DNA of 64,000 nt from Sphaerolaimus hirsutus (Eukaryota; Nematoda; Chromadorea; Monhysterida; Sphaerolaimidae), in the NCBI GenBank assembly GCA_964036195.1, contig OZ038451.1, forward strand, positions 6,204,529-6,268,528. Reading direction: 5' to 3'. Below, piece after piece: positions 1-64,000 of this stretch (its first letter is position 1; each line of letters opens with the position of its first letter). The notes beneath the pieces were generated by a model. That model saw nothing but the letters and a program-made list of their open reading frames with translations, was not told the origin of the DNA and did no database searches. Made by a program: the position numbers and the translations under genes.

Positions 1-1260
1 AAAAAACGCATTCTGCACCCGGGCGCCATCTGCGGTTTATTTGTGTGAGGCAAACTTCCATTCACTGTCCCATTGTTGTGGCTGTGCTTGTAAAAAGGTG
101 TCGGTGAGTCGTTGTTCTCGGTGCATCCGAGTTGATCCGCACTGGCGCATGATGCCCTCGTTGTTAGGTTGTCAAGTGTTTTGTCAACTTTTCTTCTTGA
201 CATGCATTGTCCTGAAATGTTGAGGATATCGTATTTACTGAAATAATTCCCCTGGTGAATTATTTATTTAATATACCTTTTGAGGGGAAGCTTTCCAAAG
301 GGGAGTTTGTCACAGTAAATACAGTTGTGAAAAATCGTGGGCATGGTTGGTTTTAGTAAAATTCTTTTTACTAAAATTGTATTTTATTTTTATTAAAATT
401 GTATTTTATTTTTATTTTATTCATGTTTCATTTTATTTTATTTTATTTTATTCTGAAATGTCATTAATAAAATAAAATGAAACCATTTTACAAAAATTTT
501 ACAAATATTTTACAAAAATTTTACAAAAAATCAGAATCTTGGATGCAAAGCCATAAAACAAAGTGCACGCTAGAAGCATGCAGATGAATAGAAAAAAGTT
601 TGATGTATACTTGTGTGTGACACGGGTTGTGAGGTAGGTATCTTGAATTTTGACCATCACAGGGGCCAGATAGATATGTAGCTAATTGCTCCTCCCGAGG
701 GAAAGATGTCAAAAATTTGTTATTTTGGGGGAGGTGGGTGGGTGCTTGCGGGTCAATTTATGGGCTTTTTCAAGGTATGGAACAAAGAAAATGGGAAGAA
801 AATTACATAAATTAGTGATTTTTAAGGTGACAATATATTAAAAGATGTGAAAATTTTCAATTTTGAGCAAAAATATTTTTCATTCACAACACTGAAAGGA
901 ACAACAAGGCCCCTGTACTGCAAATTGGCAGCTAGAAACTTAAGCAACAGGATAGAAAACTTTGTATAGAATTTTACAGACACTCGAGGTTTCATAAAAT
1001 TTTACTAAAATTGTACAAAAATACGAATTTTTGTACAATTTTACTAAAATTTTACAAAAATTCGAATTTTAGTAAAATTGTATTTTTATTTTATTAATTT
1101 TCCATTTTATTTTATTTTATTTTATTCTTCAATTTTCCATTTTATTTTTATTTTGTTCTGAGATTTTGCCAACCCTGATCGTGGGGAATTTGCACCACAC
1201 CGACACTTGGTGCCAATCCAAAAAAGTGTCAAATAAAGTGTCACGTAAAGTGTAAAATAT
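1..1260. other. AT-rich sequence without recognised gene
   Basis: Low-complexity TTTTATTTTA and TTTTACAAAAA runs occur at about 350-530 and 1000-1160. No exon of the Patched-like gene could be recognised here, so this is probably intron. Confidence 0.5.
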
Positions 1261-1322
1261 CACCTAAATTTGTCAATTGTCATGCAAAATGTCAAAAGCA
1301 AGTTTAAATGTAAGCAACACAC

Positions 1323-1564
1323 TCAAAAGGTTCCTCTTTTCCGGCTCCGCGCTCAAATACAGGACCGCGGTGAAGAACAACAGTTGATAAACCCAATTGC
1401 AGAATACCCCAAAAGCTGTGAACGTGCAGAAGGAGCTTATCACTGGCGTGCTATTGAACATGCCGCAGAGCATGGACAGGAAGTTGGTGAGCGAGGTGAG
1501 CGTGATGGTGGGGCCCGCGTCGGACATGGTGTCGCTGATGCGTTGCCGCGCGCTCAGGGGTCCG
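1323..1564 (-). CDS. Patched-like exon 9
   Basis: Acceptor TCGCAG. Encodes GPLSARQRISDTMSDAGPTI and TLTSLTNFLSMLCGMF, the helix 4-5 block, then FGVFCNWVYQLLFFTAVLYL. The donor GTGTGT at 1321-1322 is the best in-phase choice but weak. Later exons are outside the window. Confidence 0.85.
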
Positions 1565-4500
1565 CTGCGAGGTGACCTTTTTGATTTGAATTATGGATTA
1601 GAATTTTTTTGTGAAATGACAATGTGATGTCAATGATCTGAACAATTTTTTACTGTCACCCATTATTGGTGTTTTGCATGTAGAGATGCAAATAATTTTT
1701 TACAAAGCACACATGTTGTGAATTGCACTATTATAGTAACGTTGGGAATCCAACTTGACCGGACTCGGCCCGAACCCAATACCCACACATTTTCTGGAAC
1801 TTATACCTGTCTCTGAGACTACTACATCCAAGCCCAATACCTGACACAAATACGTGAACCTACACTTAATACCCAAAACTACCTGCAATTTTTCTTTTAC
1901 CGAAACCCAACATTTGTAGCTGAAAAACTGACACAATACCCAACCTCAATACCCAACGATTGTAGCTGAAAAACTGACACAATACCCAACCTCAATACCC
2001 AACATTTGTAGCTGAAAAATTGACACAATACCCAACCTCGATACCCAACATTTTTACCTGAAAAACTGACACAAAACTCATCCTCAATACCCAAACCATA
2101 TACCCGTAAAATTTTGAAACCGATACCCAATACCCCTAAAATGTTTGGGCACAATATGCATGCACACACGCGCGACCATTAACACGCTCAAAAAAAAGAA
2201 AAAACCGCACTCCCACAAAAATGCAGCCAACCTCAACCTAGCCTGCCTCCATGCATGCAGCACGATGAACACGTCGTCCACCCCAATGGCGATGATGAGA
2301 AAGGGCGCGCTGGCCAGGAACACCTTGTAGGCGGAGCCGACGGCGAACATGCACCCGTAGGTGGTGGCGATGGCCATCAGAGGCACCAGGGGGCAGTCCC
2401 AGACCCTGTAAAGGACCTTGCAAAATTTCATATGTCATGTAAAGGACCCTGTAGTGTCATGTGTATCCTAATCTCATTCACTAGTATCCAAATCTTATGT
2501 TTTTGTATACAAATCTTACATTTAAACATAATATTTGGATATAAAAACATAAGATTTAGATACTAAAGAAATAAATTTGGATACACCTGACACTTTACAG
2601 GGTCATTTACATGACACACGACACTTTACAGGGTCTTTTACAGGGTTTGCGACTGGCACCAGCAGCCCCACAGCGGCCGTATACGGCTTGCTGTCGCGGG
2701 TGTCGCTCGAGCGGCTGAAACGCGCCGACGCGAACATCGTGTAGAGGAGGGTGAGCACTAGGCCCATCTTGGGGGGTGAGGTTTGCGGGCAACTTGAACG
2801 AAAATGGCTTTTTTTGGTAAAAATAACATATTTTGTAACATGACTGGATAGAAAGGTGCGAAATGATATTTAGTCCACCTGAATACCGTATTACCTCGAA
2901 ATACCCCCATGGGGGTTTATTATTTCGCCAGCAAAATTTGAGGGGGGGTTAATTCGAGGGGGAGTATTATTATTTCGCCAGAAATTTTCGTAAGTTTCGT
3001 AGTAAATAGTAGGCATTTGCATACCCAAAACAGGTAATAAATGTATCCAAACAGGAGACATTTGTACAATAAAACGTTAATAGCTACACAAACTAGTCTA
3101 TGTGTAGTTGCACCTGCAATGCAAATGAACAGTAATATATTTACATCATGTACATTGCATACATGACGTAAATATTCATTATGTACATGACGTACATCAT
3201 TCTGAGGGGGGGGGGGGGTATTCCGAGGGGGGGGGGTTATTATTTCCCTAGCCCATTTTGAGGGGGGTTTATTCGAGGGGGGTGTCAATTCAAGGGGGGC
3301 ATAATTCGAGGTAATACGGTAGATCAAATTAACAAACAAAAAAGTTGACGAAAGCAAATGCAGTACATCCATTCTCACAATGGGTCAACAAAAAAGGCGA
3401 CATGGTTTCGATCGTGTAAATACTGTACTGACCGTGGTGTTTACAAATTATGTCTCGTGTTGGCAGCATGCCAACAATTACTAATTATTTTACGCATATG
3501 ACTACTGTAAAATTATATTTATGAAATGATTGTTGTGAGACACCGGGGGGAATCCCAAACACCTTAAAGTGTAAAGTAAAGTAATAAATGTCATGAAAAA
3601 TGTCATGCAATTGTCAATTGCAAGTGTAAAGTTCAGTAATCGAAAGTTTTCTCTTTGATTTTGATTTACACCTTACTTTACGCTGTACAGGGCCTGGGAT
3701 TGACCGAGTTTACAAAAGTTTACCGAGGGATTGACCGACTGGGAGTTTACAAACCGGCAGAAATAAAGTCGCTTTGACGCCCAAATAAAGTGCCGCCTGC
3801 CCATACATGTGATGGCCCCCGTACACCCCCACGAGCAGGGGGGAATGCACGTGCAAATGTCTGATGTACATGGCTATTTTCTCCTCTAGTCGGTGAATGG
3901 CGTCCACCATGCGTCCATTGGGGACGACTGTACGCAACAGCACTTTGTAACTGCCCACTGAGGTTAGGATGCTGAAAAAAACAGGATTAGAGGGTTTTTT
4001 GGTCCTATGTCTTGTACTATGCTAAGAAAAAATTTTTTAGAAAAAGGCGGAGTCACGTAGAAGTGTCACATATGCTTTTTTCCTGAAACGTTTTTCTCCA
4101 TTTTGAACCATTTGGCAGAGTTGTGAAAGTGTATTTACACATACCCGAAATACCCGGGTAAATGGGTATTTATATTTACACTTACACTTACACTTTCATA
4201 AAATACCCTTACACTTTTTTACACTTTCCTGAGCAAAATACCCGGGTACAGAAAGTGTATTTTTTTCTTTCAGATGGCCCTGTTTTTTGCTTTTGAGAAA
4301 GCATAAAAAAGGGTCCTGTACAAAAAATAACTGCACAGTGCACACATGCAGTTATGCATTGAATGTAGAAAATATGGCAAATGTACAAACTAGCCTTTGA
4401 TAACCAACCTTTGATCAATACTCATGGTATTCTACAGTTTCATCATACTTTTGTAAAAAGGACAAGATCAATGGAAATTCACTAGCTGGACACAAAGTCA

Positions 4501-7500
4501 ACTGGCATTGACATTTGCTGCATGTCCATTCTTGCATTTAAACAGTGTGTATTGCATTGCTTAATCAGTAAAATATCAACACTGAAAAAGTTCTATTGTT
4601 AGGGAACTTACCGGATCTACAGTATTTGGTACAGTACTGAATGTTTCAGTAAAGGTGGTAAAATGTGAAATAATGCATGAAAATGACAAATGAATTGATC
4701 TAAAGGTGAAAACAGTGGTGTTTTCTAATGCTCAACAGTGAGAGCTCTTTCTAAAAAATTTTTTTACACTTACACTTTTTTTACGCTTTCCTAGGTATTT
4801 TTAAAATACCTTACACTTTTAGTATCCATACTCAAAATTTGGAAAGTGTATTTACACTTACACTTACACATTCCAAAAATACCGGTATTTTAACAACTCT
4901 GCCATTTGGTCTACTTTTTATTAACGATGACGACAAGGGTTGGTAAAATCTGAGAGAAAACTCAAAACAAACGAAAAATAAAATGGAAAATTGAAGAATA
5001 TAATATAATAAAATGAAACATGAATAAAATTAAGATACCCGAAATACCCGAGTAAATGGGTATTTATATTTACACTTACACTTACACTTTCATGAAATAC
5101 CCGTACACTTTTTTACACTTTCCTGGGCAAAATACCTGGGTACAGAAAGTGTATTTTTTTCTTTCAGATGGCCCTGTTTTATGCTTTTGAGAAAGCATAT
5201 AACAGGTTCATGCACAAAAAATAATGGCACAGTGCACATATGCAGTTATGCATTGAATGTAGAAAATATGGAAAATAAGCAAACTAGGACTATCACTGAC
5301 ATTTGAACAGTACTCATGGTTTTCTACAGTTTCATCATACTTTTGTAAAAAGGACAAGATCAATTGAAATTCACCAGCTGGACACAAAATCGACTGCTTT
5401 TGCATTGATATTTGCTGCATGTACATTCTTGCATTTAAACAGTGTGTATCACATTGCTTAATCAGTAAAATAACACACTGAAAAAGTGCCATTATTAGGC
5501 AACTTCATACCACTAAATTTGTTACAGTCTGAAATGTTTTGTTACAGTCTGAAATACCACCCCCCCAAATTTAGTGTATAGAGAACGTAAATGACAAAGG
5601 CTGCGGTTTGTCATCTGGGTAATGCAAAACACACGTTAAAAACGATGACTCAGTTATGTGAGAACAGTGATTATACGTCTACACACTGATACAAGTCTTT
5701 AGAGTCTTATAAATTGCGATTTTTGTTGCATTTTTGACGTCTGCGTACGTTTCAGACAACAATTTAGTACTTGGTTTTCAAAAAATTTCTGGCAAAATAA
5801 TAACCCCCCTCGAAATACCCCCCCTCGTTTAACCCCCCTCAAAATTCTCACTCTGAAAAAAAAACCCCCCGGGGGTATTTCGAGGAAATACGGTAGTTGT
5901 TTTTTCATCCCTGATCTAGCCGCATTGCCCATCTAGACTACTTACCCATCTATGGATGGGTAGTGTGTAGAATTAGATGAGTAACGGGTCTATATGTGTA
6001 ATGGGTTTTATGAGTAATAGGCCTCAGCTGGTATGTTTCCTTCAAAAATGGCTCAAAACCGACCTGTCATTGTTCAACTCGTAGTTGTAAATGTGATCGG
6101 CGACGAAAAAATCATTGGCAAACATCTTGATAGTTGGATATGTCGCTGTGAGCTCTTCATTCGCGTTGGAACTGTTCTCTTTGAACAATCTGAACAGCAT
6201 CAGCGATGGGGCGCTTAGATCGCATGTACTCGTGCACATGTCTCTGCGTTATGGTGTACTCGTGCAGATAGTGTGAAATAGTTCAGAAGTTGTTGATGTT
6301 AAAAGCTTTTACATCCACATATAACACAGTGAACGTCCTCGAAATACTCCCTTCCCCTAAAATACCCCCGGGCCAGATTTAATTCTCCCTACAGATTTGT
6401 AGGGTAGGGCGTACGCCCGATAGATTTTTTAAAGTTCAGCCGCATCGACGCACATGCACAGAGAGCAAGGCGGTTTGTAAAATATACGAAACCATCCCTT
6501 AAGGTCGCCGATATTGCAATATGACGTATATCGCTTCGATTTTGGCCCGGAAATCATTATTTCGTCATTTCTTGGCCATCTGCCAATTCGCTTTTTATTT
6601 TTTTTTGTCGGGCGGGTTACTCGCATAAGTCGCGCTTTTGTACGCTCGTGCATGCATTTCTTTCTTGTCGCTGCCCTCATGGTTTCGGTTGCAGACAGTG
6701 AACACTAAAAAAGTGACCACCTGACTACACAAAAGCGCGACTTATGCGAGTAACCCGCCCGACAAAATAATATAAAAAACGAATTGGCCGACGGCCAAGA
6801 AATGACGAAATCATGATTTCCGTGCCAAAATCGAAGTGATATACGTCATATTTCAATATCGGCGACCTTAAGGGATGGTTTTGTATATTTTACAAACCGC
6901 CTTGCTCTCGGTGCATGTGCGTCGATGCGGCTGAACTTTAAAAAATCTATCGGGCGTACGCCCTACCCTACAAATCTGTAGGGAGAATTAAATATGGCCC
7001 CTGGTCTGAGCGAGCCTATGAAAAAATACCCCCCCCCCCCCGAAATACTCCACCCGAAATGAGTGTAAAGAGAATGTAGGTATGTTGTACATGTGAACGC
7101 TGCGCGTTTTTCACTGTCTGGCGTTTTTTTAATGCCAGCGTTAGGCACTAAAGTCTAAAAGCGGATGAATATCGCCTAGTGCCAAAAAGCACCACGGCAC
7201 TTTTTTGCTTTGGCACTAGTAAATATCAGGCGCCAACGCCAATGGCGCTTTTCCATCACTAGTCTTGGCACAATTCCAAAAAGCCCACCAGAACCACCAA
7301 CCAATACCTGTAAGTGAGTTGTCGCACGGCACCATCATGCAGTTCCACGGGCACGGCGATGTGCTCCTCGAAGAGCTCGACCAGCCGCACCAGGGCCGCG
7401 CTGTGGTCGGCGCGCAGAAGACTGCCCCCGTCCGCCGCGGACACCATGCACTGGGGAGAGGTGGGTTTGGGATTGGGGTTTACCTAAAGGGCCCACTAGG

Positions 7501-9052
7501 GTTGGGAATTTGAAGATATTCGGTTCCGGTTTTCGGTACTCGGGTCCGAATTATGCTGAGAACCGCGGTTCGGTACAGTTCGGGTCGGTTCGTGTTCCCA
7601 ACCCTAGGGCCAACACATACTAGTTGACATCGCAAATAAATGTCAACTGAATGTCAACCAAATGACACAAAGTTCAAACATCACACTTAACAGAAACTTG
7701 ACAGTCGGGTTCGGATATCGGGTATCGGGTTTAGGTTGAAAAAATGTGAGAGTATCGGGTTCGGGTCGGGTCAGGTCGGGTTTTCCAAGGAACGTTTACA
7801 TCACTATAATACCCATCGCCGAATTAAAACACTACACCATAAAAACCACACTCCAAAAGCTGCACAATTGTCAACTCACAGTGAAGTGGTACAAATAGCC
7901 GTTGCGACTGTAGAAACTCGCCATGGCACTTTCCTCCTCTTTACTTCTAGACTCGGCCGGTATCAAGTCCGATCTGAGGTCCGTGTCAACTTTGAACCTG
8001 GGGACAGTCCCGAGCCCTGTAAAGTGTAATGTCAAGTGTCAAATGTCATGTAAAATGTCATGTTAAGTGTCAATTATCATGACAAGTGTGAAGTAAACTG
8101 TCGATTGACATGGAAAATTCAGTAATAATATTTTTTTCCTTTGCTTGACATTTGACATTTTACTTAACACTTTACAAGGCTCGGGACTGCCACCTGAGTG
8201 CGCCCAGCGCCGACAACGACACCGCCAGGATGGATATGCAAACGATGTGCCTGGGGTAGTCGGCCACGAATAGACCCACCTGATACGGGGGCAAGTTTGA
8301 AAATGTTTTTGAATTTTTTCAATGTCAAGAAACATCCCAATTTTAATTACCGTATTTGCTTGAATCATTCCCCCTTGAATCACCCCCTCGAATAATACCC
8401 CCTGTTAAATGGGTGAGGATAAAATAATCCCCCCTCGAATAATCCCCCATTTAGGCCTATTATAAATCTGTTGTGTCCAATTTGAACAAAAAGGGTATGT
8501 TATTTTGTTAACAGAGCATATTTCGTTAAATGAGATGATTGAAACAGCATTGAAAACTTTGACAAAATAATATTTCTCCCCTGAATAATCCTTTCTTGAT
8601 TTGTTCCCCCTCAAAAATGTCTGACGAAATAATAATCATCCAGAGGGATTATCCAAGCAAATACCGTAATACTTTTACAGAGAGATTCGGACATTTTGAA
8701 TTCATTTTTGAATTTTTCAGGTAATTTTTTGGTGAAAATGCATGTAATATGCAAAAACGCATGCCCAAATGAATCCGCGACTGGGGAGCCGGGAAAACGG
8801 GTGGGTGCCGACAAACACTACCTACATTATTACAAACAGTATACCGTATTTGCTTGAATAATCCCCCTCAAAAAAGTCTGACGAAATAATAATCCTTTAG
8901 GGGGATTATTCAAGCAATACGGTAATTCGAAAAGTCATACTAAAACACCTAAAATCAAAACATATACCAGAGGGTTTGCCATCATAACCCACCCGACCAA
9001 AGGCGCCGCGCATGCACTGCTCCAGACGAAATTTTGGACGATTTTTTGACAT
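1323..9052 (-). CDS. Patched-related sterol-sensing-domain membrane protein, 5' part (9 exons)
   Basis: Nine exons join in phase into a 417-residue N-terminal segment. Residues 1-20 are a short cytoplasmic lead, TM1 is at about 28-46, a roughly 200-residue extracellular domain follows, and then a sterol-sensing/RND-type membrane block. The block contains MAIATTYGCMFAVGSAY and GVDDVFIVLHAW (GVDD near 322-325), then SDAGPTITLTSLTNFLSMLCG, which is the classic Patched/PTCHD/Dispatched arrangement. The family are 12-TM transporters of sterols or lipid-modified ligands; the subfamily cannot be fixed from this half. The start is ATG 9052-9050, reading MSKNRPKFRLEQCMRGAFGR into a GTGGGT donor. The second RND half must lie left of the window; I found no convincing further exon below 1323. 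Two introns (7998-8193 and 2387-2659) are introner-type elements. Family is certain, exon ends are my inference. Confidence 0.9.
1880..2100. repeat. Tandem repeat of about 46 bp
   Basis: At least four diverged units built on ACCCAACATTTGTAGCTGAA and ACTGACACAATACCCAACCT, in the intron between exons 8 and 9. Confidence 0.8.
2238..2386 (-). CDS. Patched-like exon 8 (sterol-sensing domain core)
   Basis: Encodes VPLMAIATTYGCMFAVGSAY, LASAPFLIIAIGVDDVFIVL and HAWRQA with a GTTGAG donor at phase 2. GVDD is the conserved RND/Patched acidic motif. Its upstream intron ends in TG rather than AG. Confidence 0.9.
2390..2659 (-). mobile_element. Introner element forming Patched-like intron 7 (GT-TG)
   Basis: 270 bp. 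Minus-strand ends are GTGCCAGTCG and GGGTCTGGGACTGCCCC. Flanks are CTG on both sides (plus-strand CAG 2387-2389 and 2660-2662), a 3-bp target duplication. Removing the element plus one CTG restores AVGLL-VPLM in frame, so the intron would run GT to TG. Confidence 0.85.
2660..2767 (-). CDS. Patched-like exon 7 (sterol-sensing domain)
   Basis: Thirty-six codons after CCCCAAG: MGLVLTLLYTMFASARFSRS to TAAVGLL. Ends in CTG, where a 270-bp introner begins with GT. Joins exon 8 as AVGLL-VPLMAIATTYG. Confidence 0.85.
2884..3321. mobile_element. TACCGTA palindromic element, family A
   Basis: Starts TACCGTATTACCTCGAAATA and ends with the reverse complement. Contains several C/G homopolymer runs and a conserved interior. 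TA at both ends. In intron 6 of the Patched-like gene. Confidence 0.85.
3546..3700. mobile_element. Diverged introner-like element
   Basis: Ends resemble the introner ends (GGGGGGAATCCCAAACACC and GGGCCTGGGATTGACC) around GTAAAG/CTTTAC repeats. It lies 55 bp downstream of Patched-like exon 6, beside a small duplication of GGTCAATCCC. Boundaries approximate. Confidence 0.5.
3755..3950 (-). CDS. Patched-like exon 6 (ectodomain to TM2)
   Basis: Encodes YKVLLRTVVPNGRMVDAIHR through GQAALYLGVKATLFLP, donor GTTTGT. I chose the acceptor GGGCAG at 3951-3952 because it alone keeps phase with exon 5; an upstream CTCAG at 3958-3959 would need another, unseen exon. Confidence 0.7.
4135..5480. repeat. 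Two direct copies of a roughly 450-bp repeat
   Basis: About 4135-4585 and 5035-5480 share ATACCCGGGTAAATGGGTAT-like sequence, ACTTACACTTACACTTTC and TGCAGTTATGCATTGAATGT in the same order. No coding signal. They sit in intron 5 of the Patched-like gene. Confidence 0.75.
5558..5895. mobile_element. TACCGTA element, family B, 5'-truncated
   Basis: The right end CGAGGAAATACGGTA and the CCCCCC-rich interior are present. The matching left terminus is absent. Confidence 0.7.
6064..6213 (-). CDS. Patched-like exon 5 (ectodomain)
   Basis: Acceptor CTAAG, donor CAG/GTCGGT. Encodes APSLMLFRLFKENSSNANEE and TATYPTIKMFANDFF, matching the L-x-x-x-YP feature of Patched-family ectodomains. Phase agrees with both neighbours. 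Confidence 0.7.
6369..7004. mobile_element. 636-bp palindromic element
   Basis: Arms of roughly 290 bp mirror each other. The left starts GGGCCAGATTTAATTCTCCC and the right ends in the complement GGGAGAATTAAATATGGCCC. Both carry GTAGGGCGTACGCCC and a long conserved block with CGACGCACATGCAC. No long frame. Confidence 0.8.
7130..7262. mobile_element. hAT-like element fragment
   Basis: GCC/GGC-rich sequence (GGCGCTTTT, GCGCCAACGCC) ending CCATCACTA, the complement of the TAGTGATGG terminus. The other terminus is degraded. Confidence 0.55.
7308..7450 (-). CDS. Patched-like exon 4 (ectodomain)
   Basis: Acceptor CCCCAG, donor CAG/GTATTG, phase 0 to phase 2. GC-rich. Encodes CMVSAADGGSLLRADHSAAL and LVELFEEHIAV, part of the first extracellular loop. 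Confidence 0.75.
7500..7800. repeat. GGTTCGGGTCGGGT-type simple sequence
   Basis: Runs of GGTTCGG/CGGGTTCGGGT flank a fragment with ACTAGTTGACATCGCAAAT that also occurs at 57.0 kb. No exon recognised. Confidence 0.55.
7880..7997 (-). CDS. Patched-like exon 3
   Basis: Starts right after the introner's duplicated CAG and reads FKVDTDLRSDLIPAESRSKE, the conserved post-TM1 stretch with a D-x-x-x-L-x-P-x-S-R pattern. Ends in a GTGAGT donor, phase 0. Confidence 0.85.
8001..8193 (-). mobile_element. Introner element forming Patched-like intron 2 (GT-AG)
   Basis: 193 bp. Minus strand reads GTGGCAGTCCCGAGCC to GGCTCGGGACTGTCCC, with CAG on each side (7998-8000 and 8194-8196). The intron is element plus one CAG, 196 nt, joining ALGAL-R-FKVDTDL exactly. 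Confidence 0.9.
8194..8279 (-). CDS. Patched-like exon 2 (TM1)
   Basis: Acceptor TATCAG, 28 codons plus two bases. Encodes YPRHIVCISILAVSLSALGAL, the first membrane helix. It ends in CAG directly against a 193-bp introner whose first bases are the GT donor. Confidence 0.85.
8348..8667. mobile_element. TACCGTA element, family C
   Basis: Left end TACCGTATTTGCTTGAATCA, right end CCAAGCAAATACCGTA. Interior rich in CCCCTCGAATAAT. Lies in intron 1 of the Patched-like gene. Confidence 0.75.
8842..8924. mobile_element. Minimal 83-bp family C palindrome
   Basis: TACCGTATTTGCTTGAATAA and its complement are separated by under 50 bp, the smallest full-ended copy in the window. Confidence 0.8.
8993..9052 (-). 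CDS. Patched-like exon 1 (start)
   Basis: Twenty codons from ATG to a GTGGGT donor. CMRGAFGR joins in phase 0 to VGLFVADYPRHIV of exon 2, the usual Patched-family lead into TM1. Confidence 0.8.
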
Positions 9053-9099
9053 TTTTTTGGTAAATATGTTATGTGACTGGGTAGACGGGTGTGTGTAGC

Positions 9100-9590
9100 C
9101 CCTGTATGTGCATTTCGTGCACAGATTTTCACAATACTTTATTCATCGAAATATGGTAACACTCTACTTAAAGCTTCCAGCTCGATTAGTAAACCAAATG
9201 CTTCCGTACAGAAACAAACTTCCGTTATGAAACAAAATACCTGTACATGAAAAAATACATTACATTTTCAAGGCAAAATCAAATCAAATTATAAAAACGA
9301 GGTAACTGTAATGCGAAAGACATACCTCAGTAAATACGTAGGTAAATAACTTCAAACATGAACATGTAAAAACGTGCGTAAATAACGTACCTCACGATGC
9401 TGATTTGCAACCGCATTAATACTCAACGATAATTCACCACTAGAAGAAATAAATACTTTTTTTTAAAATTTAATAGAAAAATTCGACAACGTTTTCGAAT
9501 TTTTTCTCGATATTTTTGGTTGAAAATGCGGAAGAAATGTAGAAACACAAATCAAAACATCAATTTCACATGGATTTATTTGTAACGGCA
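9100..9590. other. No recognised feature
   Basis: AT-rich sequence directly upstream of the Patched-like start codon. It may hold promoter and 5' UTR, but I see no distinctive motif. Confidence 0.4.
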
Positions 9591-9595
9591 GAACA

Positions 9596-10008
9596 CACCG
9601 TATTTCTTCTAATAGAACGGCGTATAGGTATCTCCAATAAAAGGGCAGCTGCAATAGAACGTCAGGTTTCAGCACGTTTTTTACGCTCACGAAAACAATT
9701 GAGCGGCAGTCTCCAATAGAACGGCAGTCTCCAATAAAACGGCATGAAGAAATCACATTGGTAGAGTACCAAAAAAAATACAACAAATGGATGGCCAGGA
9801 CGTTCAAAGCATCCTCATACCTACATATAAAATTTCAAATGAAATATTTATTTAAAATGCTGTGACATCAAACTTCATTAATAAATAAAACTAGGTGCGT
9901 TGAAATGAAAAATATGTAAAAAATTGGTGAAAAAACGACAATAGAAGGGCAGGTAGTAAAGTTGACGAAAATTTAGTACGGCGCTATGCTATTAGAAGAA
10001 ATACGGCA
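9596..10008. mobile_element. Family E element (CCGTATTTCTTCTAATAGAA ends)
   Basis: Left terminus CCGTATTTCTTCTAATAGAA, right terminus TATTAGAAGAAATACGG. Internal repeats CTCCAATAGAACGGCAG. Confidence 0.75.
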
Positions 10009-10277
10009 AATGTGTATGCGGTAACAGTTTGGAAGCAGATCTGCGGTCACAGTCATTTTGGAAAAATATTCTAAAAAATGAACACTTTTTTGCCATCGTT
10101 ATAGACACCAGCAAAAAATAATCTATTTCAACTAATGGCATTAACTCAACTGACGATTGAAACATTGCCAAACTGCATAAACACGGCGTTTTTACAGCGC
10201 CAAAAAAGAGGGTTGCAAAACGCCAGAACAAGAAACGCCAGAAGTAAATGCCGCTCTGAATCGATAGAAAAATGTTG

Positions 10278-10711
10278 TACCGTATTTCCTCGAAATACCT
10301 CCCGGGGGGTGATTGTTTCAGAGTGAGAATTTTGAGGGGGGGGTTAAACGACGGGGGGGGGTATTTCGAGGGTGGGGCTTATTATTTCGCCAGAAATTTT
10401 TTGCAATTCCAGCATTAAATTGTCGTCTTTAACGTAGAAAAATGCAACAAAAACCGCTATGTATAAGAGTGTATTGACTTATACAGGTAAGTATGTAACA
10501 CTGTTCTAACGTAACAATTCATTGTTTTTCAATTGTATTTTGCATTGACCGAATCACAAACCGCAGTTTTGTCATGTACGTTCTCTGTACACTCAATTAT
10601 GGGGGGGGGGTATTTCGAGGGGGGGGAGGCTAATTAATCCATAGTGGCCATTTTGAGGGGGGTATTTCGAGATGGGGGTATTTGAGGTGGGTATTTCGAG
10701 GAAATACAGTA
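10278..10711. mobile_element. TACCGTA element, family B
   Basis: TACCGTATTTCCTCGAAATA at left, CGAGGAAATACAGTA at right, G-runs throughout. TA on both sides. Confidence 0.85.
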
Positions 10712-10926
10712 AATCGAAATTTCAGACGACATAGCCTTGAAGAAATCAAACATGCTGTTCACGGAAAAACTTCAAAGTAATCAAAAACTTCAAACTGATT
10801 AAAAACTTCAAAATGATTAAAACAGCGATACAGGCGATACGCATGACGTATAAATAACCACTTAGGAGAAAACTCTAAAAAGTTATGAAAACCAAATCAG
10901 CGATCGAAAGTTGAACTCGCTATGTA

Positions 10927-11527
10927 TTGAGGCGTCCCATTCTAATCGTCGACAAGTCCAAAATATGACAATTTCGAGTTAGGGTCGGAAACGTCATCTG
11001 GGGCTACTTCCGCACATTTTCCATAATTTTTTTGCCCTCACATACCTACATATATACGATAGTGCCAAATTGACATTTTTGGGGAAAAAATGCAAAAAAT
11101 TCGACTTAGTTTTAGGCTAAAAGTGACAAGTCCATCATCTGCATCCTTTTTATGGGATAATTTAAGTCTACTATGGACACCGATTTCTAAAAGTCGACAC
11201 ATCCATAAATTTCCCATAAAGCAGCGTCGTCGTAGTGGGAACAAAAATGTTCTCGCGTGCAAGAAGTCGACAAGTCAATTTCCCTCACCAAAACAATTTT
11301 GCTCTGATCGAATGGAATTTTATGGACACCCCATTTTTCACATGTACGTTGAAAGCAGGGGCTGAAAATTTGACACTTTATTGTCAACATATGAAACTTC
11401 ATGGAAAGCATGAGAGAGCCAAATTGGACACGCACCACGGGCCTGGAATTGTGTCTGAAACTTAAAACGTGATTTACTCAAAATCGCATTTTGTGGACTT
11501 GTCGACCTTTAGAATTAGACGCCTCAA
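10927..11527. mobile_element. GTCGACAAGTCC palindromic element, uninterrupted copy
   Basis: Ends GAGGCGTCCCATTCTAATCG and its mirror. Interior TCGACAAGTCC repeats and GGAAACGTCATCTGGGGCTA. The paralogue at 37336-38413 carries an extra element at a site that is empty here (around 11341-11346). Confidence 0.8.
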
Positions 11528-11559
11528 TTCTTAACACAGACAGACCACCTAAATTGAGT

Positions 11560-12650
11560 AAAAAGTGATGTCCCACGGTAAACAAGTGCCATGATTTGCG
11601 TGAAGCCGGAGTTACGGCACAATGACAAATAGGAGCTGAAGCGACAAATTCAGTGCCGACAAATTATGAATACACGAGGACGCTTAGAGATATCCATCGC
11701 CAAATTGAGATGTCGAAAGCATTAACCGATATCTAAATGCATTGTGTCCAAAAATTATCCAAAAAGCTCCAGTAGTTTACAAAATACCATATTTCTTCTA
11801 ATAGAAGGGCAGATCTCCAATAGAATGGTGTCTCCAATAGAAGGTACATTTTTTCGACTTACCATTTGGGCCATGAAATAAATAGAAGGGCTGTCTCCAA
11901 CAGATGGTACACAAAGTGTCAAATGCATAGAAAATAAAAAATATCCGCGAATTCTGTGATTTAGTGGCTTTGGTCCAATGATTTTGTGCTATTTTTACAT
12001 CAAATGTTGAATGAACACTATGTATCATCAACGTATGAACTGTCTTTGGGGAACCTTGGCAGAACTTGAAAATGATTGGCTTTAAAGTTGGTGAAAAAAG
12101 GACAGTCTCCAATAGAAGGGCGTCTCCAATAGAAGGGCAGGTAAAAATGTTGATGAAACAATAGAAGGGCCCCTTGTAAACACCTTCCCGGTCACGTCCG
12201 GCAGCCATTTTTTTATTTTACTTCTTATATCCTATCCCCAGTTCTAGGGAGCCCCCAAGGCTGAAACTTGGGGGCGCCGGAGAACTGGGGATAGGATATA
12301 AGAAGTAAAATCAAAAAATGGCTGCCGGACGTGACCAGGAAGGTGTTTATTATAAGAAATACGGTATAAATTTAAAATAAAAATTTCGCGATTTGTTGGC
12401 AATTCCAACAAGAAATGTTGCCAACAAATAGCGAAATTTTTAATTTTGATTTATATCTTAAGAACCACTGGATCTTTTTGGATAATTTTCGAACACGATG
12501 TAGATATCGGTGAGTGCTTTGAACATCTCAATTTGGGGATGGATATCTCTAAGCGTTCGTGAGTATTTGTAATTTGTCGACACTTAATTTGTCGGTTCAG
12601 TTCCAATTTGTCGTTGTGCTGTAACCCTGGCTTTAAAAATAATTTTTCAT
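11560..12650. mobile_element. Palindrome with a nested family E element
   Basis: Outer arms (about 11600-11780 and 12465-12640) mirror each other: GAGATATCCATCGCCAAATT against AATTTGGGGATGGATATCTC. The centre holds the element listed at 11787-12366. Confidence 0.75.
11787..12366. mobile_element. Family E element with an inner palindrome
   Basis: Left ACCATATTTCTTCTAATAGA, right AAGAAATACGGT. Inside, 12215-12310 is a tight hairpin (CTTCTTATATCCTATCCCCA against its complement), so three palindromes are nested. Confidence 0.7.
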
Positions 12651-12659
12651 TGACGCGTA

Positions 12660-14200
12660 TTCGATTTGATTTGAAATTTCAATACGACACGTGCCAGACA
12701 AATTTACAATTACCTAGTTCCTCAAACCTCGGAGGTCGTAAACTGGTGGCACATTGAAATGAGAAATCAGGTACCTCGTTTTTCATAACAATCTCACAAG
12801 GAAACGTGCAGCCCAATATGGCTGCCATTTGTTGTGGGGGTGCCCACAACATTTGCCTACATAAATGCCAAGTGGCACCCCATGGCACCCCCCTGTTCTG
12901 CTGCTACAGATAAATGAAAGAATTTTGCCAATTTTTTCCCGGAAAATTTAAATGAGAATTTTCAAAAAAAACACAAAATATGGCTGCGGTAAAGTGTGCA
13001 GCCTTTTTTTGGTGTGCTGACAACACAAGTGATGAATACACTTGTGTTGGTGCTTTTTCAAAAAATAAAAATTCCTTGTGGCTTGCCCAAAGCCATCGTT
13101 TGACCCACTGGTAACTAGGGGGTATATTTTGACCACCAGCCCACTCCCCCACACAAAAATTACCCCCAATATACAGACATGTGCCACAAAGCCATGTCAA
13201 CAATGATTTTAAACTTTGTGATTACCTAAATTGTGGTTGTAATTAAAAAACTGTGATTTTTGATTTTCTGGACATGACCTCTTTATTTGTCTGGGCCAGT
13301 CACACTAGATACAGAACACATTGCCCATTGGCCCCTATAGGTTTTTATCAGATAATTAGTGCCCACATTGAATGGGCACAAGTATTTTGTGATTAGCATC
13401 ATGACACTGCAGGTGCTGGACGCGCTGTCACGTGAGTGCCCTCTTTACACAGGGCTGTTTTTATCATTTGCTATAAAAAAATACATAAGTGCAAAAAATG
13501 GGGCCCAGGAGCAGCCATATGTTGCCCCTGACACTGAGCGAGCCAATTCTGGCCCCCATGTGCTCCATAAATCGCTTGGGATAGTGGATTGTCCACTTTT
13601 TCTAACCTACATTTTTCTCCAAAAAATGTTTTTAATTTGATCAACAATGCCATCATTGTGTGCGGCTTCGGGTTTCTGAGGGGGTAGAAAAGTTGCACGT
13701 ACTTACACTCTACCAATGTCAAAAAAACTTTTTTGTCTAAAGTGTCTAGAAAAAAATTTATAAAAAATATAAATTTCATTGGGAACAAAAATTTGTATGG
13801 AATTCTCATTTATATTTTCCAGAAAAAAATGATAAAAAAATTATTTTCTGCACCAAGGGTGGCCTGAGGTGGGTGCCCCCAAGGGTATATATAGTGAACA
13901 CTTGGGGTCACCCTCACACAAGATGACAGCCTGACAGCTGTCATGTGGGATCTGTAAAATACAATAAAGTGATTTTCTCATTTATATTTTCCACCAGTTT
14001 ATGACTGAGTTGTTTTTAACAATTTATGGCCATTTGAGTTTACCGGAATGAGGAGTCGGCAGACAAAAAATGATTCATTACAGTTAACTAAAATGTGCTC
14101 AAGAACGATTTATTAGTTTTGGAGACTCTCTCGGCAACTAGCGTGCGCGGACAAAATTAAACATTATTTTTTCGAATGATCCTAAAAACCATCAATATCC
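12660..14200. other. No recognised gene
   Basis: AT-rich with scattered TGGCACCCC/GGGGTGCC short inverted motifs. I see no exon with convincing splice sites and family match. Confidence 0.4.
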
Positions 14201-14202
14201 TT

Positions 14203-14655
14203 AATGCTGCGATTACAGCTCGGGCGTAGAATTGACCGGGCGTAAAATTGATTTTGGGTGTAAAATTTATTACAGATGAATGGATAGACATACGACAGTG
14301 TTATTTCAGTCAAAGAAAGCTTAGATGCAGACGTTTCTTGTGTCCAAAGCTCATTAGTTTATTTTAATCGTACTGGTAGTTATGAATTTTAGCAGAATGT
14401 TTTATATTATGCGCTGTAAGTTGCATAAAATTAGGGCGTAAATTGAAAAAATTTGCGCCAAAATTCATAACTTCTAGTACAATTAAAATAAACTGATGAG
14501 CTTTGGACACAAGCAACATCTGCATGTGTGCTTTCTTTGACTGAAATTACAACACCATATCTTTATTCATTCACCTGTAATTGATTTTATGCCCAAAAAT
14601 CAATTTTACGCCCATCCATTTTTTTCGCCCAAGCTGTAGTCGCAGCATTGATGAT
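14203..14655. mobile_element. Palindromic element (GCTGCGATTACAGCTCGGGC)
   Basis: The left arm starts ATGCTGCGATTACAGCTCGG and the right arm ends AAGCTGTAGTCGCAGCAT. Both carry AAATTGATTTT(G)GG and TTTGGACACAAG blocks. Confidence 0.75.
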
Positions 14656-14761
14656 TACATAAAAACAAAATTGAAGAATTATCTACACCACGCGGTCATT
14701 CCACAGGGGAACGATGTGCTTTTTGTGCGCAAATGGAATTTTAATGTTTATGTCAATGTAA

Positions 14762-14963
14762 CTATCGTATTTCTTCTAATAGAACGGCATACCTCCAAAT
14801 AGAATGGCACCTCCAATAGAACGGCACCTCCAATCGAACGGCAGGTTTTGGCAGTTTTTGGACTCAACGAAAGCAATAAAACGGCAGCCTCCAATAGAAC
14901 GGCATGTAAAGAAGTTGACGAAAAAAATAGAATGGCGTTGTTCTATTAGAAGAAAAACGGTAA
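14762..14963. mobile_element. Short family E element
   Basis: TATCGTATTTCTTCTAATAG at left, CTATTAGAAGAAAAACGGTA at right, with CACCTCCAATAGAACGGC repeats between. Confidence 0.75.
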
Positions 14964-15134
14964 ACGTTAAACTGCAGGGTTGAGAGTGATTTAATCAGAC
15001 ATTTGAGACGCTTCCAAACTTGAGTGTGCGGAAAAAAGACACAATAAAAAACTAAGATCACGTGTTTCATGCATATGAAATGCATTTCTGTTTAGGTATT
15101 ACCAATATTACAATCATGAAAACTAAATAATTCA

Positions 15135-15607
15135 TACCGTAAATCCTCGAATAAGTCCCCCCCCCCTCTGATAACTCCCCCCCTCGAATAACTCCCCCCT
15201 GTAAACTGACTGAGGAAAAAATAACTCCCCCCCTCGAATAACTCCCCCCTTTTTTATGGGTGGGAACAAAGTCCACGTAAAAAAACGTATGTATGTTAAA
15301 ATATTAAAATAAAAAATATTAAAAAAATATTAAAAAAATAAAGATCATTAAAAGCATTCATTATTTTGCAGTTTATGCACACTAGCATTGATTTTATTGC
15401 ATGAATTACGGGATTTCTATTCTGGCTCACACGTTGATGCAGCCTACTTAACCCCATTCAGATGATATACTGATCAAGTATTTTACTCAATATTCCGACG
15501 AAGAAATAACTCCCCCCTCGAATAACTCCCCCCTCGAATAAGTCCCCCCTCAAAAAATTCTGAGGAAAAAATAACTCCCCCGGGGACTTATTCGAGGATT
15601 TACGGTA
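15135..15607. mobile_element. TACCGTA element, family D
   Basis: TACCGTAAATCCTCGAATAA at left, TTATTCGAGGATTTACGGTA at right. Interior CTCCCCCCTCGAATAA repeats and an AT-rich core. Confidence 0.85.
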
Positions 15608-15929
15608 AATGATAATGTACCTATTTCCATTTTTAAAGAAAAAATAATATTAAAATTTTTCTGGGGTTCAGTAATTGATTAATCAAAAATATGATGTAAC
15701 ATTTTATGAATATTAACAGATAGTTGAGAAATTTTGCTTCAATTTTCAATCACAATCACCTATTTTTTCTACTCAACTTCTAAGAAAGGTTCTTGATGTC
15801 GTTTTTCAATTGGTTTTTGTTATTTTATTTTTATTTTTTGGTTTTTATTTTACCTTTATTACTGCTTGTTTGCTCAGTAGAAAAACTCCTGAAACAAGGA
15901 TTACGTCTCAAGTTCGATTTAAGTTTGAC

Positions 15930-16355
15930 TACCGTATTACCTCGAACTAACCCCCCCTGGATAACCCCCCCCCCCTCGAAATACCCCCCCCCCCTAAAAT
16001 TTAACTGAGGAAATAATAACCCCCCCCCTCGAAATACCCGCCCCCCTTAAATTGTGTGTAAAGAGAACGTACATGACAAATACTGCAGTTTGTGATCTGT
16101 ACAATGCAGAACACACGTTAAAACTGATGATTGAGCGATGTTAGGGAAGGATTTATGTGTATACACAGTTATATGTGCCTATAAACACATATACATCTAT
16201 GTAATTGTTTGATTTTTCTACGTCTGAGTATGGGGAATTTCGAAAAATTTCTGGCGAAATAATTAACCCCCTCGAATAAACCCCCCTCGAAATACCCCCT
16301 CAAATTTTGCTGGCGAAATAATAAACCCCTGTAGCTATTTCAAGGTAATATGGTA
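15930..16355. mobile_element. TACCGTA element, family A
   Basis: TACCGTATTACCTCGAACTA to CAAGGTAATATGGTA with C-rich interior blocks. Confidence 0.8.
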
Positions 16356-16439
16356 TTTATCACTTTTTTCCTAACATGTATTCTGAACTGAAGTAAGGAT
16401 GGGCTCTAAGTACATCTAACTTTTAATTGTCAACAAACT

Positions 16440-16735
16440 ACAGACTATAACCAACGATGGGTAAGTTCTCCAAAAAAAACACTTTCTGTGTTTTGAGTTT
16501 TTCAAAAATGAATCCCTGTGTTTTGAGTTTTTTTCTCGAAAAAAACTTGAGTAAGTTTGAGAGAGTTTTTATTTCTGTGTTTTTTGTAAAAACTCGAGTT
16601 TTTTGAGTTTTTTTTCTAAAAAAACTCGAGTTTTTTTCTAAAATATTTGAGTTTTCCCCCAAAGAATTCTGATTTACAGCATTTCGATCTGGAAACAGTG
16701 GTTTTCTTATAAAATATTGGTTTTGCACATGTTTT
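16440..16735. repeat. TTTGAGTTTTT simple repeat
   Basis: Imperfect runs of CTGTGTTTTGAGTTTTT. Related sequence recurs at 21.6-21.8 and 22.3-22.47 kb. Confidence 0.7.
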
Positions 16736-16915
16736 AACCCCACATAACATTTGTGTATTCATTCAAGTGTCAAAAAAGTCCATAAAAATGCCCACAATGA
16801 GGACATCAACATCACAACACCAGCAACAAAATGCTCAGAAACTACAATTTACGCAGTACTCCAAAATCCTTCAATGGATGTGCACTGTATGGAAGACTAC
16901 AGAATTGATTTGAAC

Positions 16916-17231
16916 TACCATATTACCTCGAAATACCCCCGGGGGTTTATTATTTTGTCAGAAAGTTTTGTAAGGATCATAGAAAATAGTAGGCATTTAC
17001 GTACCCAAAACAGGTTATTAATGCGTACAAACAGGATATATTTGAAATAAACATGTAGATAGCTCCACAACCTAGTACAGTCTATGTGTAGCTGCGATGC
17101 AAATTAGCAGTAATAAATACACCATGTACATTGGATACATGATGTACATCATCCCGGAGGGGGGTATTTCGAGGGGGGCTTATTTTTTCACCAGTCCATT
17201 TTGACGGGGGTTAATTTGAGGTAATAAGGTA
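16916..17231. mobile_element. TACCGTA element, family A, short
   Basis: TACCATATTACCTCGAAATA to GAGGTAATAAGGTA. Confidence 0.75.
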
Positions 17232-17356
17232 TACTTAAATGTTGAAACTTAAATTGTCAAATCCACCATGAGATGTGCAAGCCATCTTAAATTTCTTTTT
17301 TGTACCATTATAAAATATGAATAAATTATGTACATATTTACATACTATACATGCAT

Positions 17357-17547
17357 ACCGTATTACCTCGAAATACCCCCAGGGGGTTTATTATTTCGCC
17401 AGCAAAATTTGAGGGGGGGGATAATTCGAGGGGGGGTTTATTCGAGGGGGGGGGTCTATTATTTCGCCAGAAATTTTCAGAAATTCCGCATACTCAGACG
17501 TAGAAAAATCAAGCGTTTACATAGACGTATATGTGTTTTTAGGCATA
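17357..17547. mobile_element. TACCGTA element, family A, 3'-truncated
   Basis: Intact left end TACCGTATTACCTCGAAATA and G-runs. The complementary right end is missing where the next element begins. Confidence 0.65.
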
Positions 17548-17559
17548 TATAACTGTACT

Positions 17560-17957
17560 AGCAGGATTCTCTCCGACCTTCGGTCGGGTTTTGTGGTTCT
17601 CTACAATTAATACCATTGGAGGAAATATGATAGTTTAGTTAAGTTTGCCCACATGCTAGGCATGTGTTTTGAAATGCGGTATGTAATGTACCAACAATAA
17701 CAAGACCAATACCAAAGATGCAATGTTTTGGAATGGATTTTTTGTAAACTTCTGTAAAATGGTTGGGCAGTGTGCATTTTGTGTGGTATAGGTTTTGTGA
17801 TATGATAGTGTGGTTTTTGCAAGGTGTCAAAATTTGTTGTTATCTTAAATTGGTTACATTTGTGCTTTGCTGTTCTTTTTGTGTTTGTAAATCCTTGTGG
17901 TATTAATTGTAGAGAACCACAAAACCCAACTGAAGGTTGGAGAGAATCCTGCTATAG
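17560..17957. mobile_element. Palindromic element with TAGCAGGATTCTC ends
   Basis: Left TAGCAGGATTCTCTCC with GGTTCTCTACAATTAATACC, right the complement ending GAGAATCCTGCTA. TA at both outer edges. Confidence 0.75.
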
Positions 17958-17982
17958 GTACCCACTACTCAGAGGCTTGCAA

Positions 17983-18520
17983 AAACTGACACCCCAGTGG
18001 GGACCCCCCTCCAAATGGCATCACCCAGGGAACCCCCCAAAAGTGGCACCCCCTGGGAACCGCCCAAAAATGGGACTCCCTAGGGCCCCACAAATATGGC
18101 ACCCCCTGAGGACCACCAAAAAATGGCACCCCTTAGGGACCCCCCAAAAATAGCACCCCCTAGGGACCCCCCAAAAATGGCACCCCCTGGGGACCCCCCA
18201 AACATGGCACCCCCTAGGAACCGCCACAAAAATGGCACCCCCTGGGGACCCACCCAAAGTTGGCTCCCCCTGGGGACTCTCCAAAAATGGCACCCCCTGG
18301 GGACCCCCCCCCCCAAAAATGGCACCCCCTATGGACCCCCCCCCCCCCACAAAAAAATATAGCACCCCCCTAAGGACCAACAAAAAACGGCACCGCTGGG
18401 GACCACCCAAAAAATGGCATCCCATGGGGACCCCCTTGAAATGGCACCCCATATGTGCCTCCAAAAAATGGCACCCCCTGGAGACCCCCCAAAAATGGCA
18501 CCCCATGGGGACCCCCTCTA
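17983..18520. repeat. Minisatellite, about 27-bp unit
   Basis: About 18 units of GGCACCCCCTGGGGACCCCC with a CAAAAAT spacer. Unit length varies. It yields open frames on both strands with Gly/Cys-rich nonsense repeats, which I do not consider genes. Confidence 0.9.
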
Positions 18521-21120
18521 AATCCTGTAAACACAGCCCCTAGTTTGGAAACTCCTGTAAACTCAGCCCCTAATTTGGAAACTCCCATAAACTCAGTCCC
18601 TAATTTGGAAACTCCTGTAAACTCATTTTCAGGTTTATGGTAATGTAGTGTCAAAATAGAATGAATATTTGAAATAATCGCTAGCATCAATCCACAAATG
18701 CATCAATTCACAATCTTCAATTTTTTAGCCCCAGGGGTTAGACTTGAAGGTTATGGTTATGTAGAGTAGAAATGGAGTGCACATCTCAAATCACTGCAAT
18801 AAAAAACCCACAAATGCATCATTTCACAAATTGAAAGTTTTTGGGCCCAGGGGTTCATTATCAGGGTTTTAGTAATGTGGTGTAAAAATTGAGTGTATAT
18901 TTGAAATCGCTACAATCAGAAACCCACAAACACATCATTTTATGATTTGAAAATTTTTAGCCCTGGGGGTTCATTTTCAGGGTTATGGTAATGTAGTGTC
19001 AAAATGAAGTGTATATTTCAAATCAAGGCAATCAAAAAGCCAGAAATGCATCATTTCACAATTTCTAATTTATTTTCAATTTTCAATTTAAGGCTTACAG
19101 TAATGTAGAGTTGAAATTGAGTCATTTCGAATCAGTGCAATTAGAAACCTGCAAAATGCATCATTTCACAATTTGAAATTTTTGGGTCTAGGGGTTCAAT
19201 TTCAGGGTTTTAGTAATTTAGTGTCAAAATGGAGTGCATATTTGAAATTGCTACAATCAGAAACCCACAAATGCATCATTTTATGATTTGAAAGTTTTCA
19301 GCCCAGGGGGTTCATTTTTAGGATTATGGTAATGTAGTGTCAAAATGAAATGCATATTTCAAATGAGTGCAATCAGAAACTCAAAAATGAATGATTTCAC
19401 AAATTGAAAGTTTTTGGCTCCAGAGGTTCATTTTCAGAGTTATGGTTATGTAGTTTTCAGGGTTATGTAGTGTCAAAATGGAGTGCATATTTCAAATCAG
19501 TGTAATCAGAAACCCACATTGAATCATTTCACAATTTCTAATTTTTGAAGCCCTGGGCATATTTGAAATCGTTACACTCAAAAACCCACAAATCCATCAT
19601 TTTATGATTTGAAAGTTTTTGGCCCAGGGGGTTCATTTTTAAGGTTATGGTAATGTAGTGTCAAAATGGAGTGCATATTTCAAATGAGTGCAATCAGAAA
19701 CCGGAAAATGCATCATTTCTCAAATTGAAAGTATTTGGCCCCATGGGTTCATTTTTAGGGTTATGGTAATGTAGTGTCAAAATGGAGTGCATATATCAAA
19801 TCAGTGCAATCAGAAACCCAAGAATGAATGATTTCACAAATTGAAAGTTTTTGGTTCCAGAGGTTCATTTTCAGGGTTATGGTCATGTAGTTTTCAGGGT
19901 TATGTAGTGTCAAAATGGAGTGCATTATATATCAAATCAGTGCAATTAGAAACCCACAATGCATCATTTCACAATTTGAAAGTTGGCCCCAGGGATTCAA
20001 TTTCAGGGTTATGGTAATGTACTGTCAGAATGGAGTGCATATTTCAAATCATTGTAATCAGTAACCCACAAATGCATCATATCACAATTTATATTTTTTA
20101 GCCCCGGGGGCCTCACTGAAGGATTATGGTAATGTTATTGTTAACTCCCATAAACTCAGCCCCTAATTTGGCAAACACCCATCAACTCATCAGTGCAATC
20201 AGAAACCCAAGAATGAATGATTTCACAAATTGAAAGTTTTTGGTTCCAGAGGTTCATTTTCAGGGTTATGGTCATGTAGTTTTCAGGGTTATGTAGTGTC
20301 AAAATGGAGTGCATTATATATCAAATCAGTGCAATTAGAAACCCACAATGCATCATTTCACAATTTGAAAGTTGGCCCCAGGGATTCAATTTCAGGGTTA
20401 TGGTAATGTACTGTCAGAATGGAGTGCATATTTCAAATCATTGTAATCAGTAACCCACAAATGCATCATATCACAATTTATATTTTTTAGCCCCGGGGGC
20501 CTCACTGAAGGATTATGGTAATGTTATTGTTAACTCCCATAAACTCAGCCCCTAATTTGGCAAACACCCATCAACTCATCAGTGCAATCAGAAACCCAAG
20601 AATGAATGATTTCACAAATTGAAAGTTTTTGGTTCCAGAAATTCATTTTCAGGGTTATGGTTATGTAGTTTTCAGGGTTATGTAGTGTCAAAATGGAGTG
20701 CATTATATATCAAATCAGTGCAATTAGAAACCCACAATGCATCATTTCACAATTTGAAAGTTTTGGCCCCAGGGATTCAATTTCAGGGTTATGGTAATGT
20801 ACTGTCAGAATGGAGTGCATATTTCAAATCATTGTAATCAGTAACCCACAAATGCATCATATCACAATTTATATTTTTTAGCCCCGGGGGCCTCACTGAA
20901 GGATTATGGTAATGTTATTGTTAACTCCCATAAACTCAGCCCCAAATTTGGCAAACACCCATCAACTCAACTCCCATAAACTCAGCCTCTAATTTGTAAA
21001 CTTGTGTCAACAGCCCCTTATTTTTAAACTTCTGTCAACTCAACCCTAATTTATAAACACCCATCAACTCAACCCTGAATTGAAAACCCAGCCCCTAAAA
21101 ACTCAAGTTGACCCCATATA
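18521..21120. repeat. Satellite array, about 120-bp monomer, with a 389-bp higher-order unit
   Basis: Monomers share AGGGTTATGGTAATGTAGTG, TCAAAATGGAGTGCATATTT, CAATCAGAAACCCACAAATG and CATCATTTCACAATTTGAAA. From 19802 a 389-bp unit repeats three times (starts 19802, 20191, 20580) with near identity, evidence of recent homogenisation. The edges hold CCTGTAAACTCAGCCCCTAA units. Confidence 0.9.
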
Positions 21121-21364
21121 CATGTGCAATTGCATTCTTGGGAAGCAACTTTGCCATCTACTAACCCTGTTTGTCAAGATTGTAACGTGATTGTAAAGGG
21201 CATTTTGTACTAATAAATAGTGACTGCATTGTGTGCAAAAACACACACAAATCGGGCAAAAAATGAGGCTGTGATTGTGCCCCTATCTTTTGCATTAGGC
21301 ATCCTTTGCACGCAGTTCTCTCGAAAATATTTAGGTTTAGATATACACATAAACCCTTCCCTAA

Positions 21365-21571
21365 TATCACTCAATCATCAGTCTTAACGTGTGTTCTGAC
21401 TTGAACAGATCACAAACTGCGATATTTGTCATGTACGTTCTCTTTACACTCAATTTTAGGGGGGGGGGGTATTTCGAGGGGGGGGTTATTATTTCCTCAG
21501 CCGAAATTTAGGGGGGGTATTTCGAGGGGGGGGGGTTAATTCAAGGGGGGATAATTCGAGGTAATACGGTA
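21365..21571. mobile_element. TACCGTA element, family A, right half
   Basis: The interior ATTTGTCATGTACGTTCTCT and right end CGAGGTAATACGGTA are present. The left end is absent. Confidence 0.7.
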
Positions 21572-22925
21572 TCTTATCTTGTTTAGTTAAACTGAATTAA
21601 TGTGCATTCAACCGCTTTGGTGAAAAAAACACAAAAACTCAAAAAACTTTTCTGTGTTTCCGTGTTTCTGTGTTTCTGTGTTCTCCAAAAAAAACTCATT
21701 TGAGTTTTGAGTTTTTCAAAATTTATGAGTTTCCGTGTTTCTGTGTAAAACAAAAACACAGAAACTCAATGAGTTTCTGTGTTCAATTTCTGTGTTTTTT
21801 CCATCGTTGACGCTAACTAAATACAAACAACAAAAACAACGTTTTACAAATGGTTAGGAACACCTTGCAAATCCATATTCTAAGTGAAAGGTAAATGTCA
21901 ATTAAATAGTCATCTGGAAAAATCACTACTACGTAAAAATCTAAAATTTACAAAACAAATGATCACTGAGATTCTACTAAATAATTTTACCTTGGATTCA
22001 CATATAGACCATACTTTTCTTACAACATATATGGTGCTATGCAAATCCATCAGTATCATATTGAAAGCTAAATTTTGCTAAAGAATAAGGTTTCATGGCG
22101 CCATTTAGTACGCCAGTTCAATGGCGCCATTCCAAGGTTTATTGTCATCTTACATTATTGTATTATTTCCTCAGCCGAAATTTAGGGGGGGTATTTCGAG
22201 GGGGGGGGTTAATTCAAGGGGGGATAATTCGAGGTAATACGGTATCTTATCTTGTTTAGTTAAACTGAATTAATGTGCATTCAACCGCTTTGGTGAAAAA
22301 AACACAAAAAATCAAAAAACTTTTCTGTGTTTCCGTGTTTCTGTGTTTCTGTGTTCTCCAAAAAAAACTCATTTGAGTTTTGAGTTTTTCAAAATTTATG
22401 AGTTTCCGTGTTTCTGTGTAAAACAAAAACACAGAAACTCAATGAGTTTCTGTGTTCAATTTCTGTGCTTTTTCCATCGTTGACGCTAACTAAATACAAA
22501 CAATCATTTGTCAAAATTAAATTGTTGTTAAGACGGTTTTTTAAACAGGTATATCACACAAGTCGCAGTACTTCGTGTCGTTACATCTAGCATTTTCAAT
22601 ATCAAAAACAACGTTTTACAAATGGTTAGGAACACCTTGCAAATCCATATTCTAAGTGAAAGGTAAATGTCAATTAAATAGTCATCTGGAAAAATCACTA
22701 CTACGTAAAAATCTAAAATTTACAAAACAAATGATCACTGAGATTCTACTAAATAATTTTACCTTGGATTCACATATAGACCATACTTTTCTTACAACAT
22801 ATATGGTGCTATGCAAATCCATCAGTATCATATTGAAAGCTAAATTTTGCTAAAGAATAAGGTTTCATGGCGCCATTTAGTACGCCAGTTCAATGGCGCC
22901 ATTCCAAGGTTTATTGTCATCTTAC
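21495..22925. repeat. Tandem direct duplication of about 650-760 bp
   Basis: 21495-22155 and 22165-22925 are nearly identical (family A right end, CTGTGTTTCCGTG repeat, then an AT-rich block with TGGCGCCATTTAGTACGCCA). The second copy has about 115 bp extra (22503-22612), so one copy was changed after duplication. Confidence 0.85.
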
Positions 22926-23845
22926 ATAGACGTGAATAATATCAGCAATAAACATCTTACAAAGAATGTAGGTATTTCTGTAAGAAAAGCATTGCAAATG
23001 TATTTATCTTTATAAGTGTGAATCCAAGGGGACAAATGAAGGCACACAGAGACATTTTATGGCACAAAAAACAATGGGCTATTTACACAGGTCCCGGCCG
23101 GGGACCGGGACCCGGAAAAAAATAAATTTTTTCAAAAGTTGATAATTGGTGTCTATGTGTTATTTGCATGTTAATTAGGTGAATTATCACCAAATTAGCA
23201 TGCACAAAATTTTCGCAAGATGGTTACATGCTCTGATGTATTTTCTTTGGGGTAATGTCAAATTTTTGTTGGATTTGTCTGAATTTTTGCATGCATGTAC
23301 TCCTGCATGTAGTGAGCGCGCATGCAAAATTTCAGCTCAGGGCGATAAGCGGTTCTTATTTTTTTAACGCTATTATTTTTGTTAATCACTGTATTTTTCT
23401 ATAGTGCATGTAATCTTGCCGGGGTCCGGTCCCCGGCAATATCGAAATGTCCCCGGTCGGGGCCAAACGGTGAGAAAAATTTTTTTTCAGTATACAACAA
23501 ATTTTGGTCCCCGACCGGGGTCGTTTGGCCCCGGTACCACACGAAAATTTATGGCACTTTTTGATGCTTTGTGGTTATTGTCCCCGGTCGGGGCCAAACG
23601 ACCCCGGTGAGAAAATTTTTTTTTGGTATACAACAAATTTTGGTCCCCGACCGGGTTCGTTTGGCCCCAGTACCACACGAAAATTTATATTATATAAATA
23701 AATTTTATATTAACATATTAACGTGTTACGATTTTATGACCATAGCGAATGGCAAACACTGTTCAGGGACTTTTTACATGCTGTTGTACATTGGCCGATT
23801 TTGATGTCATTAAAGTATGTTGGGTTTTGGGGTCTGGGCTATCAC

Positions 23846-25171
23846 TAGTGATGGAAAAAGCGCCAGGATGTTGCCGCCAAGCGGCAAAAGCGCCATGGCG
23901 CTTTTCCGGACCACAGCGCCAAGCGCCAATGGCGCCAGGGCGTGTTAGCGCCAAGCGCCAAAAGCGCCATGGCGCTTTTCTAAACCACGGCGCCAAGCGC
24001 CAATGGCGCCAGCGCCAAAATGAATTCGCTTCATAAGATGCACACACAATGCTTAGTGTCATATAAATATTTGTAATTATCGCTTTGTGTAAGCTATATC
24101 AGTTGCGAAACCACTAACAATATTCTCATTGTAACCAAAAAGCATTCCTATTGAACGTTTTAAAAACCTTTGATGTTCATGCTAGTGTGTAGGGATAACC
24201 CACCCATCCCATACTGAACCCCTGTCCCACACACTTCTGAAGTACGAAACACTCACAATGTACCGTATTACCTCGAATTATCCCCCCCCCCCTTGAATTA
24301 ACCCCCCCCCCCCCTCGAATTAACCCCCCCTCAAAATTGGCTGGGGAAATAATAGACCCCCCCTCGAAATACCCCCCCCCTTTGGAATGATGTACGTCAT
24401 GTATGTAATAAATACGTCATGTACGCAATGCACATGATGTATATTACTGTTAATTTGCATTGCAGCTACACATAGAGTAGTTTGTGTAGCTATCTACGTA
24501 TTTATGTCCAAATATATCCTGTTTGGACACATTTATTACCAATTTTGGGTACGCAAATGCCTACTATTTACTACGATCCTTACGAAAATTTCTGACGAAA
24601 TCATAAACCCCCCCCCCCTCGAATAAACCCCCCCTCGAATTACCCCCCCCCCTCAAATTTTGCTGGCGAAATAATAAACCGCCATGGGGTATTTCGAGGT
24701 AATACGGTATCCTTCCTTCCTTCTCTCACGAACTTTTTTAAGCACTCCATGCCCAAATTCACTTGAAATCACAAATGTTAGACAAAAGTCAATATGTGAT
24801 GAGTCAAAAAATGAATGGATTTTTTTTGGCAGAAATCACAACCTATAATGCTGTGCTGGGCCATTGGCTCCACAGCCGTTCTTTTGCTATATGTATAAGT
24901 AACATCACAAAGTACATACTATACTGCCACATGTCTGGCATAGATGTAAATTTAGAAAAACGCGAATTCTGTGCCTTTTTCACTGTCTGGTGTTGACGCT
25001 TTTTTGGCGCTTTTTTAAATGCCAGCGCCAGGCGCCAAAGGCGTCAGCGACGGATAGCGCCAAGCGCCAATAGCGCCACAGCATAATGGCGCCAAGCGCC
25101 AAAAGCGCCATGGCGCTTTTTGCTTTGGCGCTAGCACCAAGCGCCAGCGCCATGGCGCTTTTCCATCACTA
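23846..25171. mobile_element. hAT-like non-autonomous element with nested family A copy
   Basis: TAGTGATGGAAAAAGCGCC at left and its complement CTTTTCCATCACTA at right. Flanks gctatcac (23838-23845) and gctatgac (25172-25179) are an 8-bp duplication with one mismatch, and the other arm is empty here. Eight bases and TAGTG ends fit hAT. A family A element is nested at 24261-24709. Confidence 0.9.
24261..24709. mobile_element. TACCGTA element, family A, nested in hAT-like element
   Basis: TACCGTATTACCTCGAATTA to CGAGGTAATACGGTA, TA at both ends, so it is younger than its host element. Confidence 0.85.
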
Positions 25172-25534
25172 GCTATGACCAAAACTTATTGTTTGCTCAA
25201 AAAATCCCCCAGTCCTGAGATAAGGGGGGTCTATACAAAGGTGTTCATTTTGTATGCCTAATCTGGACATTGATTTTGAAGCTTAATAAGTTGGTCATTT
25301 ATGGGCTGTTTTGGATTGGTCAACACTTAAAATCACCAGGACAGCGTGCAGATTCAATTTTTGTGGTTGGATTAGTGATGTGTAAATTTCATATGCTGAT
25401 TTGATCCAGTTGAATGAAAATGCATGCAATTTCAGAACTCAATATCTCAGCCATTTCTCAACCGATTTTCACCAATAAACACTTAAAATGATCATAATCA
25501 CCTGGAGCTTCCATATTTATGTTCTGATTCTCAG

Positions 25535-26038
25535 CGGGCCAGGATCATTACGCACAGAAACCCGTTACGCACACGCGCCCGTAACGCACAGAATCAAAAC
25601 CCGCCATGCACAGACGCCCGTTACGCACACAACTGGGCCCTGTGCGTGGCGGGCTTCTGTGCGGTGCGGGTCCCCAGTCGGCCATCTGAGATCAGGATTT
25701 TCATGTGTGTTTAAGTAGCTGACACCTGAAATTCATCAACTGTTACAGCTGTTTTCTACATATTTTACATTCGCAATCGCGAGAGTCAAATATGTAGAAA
25801 ACAGATGTAACGGTTGGCAAAATTTTGGGTGTCAACTACTGCTACATAGGGAATAGAATAAAAGATAATGTGAAAAATCACACAAACTTTGTATGCACAG
25901 AAACTCGATACACACAGAAACTCGGCACGCACATGGCATCAGCTATGTGTGGGCCGAGTTTCTGTGCGTACCGAGTTAACTTCTGTGCGTAGCGGGCTTC
26001 TGTGCGTGCCGAGTTTCTGTGCGTACAGCTACAGGCTC
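25535..26038. mobile_element. 504-bp TIR element absent from the other arm
   Basis: Inserted between copies of ttctcag (25528-25534 and 26039-26045). The right arm reads straight through. Ends are imperfect inverted repeats around TACGCACAGAAACYCG. The interior is a near palindrome with TATGTAGAAAACAG arms. Confidence 0.8.
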
Positions 26039-26045
26039 TTCTCAG

Positions 26046-26414
26046 CTGCCATTCCTAGACCCTGTAAAAGACCCTGAAAAGTGTCAAAGACCCTGTAAAA
26101 TGTCATGTGTCATGTAAAATACCCTGTAAAGTGTCATGTGTAACCAAATCTTTTCTTGTCATATCCAAATCTTATGTTTTTGTATCCAAATCTTACCGTT
26201 TACATAAGATTTGGATACAAAAACATAAGATTGGGATACAAAAACATAAGATTTGGATACACATGGTACTTTACAGGGTCTCTTACATGACATTTGACAA
26301 TTAACTGGGTCTTTTACATGACACATGACGCTTTACAGGGTTTTACATGACACATGACATTTTACAGGGTCTTTGACACTTTACAGGGTCTTTTAAAGGG
26401 TCTGGGAGTGCCCC
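26046..26414 (+). mobile_element. Introner-family element outside recognised genes (left arm)
   Basis: CTGCCATTCCTAGACCCTG to GGGTCTGGGAGTGCCCC with CAG on both sides (26043-26045, 26415-26417). It lies in the giant element, not between recognised exons, and has lost the GT (CTGCC). Confidence 0.8.
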
Positions 26415-26756
26415 CAGCATGTGGTCTATGCCCATTTCTAGTTTACACACTATTTTTATTTTGCATATGTCCTGCAGAAACATTTTTTGATCTCCAAATG
26501 ATCAAGATTGTGATTTATGATGATCTGTGGTGCACAGCAATAATTATTTTGAATGGCTATGTAAGTGACAGATTATTCTTACAATTGTTTTTTACAATGG
26601 GGTATTTATTGTGGCATAAACTGTATTTTGCAATGGGACACATTGTAAATTGAAAAAGTTCACGTTGATGCGATTGAGTAGTCAATGTTCGATTAATCAA
26701 GTGGAGCATTTGATGTTTGCATGTGTTTTACTCTGCTCCAACATAATAGGCACATG

Positions 26757-26954
26757 TAGTGATGGAAAAGCGCCATGGCGCTTTTGGCGCCTGGCGCTAG
26801 CGCCAAAGCAAAAAGTGCCATGGCGCTTTTGGCACTTGGCGCTAAGATGCTCTGGTGCCATTGGCGCTTGGCGCCGGCACCTGAGCAAGCGCCATGGTGC
26901 TTTTGGCGCTTGGTGCCATTTTCTGGTGGTGCTATTGGCGCCTGGCGCCAGCAT
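26757..26954. mobile_element. hAT-like element shared by both arms (left copy)
   Basis: Starts TAGTGATGGAAAAGCGCC. GCGCCATGGCGC-rich; the far terminus is degraded at GGCGCCAGCATTT. Confidence 0.7.
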
Positions 26955-28260
26955 TTAAAATGGTGTGTTGACCGTAGTGGAATGGATGGATAGAGAATAC
27001 AGAGAAGTAACAATTAGGAGTAATTTGTCCATATTTATTTCATGCACTGTGTAATTTATCCGCACAAACTATTTCTATTCATGCACTATATTATTTTACC
27101 ACAACTAATCTTCAGTTTTTATACACTATATTATTTCTCGATGGAAAATATTTGAGTAAGAAAGTGCCTTATAAGTTATTGTAGGATTATTGAGAATATT
27201 CAGGTTAAAAGGTCAATTATGTTATAATTAGGTTTATGGATATAAAATTAGGCTCGTTCGACTCACCATAATTTTCTGGATATATTATATATATATATAT
27301 ACATTTGTATGGTTTACATGTAAAATGGAAGCATCAAACCTTGTTATAATATATTTTCTTTACTTTACTTTACATACCTTCTTTGAACGAGCGTCCTAAT
27401 AAAGAAATGGTGCCCTGCATATTTGACTAGCATATACTCTACATAGCCCTTGGCGTAGACATATTCAATTAACTTCGCAATACTCTATTCACATATATAT
27501 TTGACATGTTTTATATATGGAATCTCATGCCAATTTCAACTATGACATTCATTTACCTCGATTAAACCCCAATTTGCTCAACTATCAAATACACATTTTT
27601 AGGAAGTGATTATTTTACTTAATTCATATCCTGCTCTGCTTATATTTAGGAACAGTTTACAACACTATTTACAGTTTCCAACTCTATCAAATTAGTTTCC
27701 AAACTGCGTCAATGTTTTCTGACAAATTGGAATAGATTAGTAACTCGCCTGAGTTTGCCAACTTAGCGCCCCACAAGATAAATTGTTTCTTTCTCGCCCA
27801 ATTTGTACTCTGTATTTCTTTACCATACTTGTTTGAATGTGTACGCGTGCTGCATAAGCCAACAGTTTAGGCTAAATGTATCCTATTTGTGCATTGTATT
27901 TAGGAAATTATTGTAGCCAAGTTTTCTATACAAATTTCCGTGTTTCTGCAACTTTGGAAGCTTTTACTTCAGTCTTTTGACCCCAAGTTTGGAATAAATA
28001 AGTTAGCAATAGAAACTTCGACTAGGAAGCTTGCTAACTTTGCGCTTTTGTATTTCATGCTGCATCTGATCAACAATAAAGTACCTGAAACAACTTTGAA
28101 CACCTCTTTCAACACACAACAATGAAATAAACATAATTGGCTGCCGGCAAGTGAACGTTTGGCTACAAGGAAAATCCAACCACTCTAAAGACTGTCACTC
28201 AATACGGTCTTGGAGTTGCCGGAATTGGTGGCAGAGGTCGCTAACTTCAGTGGCTTCATC

Positions 28261-29849
28261 ACAAATGGGCCAAAAAAGCGCCAGCCATGATTATACAAAA
28301 TTCAATAATGCAGATAAATCAACAATCTAATTCATGAATTTTCAAGAAAACGGAATTAATTTTGCTGAATTATGGTATACTCAACATAATTTCATAAATA
28401 CCATATATAGGCGAGCAATTCCCCAGGAATGTTTTTTGTCACACGTTTCTAAGGGGGGGTGGCTATTCAAGGGGGAATACACCATATATGAAATATGAAA
28501 CACATCCAGGGGGCAATTCCAGGGAATGAAATCCCACATGGGACCGGTCCCTGGTGACAACAGAAATTCCCCGACGCAGTCCAAACATCCCTGGTGAGAA
28601 ATTTTTTTCATTAACAAATAATTTTGGTCCCTTATAAGTAAAACAAATTTTTGTGTGGCACTATGACCGAATGGACCATGTAAGGGACCAAAATTATTTG
28701 TTTATGAAAAAAATTTCTCACCAGGGATGTTTGGACTGCGTCTGGGACCTTTCTGTTCTCACCAGGGACCGGTCCCCAGTGGGATTTTGTTCACTATACA
28801 AAAATACAGTGATTGACAAAAATAAAAAAAATTTGAAAATAAGAACCGCTAACTGCTCTGAGCTGAAGTTTGGCATGCGTACTCAGTAAATGAAGGAGTA
28901 AACACATGCCAAAATTGAGACAAATCAAACAATTTCTATACACACTCCCAAAGAATATGCGTCAGCGCGTGTAACCATCTCGACCGGTCCCTTATAAGGG
29001 CTGCTGTAAATAGCCCCATAATACTGACCAAAGAATATATGACTAAAAAGAAAACAAACATAACATATTTTTTCCATGAATGTTTTCATAGACATCAATC
29101 AGAGGCGAGTTCTATCAGGGTATGGGTTTTTTTAGAGGGAGTGGGTATTTTTTCTTTTTTCTACACTCAGCTAACAGGGGGGAGTTAGAGAGGGAAACAA
29201 TGGAGTAAATACAGTACCTCTATCAATTTTTGCAAAGAGAGATGTAAGTTACAACTTCTTTGCACTGTCTCCAAGTACCACGCAGGAATTGTGCACAAAA
29301 AATCCAACCAAGGACTAATCAATCTCAATCACATCTTACTCAAGCAAGGAATTACTCAATGAGGCGAGATTTATTCAAGGGGTGTTATTCAAGGTTCAGT
29401 TTTTTGAAGGGGGTGGGGGTATTCAAAGTGGGAATTATCCAATGTGAACTATTTTATCTAAGCGATGGATCTATTCAAGGGGCATTATTCAAGGCCAACT
29501 TTATAGAGGAGTTATTTGAGGGAGGTTGTTCAATGTTCAGTTTTTCAAGTGGGGGTGGGGGTATTCAAAGTGGAATTTATTGAGGGCTCAATTGAGTAGC
29601 TGTTTCAATTTTGACAATGAAACATGTAGGTTAAAAGTTTTCTGCACTTTGTAAAAGTACCACGCAGAAACCATGTGTTTAGTGATGGAAAAAGCGCCAG
29701 GTTTTAAGCGCCAAGCGCCAAAAGTGCCATGGTGCTTTTCCTAACCATGGCACCAAGCACCAATGGAGCCAGAGCGTTTTAGTGCCAAGCGCCAAATGTG
29801 CCATGGTGCCATGTGCCAAGCGCCAATGGCGCCAGGAGGGTATGGCACT
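28261..29849. other. Spacer between the arms
   Basis: Holds a decayed third copy of the terminal sequence (about 28497-29016, ending GGCTGCTGTAAATAGCC), a GGGGTTATTCAAGG-type degenerate repeat (29100-29600) and a hAT-like element (29680-29843). Confidence 0.6.
29680..29843. mobile_element. hAT-like element in the spacer
   Basis: Starts TAGTGATGGAAAAAGCGCC; GCGCCAAGCGCC repeats follow. The right terminus abuts the arm and is incomplete. Confidence 0.6.
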
Positions 29850-31121
29850 GAAGCCACTGAAGTTAGCGACCTCTGCCACCGATTCCGGCAACTCCAAGAC
29901 CGTATTGAGTGACGGTCTTTAGAGTGGTTGGATTTTCCTTGTAGCCAAACGTTCACTTGCCGGCAGCCAATTATGTTTATTTCATTGTTGTGTGTTGAAA
30001 GAGGTGTTCAAAGTTGTTTCAGGTACTTTATTGTCGATCAGATGCAGCATGAAATACAAAAGTGCAAAGTTAGCAAGCTTCCTAGTCAAAGTTTCTATTG
30101 CTAACTTATTTATTCCAAACTCGGGGTCAAAAGACTGAAGTAAAAGCTTCCAAAGTTGCAGAAACACGGAAATTTGTATAGAAAACTTGGCTACAATAAT
30201 TTCCTAAATACAATGCACAAATAGGATACATTTAGCCTAAACTGTTGGCTTATGCAGCGCGCGTACACATTCAAACAAGTATGGTAAAGAAATACAGAGT
30301 ACAAATTGGGCGAGAAAGAAACAATTTATCTTGTGGGGTGCTAAGTTGGCAAACTCAGGCGAGTTACTAATCTATTCCAATTTGTCAGAAAACATTGACG
30401 CAGTTTGGAAACTAATTTGATAGAGTTGGAAACTGTAAATAGTGTTGTAAACTGTTCCTAAATATAAGCAGAGCAGGGTATGAATTAAGTATAATAATCA
30501 CTTCCTAAAAATGTGTATTTGATAGTTGAGCAAATTGGGGTTTAATCAAGGTAAATGAATGTCATAGTTGAAACATGTCAAATATATTATGTGAATAGAG
30601 TATTGCAAAGTTAATTGAATATGTCTACGCCAAGGGCTATGTAAAGTATATGCTAGTCAAATATGCAGGGCACCATTTCTCTATTAGGATGCTCGTTCAA
30701 AGAAGGTATGTAAAGTAAAGTAAAGAAAATATATTATAACAAGGTTTGATGCTTCCATTTTACACGTAAACCATACAAATGTATATATATAATATATCCA
30801 GAAAATTATGGTGAGTCGAATGAGCCTAATTTTATATTCATAAACCTAATTAGAACATAATTGACCTTTTAACCTGAATATTCTCAATAATCCTACAATA
30901 ACTTATAAGACAATTTCTTACTCAAATATTTTCCATGGAGAAATAACATCGTGTATGAAAACTGAAGATTAGTTGTGGTAAAATAATATAGTGCATGAAT
31001 AGAATAGTTTGTGCGGATAAATTATACAGTGCATGAAATAAATATGGACAAATTACTCCTAATTGTTACTTCTCTGTATTCTCTATCCATCCATTCCACT
31101 ACGGTCAACACACCATTTTAA

Positions 31122-31309
31122 ATGCTGGCGCCAGGCGCCAATAGCGCCACCAGAAAATGGCACAAGCGCCAAAAGCACTTTCTCAGACGCCGGCGCCAAG
31201 CGCCAATGGCGCCAGAGCATTTTAGTGCAAGTGCCAAAAGCGCCATGGCGCTTTTTGCTTTGGCGCTAGCGCCAGGCGCCAAAAGCGCCATGGCGCTTTT
31301 CCATCACTA
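31122..31309. mobile_element. hAT-like element shared by both arms (right copy)
   Basis: Mirror of 26757-26954, ending GCGCTTTTCCATCACTA. Confidence 0.7.
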
Positions 31310-31653
31310 CATGTGTCTATTATGTTGGAGCAGAGTAAAACACATGCAAACATCAAATGCTCCACTTGATTAATCGAACATTGACTACTCAATCGCATCA
31401 ATGTGAACTTTTTCAATTTACAAGTTTGTCCCATTGCAAAATACAGTTTATGCCACAATAAATACCCCATTGTAAAAAACAATTGTAAGAATAATCTGTC
31501 AACTTACATAGCCATTCAAAGTAATTATTGCTGTGCACCACAGATCATCATAAATCACAATCTCGATCATTTGGAGATCAAAAAATGTTTCTGCAGGCCA
31601 TATGCAAAATAATAATAGTGTGTAAACTAGAAATGGGCATAGACCACATGCTG

Positions 31654-32023
31654 GGGGCACTCCCAGACCCTTTAAAAGATCCTGTAAAGTGTCAAAGACC
31701 CTGTAAAATGTCATGTGTCATGTAAAACCCTGTAAAGCGTCATGTGTCCATGTAAAAGACCCAGTTAATTGTCAAATGTCATGTAAGAGACCCTGTAAAG
31801 TACCATGTGTATCCAAATCTTATGTTTTTGTATCCAAATCTTATGTTTTTGTATCCAAATTTTATGTAAACAGTAAGATTTGGATACAAAAACATAAGAT
31901 TTGGATATGATAAGAAAAGATTTGGATACACATGACACTTGACAGGGTATTTTACATGACACATGACATTTTACAGGGTCTTTGACACTTTTCAGGGTCT
32001 TTTACAGGGTCTAGGAATGGCAG
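31654..32023 (-). mobile_element. Introner-family element outside recognised genes (right arm)
   Basis: Mirror copy of 26046-26414, flanked by CTG on the plus strand. It was therefore inserted before the arms were duplicated. Confidence 0.8.
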
Positions 32024-33164
32024 CTGAGAATCAGAACATAAATATGGAAGCTCCAGATGATAATGATCATTTTAAGTGTTTATTGGTGAAAATCGGTTGA
32101 GAAATGGCTGAGATATTGAGTTCTGAAATTGCATGCATTCTCATTCAACTGGATCAAATCAGCATATGAAATTTACACATCACTAATCCAACCACAAAAA
32201 TTGAATCTGCACGCTGTCCTGGTGATTTTAAGTGTTGACCAATCCAAAACAGCCTATAAATGACCAACTTATTAAGCTTCAAAATCAATGTCCAGATTAG
32301 GCATACAAAAATGAACACCTTTGTAAGACCCCCCTTATCTCAGGACTGGGGGATTATTTGAGCAAACAATAATTTTTGGTCATACCCCAGACCCCAAACC
32401 CCAACATACTTTAATGACATCAAAATTGGCCAATGTACAACAGCATGTAAAAAGTCCCTGGACAGTGATTGCCGTTCGCTCTGGTCATAAAATCGTAACA
32501 CGTTAATATGTTAATATAAAATTAATTTATATAATATAAATTTTTGTGTGGTACTGGGGCCAAACGACCCCGGTCGGGGACCAAAATTTGTTGTATACCG
32601 AAAAAAAATTTTCTCACCGGGGTCGTTTGGCCCCGACCGGGGACAATAACCACAAAGCATCAAAAAGTGCCATAAATTTTTGTGTGGTACCGGGGCCAAA
32701 CGACCCCGGTCGGAGACCAAAATTTGTTGTATACTGAAAAAAAATTTTCTCACCGGGGTCGTTTGGCCCCGACCGGGGACATTTCGATATTGCCGGGGAC
32801 CGGACCCCGGCAAGATTACATGCACTATAGAAAAATACAGTGATTAAGAAAAATAATAGCGTTAAAAAAATAAGAACCGCTTATTGCCCTGAACTGAAAT
32901 TTTGCATGCGCGCTCACTACATGCAGGAGTACATGCATGCAAAAATTCAGACAAATCCAACAAAAAATTTGACACTCCCCCAAAGAACATACATCAGAGC
33001 AGGTAACCATCTTGCGAAAATTTTGTGCATGCTAATTTGGTGATAATTCACCTAATTAAGATGCAAATAACACATAGACACCAATTATCAACTTTGAAAA
33101 AATTTATTTTTTGCCGGGTCCCGGTCCCCGGCCGGGACCTGTGTAAATAGCCAAAACAATGGCG

Positions 33165-34130
33165 CGAAATACATATTTATCTACACAATGCAACACCTAC
33201 AATATTCCTCCAAATATTTGGGAGTTCTCTGAACACAATGAGCTGCCAAGCGACAACCTTCTACAGAATTTATCAAGATCGGTCCACTCAAACTTAATGA
33301 TTGTTTCAAACCAGTCACTTTTGATTTCATATCTCTTCTCAACCTGGAAAGTTGTCGAACGTTTTTAAAAAGTATTCGCAAATGTTAAATAAATACGTTG
33401 AGTAATAATCAGTATGAAGCAAAAGGTAAATGGGGTTTATACCTTATTAAAATTGACGGACATTTCACTATAGATACAATTCTGTGATGAAGCAGTACAA
33501 TGAAATGTGCACACTGCACATAATCTTTACAAAAGTTGGCAGTGAGCCAATAAACCGCACATATTTCTGTGTGCAGTCGACGCTTGTGCCACAGTGCCTC
33601 CGCCCACACGCGCCTGCTTAAAGCTTTCTAAACCGCAGGCTAAAACGCTCACCTGCGTGATTTTTGTATACTCGGCGGACCACAAAGTATGTGCCCAAAA
33701 TTATTTATGTCTTGGTCGATAACGCGCGAGCTGGATGCATGTATGCACTTTCACAAAAAAAATTAAAAAAGGCGTACAAACGAGGAATGTTTTTTCCCGT
33801 CATGTTTTTTTTCTGGAATTATTTTTATTTTATTAATGATGACGTCATGATGGTTTGTTTTCTTCACAAAAAAATGCATAGCATGCGGGCGCGTGTGAGC
33901 CTGACCGTGTGAGCAAATTGAGCGCGTGCGAGCCTGACCGAAAATGCGGTTTTCCGCATGTCGCTAGTGTGCGAATGAAAATTATGGGCGGAGCCTATGC
34001 GGAGCGGACCGATGCACATCAAAATATGTGCGTTCCCTGTAAATTGTTCTGACATCAAAAGTAGAACTGAATAAAATAAACTGCCGTCCAAACGGAATAC
34101 GCCCATCCAAAATTTGAATTTAGACGAAAG
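33165..34130. other. No recognised feature
   Basis: Unique-looking AT-rich sequence with AAATTATTTTTATT and GCGCGTGTGAGC patches. Short frames only, no family match. Confidence 0.4.
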
Positions 34131-34136
34131 TAACTG

Positions 34137-35808
34137 CGTTCGGATCAAGTCCGGCAGTCACTTTTTGAACGGACTTGTGACGCTATAACTTACGCTATGG
34201 GGGGAGTTAAGAGCTGAAATTTGGGGGGAATATAGCCGACATCCCCCCCCCCTACTAGACACCAACGCAGATGCGACGGCGACCCGTTTTAGTGTGGGTC
34301 GCCGCATATGCAAAAAAAATTGCGCGGTTTTCGCTGTCCGGATCAAGTCCGGCACCCACTGGATCTTCACCAGTTTGGGTGCCGTAACTCCAGATAAACA
34401 AACAGGATGAGCCTGAAACTTGGGGGGGATTCACTGCAACATCCACCGCTTACTGTACACAGGATGGCAAGCGCCACTGACACACAATAAGTGCCGCTTG
34501 CCCGGTATCTTGGGTTTTTTACAGACACACTGTCCGCACCCGAAAACATTTTTCAGAAAGAGTCAAGTGACCCCTGAGTTAAATCAGCGACTAGAGTTAA
34601 TTCTACTCTTCTTGACGCGCCCTGAAGCAACCAAGTCCAGCGTCACTGAATGGTTCCCACCTGCACAATTGATGGATGGGTATTTGAATTTACAGTAGAT
34701 ATGATAATGTAAAATTTAAAAACCATACTGTTATCATGATATTTACAGTAGAGTTTTTTTGTATGTTTTACGATTCTGCAGTACCATAAATACCATGCTG
34801 TAGAATGCAGCAAAATTTCCTGTCCAGTGCTGATCAACAGAACTTCTGACCTCCCTTGAGTTGCATACTTAAAATACGCTTAAAATTGATTTTTTTGTTA
34901 GACACTTTAAAAGTTGGTTTAGGATGCCCTCTTGGGGTTAGTTTAAGGTATAAAGTTGTGTAAAAGACCTTACTCCAAAAATGTCATGCTAAAGAATTTT
35001 AATGGGGGTCAATGTGAGGACATCACCTATGACATCATTGCAGTAGAGATTTGTACCACAATGATGTCATAGGTGACATCATCACATTGACCCCCATTAA
35101 AATTCTTTAGCAGAGCAATTTTGGGGTAAGGTCTTTTATGCAACTTTATACCTTAACCTACCCCCAAGAGGGCATCCTAAACCAACTTTTTAAGTGTCTA
35201 ACAAAAAATCGATTTTAAGTGTATTTTTAGTATGCAACTCAAGGGATGTCATAAGTTCACACTAGACACAAAATTTTGCCGCATTGTACAGTATGGTATG
35301 GTACTGTAGGATTGTAAAACTTCAAAAAACGTACAGTTTACTGTAAATATTGTGTAAACTCACCATGTTTCTTACATGAAAATACAGGGGTGCCAATCAG
35401 TCTGGATGCAGACAGTGCGTCTGTAAAAAACGCATGATACCGGGCGAGCGGCACTTATTGTGTGTCAGTGGCGCTTGCAATCCTGTGCATACTAAGCGGT
35501 GATTGTTGCAGTAAATCCCCCCAAGTTTCAGACTCATCCTGTTCGTTTATCTGGAGTTACGGCACCCAAAGTGGTGAAGAACCAGTGGGTGCCGGACTTG
35601 ATCCGGACAGCGAAAACCGCACAATTTTCTTGCATATACGGCGACCCACACTAAAACGGGTCGCCGTCGCATCTGCATTGGTATATAGTAGGGGGGGAAT
35701 GTCGGCTATATTCCCCCCAAATTTCAGCGCTTAACTCCCCCCATAGCGTGAGTTACAGCGTCAGAAGTCCGTTCAAAAAGTGACTGCCGGACTTGATCCG
35801 AACGCAGT
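34137..35808. mobile_element. 1.67-kb palindrome with nested second palindrome
   Basis: Ends CTGCGTTCGGATCAAGTCCG and its complement. Outer arms 34137-34560 and 35390-35808 share CGGCACCCACTGG and GGGTCGCCGC blocks. Inner arms 34850-35060 and 35050-35260 share ATGACATCATTG and GAGGGCATCCTAAACCAACT. No long frame. Confidence 0.8.
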
Positions 35809-35864
35809 TTAATTATACCTAAATGAAACAAAATTGTATCGCAAAAACTCTGTCGAGTGTATTT

Positions 35865-36119
35865 TTACTTCTCTAACCTGGCAGACAGCCAAACCTTTTG
35901 CCCCAATTTTTTTTCCGCGTCGATCAGCACCGACATGTGCACGTAGTTGAGCTCCATGAACGCTTGCGACTGGAGTATTTTCAGCGATTCATTTTTCAAA
36001 TTCCTCAAGCCATGCCGCACCATGTTGCTTATGCTCGAACTGGATATGTTTTGCAAGACGATTGAGTGTGAAGTTGAGTTGAGGCACTGTAATTGTGGTC
36101 GGAGCACTTGCAAAGATGC
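35865..36119 (-). CDS. DUF229 gene exon 12 (C-terminus)
   Basis: Acceptor CCACAG, phase 0. SLQVLRPQLQCLNSTSHSIV through LSARLEK and stop TAA. Assigned by phase and position; sequence similarity alone is weak here. Confidence 0.65.
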   Translation of the reverse strand, partial: ASLQVLRPQLQCLNSTSHSIVLQNISSSSISNMVRHGLRNLKNESLKILQSQAFMELNYVHMSVLIDAEKKLGQKVWLSARLEK

Positions 36120-39100
36120 CTGTGGGGGATTTGCAATGTGAAGAATTGTTATATTAGTTTGCATGGTTATAACTTCGCATCTCACACATCAAATCTATTC
36201 ATCACATCAATGGGCACTCGGTTTCACATTTTCATGGAAAAGTAATATGTATAAAATATTCTCATGTACTCATGAGTATTTTACATAAGAATGTATTCTT
36301 CATTTTCAGTACTCGGGGTCGGGGGTGAGTAAAACCTATTTTACATTGAAAAATACTCAATGCAAAACCAATCCAACGCACCTCCCTGACATCAGGTTTC
36401 ACTGGGGCGTTTTTCCCCTCCAAACATGTGCAATAAAACGGCGGCACGCCCGCACTTTCGCACGACCTATTCTGGTCAATTGGCTTAAATAAACTCCGCC
36501 CATGCCCCCGTGGGTCGCTTTCAAATCGCCCGTTCCCAGTTGAAAAAGCATCTGAGGGCAGTCCCTAACCCTGTGAAAAACCCTGCATAGTGTAAAAGAC
36601 CCTGCAAAACATAGTGCGACATGTAAAAAACACTGATAAATGTTATGAATCATGTGGAAGACCCTGTAAAGTGTCAAATGTCATGTAAAAGGCCCTGTAA
36701 AGTGTTTATGTGTATCCACATCTTGTGTCGTATCCAAATATCACGTTTTCCTATCCTAATCTTACTTTCTACGTATTGGTTTGTACATGTTGATTTGGAT
36801 ACAAAAACATTAGATTTGAATATTATACAAAAAGATTTGGATACACATCACACTTTACAGGGTCTTTTACATGACACATGACATTTTACAGGTTTTTTAC
36901 ATAACACCTGACATTTGACAGTGTCTTTTACATCACACCCGACATTTTACAGGGTCTTTTACACTGTACAGGGTTTTTACAGGTCAGGGACTGGCACCTG
37001 ATGTACGTCGAAATTACTGGTTAATCTGTGCCTGTTGTCGGCGAGGTTCTGCACCATGGTGGGGTGCTTCTCGGTGAACCATTTGGGCAGGTGGATTGAG
37101 AAAAATGACATGCGCTCTTCGATGCGACCTGCGAGTTTCGAGCGATGGTAGGGTTGGGGTGATATGTCGAAATTGAATATCGACTATTGCCTATCTTCTC
37201 CATAACAAATATCGAATATCGATATAAAAATTTAGAAAAAAAAATCGAATTTTAATATCCTATTCGTATATCGACCATTTTTTCATATTGAATTGTTGAA
37301 TTTCCGATACCGATGGTCCATATCGATATCGATATGACGCGTCCAATTCTAAAAGTCGACAAGTCCAAATTATGAAAATTTCGAGTTAGGCCCGGAAACG
37401 TCATCTGGGGCTACTTCTGCACATTTTTCATCATTTTCCATAAATTTTTTGACCTCACATGCCCATATGGCAAAGTGCCAAATTTGACATTTTTGGGGAA
37501 AAATGCAAAACGTTTGGGCAAGAAGTCGACAAGTCCACTTAGTTTTGGGCTAAAAGTCAACAAGTACATCCTCCGCTTCCTTTTAATGGGAAAAAACGCA
37601 AGAAATGTGATAAGTCCACTATGGAAACCGATTTCTAAAAGGGACAAGTCCATAATTTTCCCATAAAGCAGCCTCGGCTTCACCGGGAACAAAAATGTTC
37701 TCGCGTGCAAGAAGTCGACAAGTCCAATTCCCTCCCCGAAAGAGTTTTGCTCTGACCGAATGGAATTTTATGGACATCCCATTTTTCACATATACCGTAT
37801 TACCTCGAATTATCCCCCCCCCCTTGAATTAACCCCCCCCCCCTCGAAATACCCCCCCCTAAATTTCGGCTGAGGAAATAATAACCCCCCCCCTCGAAAT
37901 ACCCCCCCTAAAATTGAGTGTAACGTGAACGTACATGACAAATACCGCAGTTTGTGATCTGTACAATGCAGAACACACGTTAAAACTGATGATTAAGTGA
38001 CGTTAGCGAAGGGTTTTTGTGTATATAGAGTAATATATGCCTAAAAACACATATAAATCTATGTGATTGTTCGATTTTTCTACGTCTGCGTATGGGGAAT
38101 TTCCGATAATTTCTGGCGAAATAATAGACCCCCCCCTCGAATAAACCCCCCCCCCTCGAATTATCCCCCCCCCCCCCTCAAATTTTGCTGGCGAAATAAA
38201 AAAAACCCTGGGGGTATTTCGAGGTAATACGGTACGTTGAGAGCAGGGGCTGAAAATTTGACACTTTATTGTCAACATATGGAACTTAATGGAAATCATG
38301 AGAGAGCCAAATTGGACACGCACCACGGGCCTGGAATTGGGTTTGAAGCTTAAAATGCGATTTACTCAAAATCGCATTTTGTGGACTTGTCGACTTTTAG
38401 AATTACACGCCTCATATGGAATATTGATTTCAGACAAATTTTTGTCGAATATTGATATCGGAAAGTCATATTGTTCCAATGCAAGGTGGTGGGGCAGGTT
38501 AGTAACTACCGTATATCCTCGAATAAGACCTCCCCCTTGCATACCCCCCCCCCCCTGTTGGCCAGGTGCGGAAAAAATAACCCCTTCCCTTGAATAACTC
38601 CCCCTCTGGGTATTTGGTATATGTATCTACAAAGTGTATTTGAATGATTCAGATGCCAATGCACACAAATCTTAGCATGAATACTTTGTTTTGGTTGTTA
38701 TTTAACTGTTAAATCCTTACATTAAATGAGTTGATGCAATGCATTCACTCAATGAATAAAGTGAAAGTTCAGAGGAAAAAATAACTCCTCCCCTTTGAAT
38801 AATATCCCCCCTTGAATAACTCCCCCCTCCAAAACTTCTGACGAAAAAATAACTCCTGGGGTCTTATTCGAGGATATACGGTATGTAACATAAGAAAAAT
38901 AGCTCCCAGAGGGAACATCTTCAAGAATTTACTGAAGAGAGTAGGTTAATCGATGCGCATAATTATTTTTCAAACGGATATTCAAATTCACTCACCAACG
39001 TATGAATATTTTATGCGAGACATTCGTTGACCGTGGTCCCCCATGATTACCAAAGCGGATTTCTCCAATAGTCTATCATAGTGTAACCTGAAAATAGAGC

Positions 39101-42100
39101 GATACTAATATGTATTTATGTACCACTCCAGTCAACGTAAAAATTGTGTGTATGATGCGTCGTGAAGCGAGCTGGATGTGTGTGAAGTGACTTTTCTAAG
39201 ACCATTCCTACGCTTCAACACGCTTCACGATATTCTTTCCACACACTTCACTCATCATCGCGATGAAAAATATCCGTGAACTGCGCTTCGCGAACTAGAG
39301 AGTCATAATTTTATCATTTATAGAACCTGTGGAGGCGTATTTCAATGGCCACGTGTCTGCGTTAAGAAGCTTCACGACACTTCACGGTTCAAAGTGATTC
39401 ACAGTTTTTTGCACACCCATTTTTTGATGTCGGTGCATAGGTCGCGCAAGTAACCATCTGCTTGTGACATTCTCATTGGCCAAAATTTGACAATTTGTAT
39501 TTGAAATTTTCTGTCTATTAAACCAATATCTGATGAAGAAAAAATGTTTTCAAGACTATTACCCTAAATCCTTGAATAAGACTCCAGGGCAGTTATTTTT
39601 TCGTCAGAAGTTCTTTAGGGGGGGGGGGGGTTTGAAGGGAGGGGGGAGGTTTCGAGGGGGGGGGTTATTTTTTCTCAAAAAACATGGATTTAATTCATTG
39701 TATAGATGCAGTTTGTTAACTCATTTAATTCAGTATTGACTGTCCAACAACGACAAAAAGATGTGTATATTTACACTACTAAAAATCACGTAAATATTTG
39801 CTGTCGCTGGCGTAGGCTAATTTTATTTTGTGTTGTTGTATTGTATCCTTTTCATCCAGATGGGCAGAGTTATTCATGAGGGGGGGTTATTCAAGAGGGG
39901 GTTATTTTTTCCTCACCTCGCCAACAGGGGGGGTTTTCAAGGGGGGGGTTATTCGAGGGTGGTCTTTTTCGAGGATTGCGGTACCTGTGCAGCATGTTGT
40001 ACAAACTGTTGTCGATACTTTCCATCATAGCCGAATCGTCGTGCGTTGTTTCAGTGGAAAAAGTGAACGAAAAGTGACATTTGTCCTTTTGGGTCCGGAT
40101 AAAGTGCTCGGTCTGCTCCAACAACAAATCCACGTAACGTTCGCCTGTTTTGGTCAAGTGAAATTGAGAGTGATGTGTAAAATTGTAGATGAAAAACCTA
40201 AGAGCGGAGAAACTGGTGCTGGTACGACTCCAAGAGCCTGTAAAAATGCTCTGTAAAGTGTCAAATGTCATGCAAAGTGTCTAAAGTCAAGTGAAGTGTC
40301 TTTTTTATGACTTACGGAGTAAAACCCAAAAAATCGTCCCTTTTACGTTTACCAAGAAAATGCTTTTACATTTCTTTTTAATGTTCATGATCATGAGTAA
40401 ATTGAAAAAGGAAACACTTCGTTTTACATTTTCTCATGTTAAAACTCCTTTTACATTTCTTTTACATGACTCCGCGAAAAAATTCACTTAACAATTCCTG
40501 TATTAGGGCAGTGAAGTGACTAAAAACACCTTACACTTTACATACACTTTGAATACACATACAGTTTTGAAAAAAGTACAGCACAGTTAAAAGTCTGCTA
40601 AAACCCAAAACCACCCACCCACCAGCCAAACAGTGCATATTATCCTTCTCATCGACCAAATACTTATAATTGAACACGTGCCAAGGTCTCAAATAGTAAT
40701 CTGTCGGTTTGACAGTCCACCCTGGCAACTGTTTCTGCGGGTAGTGGAATAAACCGCGGCCGACATTCATGACGTCATCGTTCCATAGGGTGACGCAGCC
40801 TGGGGTTGGGTTCGATTGCGTAGGTAGAATGTAAGGCGCGCGTTATAAGGCGCTCGGTAAGGCGCGAGTGAGAATGTGGTGTTGTGAGTGATGTGAAAAC
40901 AGTCCTGTCAAAGTGATTTACCGGTTTGTAGGGAAAAAGTAAAAATGACACTCAAATGGTAATGAGTAACATGTAAATCATTTAAAAGCATATTTAAGTT
41001 TTTTAGCAAGTTTGGCTCACTACTCATCTCAACCCGTTACTCATCTATACCATACTCATATTGCTCACTTTTTTGGGGGGGAAAGTATTTTATTCACATT
41101 TACTGATGAGAAAAAGTAACCCCCTCAATATGGACACTATGAACTTATAACCCCACCTCGAAATACCCCCCCCCCCAATTTAGTGTATAGAGAACGTAAA
41201 TGACAAAGGCTGTGGTTTGTCATCCGGGCAATGCAGAACACACGTTAAAAACAATGACTATGTTATGTGAGAACAGTGTTTATACGTCTACACACTTATA
41301 CAAGTCTTTAGAGTCTTGTAAATGACGATTTTTGTTGCATTTTTCGACGTCTGCGTACGTTTCAAACGACAGTTTAGTACTGGGATTTCAAAAAAAATTC
41401 TGGCGAGATAATAAACTCCCCTCGAAATACCCCCCCTCGTTAAACCCCCCTCCAAAATTCTCACTCTGAAAAAAACCCCTGGGGGTATTTCGAGGAAATA
41501 CGGTAGGTAGATACTTTGACAAAAGTTCAGCACTTTTAACAACTCTGCAACACACGTGCAAAAACTGGCCAAAACAAGACCCTCAGCTACCCAAAAAAAA
41601 CCCCACCTGGCATGTGCTTCCACAAAAAGTCAATCTCATCGATATCAGCGGGCTCGTTCTCGGACAGCTCGCTCTCCATGCCGACGGTCTGGTTGACGTA
41701 GCGCAGCCCGGCCAGGATGGGCAGCAGGTTGACGGCGCTGTTGTCCGCCACTTTGGTGTACCTGGGGGGGGGGGGTTGAGTTGAAGGTAAGGTGATCGTA
41801 ACCTGGTGCAGGGTAGGCGCCTTACTCGGGCGCCCAGTGACGAAAAATGTGGCGGTGACGCAGTGATTGTCACCGCCTGCTTTTTCAATGTCACCGCAAG
41901 AAAATGAAGTGTCATCGCGGTGACAATCACCGCCACATTTTTAGAGCAACGGCTCAGGGCACAATTGTTGAGAATCCATTTTTAGAATTCCATAAATAGG
42001 TAGAAGCGCAAGCAAATAGCGTGGCGCCAAATTAGCATTTGACACACATAAAAAGGGCTCGCCTGCCCCTTTTGCACAAAGCCGGTGGGAGTAAAAATTC

Positions 42101-45100
42101 AAATCGTTTTGATGTGAGCAGTGAGCATTGCAGGGAATGTAAAAGCTTTCCCATAGCTTTTGTGATTTCGTTTTTCACTTCCTTCAGCTGTGTATTTGTG
42201 AGAATGATAATTTTTAAGTGCGCAGAATTTTTTGACATCGATCATTAATGCAGTTGTGACCATTTTGTGACATCGATCATAAATTAATCGACCAAAAACT
42301 GCAGTTTGTGATCTGTATATTGCAGAACACACATTAAATAGATTTCGACACTCCGGTGGTTGGACACATGTACCATCTACTGTATTGAGTGCTTTACTAA
42401 ATATCTATATGAAGCCCTGGAGGGGTACAAATTCACTGAACCCCTGAGATGCTTATACATGTCAGTTATTGTTGCATTTTTCTACTTCTGCGTACGTTAC
42501 TTGCAAGGAATACCTAAGTACTGGGAGTGAAAAAATTCTGGAAAATAACCCCCCCCCCCCCTTGTAAATTACATACGAAAAATAAGCCCCCTGGGTGTAT
42601 TTCAAGGAAATACGGTATATATATACAAATATTGGTGTCACTGCCTCAAAAATGCCTGTCACTCACTGTCACCGCCATAATTTTGGACATTTTTCGTCTA
42701 TGCGGGCGCCTTATGAGCGCCGTGTGGTTCTATTCAGTTTGGGCCGGGGATGGTGGAAATTTTGGTATTGGTGTGGTGGGTATTTGCCGAAAAATATATC
42801 TTAAGTACATTTTACTTTTCCCCAACTTTTACAGCCCTTATTAAGGCCATTACTCGCGCCCCAATGAAATCTCGGAACTTCGAATGAGAACAAATTTTAT
42901 AAAATTCTGAAACAATAAAAAACTTCTGGTCAAATTTTCAATTTTCATTTTCACCATTGTTGACAACAACAATAAGTACTCGCCATAAACCAAAAAGTCG
43001 ACCAACCCTTCAAGCCAATAAAATCCCATAATTTCCGTCATGAACTTCCAACTTCTGCTCGCGTGTCTCTTAAACTGATTCAAACTGGAGCTGTCAAACA
43101 CAATAATATCCACACTCAATCTATCGCCATTTTCCTCAATTAATGGCACTTCCCTATCGACAATCGACTTCTGTTGCGCATACGCGTGTTGATAAATCGA
43201 TTCCGAGTCGAAAAACTTGTTCAATTTCTTGTTGTGGCTGTGTTTTTCGAGCAAATCTGGGGACAGTCCCAGACCCTGTAAAATGCCCTGTAAGATGTCA
43301 AATGTCATGTAAAATGCCCTGCAATATGGCGCATTTCAGGCAAAGTGTCAAACGTCATGAAAAATGCCCTGGAAAATGGCAAACGTACGTTGACATGACA
43401 TTTCACATGACTTTTGACATTTTACATGACATTTTACATTTTGCCTGACATTTTACATTTTACACGGTATTATACAGGGTCTGGGAGTGGCACCTGACCG
43501 CTGCTCGATCGTCATATTCCGCAGTTTGTCTTTGGATGCCACTAAAAGTGTGGCTGACTCGTTGTAGCAGCGCACAGCGAGTGTGTCCACGGAAATTTTG
43601 TGCGCTGCATTGAATTTTAGCTGGAAGGGGGGGGGTTTCCTGATGTGCGGTGAGGTGTGTGATGACCATTTTTAAAATTGGATTTTTTTTCTCAAATAAG
43701 TGCCAAATTAAAGGATGGATCATAGTGATCAGAAGGTTTGTTTGATAATTGAGTCAATGTTGGCACAACCAAAACGCTGACAGGTTTACTCTAACTCTAA
43801 TCAGGTAAACTAGTAAAACTTGTGTGGTCATGGTCAATTTTGGAGTCTGTCTCAGCTCAAACACCTTTCAATATAAAAAAATCAGAAATCAAGTTTGGGC
43901 GGTACAAAGGGAAAAAGATTTTTTTTAAATTAACACTTAAAAATGTGAACAATACTTTTGATTCTATTTTCCGGAGACTTCGGAACATTAATTATATAAA
44001 AAAATGGGTTTTTACCCAGGGCCAAGAAATACCAAAAAAAAAAAAATGTCCAACTCCCCACCAACCTCCCTCCAATACCCCTCCCAGGTCAATTTACCGA
44101 CGCTCCCTCGATAAGTCCCCCCAATTTGCCTCCAATAGCAAAATGGCGCCTTCTGATACCAATGCGACAAATCGGGATGCAAATAAAGTGTCCCCGAGCT
44201 CAAATCGTAACTTGACAACGAGGCTTGGGTCTTTTGACAGGAAAATGTCCTGGGCCGCTTGACGTATGGTTCTGAGTGGAGTTTTGATGCCTTTTTTTGA
44301 TGGGGAGTTATTCAAGGGTTACGTGTTTATCATCAGAATTCGCACTAAAATACTTGAGTACGAACGCCTGGTCTGACATAGGGGGAAATTCAAGGGAGTA
44401 ATTTCAACCGTGATTTTTCATAAAAAGGTGCACTGTATGCACATAGTTTTTACAATTAAATAGATATGTAAAAATTAAAAATAAATGTGAGAACCTGCTC
44501 ACGCTAACACTTTAAATTGATGCTTTCTGGATACTGCAAATTTTGGAAGGTGTTTATCAGTAAAATTATGTCGCATTTGGAATTTTCAGAATGCCTTGTT
44601 TTTCCGGGGGCAAGACGTGCAACGAATCTCACATAATGTCTTGAATTTCCAGAAATAATCATTTGATGACATTTCACAAGCACCTAGCAAAGCAACATAC
44701 CAATATTGGGATCTAAGGGGTCCAAAATCGGATATTGGCAGTCATTTTCCAATGGGTGTGTCCTGGGGCACTCCCAGACCCTGTAAAATTCCCTGTAAAA
44801 TGTCACTTGCCATGAAAAAATTCAAAAGTTACGTAAAATGGTCTGAAAAATGACACAAGAAAGTTTTACAGGGCATTTTACATGACTTTAGACACTTTGC
44901 ATGACGTTTGAAATTTCACAGAGAATTTTACAGGGTCTGGAAGTGGCACCTGGGCTCGAAGGAAACAATCTTACTCCAATCCGCACTGCTTAACGGCGCC
45001 ATATGCACATTTGTCACATTCACTTCCTGACGACATTTCACTGGATTATTTTCCTTGTCCACGTAGTGGGACGATTGTTGGACCAGTGCCAAAAATAGAA

Positions 45101-45152
45101 GGCAGAAACTAGTAGCAAATAATAGAAGCACACGTGCTAGCCGATTGTGCAT
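35865..45152 (-). CDS. DUF229-family (alkaline phosphatase/sulfatase-like) secretory protein, 12 exons
   Basis: Twelve exons give about 665 residues, the usual length of this family. Residues 8-24 are a hydrophobic signal or anchor. CQYPILDPLDP follows near 76, then AVRCYNES, VDIIVFDSSSLNQF (221-225 in the alkaline-phosphatase nucleophile position), YTKVADNSAVNLLPILAGL, PTDYYLRPWH, FTFSTETTHDDS, the metal-site MGDHG (465-469), RIEERMSFFSIHLPKWF and RSLFKPIDQNRSC with PPFYCTC. This order is that of DUF229 proteins, thought to be secreted or Golgi enzymes; the substrate is unknown. Introns 1, 4 and 10 are introners. Exon 11 contains a one-base frameshift, so in this assembly the protein would stop early. 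Junctions of exons 3-4 are the least certain. Confidence 0.9.
36382..36551 (-). CDS. DUF229 gene exon 11 (contains frameshift)
   Basis: After intron removal it reads MLFQLGTGD, matching the family, but RSLFKPIDQNRSCESAG and PPFYCTC lie in another frame. A one-base change between about 36495 and 36535 separates them, with a GGGGG run in the interval. Donor GTGCGT. Confidence 0.75.
36555..36997 (-). mobile_element. Introner element forming DUF229 intron 10
   Basis: 443 bp. Minus strand GTGCCAGTCCCTGACCTG to TTAGGGACTGCCCT, flanked by CAG (36552-36554 and 36998-37000). The longest intact copy; its centre holds GGATACAAAAACATTAGATT repeats. Confidence 0.85.
36998..37128 (-). CDS. DUF229 gene exon 10
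   Basis: RIEERMSFFSIHLPKWFTEK and HRLTSNFDVHQ, ending CAG at a 443-bp introner. Confidence 0.9.
37150..37335. repeat. GATATCGATATT simple repeat
   Basis: Imperfect TCGAATATCGATAT repeats in DUF229 intron 9. Confidence 0.6.
37336..38413. mobile_element. GTCGACAAGTCC element with nested family A copy
   Basis: Paralogue of 10927-11527 with the same ends and order. It is interrupted by the TACCGTA element at 37794-38234. Confidence 0.85.
37794..38234. mobile_element. TACCGTA element, family A, with demonstrable empty site
   Basis: Host reads catTA before and TAcgttga after. The uninterrupted paralogue reads catgTAcgttga at 11341-11352, so the duplication is TA. Confidence 0.9.
38507..38883. 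mobile_element. TACCGTA element, family D
   Basis: TACCGTATATCCTCGAATAA to CGAGGATATACGGTA. In DUF229 intron 9. Confidence 0.8.
38996..39087 (-). CDS. DUF229 gene exon 9 (metal-binding MGDHG)
   Basis: LHYDRLLEKSALVIMGDHGQ then RMSRIKYSYV, acceptor TTTTCAG, donor GTGAGT. Confidence 0.9.
39100..39425. repeat. GTGAAG/CTTCAC short inverted motifs
   Basis: Repeated CTTCACGACACTTCAC and GAAGTGACTT motifs in intron 8. A similar motif field lies at 57.3-57.6 kb. Confidence 0.45.
39559..39983. mobile_element. TACCGTA element, family D, touching a splice donor
   Basis: TACCCTAAATCCTTGAATAA to CGAGGATTGCGGTA with G-runs. Its right end lies at the 5' splice site of DUF229 intron 8. Confidence 0.75.
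39985..40218 (-). CDS. DUF229 gene exon 8
   Basis: TSFSALRFFIYNF, YVDLLLEQTEHFIR and FTFSTETTHDDSAMMESIDN. The acceptor GAGTCGTACCAG looks like a decayed introner end. The donor G/TACCGC overlaps the end of a family D element. Confidence 0.85.
40619..40799 (-). CDS. DUF229 gene exon 7
   Basis: GCVTLWNDDVMNVGRGLFHY and PTDYYLRPWHVFNYKYL, ending MHCLAGG. Of several GTGGG donors I chose the one that keeps exon 8 in frame. Confidence 0.85.
41120..41507. mobile_element. TACCGTA element, family B, 5'-truncated
   Basis: Interior TTTAGTGTATAGAGAACGTA and right end CGAGGAAATACGGTA. The left end is not found. Confidence 0.7.
41607..41761 (-). CDS. DUF229 gene exon 6
   Basis: YTKVADNSAVNLLPILAGLR, the most conserved family block, then IDEIDFLWKHMP. 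Donor GTGGGG, GC-rich. Confidence 0.9.
41811..42720. mobile_element. Palindromic element with GTGACGAAAAATGT arms
   Basis: The left arm GGCGCCTTACTCGGGCGCCC with CACCGCCACATTTTT mirrors the right arm CGGGCGCCTTATGAGCGCC. A partial family B copy (about 42300-42617) sits inside. In DUF229 intron 5. Confidence 0.6.
42980..43256 (-). CDS. DUF229 gene exon 5 (nucleophile region)
   Basis: Starts at the introner's CAG. Contains SVDIIVFDSSSLNQFKRHAS and FMTEIMGFYWLEGLV. Donor GTACTT, phase 2. Confidence 0.85.
43260..43493 (-). mobile_element. Introner element forming DUF229 intron 4
   Basis: 234 bp. GTGCCACTCCCAGACCCTG to CAGGGTCTGGGACTGTCCC, CAG on each side. Intron 237 nt, GT-AG. Confidence 0.9.
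43494..43604 (-). CDS. DUF229 gene exon 4
   Basis: ISVDTLAVRCYNESATLLVA then MTIEQRS, ending CAG at an introner. The acceptor ATGCAG at 43605-43606 keeps phase; CCAG at 43621 would instead give LKFNAAHKIS but break phase. Confidence 0.7.
44098..44223 (-). CDS. DUF229 gene exon 3
   Basis: SSYDLSSGTLYLHPDLSHWY and CYWRQIGGTYRGSV, donor GTAAAT. The acceptor CCCAAG was chosen to keep phase with exon 2. Confidence 0.65.
44701..44762 (-). CDS. DUF229 gene exon 2
   Basis: Begins right after the introner's CAG and reads THPLENDCQYPILDPLDPNI, the family's CxxPxLDPxxPxI motif. Donor GTATGT. Confidence 0.85.
44766..44949 (-). mobile_element. Introner element forming DUF229 intron 1
   Basis: 184 bp. 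GTGCCACTTCCAGACCCTG to CAGGGTCTGGGAGTGCCC, CAG on each side. Intron 187 nt, GT-AG, restoring EPR-THPLEND. Confidence 0.9.
44950..45152 (-). CDS. DUF229 gene exon 1 (signal/anchor)
   Basis: ATG 45152-45150, then MHNRLARVLLLFATSFCLLF, an N-terminal hydrophobic helix. 203 nt, ending CCCAG against an introner. Confidence 0.8.
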
Positions 45153-45308
45153 GGTAGCATGCTGCGAGAGTGTTATATGAGGGTTTTTATGGTAGCAACG
45201 ATGGCAGATTGAACCTGACAAATTTGAATCAACAAATCTGAAAATTCTAAAACTTTTTTGATTTTGAGTAATTGAATTTTTCCATTGCAAAAACACAAAC
45301 AAAAATTT

Positions 45309-45751
45309 GGCTATTTACACAGGTCCCGGCCGGGGACCGGGACCCGGCAAAAAATATTTTTTTCAAAAATGAATAAATGGTGTGTATGGGTTGTTTGCAT
45401 GTTAATTAGGTTAATTATCACCAAATTAGCATGCACAGAATTTTTGCGAGACGGCGACATGCGCTGATGCAAATTTTTTTTTGGCGGTGTATAGTTTTTT
45501 TTGATTTGTCTGAATCCTTTGTTTACTGAGTACACATGCCACATTTGAGACAAATCGGAAAAAACTATACACCCCCCAAAAAAAAATTGCATCAGCGCAT
45601 GTCACCGTCTCGCAAAAAATTTGTGCATGCTAATTTGGTGATAATTCACCTAATTAACATGCAAACAACCCATACACGCCAATTATTCATATTGAAAAAA
45701 TATTATTTTTTGCCTGGTCCCAGTCCCCGGCCGGGACCTGTGTAAATAGCC
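45309..45751. mobile_element. 443-bp short relative of the 10.1-kb element
   Basis: Ends GGCTATTTACACAGGTCCCG and its complement, whole sequence near palindromic. Flanks caaaaattt (45300-45308) and caaaaatta (45752-45760) match at 8 of 9 bases. This is the deletion-derivative size class of the same family. Confidence 0.9.
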
Positions 45752-45782
45752 CAAAAATTAGTGGTGAAAACAAAAACAAAAA

Positions 45783-46126
45783 TACCGTATTTGCTTGAAT
45801 AATCCCCCTGGGGGATTATTTTTTCGTCAGACTTTTTTGAGGGGGGAACTAATCGAGGGGGGGGGGAATTATCCGAGGGAGAGAATTATTATTTCATCAA
45901 CAATTTCAACCATGTTTCTATCAACTCATTTGATGAAATATGCTTTATTCACACAAAAACATGCCATTTTTGTTCAAATTGGGCACAATAAATTGAACAA
46001 ATCTCTTAAGGGGGGATTATTCGAGGGGGGGGGGGGAATTATTATTTCCTCATTCGTCTTACAGGGGGGAATTATTCGAGGGGGGGGGGGTTATTCAAGG
46101 GGGGAACTATTCAAGCAAATACGGTA
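45783..46126. mobile_element. TACCGTA element, family C
   Basis: TACCGTATTTGCTTGAATAA to TTCAAGCAAATACGGTA, G-runs inside. Confidence 0.85.
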
Positions 46127-46539
46127 TGCTCATGTGCCTGCGGCTATAGCGTAGAAGCCCGAAAAACAGTCAGATGTACTCAAAATTGACCAGAAAAATT
46201 CGAAAACGCAGTAACTAATAAGAAAGAAAATGCATAAACTATTTCAAAAACACGAAAATTCGAAAAGTATTTTGGGACACAATAGAAGTTTGAAAAGTCA
46301 AGGACACCGGATTAGGAAATAATTTGGACCATTGCTGACTCTCAGGTTCTTAGCAATGAAATTGTTATGCTATTTATGCAAATATTTACACGCTGCAAAA
46401 ACTATTATACGATTATAAATATAATCGCTAATAAATAATGGCTTACAAAAAGCACATTTACGGCATGTTTACGACATGGAATGGTGCTTAAATAAAGCTG
46501 ATACATTGCGAGTGATGTCTCACACTCATAAGGGATTTT

Positions 46540-47462
46540 TGGGGTAGCATATTTTCGGGGGGGGGGGAGGGGGCGGTCCGCCCCGAGCACGAGAACTCGG
46601 AACGGCTTGGTGGAAAATGTTCATATTTGGATTAATATGGTTTCAGGTCGGGGCTAATTACAATTCTGAGAAAATGATTCTACGACCCCCCTGACTGGAG
46701 GTAGGGTGGGTCTATAAAAAGGTGATCATTTCCGAAATTTTCGGGTGTCGCCCAGAACATGCAAACATTTGTACATCAATAACTCGGTCATTTCTTGGTC
46801 GATTTGGACCGTTCAACACTTAAACTGATCGGCACAACCTGTAGATTCCGTTTTTGTTGTCGGATTAGTGATGTCTATATTCCTTTCATCAAATTGACCC
46901 GGTTTTTCAACACGAAAAATAATTTGCTCTGAATGTGCTATCATATACTATAGACGAGGAGAATATAAAACAAAAATGAGTTCAATATCTCTTTCCAATC
47001 AAAATTTAAAGCGCTTCAAACTTTTTCCTCCAACCAAAGTATATTATAGCACGTTCAGAAAAGTTGATTTTTTGTGTTGAAAAACTGGGTCAAATCGATA
47101 TAAGGATTATATCCATCACTAATCGGACCACAAAAAGGGAATCTACAGGTTGTGCCGATCAGTTTAAGTGTTGAACGGTCCAAATCGACCAAGAAATGGC
47201 CGAGTTGTTGACGTGCAAATTTTGCATGTTCTTGGCGAAACCCGAAAATTTTGCAAATGACCACCTTTTCATAGACCCACCCTATCTCCAGTCAGGGGGG
47301 GCCATAGGAAAATTTTCTCAGAATTGTAACTAGCCCCGACCTGAAACCATATTATATCCAAATATTAACATTTTCCACCAAGCCGTTCCCGAGTTTTAAA
47401 CACGTGCTCGGGGGAGGACCCCCCCCCCCCCACCCCTAAAATGCTACCCCAAAAATCCCCTA
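46540..47462. mobile_element. 920-bp palindrome (GGGATTTTTGGGGTAGCAT ends)
   Basis: Arms mirror over about 430 bp, sharing GGTGGAAAATGTT, GACCCACCCT and TTTAAGTGTTGAACGGTCCA with their complements. Near-identical halves suggest a recent element. No long frame. Confidence 0.8.
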
Positions 47463-47747
47463 CGCTCACACTGCGGAATTATGTGGGAACGTTGGCTGAC
47501 GGATATCATATACTGCACTTACATATCACAGCTTTTTATTGCACACTATAAGGAAAAAATGGAAGCGTTTACACAAAGAATGCCGCAAAACCAATGAAAA
47601 CAATCATCTATGCTAATTTGTATAAATAATATTTAGGTGCAATAGCGTAATTGCGTAAAAAATTGCATAAGTACTTAAAGTTGGCTGCAGCTCCGTCGAA
47701 CCCTCTCATCGTGTCCACGGTGGCATGTCAAGTAAAAAAAAGATGTA

Positions 47748-48009
47748 TACCGTATTTCCTCGAATCCCCCCCCCCCCTCGAAATACCCCCCTCAAAATTG
47801 GCAGTATGAATTTGTGGTCCGGGAAATGCATAACAGACGTTCAAAACACTTACTGTGTTACGTTAAAACATCGTTTATACCATCTACATCCTTATATAAG
47901 GCTGTAAAAACTTATAAATGGTGGTTATTGTTGCATTTTTCACGTTTTTCGCTCAAAATTTTCACTTTGAAAAAATAAACCTACGGGGGTAATTCGAGGA
48001 AATACGGTA
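47748..48009. mobile_element. TACCGTA element, family B, short
   Basis: TACCGTATTTCCTCGAATCC to CGAGGAAATACGGTA. Confidence 0.8.
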
Positions 48010-48269
48010 GTGTAAATCAAAATATGACAAATAAAAATTTTATTTAAATTTTACCGTCTTTTTGACATCTTGCATGACACTTGAAAAATTTGTATGGCAC
48101 TTTGCATTGCTTTTCGGCGATTTTGTATTTGTTATACATACCACGTAAACTGATGTGAAACTTCTTTGAAAGAAAAAAAACTTTTTGCGATGTAATTATG
48201 TAATTGCAAATTTAAATAATTTTACAATCTGCATGCAAATTTGAAAATATCGAGAGAAAAAAACTGTAA

Positions 48270-48677
48270 TACCGTATTACCTCGAATTATCCCCCCCTTG
48301 AATTATCCCCCCCTCGAATTAACACCCCTCAAAATTGGCTGGGGAAATAATAACCCCCCCCCCTCGAAATACCCCCCCTCCGGAATGATGTACGTAATGT
48401 ATGCAATGTACATTATGTATTTATTACTACTTATTTGCATCGCAGCTACACTTAAAAACGCTCATTTGTGTACAGATGTACTTCTATAGCCCCAATATAA
48501 CCTATTTGCTCACGTTTATTACCGTTTTTGTGTAATAAAAAGCGTATTCTTAACTATGAATTTCACGAAAATTTCTGACGAAGTAATAATAACCCCCCCC
48601 CCCTCGAATTAACCCCCCTCAAATTTTGCTGGCGAAATAATAAAACCCCCATGGGGGTATTTCGAGGTAATACGGTA
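48270..48677. mobile_element. TACCGTA element, family A
   Basis: TACCGTATTACCTCGAATTA to CGAGGTAATACGGTA. Confidence 0.85.
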
Positions 48678-48803
48678 ATTATACAGAACGAGTATTTCAT
48701 TGTACCTAAATATAACACCTTCCCAGTTTTATCAGCACTGCTGCACCCATAGATATCAATCTGGAATGTACCTATGTATTAAAATACAAACTTACCTATT
48801 TAT

Positions 48804-49238
48804 TAACCGTATTTCCTCGAAATACCCACCCCCCCCTCGAAATATCCCCCGTTTCGAAATACCCCCCTCAAAATGGACACTATGAAATAATTACCCACCC
48901 TCTCGAAATACCCCCCCCCCAAATTTAGTGTACAAAGAACGTATATAACAAAACTGCGGTCTGTGATTCGGGCAATGCAAAACACACGTTAAAAACAATT
49001 AATTGTTACGTTAGAACATTGTTTCACACTTGAATAAGTCAATAGACTCTTATATATAGCGGTTATTGTTGCATTTTTCTATGTATGCGTACGTTACAGA
49101 CGACAATTTAGTACTGGAATTTCAAAAATTTCTGGCGAAATAATAAGTCCCCCTCGAAATACCCCCCTCGTTTAACCCCCCTCAAAATTCTCACTCTGAA
49201 ACAATCACCCCCGGGGGGTATTTCGAGGAAATACGGTA
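48804..49238. mobile_element. TACCGTA element, family B
   Basis: TAACCGTATTTCCTCGAAAT to CGAGGAAATACGGTA with the AGAGAACGTA-type interior. Confidence 0.8.
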
Positions 49239-49249
49239 TATGTAAATAA

Positions 49250-49860
49250 TAAATAGGTATCAGGTATTTGCAGTTGCATATCAGTTTTTATTCGATGCAT
49301 TTTCACTTGCGACGAGCCTCGATAACAGAAGATGCGTGTGCTACTGAAAACATATGAAAAATATTTAAATAAAACCTACTCAATCGATTTACATATTGTA
49401 GTAATATTCAATCAAATACTACAATATGTAATTACTCTTTTCAATTTTTCAGAGTTGTTAAAAGTTCCAAAAAATGCAAAGTATATGTAAACGTAAAGCT
49501 ATGTTTTGATATTCCTTCACCCTCAAACAAACGATGAACTTTTTATCTGCAAAAATACCTGCATGTGTAAAATACACCCATAAATATCCATAACCCAAAG
49601 TACACCGATCACAAATATGAATGAAAGTAAAAGTGAAATCTATTTTCTCATTATGCCGCCCGCATTCAAAATAAGCACAACTAGTGCACATAAATAAATT
49701 TGTGCGTTACGCACGACAAATAAATATAATAACATGATAAAAACTGAATTGCGGGACAAAAAGAAACCATGGAATGATTAAACAGCTGCATGACAAATGC
49801 AATCGACACACGCAGTATGCATTTGAGAAATCCATTCGGGAGCTGTGTCAAGATTTTCAC
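49250..49860. other. No recognised feature
   Basis: AT-rich intergenic sequence without splice-flanked coding blocks. Confidence 0.4.
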
Positions 49861-49861
49861 G

Positions 49862-50162
49862 TACCGTATTTGCTTTAATAGTTCCCCCCCCCCTTGAATA
49901 ATTCCCCCCTCGAGAGATCCCCCCTGTAAGACGAGTGAGGAAATAACAATTCCCCCCTCGAATAACCCCCCCCTTTAAAGATTTGATTAATTTGTTATAC
50001 CTAATTTCAACAAAAATGGCACGTTATTGTGTTTATAATGCATATTTCGTGAAATGAGTTGATGGAAGCATGCTTGAAAATTTTGACGAAATAATAATCC
50101 CCCCCTTGAATAATTCCCCCCCCTCGAATAGTTCCCCCTCAAAAATGTACGGTAATACGGTA
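49862..50162. mobile_element. TACCGTA element, family C
   Basis: TACCGTATTTGCTTTAATAG to GGTAATACGGTA; the right end looks rearranged. Confidence 0.7.
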
Positions 50163-50243
50163 TTTACAAAATTAGAGAAGAAGATACACACGCCGGCCGC
50201 GCCGCTGGGGTCATATCCAATTTGAATGTAAATAATTAATGAG

Positions 50244-50615
50244 TAGTGACGGAATGGCACAGTTGGCGCGTGGCGCCCAGTCCTAAAATGGCGTCATAAT
50301 GACGCCAATGTGGTTTCAGGGTTTATTTTTTTTAAATTTACGATAAAAGCTACTAAAAAATAGATTTTTGGCTGAAAAATTAATAGAAGTGAAGTGATGG
50401 AGTGAATGATATTTTCAGAGATATCAGTGTGTACGTCGAGACTGAATGCTGAAAGGTCATTGTACCATCTCGAAGTACAATTTGTAATTAGTGCATAATG
50501 AAGTATACAATAAGTTCGCGGCCGTGGCACCCGGCGCTTTTTTTCTGCGATGGCGCCATGTCACCTTTTTCCTGTGGCGCACTTGGCGCCTTTTTCTGGC
50601 GCCTTTCCATCACTA
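50244..50615. mobile_element. hAT-like element
   Basis: TAGTGACGGAATGGC at left, GGCGCCTTTCCATCACTA at right, GGCGCC-rich ends and AT-rich core. The flanks do not give a clear 8-bp duplication. Confidence 0.65.
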
Positions 50616-50799
50616 TCGACTCACTATCGAGTAAGCGAATCAATGCGCGCAGCGTCTAACACTGTAATTGAAGTTGGTACCTGGCAGTCTGCCAATACGC
50701 GAGTAAAAAAATGGCGCAGAAATGGCGCTAACAAAAAAGCAATGTGGCGCTGCGAAAGTATATTTTGATCAGCGCCAACGCCACGGCGTTTTGTAGTCT

Positions 50800-52030
50800 T
50801 TTTGTAGTGTTTTTTGTAGTCTGTTAGCTGTGGGTGATAAACTGTGATTATCTAGCACGAATATAAATTCATCAGAAAATGACGGCACGCGGTGTAAAAG
50901 CATCCAGTTGGGTCAGAAGTCTACAGAAAACATGTGTTTGCCGTGAAATTTCATATGTCTTGTTTGATATCTTCACCATAAATGCTTTCACCGTGGGAAA
51001 TTGATTTAGCACCAATTTTTCATGACTTACTTTAACGAAATATGTTAACATTCATGTAAAACATCTGCTCCGATCATATTTAATAGCGCTCGCAAATTTG
51101 GAAAAGTGTCTGAAAAATAAAATACCTAGGTCTAGACGTTCATCGAAATTTGAAATTTTCGTCTTTTTTTAGAAATGGGAACAAAACTTTTTTATTTGAA
51201 ATTCCAGTGATTTGAAAGTCTATACTGATGTTCATATTGGACGCCGATTATGTATAAATACCTAATCATCGATCTTCAAAACAGTGGGCATTTTCTACCA
51301 TGAGTTATCGTGATTTACCCGTGCGTGATTGCCTCTAAGAATTGCACGGATTAAATTTAAATTCTCAGCTTTTCACAAAGCAAAATCTCAGATTCCCACA
51401 CGCATCTAATTCAACAACAGCGAAAAAATTTGAAAAATGTGGAAAAATAAAAAATAAAAAAACCTCTTCAACTTTCTACTCCCATTATGCTATAAACTCA
51501 CTTTCGCACAAACTAGTATCCGCTGCAATTGCCGATGAAAATGAGAGTGAACGGGTCAACTCAACGACGCATTACGATTGGATAACTTTCACTTGATCAT
51601 TCAGCCGGCTACAAATTGAACGCAGTTGCATTCTTGCACTCAGTGGTGGAAAAGTTTCACCCTGAAAATGTTTTCTGTGTTTTAATACTTTTTGAAGAAT
51701 AAGATATTAAGATGTGTTTGTGTTGTCTGCGTTTTTCGTTTCTTAATGAAACCTGAGTGGCTTTAAATCAACACAAATTCAAAATATTTTAAGTCTGACA
51801 ATGACAACACTATTCTACAAAACCAGCTTATGTGTGTGTTTGAAACTTTACAAGTAGAATCTTTTATGCTACATTTGGTACTGTCCAACATTCACCTCCG
51901 CAATTGAGCAACAGTGGGATGGAGTCATATTTACCAAATTAATGCATCATGTATTTTGACATATATATGCTATTGTCAAACCATCCAGTGTTATAAAAGC
52001 CAGTGCCCAGTGTCAATGACAGTGGTTTAA
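50800..52030. other. No recognised feature
   Basis: An open stretch at 51342-51596 has no splice context or family match and is not called. Confidence 0.4.
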
Positions 52031-52036
52031 AGGTGC

Positions 52037-52245
52037 TACATGAACTAGTTGACATTTAAATGTCAGCTGGTTGATTTTGACTCTGGTTTCAGCTCACGTG
52101 TTGCAGAGAGATATCCCAATGTGCATGCCAGTGTTGAAAAATAAATATTAAGGCGAGTGGATTGTAAGATCATTCTGCGGCACATGAACAAAAACCTGAA
52201 TTAACATAAACCAGCTGACATTCAAATGTCAACTAGTGTGTGTGG
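52037..52245. mobile_element. Small palindrome with ACTAGTTGACATTTAAATGT ends
   Basis: The left arm has ACTAGTTGACATTTAAATGT then CAGCTGG; the right arm is the complement. Relatives lie at 56994-57224 and near 7620. Confidence 0.7.
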
Positions 52246-52940
52246 TGCCTAAGCTACCCCAAAGTCATACTCCATGGACTCTAGGCACTTTTGGAATCCT
52301 ATGTGAACTGAACACCCATAAAAGTAATAAAAGTAAAGTTTTATGTTGAGTTCATTAGTTACCAAAAAGTGCCATCAGTTGCGTGTTTTCTGCCTGGGGA
52401 CAATGAAAACACAAAAACACAACAGTTTTTATTTCAGTGGTATTTCTGTGTTCTTTAAAAAACTGTTTTTGGTTTTCACATTTCTGAGCATCAATGTGTG
52501 TAAAACTAAAACAGAGAAACAAAACACACTCAGTTTCTGTGTTTCCAAAATCTTTTCTTAACATCATCAACCACTCACACGGGGTAAAGCAAACGCATGT
52601 GCGCGCTTCACTGGACGCGTCGCGCGCGCGTATATACACACCGAGTAATGTATTTCCTTCAAACGTGTATTTACGTTCAGATTTATTATTTCGAGAAAAA
52701 ACCCGCTAGTATTGATGCAGTGAAATGGAACGACCATTGAATTTGTCGTGTGAAAACTCTGCGTGTTTTATTATACCTACTTTAATATACCACTCCTGTG
52801 TTTGTTGAACGACAGCTGGGTTGGGTAGATCCACAAAGCCGATAAAACACGGTTCTACTTTTTACCTGTGTGACGATTAAAACGCATAAATGTACGCCAT
52901 ACACTGCACATAAATACTTAAATTACCCATGTAAGATGCA

Positions 52941-53392
52941 TACCGTATTTCCTCGAAATACCCCCCCCCCTCTCGAAATACCCCCCCTCTCTAAATACCC
53001 CCCCCCCTCTCGAAATCACCCCTCTAAATGGGCACTATGAATTTATAAACCCCCCCTCTAAATACCCCCCCCCCCCAAATTGAGTGTATAAGGAACGTAC
53101 ACGACAAAAGCTGCGGTTTGTCATCCTGGGCAATGCAGAATACACGTGAAAACAATAATTGTATTATGTAAGAACAGTGTAAATATACAGTCTACATACT
53201 TAAACAAGTCTATAGAGTGTGGTGGTTTTTGTTGCATTTTTCGACGTCTGCGTACGTTTCAAGCGACAATTTAGTACTGGGATTTCAAAAAAAATTTGGC
53301 GAAATAATAACCCCCCCCCCCTCGTTTAACCCCCCCTTCAAAAATTTCCACTCTAAAAAAACCCCCGGGGGTAATTCGAGGAAATACGGTAT
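52941..53392. mobile_element. TACCGTA element, family B
   Basis: TACCGTATTTCCTCGAAATA to CGAGGAAATACGGTA. Confidence 0.85.
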
Positions 53393-53435
53393 ATGCATGC
53401 ATGCTATTCAGACAAAAACAAAACTCCTTCACCTG

Positions 53436-53658
53436 GTGGCAATCCCAAGCCCTGTAAAGTGTAAAGTAAAGTGTCAAATGTAAAGTCAAATGCAAAGTAA
53501 AGTGTCAATCAAAACAAAAAAGAAAAGATTTTATTATTGAACTTTGCATGACAATTGACACTTTACTTTGCATTTGACTTTACATTTGACACTTTGCTTT
53601 GCATTTGACTTTACATTTGACACTTTACTTTACACTTTACAGGGCTTGGGACTGCCCC
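53436..53658 (+). mobile_element. Introner element, plus orientation, CTG target
   Basis: 223 bp. GTGGCAATCCCAAGCCCTG to CAGGGCTTGGGACTGCCCC, flanked by CTG at 53433-53435 and 53659-53661. Removing it plus one CTG joins LLHL to GFLCILENVF in frame; the intron would be GT-TG. Confidence 0.8.
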
Positions 53659-53661
53659 CTG

Positions 53662-53814
53662 GGGTTCCTGTGTATTTTGGAGAACGTTTTTACTACACGT
53701 TTTTCTACAATTTTTCCCAACTATGATAAAACTCGAAAATTGTTCGTCCATTCCAAAGCTATTCAAATTCCCGATAAATTCCCAAAATCAAAGAGGAAAG
53801 AAAAAAATCGGTGA
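53662..53814 (+). CDS. Possible 3' terminal exon of an unidentified gene
   Basis: Fifty codons and a TGA, directly after the introner: GFLCILENVFTTRFSTIFPN, then KLFVHSKAIQIPDKF and a basic tail. I do not recognise the protein. The upstream exon would end at 53435 just beyond a family B element, so the gene may be truncated by insertions. Confidence 0.4.
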   Translation, partial: GFLCILENVFTTRFSTIFPNYDKTRKLFVHSKAIQIPDKFPKSKRKEKNR

Positions 53815-54172
53815 AAAAATCCCGAATGTCCAGCGCGATATTAACGTGAGAATTGTGGTTTAATAAAAAATGAAATATCAACACGTGATAACAATCGAAT
53901 ATTTTCTTGAAAATCCGACATGTTTCTCATAAGAAACATATTATCATATCACGCAAATGCGATATGGGTGGTATGAATAGCATTGCAAAAATGGGCGATT
54001 TTTAGAAAATATAATTAGGTAGATATAATCTCAGAAAATCTAAAAACAATAAAAGTTAATCTCTCTGAAAAAGGCACTGCAAATATAAATAGACATAAAT
54101 AACCTAGACATTATTTTGTTGTCTTGTCATAAAATAACTATGATTAAATCTCTCCGGAACGATATATAAATG

Positions 54173-54582
54173 TATATCCTCGAAATACCCCCATGGGGGT
54201 TTATTATTTCGCCAGCAAAATTTGAGGGGGGGGGTTAATTCGAGGGGGCCTTATTCTAGGGGGTTTATGATGTTGTCAGAAATTTTCGTAAGGATCGTAG
54301 TAAATAGTTTGCATTTGCGTAACCATAACAGGTAATAAATGTGTCCAAACAGGATATGTTTGGACATGAAAACGTAGGTAGCTATACAAACTAGTCTATG
54401 TGTAGCTGCAATGCAAATAAGCAGTAAGAAATGCATCAAGTACATTGAATACATGATGACATCATTCCGGGGGGGGGTATTTCGAGGGGGGGGGGGGTTA
54501 TTATTTCCCCAGCCCATTTTGAGAGGGTTTTATTCGGGGGGGGGGTAATTCAAGGGGAGATAATTCGAGGTAGTAAGGTACC
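54173..54582. mobile_element. Family A-like element with decayed ends
   Basis: TATATCCTCGAAATACCCCC at left, CGAGGTAGTAAGGTA at right, family A interior in reverse orientation. Confidence 0.7.
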
Positions 54583-54987
54583 GTAAGATCTTTTAAAAAG
54601 TACGAGTCTACTAATACTGCTAACTTTGATTCACAAAATCCTCACGTCGATTATTTCTCTCAACTCAACTTAATTTAAAAAAGTAAATTTCCCGAAATTT
54701 TTCCAATGCTATAACATGAAGGACAAAAGTAATGGCACCACATGACACCTCAAAAGGCGACAATACTATTATTATTATTATTAACAATCAACGGAAAATG
54801 GGCCGCGGTATAAAAAACGGCACTTGATCGGGAATTGGCGCACATTTTCTAATGCACTTTAACTATAAATAACTGAGGTTATGTGCCAAATCTGGACAAT
54901 TATTTATATTTAGTGACTTTTTACTTTGTTTGTGACGAGTCAAAGTAAAAAAGTTGTTTAGAAAAGTCTCTTTTTACAAGATTACAG

Positions 54988-55190
54988 GTGCCACTCCCAG
55001 ACCCTGTAAAATGCCCTGAAAAATGTCAAATTTCATGCAAAGTTCACAAGTCGTGTGCCATTTTCCCGGGAATTTTACATGACATTTCACATTTTACATG
55101 ACATTTCACATTTTACATGACTTTTCACATTTTACATGACATTTCACATTTTACATTTTGCAAGGCATTTTACACGGTCTGGGAGTGCCC
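54988..55190 (+). mobile_element. Introner element before an unassigned exon-like block
   Basis: 203 bp. GTGCCACTCCCAGACCCTG to CGGTCTGGGAGTGCCC, CAG at 54985-54987 and 55191-55193. GT-AG on the plus strand. Confidence 0.8.
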
Positions 55191-55193
55191 CAG

Positions 55194-55261
55194 CACGCTC
55201 ACGCAGTTGGATTGTTGCACGAACTCCCCGCTGCTGCACGGCGCGGCGGCATCGAGCGCGG
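55194..55261. other. GC-rich exon-like block, strand unresolved
   Basis: The plus strand has the introner AG before it and a GTGCCG donor after (68 nt, LTQLDCCTNSPLLHG). The minus strand reads PCSSGEFVQQSNCVSVL, which looks more like a Cys-rich ectodomain but has no canonical sites. It is far more GC-rich than its surroundings. Confidence 0.4.
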
Positions 55262-55396
55262 GTGCCGTATTCAAAGTGGAAAAGTGACACTAAAGTAAGT
55301 GGTAAGTAGTCATGACAGGTGACTAAAGTGACAGGAGGCGAATGTGACGAGTAAGCTTATGAATGGAATCTTTTTCTTGCCACTTGAGTTCACCTG

Positions 55397-55671
55397 GGAA
55401 CAGTCCCGCACTCTGTAAGGTCTAATGTCAATTGAAATAAAACAGATTGTATTACTGAACTGTTGATATTTTGCATGACATTTGACTAGTCGTGAAACAG
55501 CGCCAGGATTTCATAGGTATGGGGCCGAGCGTCAATGGCGCCACAGCAGAATAGTGCCAAGCGCCATGGCACTACTTCCTTTGGCGCTAGAGAGAGCGCC
55601 AGGGCCATGGCGTATTTCCATGACTACATTGAACACTGGACTTGATACTTTACAGGGTGCGGGACAACCAC
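55397..55671 (-). mobile_element. Introner-like element with embedded hAT-like sequence
   Basis: Minus strand GTGGTTGTCCCGCACCCTG to GTGCGGGACTGTTCC then CAG. The duplication is imperfect (CGG against CAG). A GCGCCA-rich hAT-like piece (about 55490-55630, ends TAGTCGTGAAA and TTTCCATGACTA) is inserted in it. Confidence 0.6.
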
Positions 55672-55740
55672 CCGCCTACAACTCACATATTCCCCGCCCC
55701 CTTCCTTATCACTACCAGCCCTTATCTCTACCTCCCAGAT

Positions 55741-55956
55741 ATGTGGCCGGCCGCCGCAGCGACACTTTTACTCCTAGCCGCCAACATGGGCACCACCGGC
55801 GCCAGGCACTCCGACCCGGGGCCGAGTTCCAATCCGAACGCGCACGGGAACAAGGCAAAGTGGCAGTCGCTGCGATGCTGGCGCTATCCCAATGCGGTGC
55901 CGTGTTTCGAGCACAAAGATTGCGAGAAGCCGTGTAGGAAGATGTTTAGTAATCGG
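55741..55956 (+). CDS. Cys-rich secreted protein exon 1
   Basis: 72 codons, signal peptide plus CWRYPNAVPCFEHKDC, GTGAGT donor, high GC. Confidence 0.55.
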
Positions 55957-58900
55957 GTGAGTGTGTTTGGGAGTTTATGAGGCAGTGTTGGCAATTTGGC
56001 AGTGGGATAGCGCTTGGTCTGTAAACCAATTTGCAGATGCTGGCATTTTTGAATTTCGGTTTTCTCCAAACGAAATTGTAAAAATACGATAAATGGTGTC
56101 ACGCACTTTAAGTCACGTCCGAAACCTTCAAATTAAACTCGGCGGACATGAAACGAATCAGTAATCCGGCCCTTGGTTACCAATGACGTATGTTTTTAAA
56201 TTCGTATCGTGAACCGAATGGAATGTGTCCATTCAAGTTCATTTTTTTCAATCCGACTTTTATATGACAACGATATGAATTTGATAGGCATATCGTTATA
56301 GAGAGTCGGATTGTAAGGCCTTAAGTCGGATCTTATCGTCGCAGCCCCGACAAATTCCTCCGAAAAAGTACGTATGCATGAATTTGGCACACGTCCAAAT
56401 TCATTGCGTTTGATACCAAAAATATTAAAGACGCACAATTTCTGTTCGCGCCACCGAAAACGGCCGCGGAATGGGATCAAGTCCACACAAGTTTCAACTA
56501 GTACGTGGGTCGCCATTTGCGGTCGCTTAAATCAATTTGAACGCGAACGCGAACGGTGACGCGAACAGAAATCGTGCATCTTTAAACTTGTTTGCATGAA
56601 ACGCAAGCAACTTGGATGTGTGCCAAGTTTAAGTATTAACACTCGTACAAAAATCCCGTAGAACAATGACTTCCAAAAAGTCCGCCGAGTTTACGTAAAT
56701 TTTTTATCAAAGTATTTTTTCGGATTTATTACGGCAAAACTAATGAATTGAAACATCCACTCCAATGTGCAAACGATGCCATACAAATGACTACCTAGAT
56801 AATGGAAAGGTGTCCATAACAAACATAGGGTATTTTCATGATCTTTTATTTGTACAGCTTTGTGTACATGTGTATTTATAGTTTTATTCAACAGCATTTG
56901 AATAGGTGCCATCATACAGAAATGTACTTAATCTGCTGTTATCACATGCATCGCCGTACAATATTCAAAAATAATTTATTACCTTGTTCCAATGGGCCCA
57001 CACACACTAGTTGACATCGCAAATTAGCGTCAACTCAGTGTCAATTGAATAATACAAGAAGTTTGTAAAAAGCATCTCACACTTAACAGGAACAATGAAA
57101 ATGAAATGTCATGAAGAAAAACTAACTATGCTCATCAGATAGATAAGTTGAAATAACAGTATCACTTAAATTCAGTTGACATTTAGTTGACACAAATTCA
57201 GCTGACATCCAGTGTGTGGGGGTCCAATACTAAATAGGTTTTCATTGTCCATCACTCTATCTGCCTTTATTTATGTTTATTTCCAGTGGAGAGGAAAATG
57301 TGACAGTCACAGAAAAAAATTGGCATGTGAAGCAAATGAAGCATGTTGGAATCACATGAAGCAGTGTCTTCTATATGCTTTCACAACTTCATGAATGTTG
57401 ATGAAGTGTCTTCCACATGCTTCACCTAGTTTTAAACACACTTCCAAAATCTTGGAAGACTTCACAATGCTGGTGATGCCACACTCTTCACCAATGTACA
57501 CGTTTTGTTGGTGGAACCATAATAAAGAGTGAAGTGACGTCATAATAATTTTTGTGAAGAACCATGAAGCACTTGTGAGTTGTATGAAGCAACAGGACAT
57601 AGCACTTCTATTTACATCACTACTTTTGGGACTGATACCTGATGATTTTTTTAAACTATTGGTGTTTTTGGAGTAAAACATGACATTTTTACATTTTCTG
57701 ACCAATGCCCAACACCTGAAAATTTACCTTATTGCTCAACCCTGCTTTTTTGATTTGAAGTTTATTATTAGCTGCAAAAATTACTGAACGTATAATATAA
57801 TGTCAGTGTGGTCACAATGTGGCAGTGATTTATATATTATATGACAGCTTTCCACCTTCCTTTTGAAGAATTTATGAAGAAAACAGTAAAAAACTAATTA
57901 GAAGCTTGTGAAAACAAAGAAATCAAAATGCAAAAATATTACTGAACTGGTGTCTTCATATCTCTGCAACCAGCTGTTTTGCTGTGGTGCTGGCCAGAGC
58001 TCTCACTAGTGCATATCTTGGTGGTATTAGCAAATATTCAAGTGAGAACCTTGAGGGCTGAAGTGGAGAAGGATTCCATGTGAACAGCAGTTGCATATGG
58101 GTCAGTCAATCCTAAGCCAATGGCAAATGCCTTTGGAAGTGTCGCTGTTTCATGCCTTTCGGGGTGTGCTAATAGTGACCAGTGGCGAAAGGGAATTGCG
58201 TTAATATTCGCAAACCTGGACACAGAGAATGACAGTGCCCACTCAGTGGCTGTCAAGTGCAGCAACGCAAATGAACTTGGATACATCGCACAGTGCCTGG
58301 AGCAGAGTTTTCTTTTCTGTTTGACAGCCTAACTCCCTGGAATTGGCTCAGCCAGAGATAGGGACTTGGTGCTGGCAAAAGGCTGCGGTTCCTGCAGCTT
58401 TCCATGTGCACTGTGTGGCCCTTGAAAATCCAAGGGAAGCTATTTGATTTTCATGCCAGCTTGTACTGATAACCACAGCAGGTCTCCAAGGTGAACAGCC
58501 TCTAGCCGAGAGAATAATGTAGGTAAGGGAAGTCAGCAAAATAGAACCCCCCCTCAGTACACCAATTGTTATAAAATGTATTTACATTTACTAGGGAAAA
58601 ACTCGAGCACTGGGTAAATACATAAATATACATATACTTTTTAAAATAATTGAACTCACCCGTATGTGTACTTTTGAAAAGTGCACGCGCACAGAAAATG
58701 TATTTTCGTTACTAGGTAAAATAAAGAAAAAAGATTAAGTACTCGATTGACATTTTATTGCGAACATTGTCCTGGGAATTTTACTCACTCGTACTCATGA
58801 GTATGGGTTAAACAAATGTATTTTACACTTTCAGTACTCAGGTGTGAGTAAAAAGTATTTCACATACACAACCACTTTCACAAAAGTCCATCAATTCGAA

Positions 58901-59070
58901 AAACCCCGCAGCACGCATCCTACTGCATGGGCGCGCCGGGCGTCAAGCACTGCGTGCTGGACTCGACCAGCTTCGTGCCCAGCTGGCTGGCGGACAGGAC
59001 GGACGGGTTGGCCTGCTGCACCCAGGGCACCATTTACTATTTGCTGGGGAAGGGGGGCGAGGGTGTGAGG
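55741..59070 (+). CDS. Cys-rich secreted protein, two exons seen (partial)
   Basis: Exon 55741-55956 begins MWPAAAATLLLLAANMGTTG, a signal peptide with likely cleavage near TGA/RH, then RCWRYPNAVPCFEHKDCEKP and CRKMFSNR, with a GTGAGT donor at phase 0. The second exon, from 58912 after CCCCGCAG, continues in phase: HASYCMGAPGVKHCVLDSTS, FVPSWLADRTDGLACCTQGT. The eight or more cysteines with paired spacing suggest a disulfide-bonded extracellular protein. I do not recognise the family. The end of exon 2 is uncertain (GTGTGAGG or GTGAGAG donor). Further exons would lie right of 59070, where I found none before TRAP1's 3' end on the other strand. Confidence 0.5.
56994..57224. mobile_element. Small palindromic element (CCCACACACACTAGTTGACA)
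   Basis: Left GGGCCCACACACACTAGTTG, right complement ending CCAGTGTGTGGGGGTCC. TCAACTNAGTGTCAA motifs inside. Confidence 0.7.
57985..58546 (+). rRNA. Degenerate 28S (LSU) rRNA fragment
   Basis: Collinear with the middle of eukaryotic LSU rRNA: ATCTTGGTGGTATTAGCAAA, TATTCAAGTGAGAACCTTGA, TTCCATGTGAACAGCAGTTG, CAGTGGCGAAAGGGAATTGC, TTTTCTTTTCTGTTTGACAG, GGCCCTTGAAAATCCAAGGG, CATGCCAGCTTGTACTGATA, GCAGGTCTCCAAGGTGAACA and AATGTAGGTAAGGGAAGTCA. It stops at GCAAAATAGAA where rRNA would continue. Substitutions and shortened helices, and no flanking rDNA, make it a dispersed pseudogene fragment. Apparent open frames here on either strand are not genes. Confidence 0.85.
58912..59070 (+). CDS. Cys-rich secreted protein exon 2
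   Basis: Acceptor CCCCGCAG, phase 0. CMGAPGVKHCVLDSTSFVPS and LACCTQGTIYYLLG. High GC; 3' boundary approximate. Confidence 0.55.
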
Positions 59071-59182
59071 GTGAGAGTGTGATAGTTGGGGTTGGAAAAA
59101 TGTGATTTTGAGAAAAATGTGATTGAATGTGATCTGAGAAAATATCTGAAAAATAAATATAATCATCTCTGGATAAATATAA

Positions 59183-59397
59183 ATACCGTATTACCTAGAA
59201 ATACCCCCATGGGGTTTATTATCTCGCCAGCTAAATTTGAGGGGGGGGGGTATTCGAGGGTTTTTTATTCTTTCGTCAAAATTTTATAAATCGTAGTAAA
59301 TGGTAGGCAATTACGTACAAAAAAAAACAGGTAATAAATGTGTCCAAACAGGATATATACTTGGACATAAAAACATAGATAGCTAACAAACTAGTCT
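59183..59397. mobile_element. TACCGTA element, family A, truncated
   Basis: TACCGTATTACCTAGAAATA plus interior CAGGTAATAAATGTGTCCAA; ends without the complementary terminus. Confidence 0.7.
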
Positions 59398-60063
59398 TTG
59401 ATATTTTCTGATATTGTTCTCAAAAACAAAATATAATTGATGAATCTCTCTGGAAAATCCTGGCAAAAATGTAACAAAATGAATTTTTCATTGATTTCAA
59501 TAAATTCGAATTTATTCACATTCAAAATCTCCCAGAGATTTTCGATACGTAGTGCGCGATGTGGGATAGGGGCTAGGTTCAGCTGAAAGAATGGTAAATC
59601 GGCTTTATCCATTTTTGACGTGCTTCCATATCGTTATTCGCCTTACATTTTTTTGTACATTTGCTTGTTTAAAAATTTTTTTATACTTTGTGAAAATCAA
59701 ATTTACATTTTTATTGCTCATATCGCATTTTCTGTGGGTGATCCGGATCTGGGAAATCTGATATTATGACTATAATGACTACAAAATTTTGACTACATAT
59801 TTACATATTTATCATTTTTTAAATATAAATAGCAAATAGCTCGAAATAAAAAGAATCACTGCATATGTCTGTACCTGGGCAACTGATAAAAATGATATCT
59901 AGGTATTCTATTCTGTTCGACTATATGATGCGATAACAAAATGAATTGGGAAAACAAATCTATCAACCATAAAACAATGCAACAAAAGTTCGCGACAAAA
60001 AACAAATCTCAATCTCTAAAATCCCTACAAAATAAAATTCCTCCCTAAACCCATTTAGGGTAC

Positions 60064-60195
60064 TCATTTGGGTATAATAATACCCGAATCGGTACTTGTG
60101 TGCTCCATAAGTTTCGTCAGCAAATCGTTCAAATGTCCCACAGACTTGCGAGAGTCAATTATTAGCCCCGCTTGGATCATGGCGTTCGTCCACAG
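60064..60195 (-). CDS. TRAP1: TRAP1 terminal exon
   Basis: [20 protein letters not shown] and [14 protein letters not shown] to stop TGA, acceptor TTCCAG. Confidence 0.9.
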   Translation of the reverse strand: MWTNAMIQAGLIIDSRKSVGHLNDLLTKLMEHTSTDSGIIIPK

Positions 60196-63100
60196 CTGGA
60201 ATTTTGAAACATTTGCTTTCACCGAAAAGTTCCATTTTTTGGGACTTGAAGGTATTTTAAAGCATAGTTGTTAAAACGTATTTTTAGAGGACAGAAAATG
60301 TCAATTTGCCAAACAGATAGTGACAAACATAAGACATTTTCATAACAAATACTTATCAATAGAGAAAACACATCTTTGATCCACACCATAGTAAACATTG
60401 AAAAAAATACTGACTTTTTCTGTGACAAGATTTACTTTTACGTTTTCTGTAAGAAAAATTCCCGTTTTTACGTTTTCCGCTGAAAAAATATCATTTTTAC
60501 GTTTTCCCTGGGAAAAAGTATTTTACTCACGTTTTACGCAGTGTAAAAGTATTACAAAAATACTTTACGTGTTCTGTTCTCGCGGGTGAGTAAAAGAAAA
60601 ATATTTCACGCTTACGTTTATTTTTAAAAAAGTTCAGAAGTTTTAAAAACTCTTTTAAAGGTTTTTTAACCTGAGTAACGAGCATTTCGGCGAGGTCCGG
60701 TTCCGTTCGACGCATTCTGTTCAGTCGGCGGATGAGCGAGTGTCTAAAAAAGCAAAAAATTGTCAAAGTTATTTCGTTTGAGTGACAAACGTGTATTACG
60801 TTATCATTTTTCAATGAGAGTTATGTGAAAAATTGTGCAGAAACGTTTAATTGAGAACGTTAAATCAATGCGATGCGAAAAACAGTTTTTCGTGTTTATG
60901 GCAGATTCCATTGAAAAGTACGCAGTCAATAGAATGTTTAACCGTCATTTAAAATACACAATTTTCACAGAGAACACCCCCATCAAGGGGGGTGCTTGTT
61001 AGGGTTCAAACGGGATCCCGATCCCGAATCACGATAATTTTCGGGATTTTGTGGCCCCGATCCCGATCCCGAAATCTCAAAAAGCCAATCCCGATCTCGA
61101 TTCCGAAAAAGTCAATCCCGTTTGAACCCTTGTGCTTGCCCACGCATGAATTCTACCATTTATAATGCGATAAAAAACCCACCCAGGATTAATTTCCAAA
61201 CACGGCCTCATGAGCATAATTTTCGCATCCTCATTGACCTTCCTCGCAAAATCCGGGTGCCTGGAAAAAGTCCTCAAAACCGACTCGTGTTCAGCCGTTG
61301 TAACCAGACAAGGCTGTTCGATGCGCTGGCGCGATAGCTGCGTGGGGATGGGGGTTGGACTGGGGGCAGTTCCGCACCGTGTGAAGTGTCATGTCAAGTG
61401 TCATGTCAAGTCAAGTGACTTAAGTGTCATGTCAAGTGTCAAGTGACAGGTAAAGTGTCAATTGCAGGAAAATACGTTTATTAGTTACTTAAGTTTTGAC
61501 ATTTTGCATTTGATATTTTACAGATTTGTATGACACTTGACATGATCTTTGACACTTGACAGGGTGCTGGAATACCCCCTGGTGGCAATTCCAAGTTGCC
61601 AAGGAAAGTGGCAAGTCATATGGTTAAGTGGTAGTAAAAAAAGTTACGAATAATTTCAGTAACAAATATCCTTGACTTATCACATTTGGGATACGGTAGA
61701 CTTCTGTTTAAAGTGCGCACTCCGGAAACTAAATACCATAAAGGTACCAAGCCACAAAAATCGCGACGATGAATTTACATAAATCAATTCAATTACTTGT
61801 ATTTATAGGGTTCGCACAGGGCCTTTACCATTTTGGAGGGCATTTAACACTTTGCATGACATTTTACACTTTACACGGCATTTTACAGGGTCTGGGATTG
61901 ACATCTGGGTAACATCTGATGGCAAAAAATTGCAATCATTATTATAGTTAACTCTCAAACCAACCCGTACGCGATCGACCCTCTTGGGTCCGAGCATTTT
62001 CTCCGCCCACTTCACCAGCTCCTTGTACTCGGTTTCTTCTGAAAAAAATCGCAAAAAATAGTTTAAAATGCAAAAACGTCAAAAAAACGTGTGCAAAAAT
62101 CGAACCCTGAGTCGTAGTAGTGGTAGTCTGCGCTTTGAACCAATTTTCAGCGGACACGATCGGCTTGTCGGAAAAGTTCTTCAAATGGAACAGTGTCATT
62201 TCGTCCTCTTGCTCTGTGACGAAAAGCACCTCCATATTTGTGGGACGAAAAGCCTCGTAAAACGGCGAGTGTTGTGCCGCTTCACGGCTGCGAGAACAAA
62301 AATTGCTGTCGCATTTTTTAAGTTGGGTTCGAAGCGTGTCTGGGGACAGATTTAATTGGCACTGCACACTGCACACTACCAGTGGACCAAAAATTTTGTA
62401 AACTAAATTTTAACTAAAAACTAAATCAATTTTGAATTTGAACTTTGAATTAATAAACTTTGATTTACTGGAATCAGAGGTGTTGGTCAACTACAGTTGA
62501 CGGATAGTAAAATAACTCATTCCAGTTAACTCAAATACGTTCAAGCCTGATTTATGAGTTTACCAAATTTGTAAAATTCCAGCAGTAAGCCAGTGTGTGC
62601 ATCGACATCACAATGCAAGTCACGCGCGAATCGCGCGCGCCTTCCAATTGGAATCCGGCCCCGGGCCGCCATCGAACAGAAATGCGCACCTGAACAAACC
62701 TGGGCACGTTCAAGTAGTAAATGGACTCTTGGCTGGCCTGCATCCGCTGCACGTACTCGTTGAGGCTGACCTTGACCCCCGGCCGGCTGTTGGACGACTC
62801 GAACAGCAGCAAGCGGCCGATGTCTTCCTGGGGGGGTGAATAGGGGTGACTGGGGGGTGACTAGGGGGGGGGCAGACGTTGGGGTGACTTGAGGGGGGCG
62901 GGGTATCGGTTCCAAAACTTTTGCGGGTATCGGGTTTCGGTTCGGGTATTGAGGTCGGTTATCGTGTCGGGTTTCCAGGACCAAATTCTTCAAAGTGATA
63001 AGTGAAGCGGAGGGGCGGAAAATATTTGAAAACCGATAATTTGCATTGTCGAGAAAAGCAACAGATACAGATAGATATTCAATCAGTTTTAATGATTTTG

Positions 63101-63935
63101 ATGTTGAAAATGGGAAAGCATTTATTCTAATAGTGCGTGAAAATCGGGTACCCACCGAATAACTAGTTCAAAAGTCAGATGTATTGAAAACCCGCTGTAT
63201 TTTCATTTGTCGGTTTCCCAAACTTCGAGAGAAAACAAACGTTATTTGAGGATTCCACTTGACTCATGATTCCTTCCTTCAGGTAAAAGCCATATGTATC
63301 GAAAAATTCCTGGTACTTTTTTCGGTCCTTTGTCATTTCATCTTCCAAAAATCTGATTATCTTGTTTGTGAGCACTTGCTGCAGCTTGCTGTGATGTGAA
63401 AAATGTATTTGATAACGAATTTATAAGCCGTATTTTTTATTTTAAAAATGCATTAATGCTTTTAGACAACTAAAGCCGTATTTATAACCCCCGCATATTC
63501 CGACTAATGATGATTGAAAAAAATTATCAATTTCCATCCGATTTTGCTATCGAAAAGTCAACAAATATTGTTATGTGGTTTTTGACAGAAACAAAAACCC
63601 GTCAATCATTGCATTGGGAATGGAAATATTGACAGATTAGATAAGCATTGGATGAATAATTGATTGGATTTTACATGATAGTTGACAAATCTTTGACATT
63701 TTACGTCATACATGGCATTTTACCGGGTGCAGGACTCCCCAGAGCAATACACACGCATAAACTCCACGGCAGCCAGTCCTAAAAATCACTTAACCCCCCC
63801 CCCCCAAACCCACTCCAAAACGAGTCCTTTCTGCAACAACTCCCTGCTCAAATTCAAGGGAATATCTTCTGAATCCACTACCCCAGCCAAAAACCTCAGC
63901 CATCGAGGCAGCACCCCCTTCGCGTGCGATTGAAT
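60064..63935 (-). CDS. TRAP1: TRAP1, mitochondrial HSP90 paralogue, C-terminal part (8 exons)
   Basis: Eight exons join in phase to 341 residues plus stop. They cover the HSP90 middle domain from [19 protein letters not shown] and [11 protein letters not shown], through [63 protein letters not shown] and [15 protein letters not shown], to the C-terminal dimerisation region with [14 protein letters not shown] and [11 protein letters not shown]. The absence of a C-terminal MEEVD/KDEL tail, plus the QHSPFYEAF and INPxHxLIxxLN patterns, place it with TRAP1 and not cytosolic or ER HSP90. It is an ATP-dependent chaperone of the mitochondrial matrix. The N-terminal ATPase domain lies beyond the right edge. 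Stop TGA at 60066-60064. Confidence 0.93.
60671..60743 (-). CDS. TRAP1: TRAP1 exon
   Basis: [20 protein letters not shown] then LVTQ, acceptor TTTTTAG, donor GTTAAA. Confidence 0.9.
61183..61337 (-). CDS. TRAP1: TRAP1 exon
   Basis: Acceptor [47 protein letters not shown], donor GTGGGT. Confidence 0.9.
61363..61578 (-). mobile_element. Introner-family element inside a TRAP1 intron
   Basis: 216 bp with CTG (plus) at 61360-61362 and 61579-61581. The minus 5' end is GGGGTATTCC, without GT. It lies 22 bp upstream of the exon, so it is intronic cargo and does not make the intron. Confidence 0.7.
61810..61905 (-). mobile_element. Truncated introner-family element
   Basis: ATGTCAATCCCAGACCCTG end after CAG, other end lost. 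In the same TRAP1 intron as 61363-61578. Confidence 0.55.
61953..62038 (-). CDS. TRAP1: TRAP1 exon
   Basis: [20 protein letters not shown] then VDRVRVGLR, donor GTTAAC. Confidence 0.85.
62106..62287 (-). CDS. TRAP1: TRAP1 exon
   Basis: [56 protein letters not shown]. The Thr run is a local insertion relative to the family. Confidence 0.9.
62700..62827 (-). CDS. TRAP1: TRAP1 exon
   Basis: [20 protein letters not shown] and [16 protein letters not shown]-rich. Donor CAG/GTTTGT. Confidence 0.9.
62840..63180. other. TRAP1 intron with GGTTCGGGTAT-type simple sequence
   Basis: GGTATCGGGTTTCGGTTCGG resembles the simple sequence at 7.5-7.8 kb. No exon. Confidence 0.45.
63241..63388 (-). CDS. TRAP1: TRAP1 exon
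   Basis: Acceptor [47 protein letters not shown], ending SSNN at GTTTGT. Confidence 0.9.
63814..63935 (-). CDS. TRAP1: TRAP1 exon (middle domain, SRELLQ)
   Basis: Starts at CAG of an introner. [20 protein letters not shown] and [13 protein letters not shown]; donor GTGGGT, phase 2. Confidence 0.9.
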
Positions 63936-63938
63936 CTG

Positions 63939-64000
63939 GGTGCACTCTCAAACCCTGTAAAATGCCCTGTAAAATGTCAAATGTCATGCAAAGTGTCAAA
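63939..64000 (-). mobile_element. Introner element, acceptor end, cut by window edge
   Basis: Minus strand ends GGGTTTGAGAGTGCACC then CAG (63936-63938), exactly at the start of a TRAP1 exon. The donor end lies outside the window. Confidence 0.8.

Follow-up and report, generated by a model that had tools for sequence, protein, structure and literature searches.

Are the introns of a nematode DUF229 gene transposons that are removed exactly from the RNA, and if so, what allows a mobile element to act as a complete intron? Introners are a leading candidate source of new introns, and two introns on the minus strand of the window (the whole stretch of 64,000 nucleotides from Sphaerolaimus hirsutus analysed here) had been put forward as such in the original prediction. 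The first (copy E, 44763-44949, phase 2) comprises an element at 44766-44949 and the CAG acceptor copy at 44763-44765, the second (copy D, 43257-43493, phase 1) an element at 43260-43493 and the CAG acceptor copy at 43257-43259. Read on the minus strand, the borders are CCCAG/GTGCCACTTCC...GGGAGTGCCC/CAG/GACAC for E (187 nt with one CAG, inverted-repeat arms of 82 nt) and GTCAG/GTGCCACTCCC...GGGACTGTCCC/CAG/ATTTG for D (237 nt with one CAG): in each case the intron is indeed made up of a single inverted-repeat element and one CAG of the duplication.

Once the element and one CAG are taken out, the open frame is restored in both (IEQRS/DLLEKH in D, FEP/RTHPLENDCQYPILDPLDP in E); a retained element brings in-frame stops in either case. 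The joined protein of D matches DUF229 across the junction (protein residues 33-126, with the junction after residue 42, against profile positions 74-163) at an E-value of 1.4e-5 and 24.5 bits, just below the Pfam cut-off of 25; the exon downstream of D by itself matches profile positions 108-163 (E 4.3e-4). In a search with the joined protein the Pfam DUF229 match does not reach the junction of E, where the motif is one that we take to be DUF229-like; E is regarded as exact because of this motif together with the open frame. The claim that phase and family alignment are restored exactly holds, as to phase, for both introns and, as to family alignment, for D at a score just under the cut-off, the alignment at E lying outside the match.

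We consider it highly probable (roughly 0.88) that these introns belong to an introner family, that is, a non-autonomous DNA transposon, short and MITE-like, whose insertion at CWG duplicates the three target bases. Within a gene, such an insertion would make a new intron. The joined flanks suggest that GT, with which the element begins, would serve as donor and the right-hand CAG of the duplication as acceptor, and splicing would give back the original exon unchanged. Predicted folds suggest that the two letters in which the ends differ (terminal-repeat positions 2 and 4) loosen the foot of a long hairpin, which may leave the donor less buried while keeping the two splice sites close. The target and the GGGG end point to a NuwaI-type PHIS transposase as the probable mover. 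A copy landing on CTG might undergo GT-TG splicing, disrupt its gene, or acquire a CAG acceptor at a later time.

A genome search with the element ends, as proposed in the original prediction, revealed a large family: exact matches to the 17-nt 5' end number 1,509 in 348,482,957 bases (762 contigs), against 0 for the reversed control. From 100 of these 5' ends that were listed we read 91 places (88 loci), and a 3' end could be assigned in 66 of the 91 but not in the other 25. The 66 copies measure 98-414 nt (median 188), with 45 of them between 140 and 200 nt, and the 45 identical 3-nt duplications, which include a few duplicated loci, comprise 29 CAG, 13 CTG, 2 CAT and 1 TGG. The family is thereby a MITE family: short, non-coding and of high copy number, with inverted repeats and a target duplication. 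On contig C1, seven 5' ends lie within about 52 kb (16475764-16527430) amid repeated flanks and with no assigned 3' end; these are truncated copies within a local duplication. In three related C1 loci (L056, L057 and L058) the element occupies one and the same position, and this copy is therefore older than the local duplications. By our reading, COX1 of this genome makes sense with AGA as Ser, an argument against tunicates.

Within the window, a 19-nt end is found at 13 places with at most 3 mismatches (0 in 100 dinucleotide shuffles), and a paired-end scan yields eleven copies, A to K. Copy A (2387-2659, minus strand; element 2390-2659 with the CTG copy 2387-2389) interrupts a gene for a Patched sterol-sensing domain in phase 0, and the joined frame AVGLL/VPLMAIATTYG gives a Patched match across the join at an E-value of 1.4e-18; since the duplication is CTG, an exact intron here would have a TG end. 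At copy G (7998-8193, minus strand; element 8001-8193 plus a CAG copy) the frame is open across the join in phase 2, and by eye the joined frame is Patched/NPC1-like and resembles the protein at copy A. An NPC1 model crosses the join weakly (E 0.0093), and Pfam and PDB searches gave no support for this joined frame. Copy H (36552-36997, minus strand; element 36555-36997 plus a CAG copy) lies between two DUF229 exons of the gene that holds D and E, where the exon phases differ (left 0, right 1) and the frame is not restored; here a frameshift, a further small intron or another splice site is needed.

Coding context is not shown for five other copies in the window. Copy F (54988-55193, plus strand, element with a CAG copy) adjoins an acceptor-like TTTACAAGATTACAG, and copy I (53436-53661, plus strand, element with a CTG copy) has the ends GTGGC and GGGGC. 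Copies B (26046-26414, plus strand) and C (31654-32023, minus strand) are 97.8% identical and lie about 5 kb apart in opposite orientation; both have CTGCC where the family has GTGCC at the 5' end, B has CAG on both sides, and the right flank is common to the two copies but the left flank differs. Copy J (55397-55671, minus strand) has the 5' end GTGGT, with CGG on the left and CAG on the right. In copy K (61363-61904, minus strand, CAG on both sides) ATGTC replaces GTGCC, and by our reading of a gene model drawn by eye it lies within an older intron of an HSP90/TRAP1-like gene. Not all copies are therefore exact introns: B and C stand without coding context, K falls inside an older intron by reading, and at H the frame is unrestored. 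A different inverted-repeat element is present just upstream of the DUF229 gene (45306-45754), with 166-nt arms (45349-45514 and 45545-45710, 89% complementary) and outer 58-nt arms ending in the GGCCGGGACC type.

Because a 3-nt duplication restores the frame wherever an element lands, what counts is orientation, together with conserved domains that continue through the junction. We joined the flanks without the element and one target copy at 78 sites: 61 sites left after dropping 5 near-duplicates, and 17 further unique sites that were all picked as CAG/CAG. For the 61 sites, all frames that stay open on both sides of the junction for 28 residues or more were submitted to Pfam, which gave 58 sense frames at 36 sites and 38 antisense frames at 28; for the 17 sites, the search took in 16 of the 21 sense frames and all 13 antisense ones. 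Junction-crossing matches were obtained 10 times on the sense strand of the element and 0 times on the antisense strand. Six come from the 61 sites (CHGN at L021, Carn_acyltransf at L049, Abhydro_lipase at L052, PRMT5_TIM at L060, COMM at L065 and Bestrophin at L073) and four from the 17 (KH_1 at L092, PS_Dcarbxylase at L101, Trypsin at L106 and KxDL at L108). Nine are above the Pfam cut-off and one (COMM) is below it. In the concatenated query, the CHGN and bestrophin matches extend some 14-17 positions beyond the end of their insert. The search included 74 sense and 51 antisense frames, but this surplus does not account for 10 against 0. The target pairs of the ten are CAG/CAG in seven, CTG/CAG in two and CTG/CTG in one, which places CAG at the acceptor position in nine and CTG in one. 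The window copies D (DUF229) and A (Patched) are consistent with the sense-only pattern, and in copies within recognisable protein domains the GT end faces the upstream side of the gene.

Frame agreement was also counted at sites where each side has a single frame open for 40 codons. The left and right frames coincide in 12 of 17 sense cases (p 0.002) and in 4 of 12 antisense cases, with 1/3 expected by chance. At 25, 30 and 35 codons the agreement is 6/10, 9/13 and 10/14 for sense and 4/14, 4/13 and 5/14 for antisense. A retained element would introduce an in-frame stop in all 13 coding cases checked. A codon-usage model was discarded as evidence, being driven by G+C and scoring antisense near sense (20 against 13 of 79 with 20 codons and a threshold of 0.2). 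Several matches were likewise not counted as junction-crossing: Glyco_transf_11 at L054 has 6 residues to the left of the junction, 7tm_1 at L079 begins 9 residues past it, and PI-PLC-Y and C2 at L055 and PAN at L116 were set aside as well. For L007, L022 and L041, SMYD-like or receptor-like by eye, the Pfam search returned no family in support.

These observations bear on the possibility that the copies are ordinary MITE insertions in pre-existing introns, close to exon edges, with the older splice sites still in use. Copy K is of this kind by our reading, and most sampled copies stand without a demonstrated coding context; at ten sites and at A and D, however, the match to the protein family crosses the join exactly and leaves no space for a flanking intron, and all ten junction-crossing sites are on the sense strand. 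We regard this explanation as highly improbable for the family. The introner reading is instead supported by the genome-wide family and by the single orientation of the copies that interrupt domains. Family similarity extends to both putative splice borders, with ten sampled copies as well as A and D crossing conserved domains at their exact ends, and the copies in genes are oriented such that a putative donor and acceptor are provided. Judged from the sequence, the RNA seems to lose the element precisely.

The two ends of the element are not alike: the 5' end reads GTGCC, the other end GGGGC, a difference that creates the putative GT donor. Among copies with exact ends at a gap of 145-175 nt, 213 are asymmetric, counted over the four CWG combinations (118 CAG/CAG, 65 CTG/CTG, 22 CTG/CAG and 8 CAG/CTG), against 3 with GGGGC at both ends and 4 with GTGCC at both. 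The symmetric patterns were searched without demanding CWG, and the contrast is thus conservative. Among 17 pairs from fetched DNA that were unselected by end, three of which are spurious inner matches, there was no GG/GG or GT/GT pair.

It might also be argued that the copies are recent insertions which disrupt genes and remain unspliced, the joined frame being merely the sequence before insertion. A 3-nt duplication does make any insertion seem exact on removal, and the CTG copies lack an AG acceptor. Such insertions would nonetheless be expected in both orientations, against the 10 sense and 0 antisense cases seen, and would not favour CAG, whereas CAG/CAG exceeds CTG/CTG by 118 to 65 (p 1e-4, duplicates included); the GT-type end at one side of 213 of the 220 exact-ended copies speaks against them too. 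This makes unspliced insertion marginally less plausible still than the use of older introns. Least credible of all is the copying of introns via RNA (reverse splicing) rather than DNA transposition: CAG before the donor and at the acceptor is ordinary splice consensus too, but the long terminal inverted repeats, the 3-nt duplications at CTG (13) as well as CAG (29), the 65 CTG/CTG copies and the copies without coding context all argue against it.

If the introner reading is followed, the difference between the ends may matter for splicing. The predicted fold of intron E is a single hairpin with only GUGC and CCCCAG outside (z -10.8), and one outer stem is predicted in all 86 intron folds. The first four bases lie outside this stem in 67 of the 86 folds, and none of them does in 11. 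On average, the first G is paired with a probability of 0.45 and the donor U with 0.14, and neither of the last two bases exceeds 0.02. When the 5' end was changed in silico to GGGGC (84 copies), the first six bases paired at 0.96-0.99, with the final AG unpaired either way. In the model, then, what the end difference exposes is the donor together with the C-run that precedes the acceptor, not the AG itself, and the donor is exposed partially; exposure of the donor may in turn aid splicing.

The copies on CTG pose a separate problem. In Patched (A) and bestrophin (L073), CTG/CTG copies interrupt the coding sequence exactly, and neither of the two has an AG at the junction. Use of an inner donor with an inner TTTTACAG acceptor at CTG/CTG copies would leave an extra 37 nt and a shifted frame (hand count). 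Either these copies are introns with a TG end (GT-TG splicing) or the genes are broken. Human genes offer a precedent for TG ends: in the portion of PMC2374985 available to us, TG is described as a 3' splice site of GT-TG introns, with alternative sites in 36 genes. The human sites are alternative, whereas TG would be the sole site at the CTG insertions here, if these are spliced.

Mixed target pairs show a bias: CTG/CAG exceeds CAG/CTG by 22 to 8 (p 0.016, segmental duplicates included), by about 18 to 8 after removal of duplicates by eye (p 0.08) and by 6 to 1 at sampled unique sites. Over mismatched target pairs of any kind, CAG is on the right in 12 and on the left in 5. Together with the excess of CAG/CAG over CTG/CTG, this is suggestive of selection for an AG acceptor with later repair, with an insertion preference as the alternative. 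A more far-reaching version holds that the element is a self-tuning intron maker: two end differences would make a NuwaI-type MITE a portable intron by providing the donor and loosening the hairpin foot, the hairpin would keep the splice sites close enough to let TG splice, and selection would turn the downstream CTG into CAG. We regard this as possible though less likely than not; the fold control, in which the end difference exposes the donor only and not the AG, lowered its odds. If true, the animal would have GT-TG introns midway in becoming GT-AG introns.

An autonomous partner was sought through PF13359 (DDE_Tnp_4), which has 163 matches genome-wide. Most of the matches listed belong to one abundant PIF/Harbinger-like family with a 633-nt match that contains about four TGA, perhaps because the transposase domain contains an intron. 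The four copies read (L119-L122) are 97-99% alike across about 2.5 kb; they were rejected as partner, representing another transposon in which the four searched end motifs are absent. No transposase with the ends of the introner family was found among the four of 163 PF13359 loci read, and on C1 no PF13359 match lies beside a listed 5' end, as judged by eye among the matches listed (to 23 Mb).

How does the family relate to known systems? The original prediction suggested that this terminal sequence and CWG target may represent an undescribed family. The target is a described one: in the part of PMC4482050 available, the NuwaI group of PHIS (PIF/Harbinger) is described as having a CWG target duplication and repeats of 12-61 bp, usually starting with GGG, in 16 animal genomes. 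The present family shares the 3-bp CWG duplication and, at one end only, a terminal repeat starting with GGG. The other end starts with GTG (GTGCC), and the inverted repeats are longer (82-nt arms in E against 12-61 bp). The family is a candidate member of NuwaI: target and one end agree, while the GTG end, the longer repeats and the lack of a matching transposase among the loci read differ.

The proposed mechanism matches that of introners in Chrysochromulina (PMC9860276, legend of Fig. 2C). There too the donor lies in the element, the acceptor stems from the target duplication and the exon is unchanged after removal; in that system, however, the duplications are of 4 bp and terminal inverted repeats are lacking, whereas here we find 3-bp CWG duplications and long inverted repeats in an animal. 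The introner elements of the dinoflagellate Amoebophrya have mostly non-canonical, variable splice sites in the excerpt of PMC7789003 at hand. Like the present elements they carry inverted repeats that can form hairpins joining the exon borders (with direct repeats of 3-5 nt), but by the same excerpt these repeats are not family-specific, in contrast to the one family with fixed ends described here. We found no report of this family among the introner papers listed, judged by title and opening of the abstract, a search that leaves subscription papers and preprints outside, and novelty is accordingly not proven.

In the part of a 2022 survey available to us, introners are reported from just two animal groups (PMC9860276). 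With a single family, a single target and two letters that separate the donor end from the other, S. hirsutus would offer an animal case that is both abundant and easy to read. The possible stages CTG/CTG, CTG/CAG and CAG/CAG occur together in one genome, and RNA reads would make each step between transposon and intron directly measurable.
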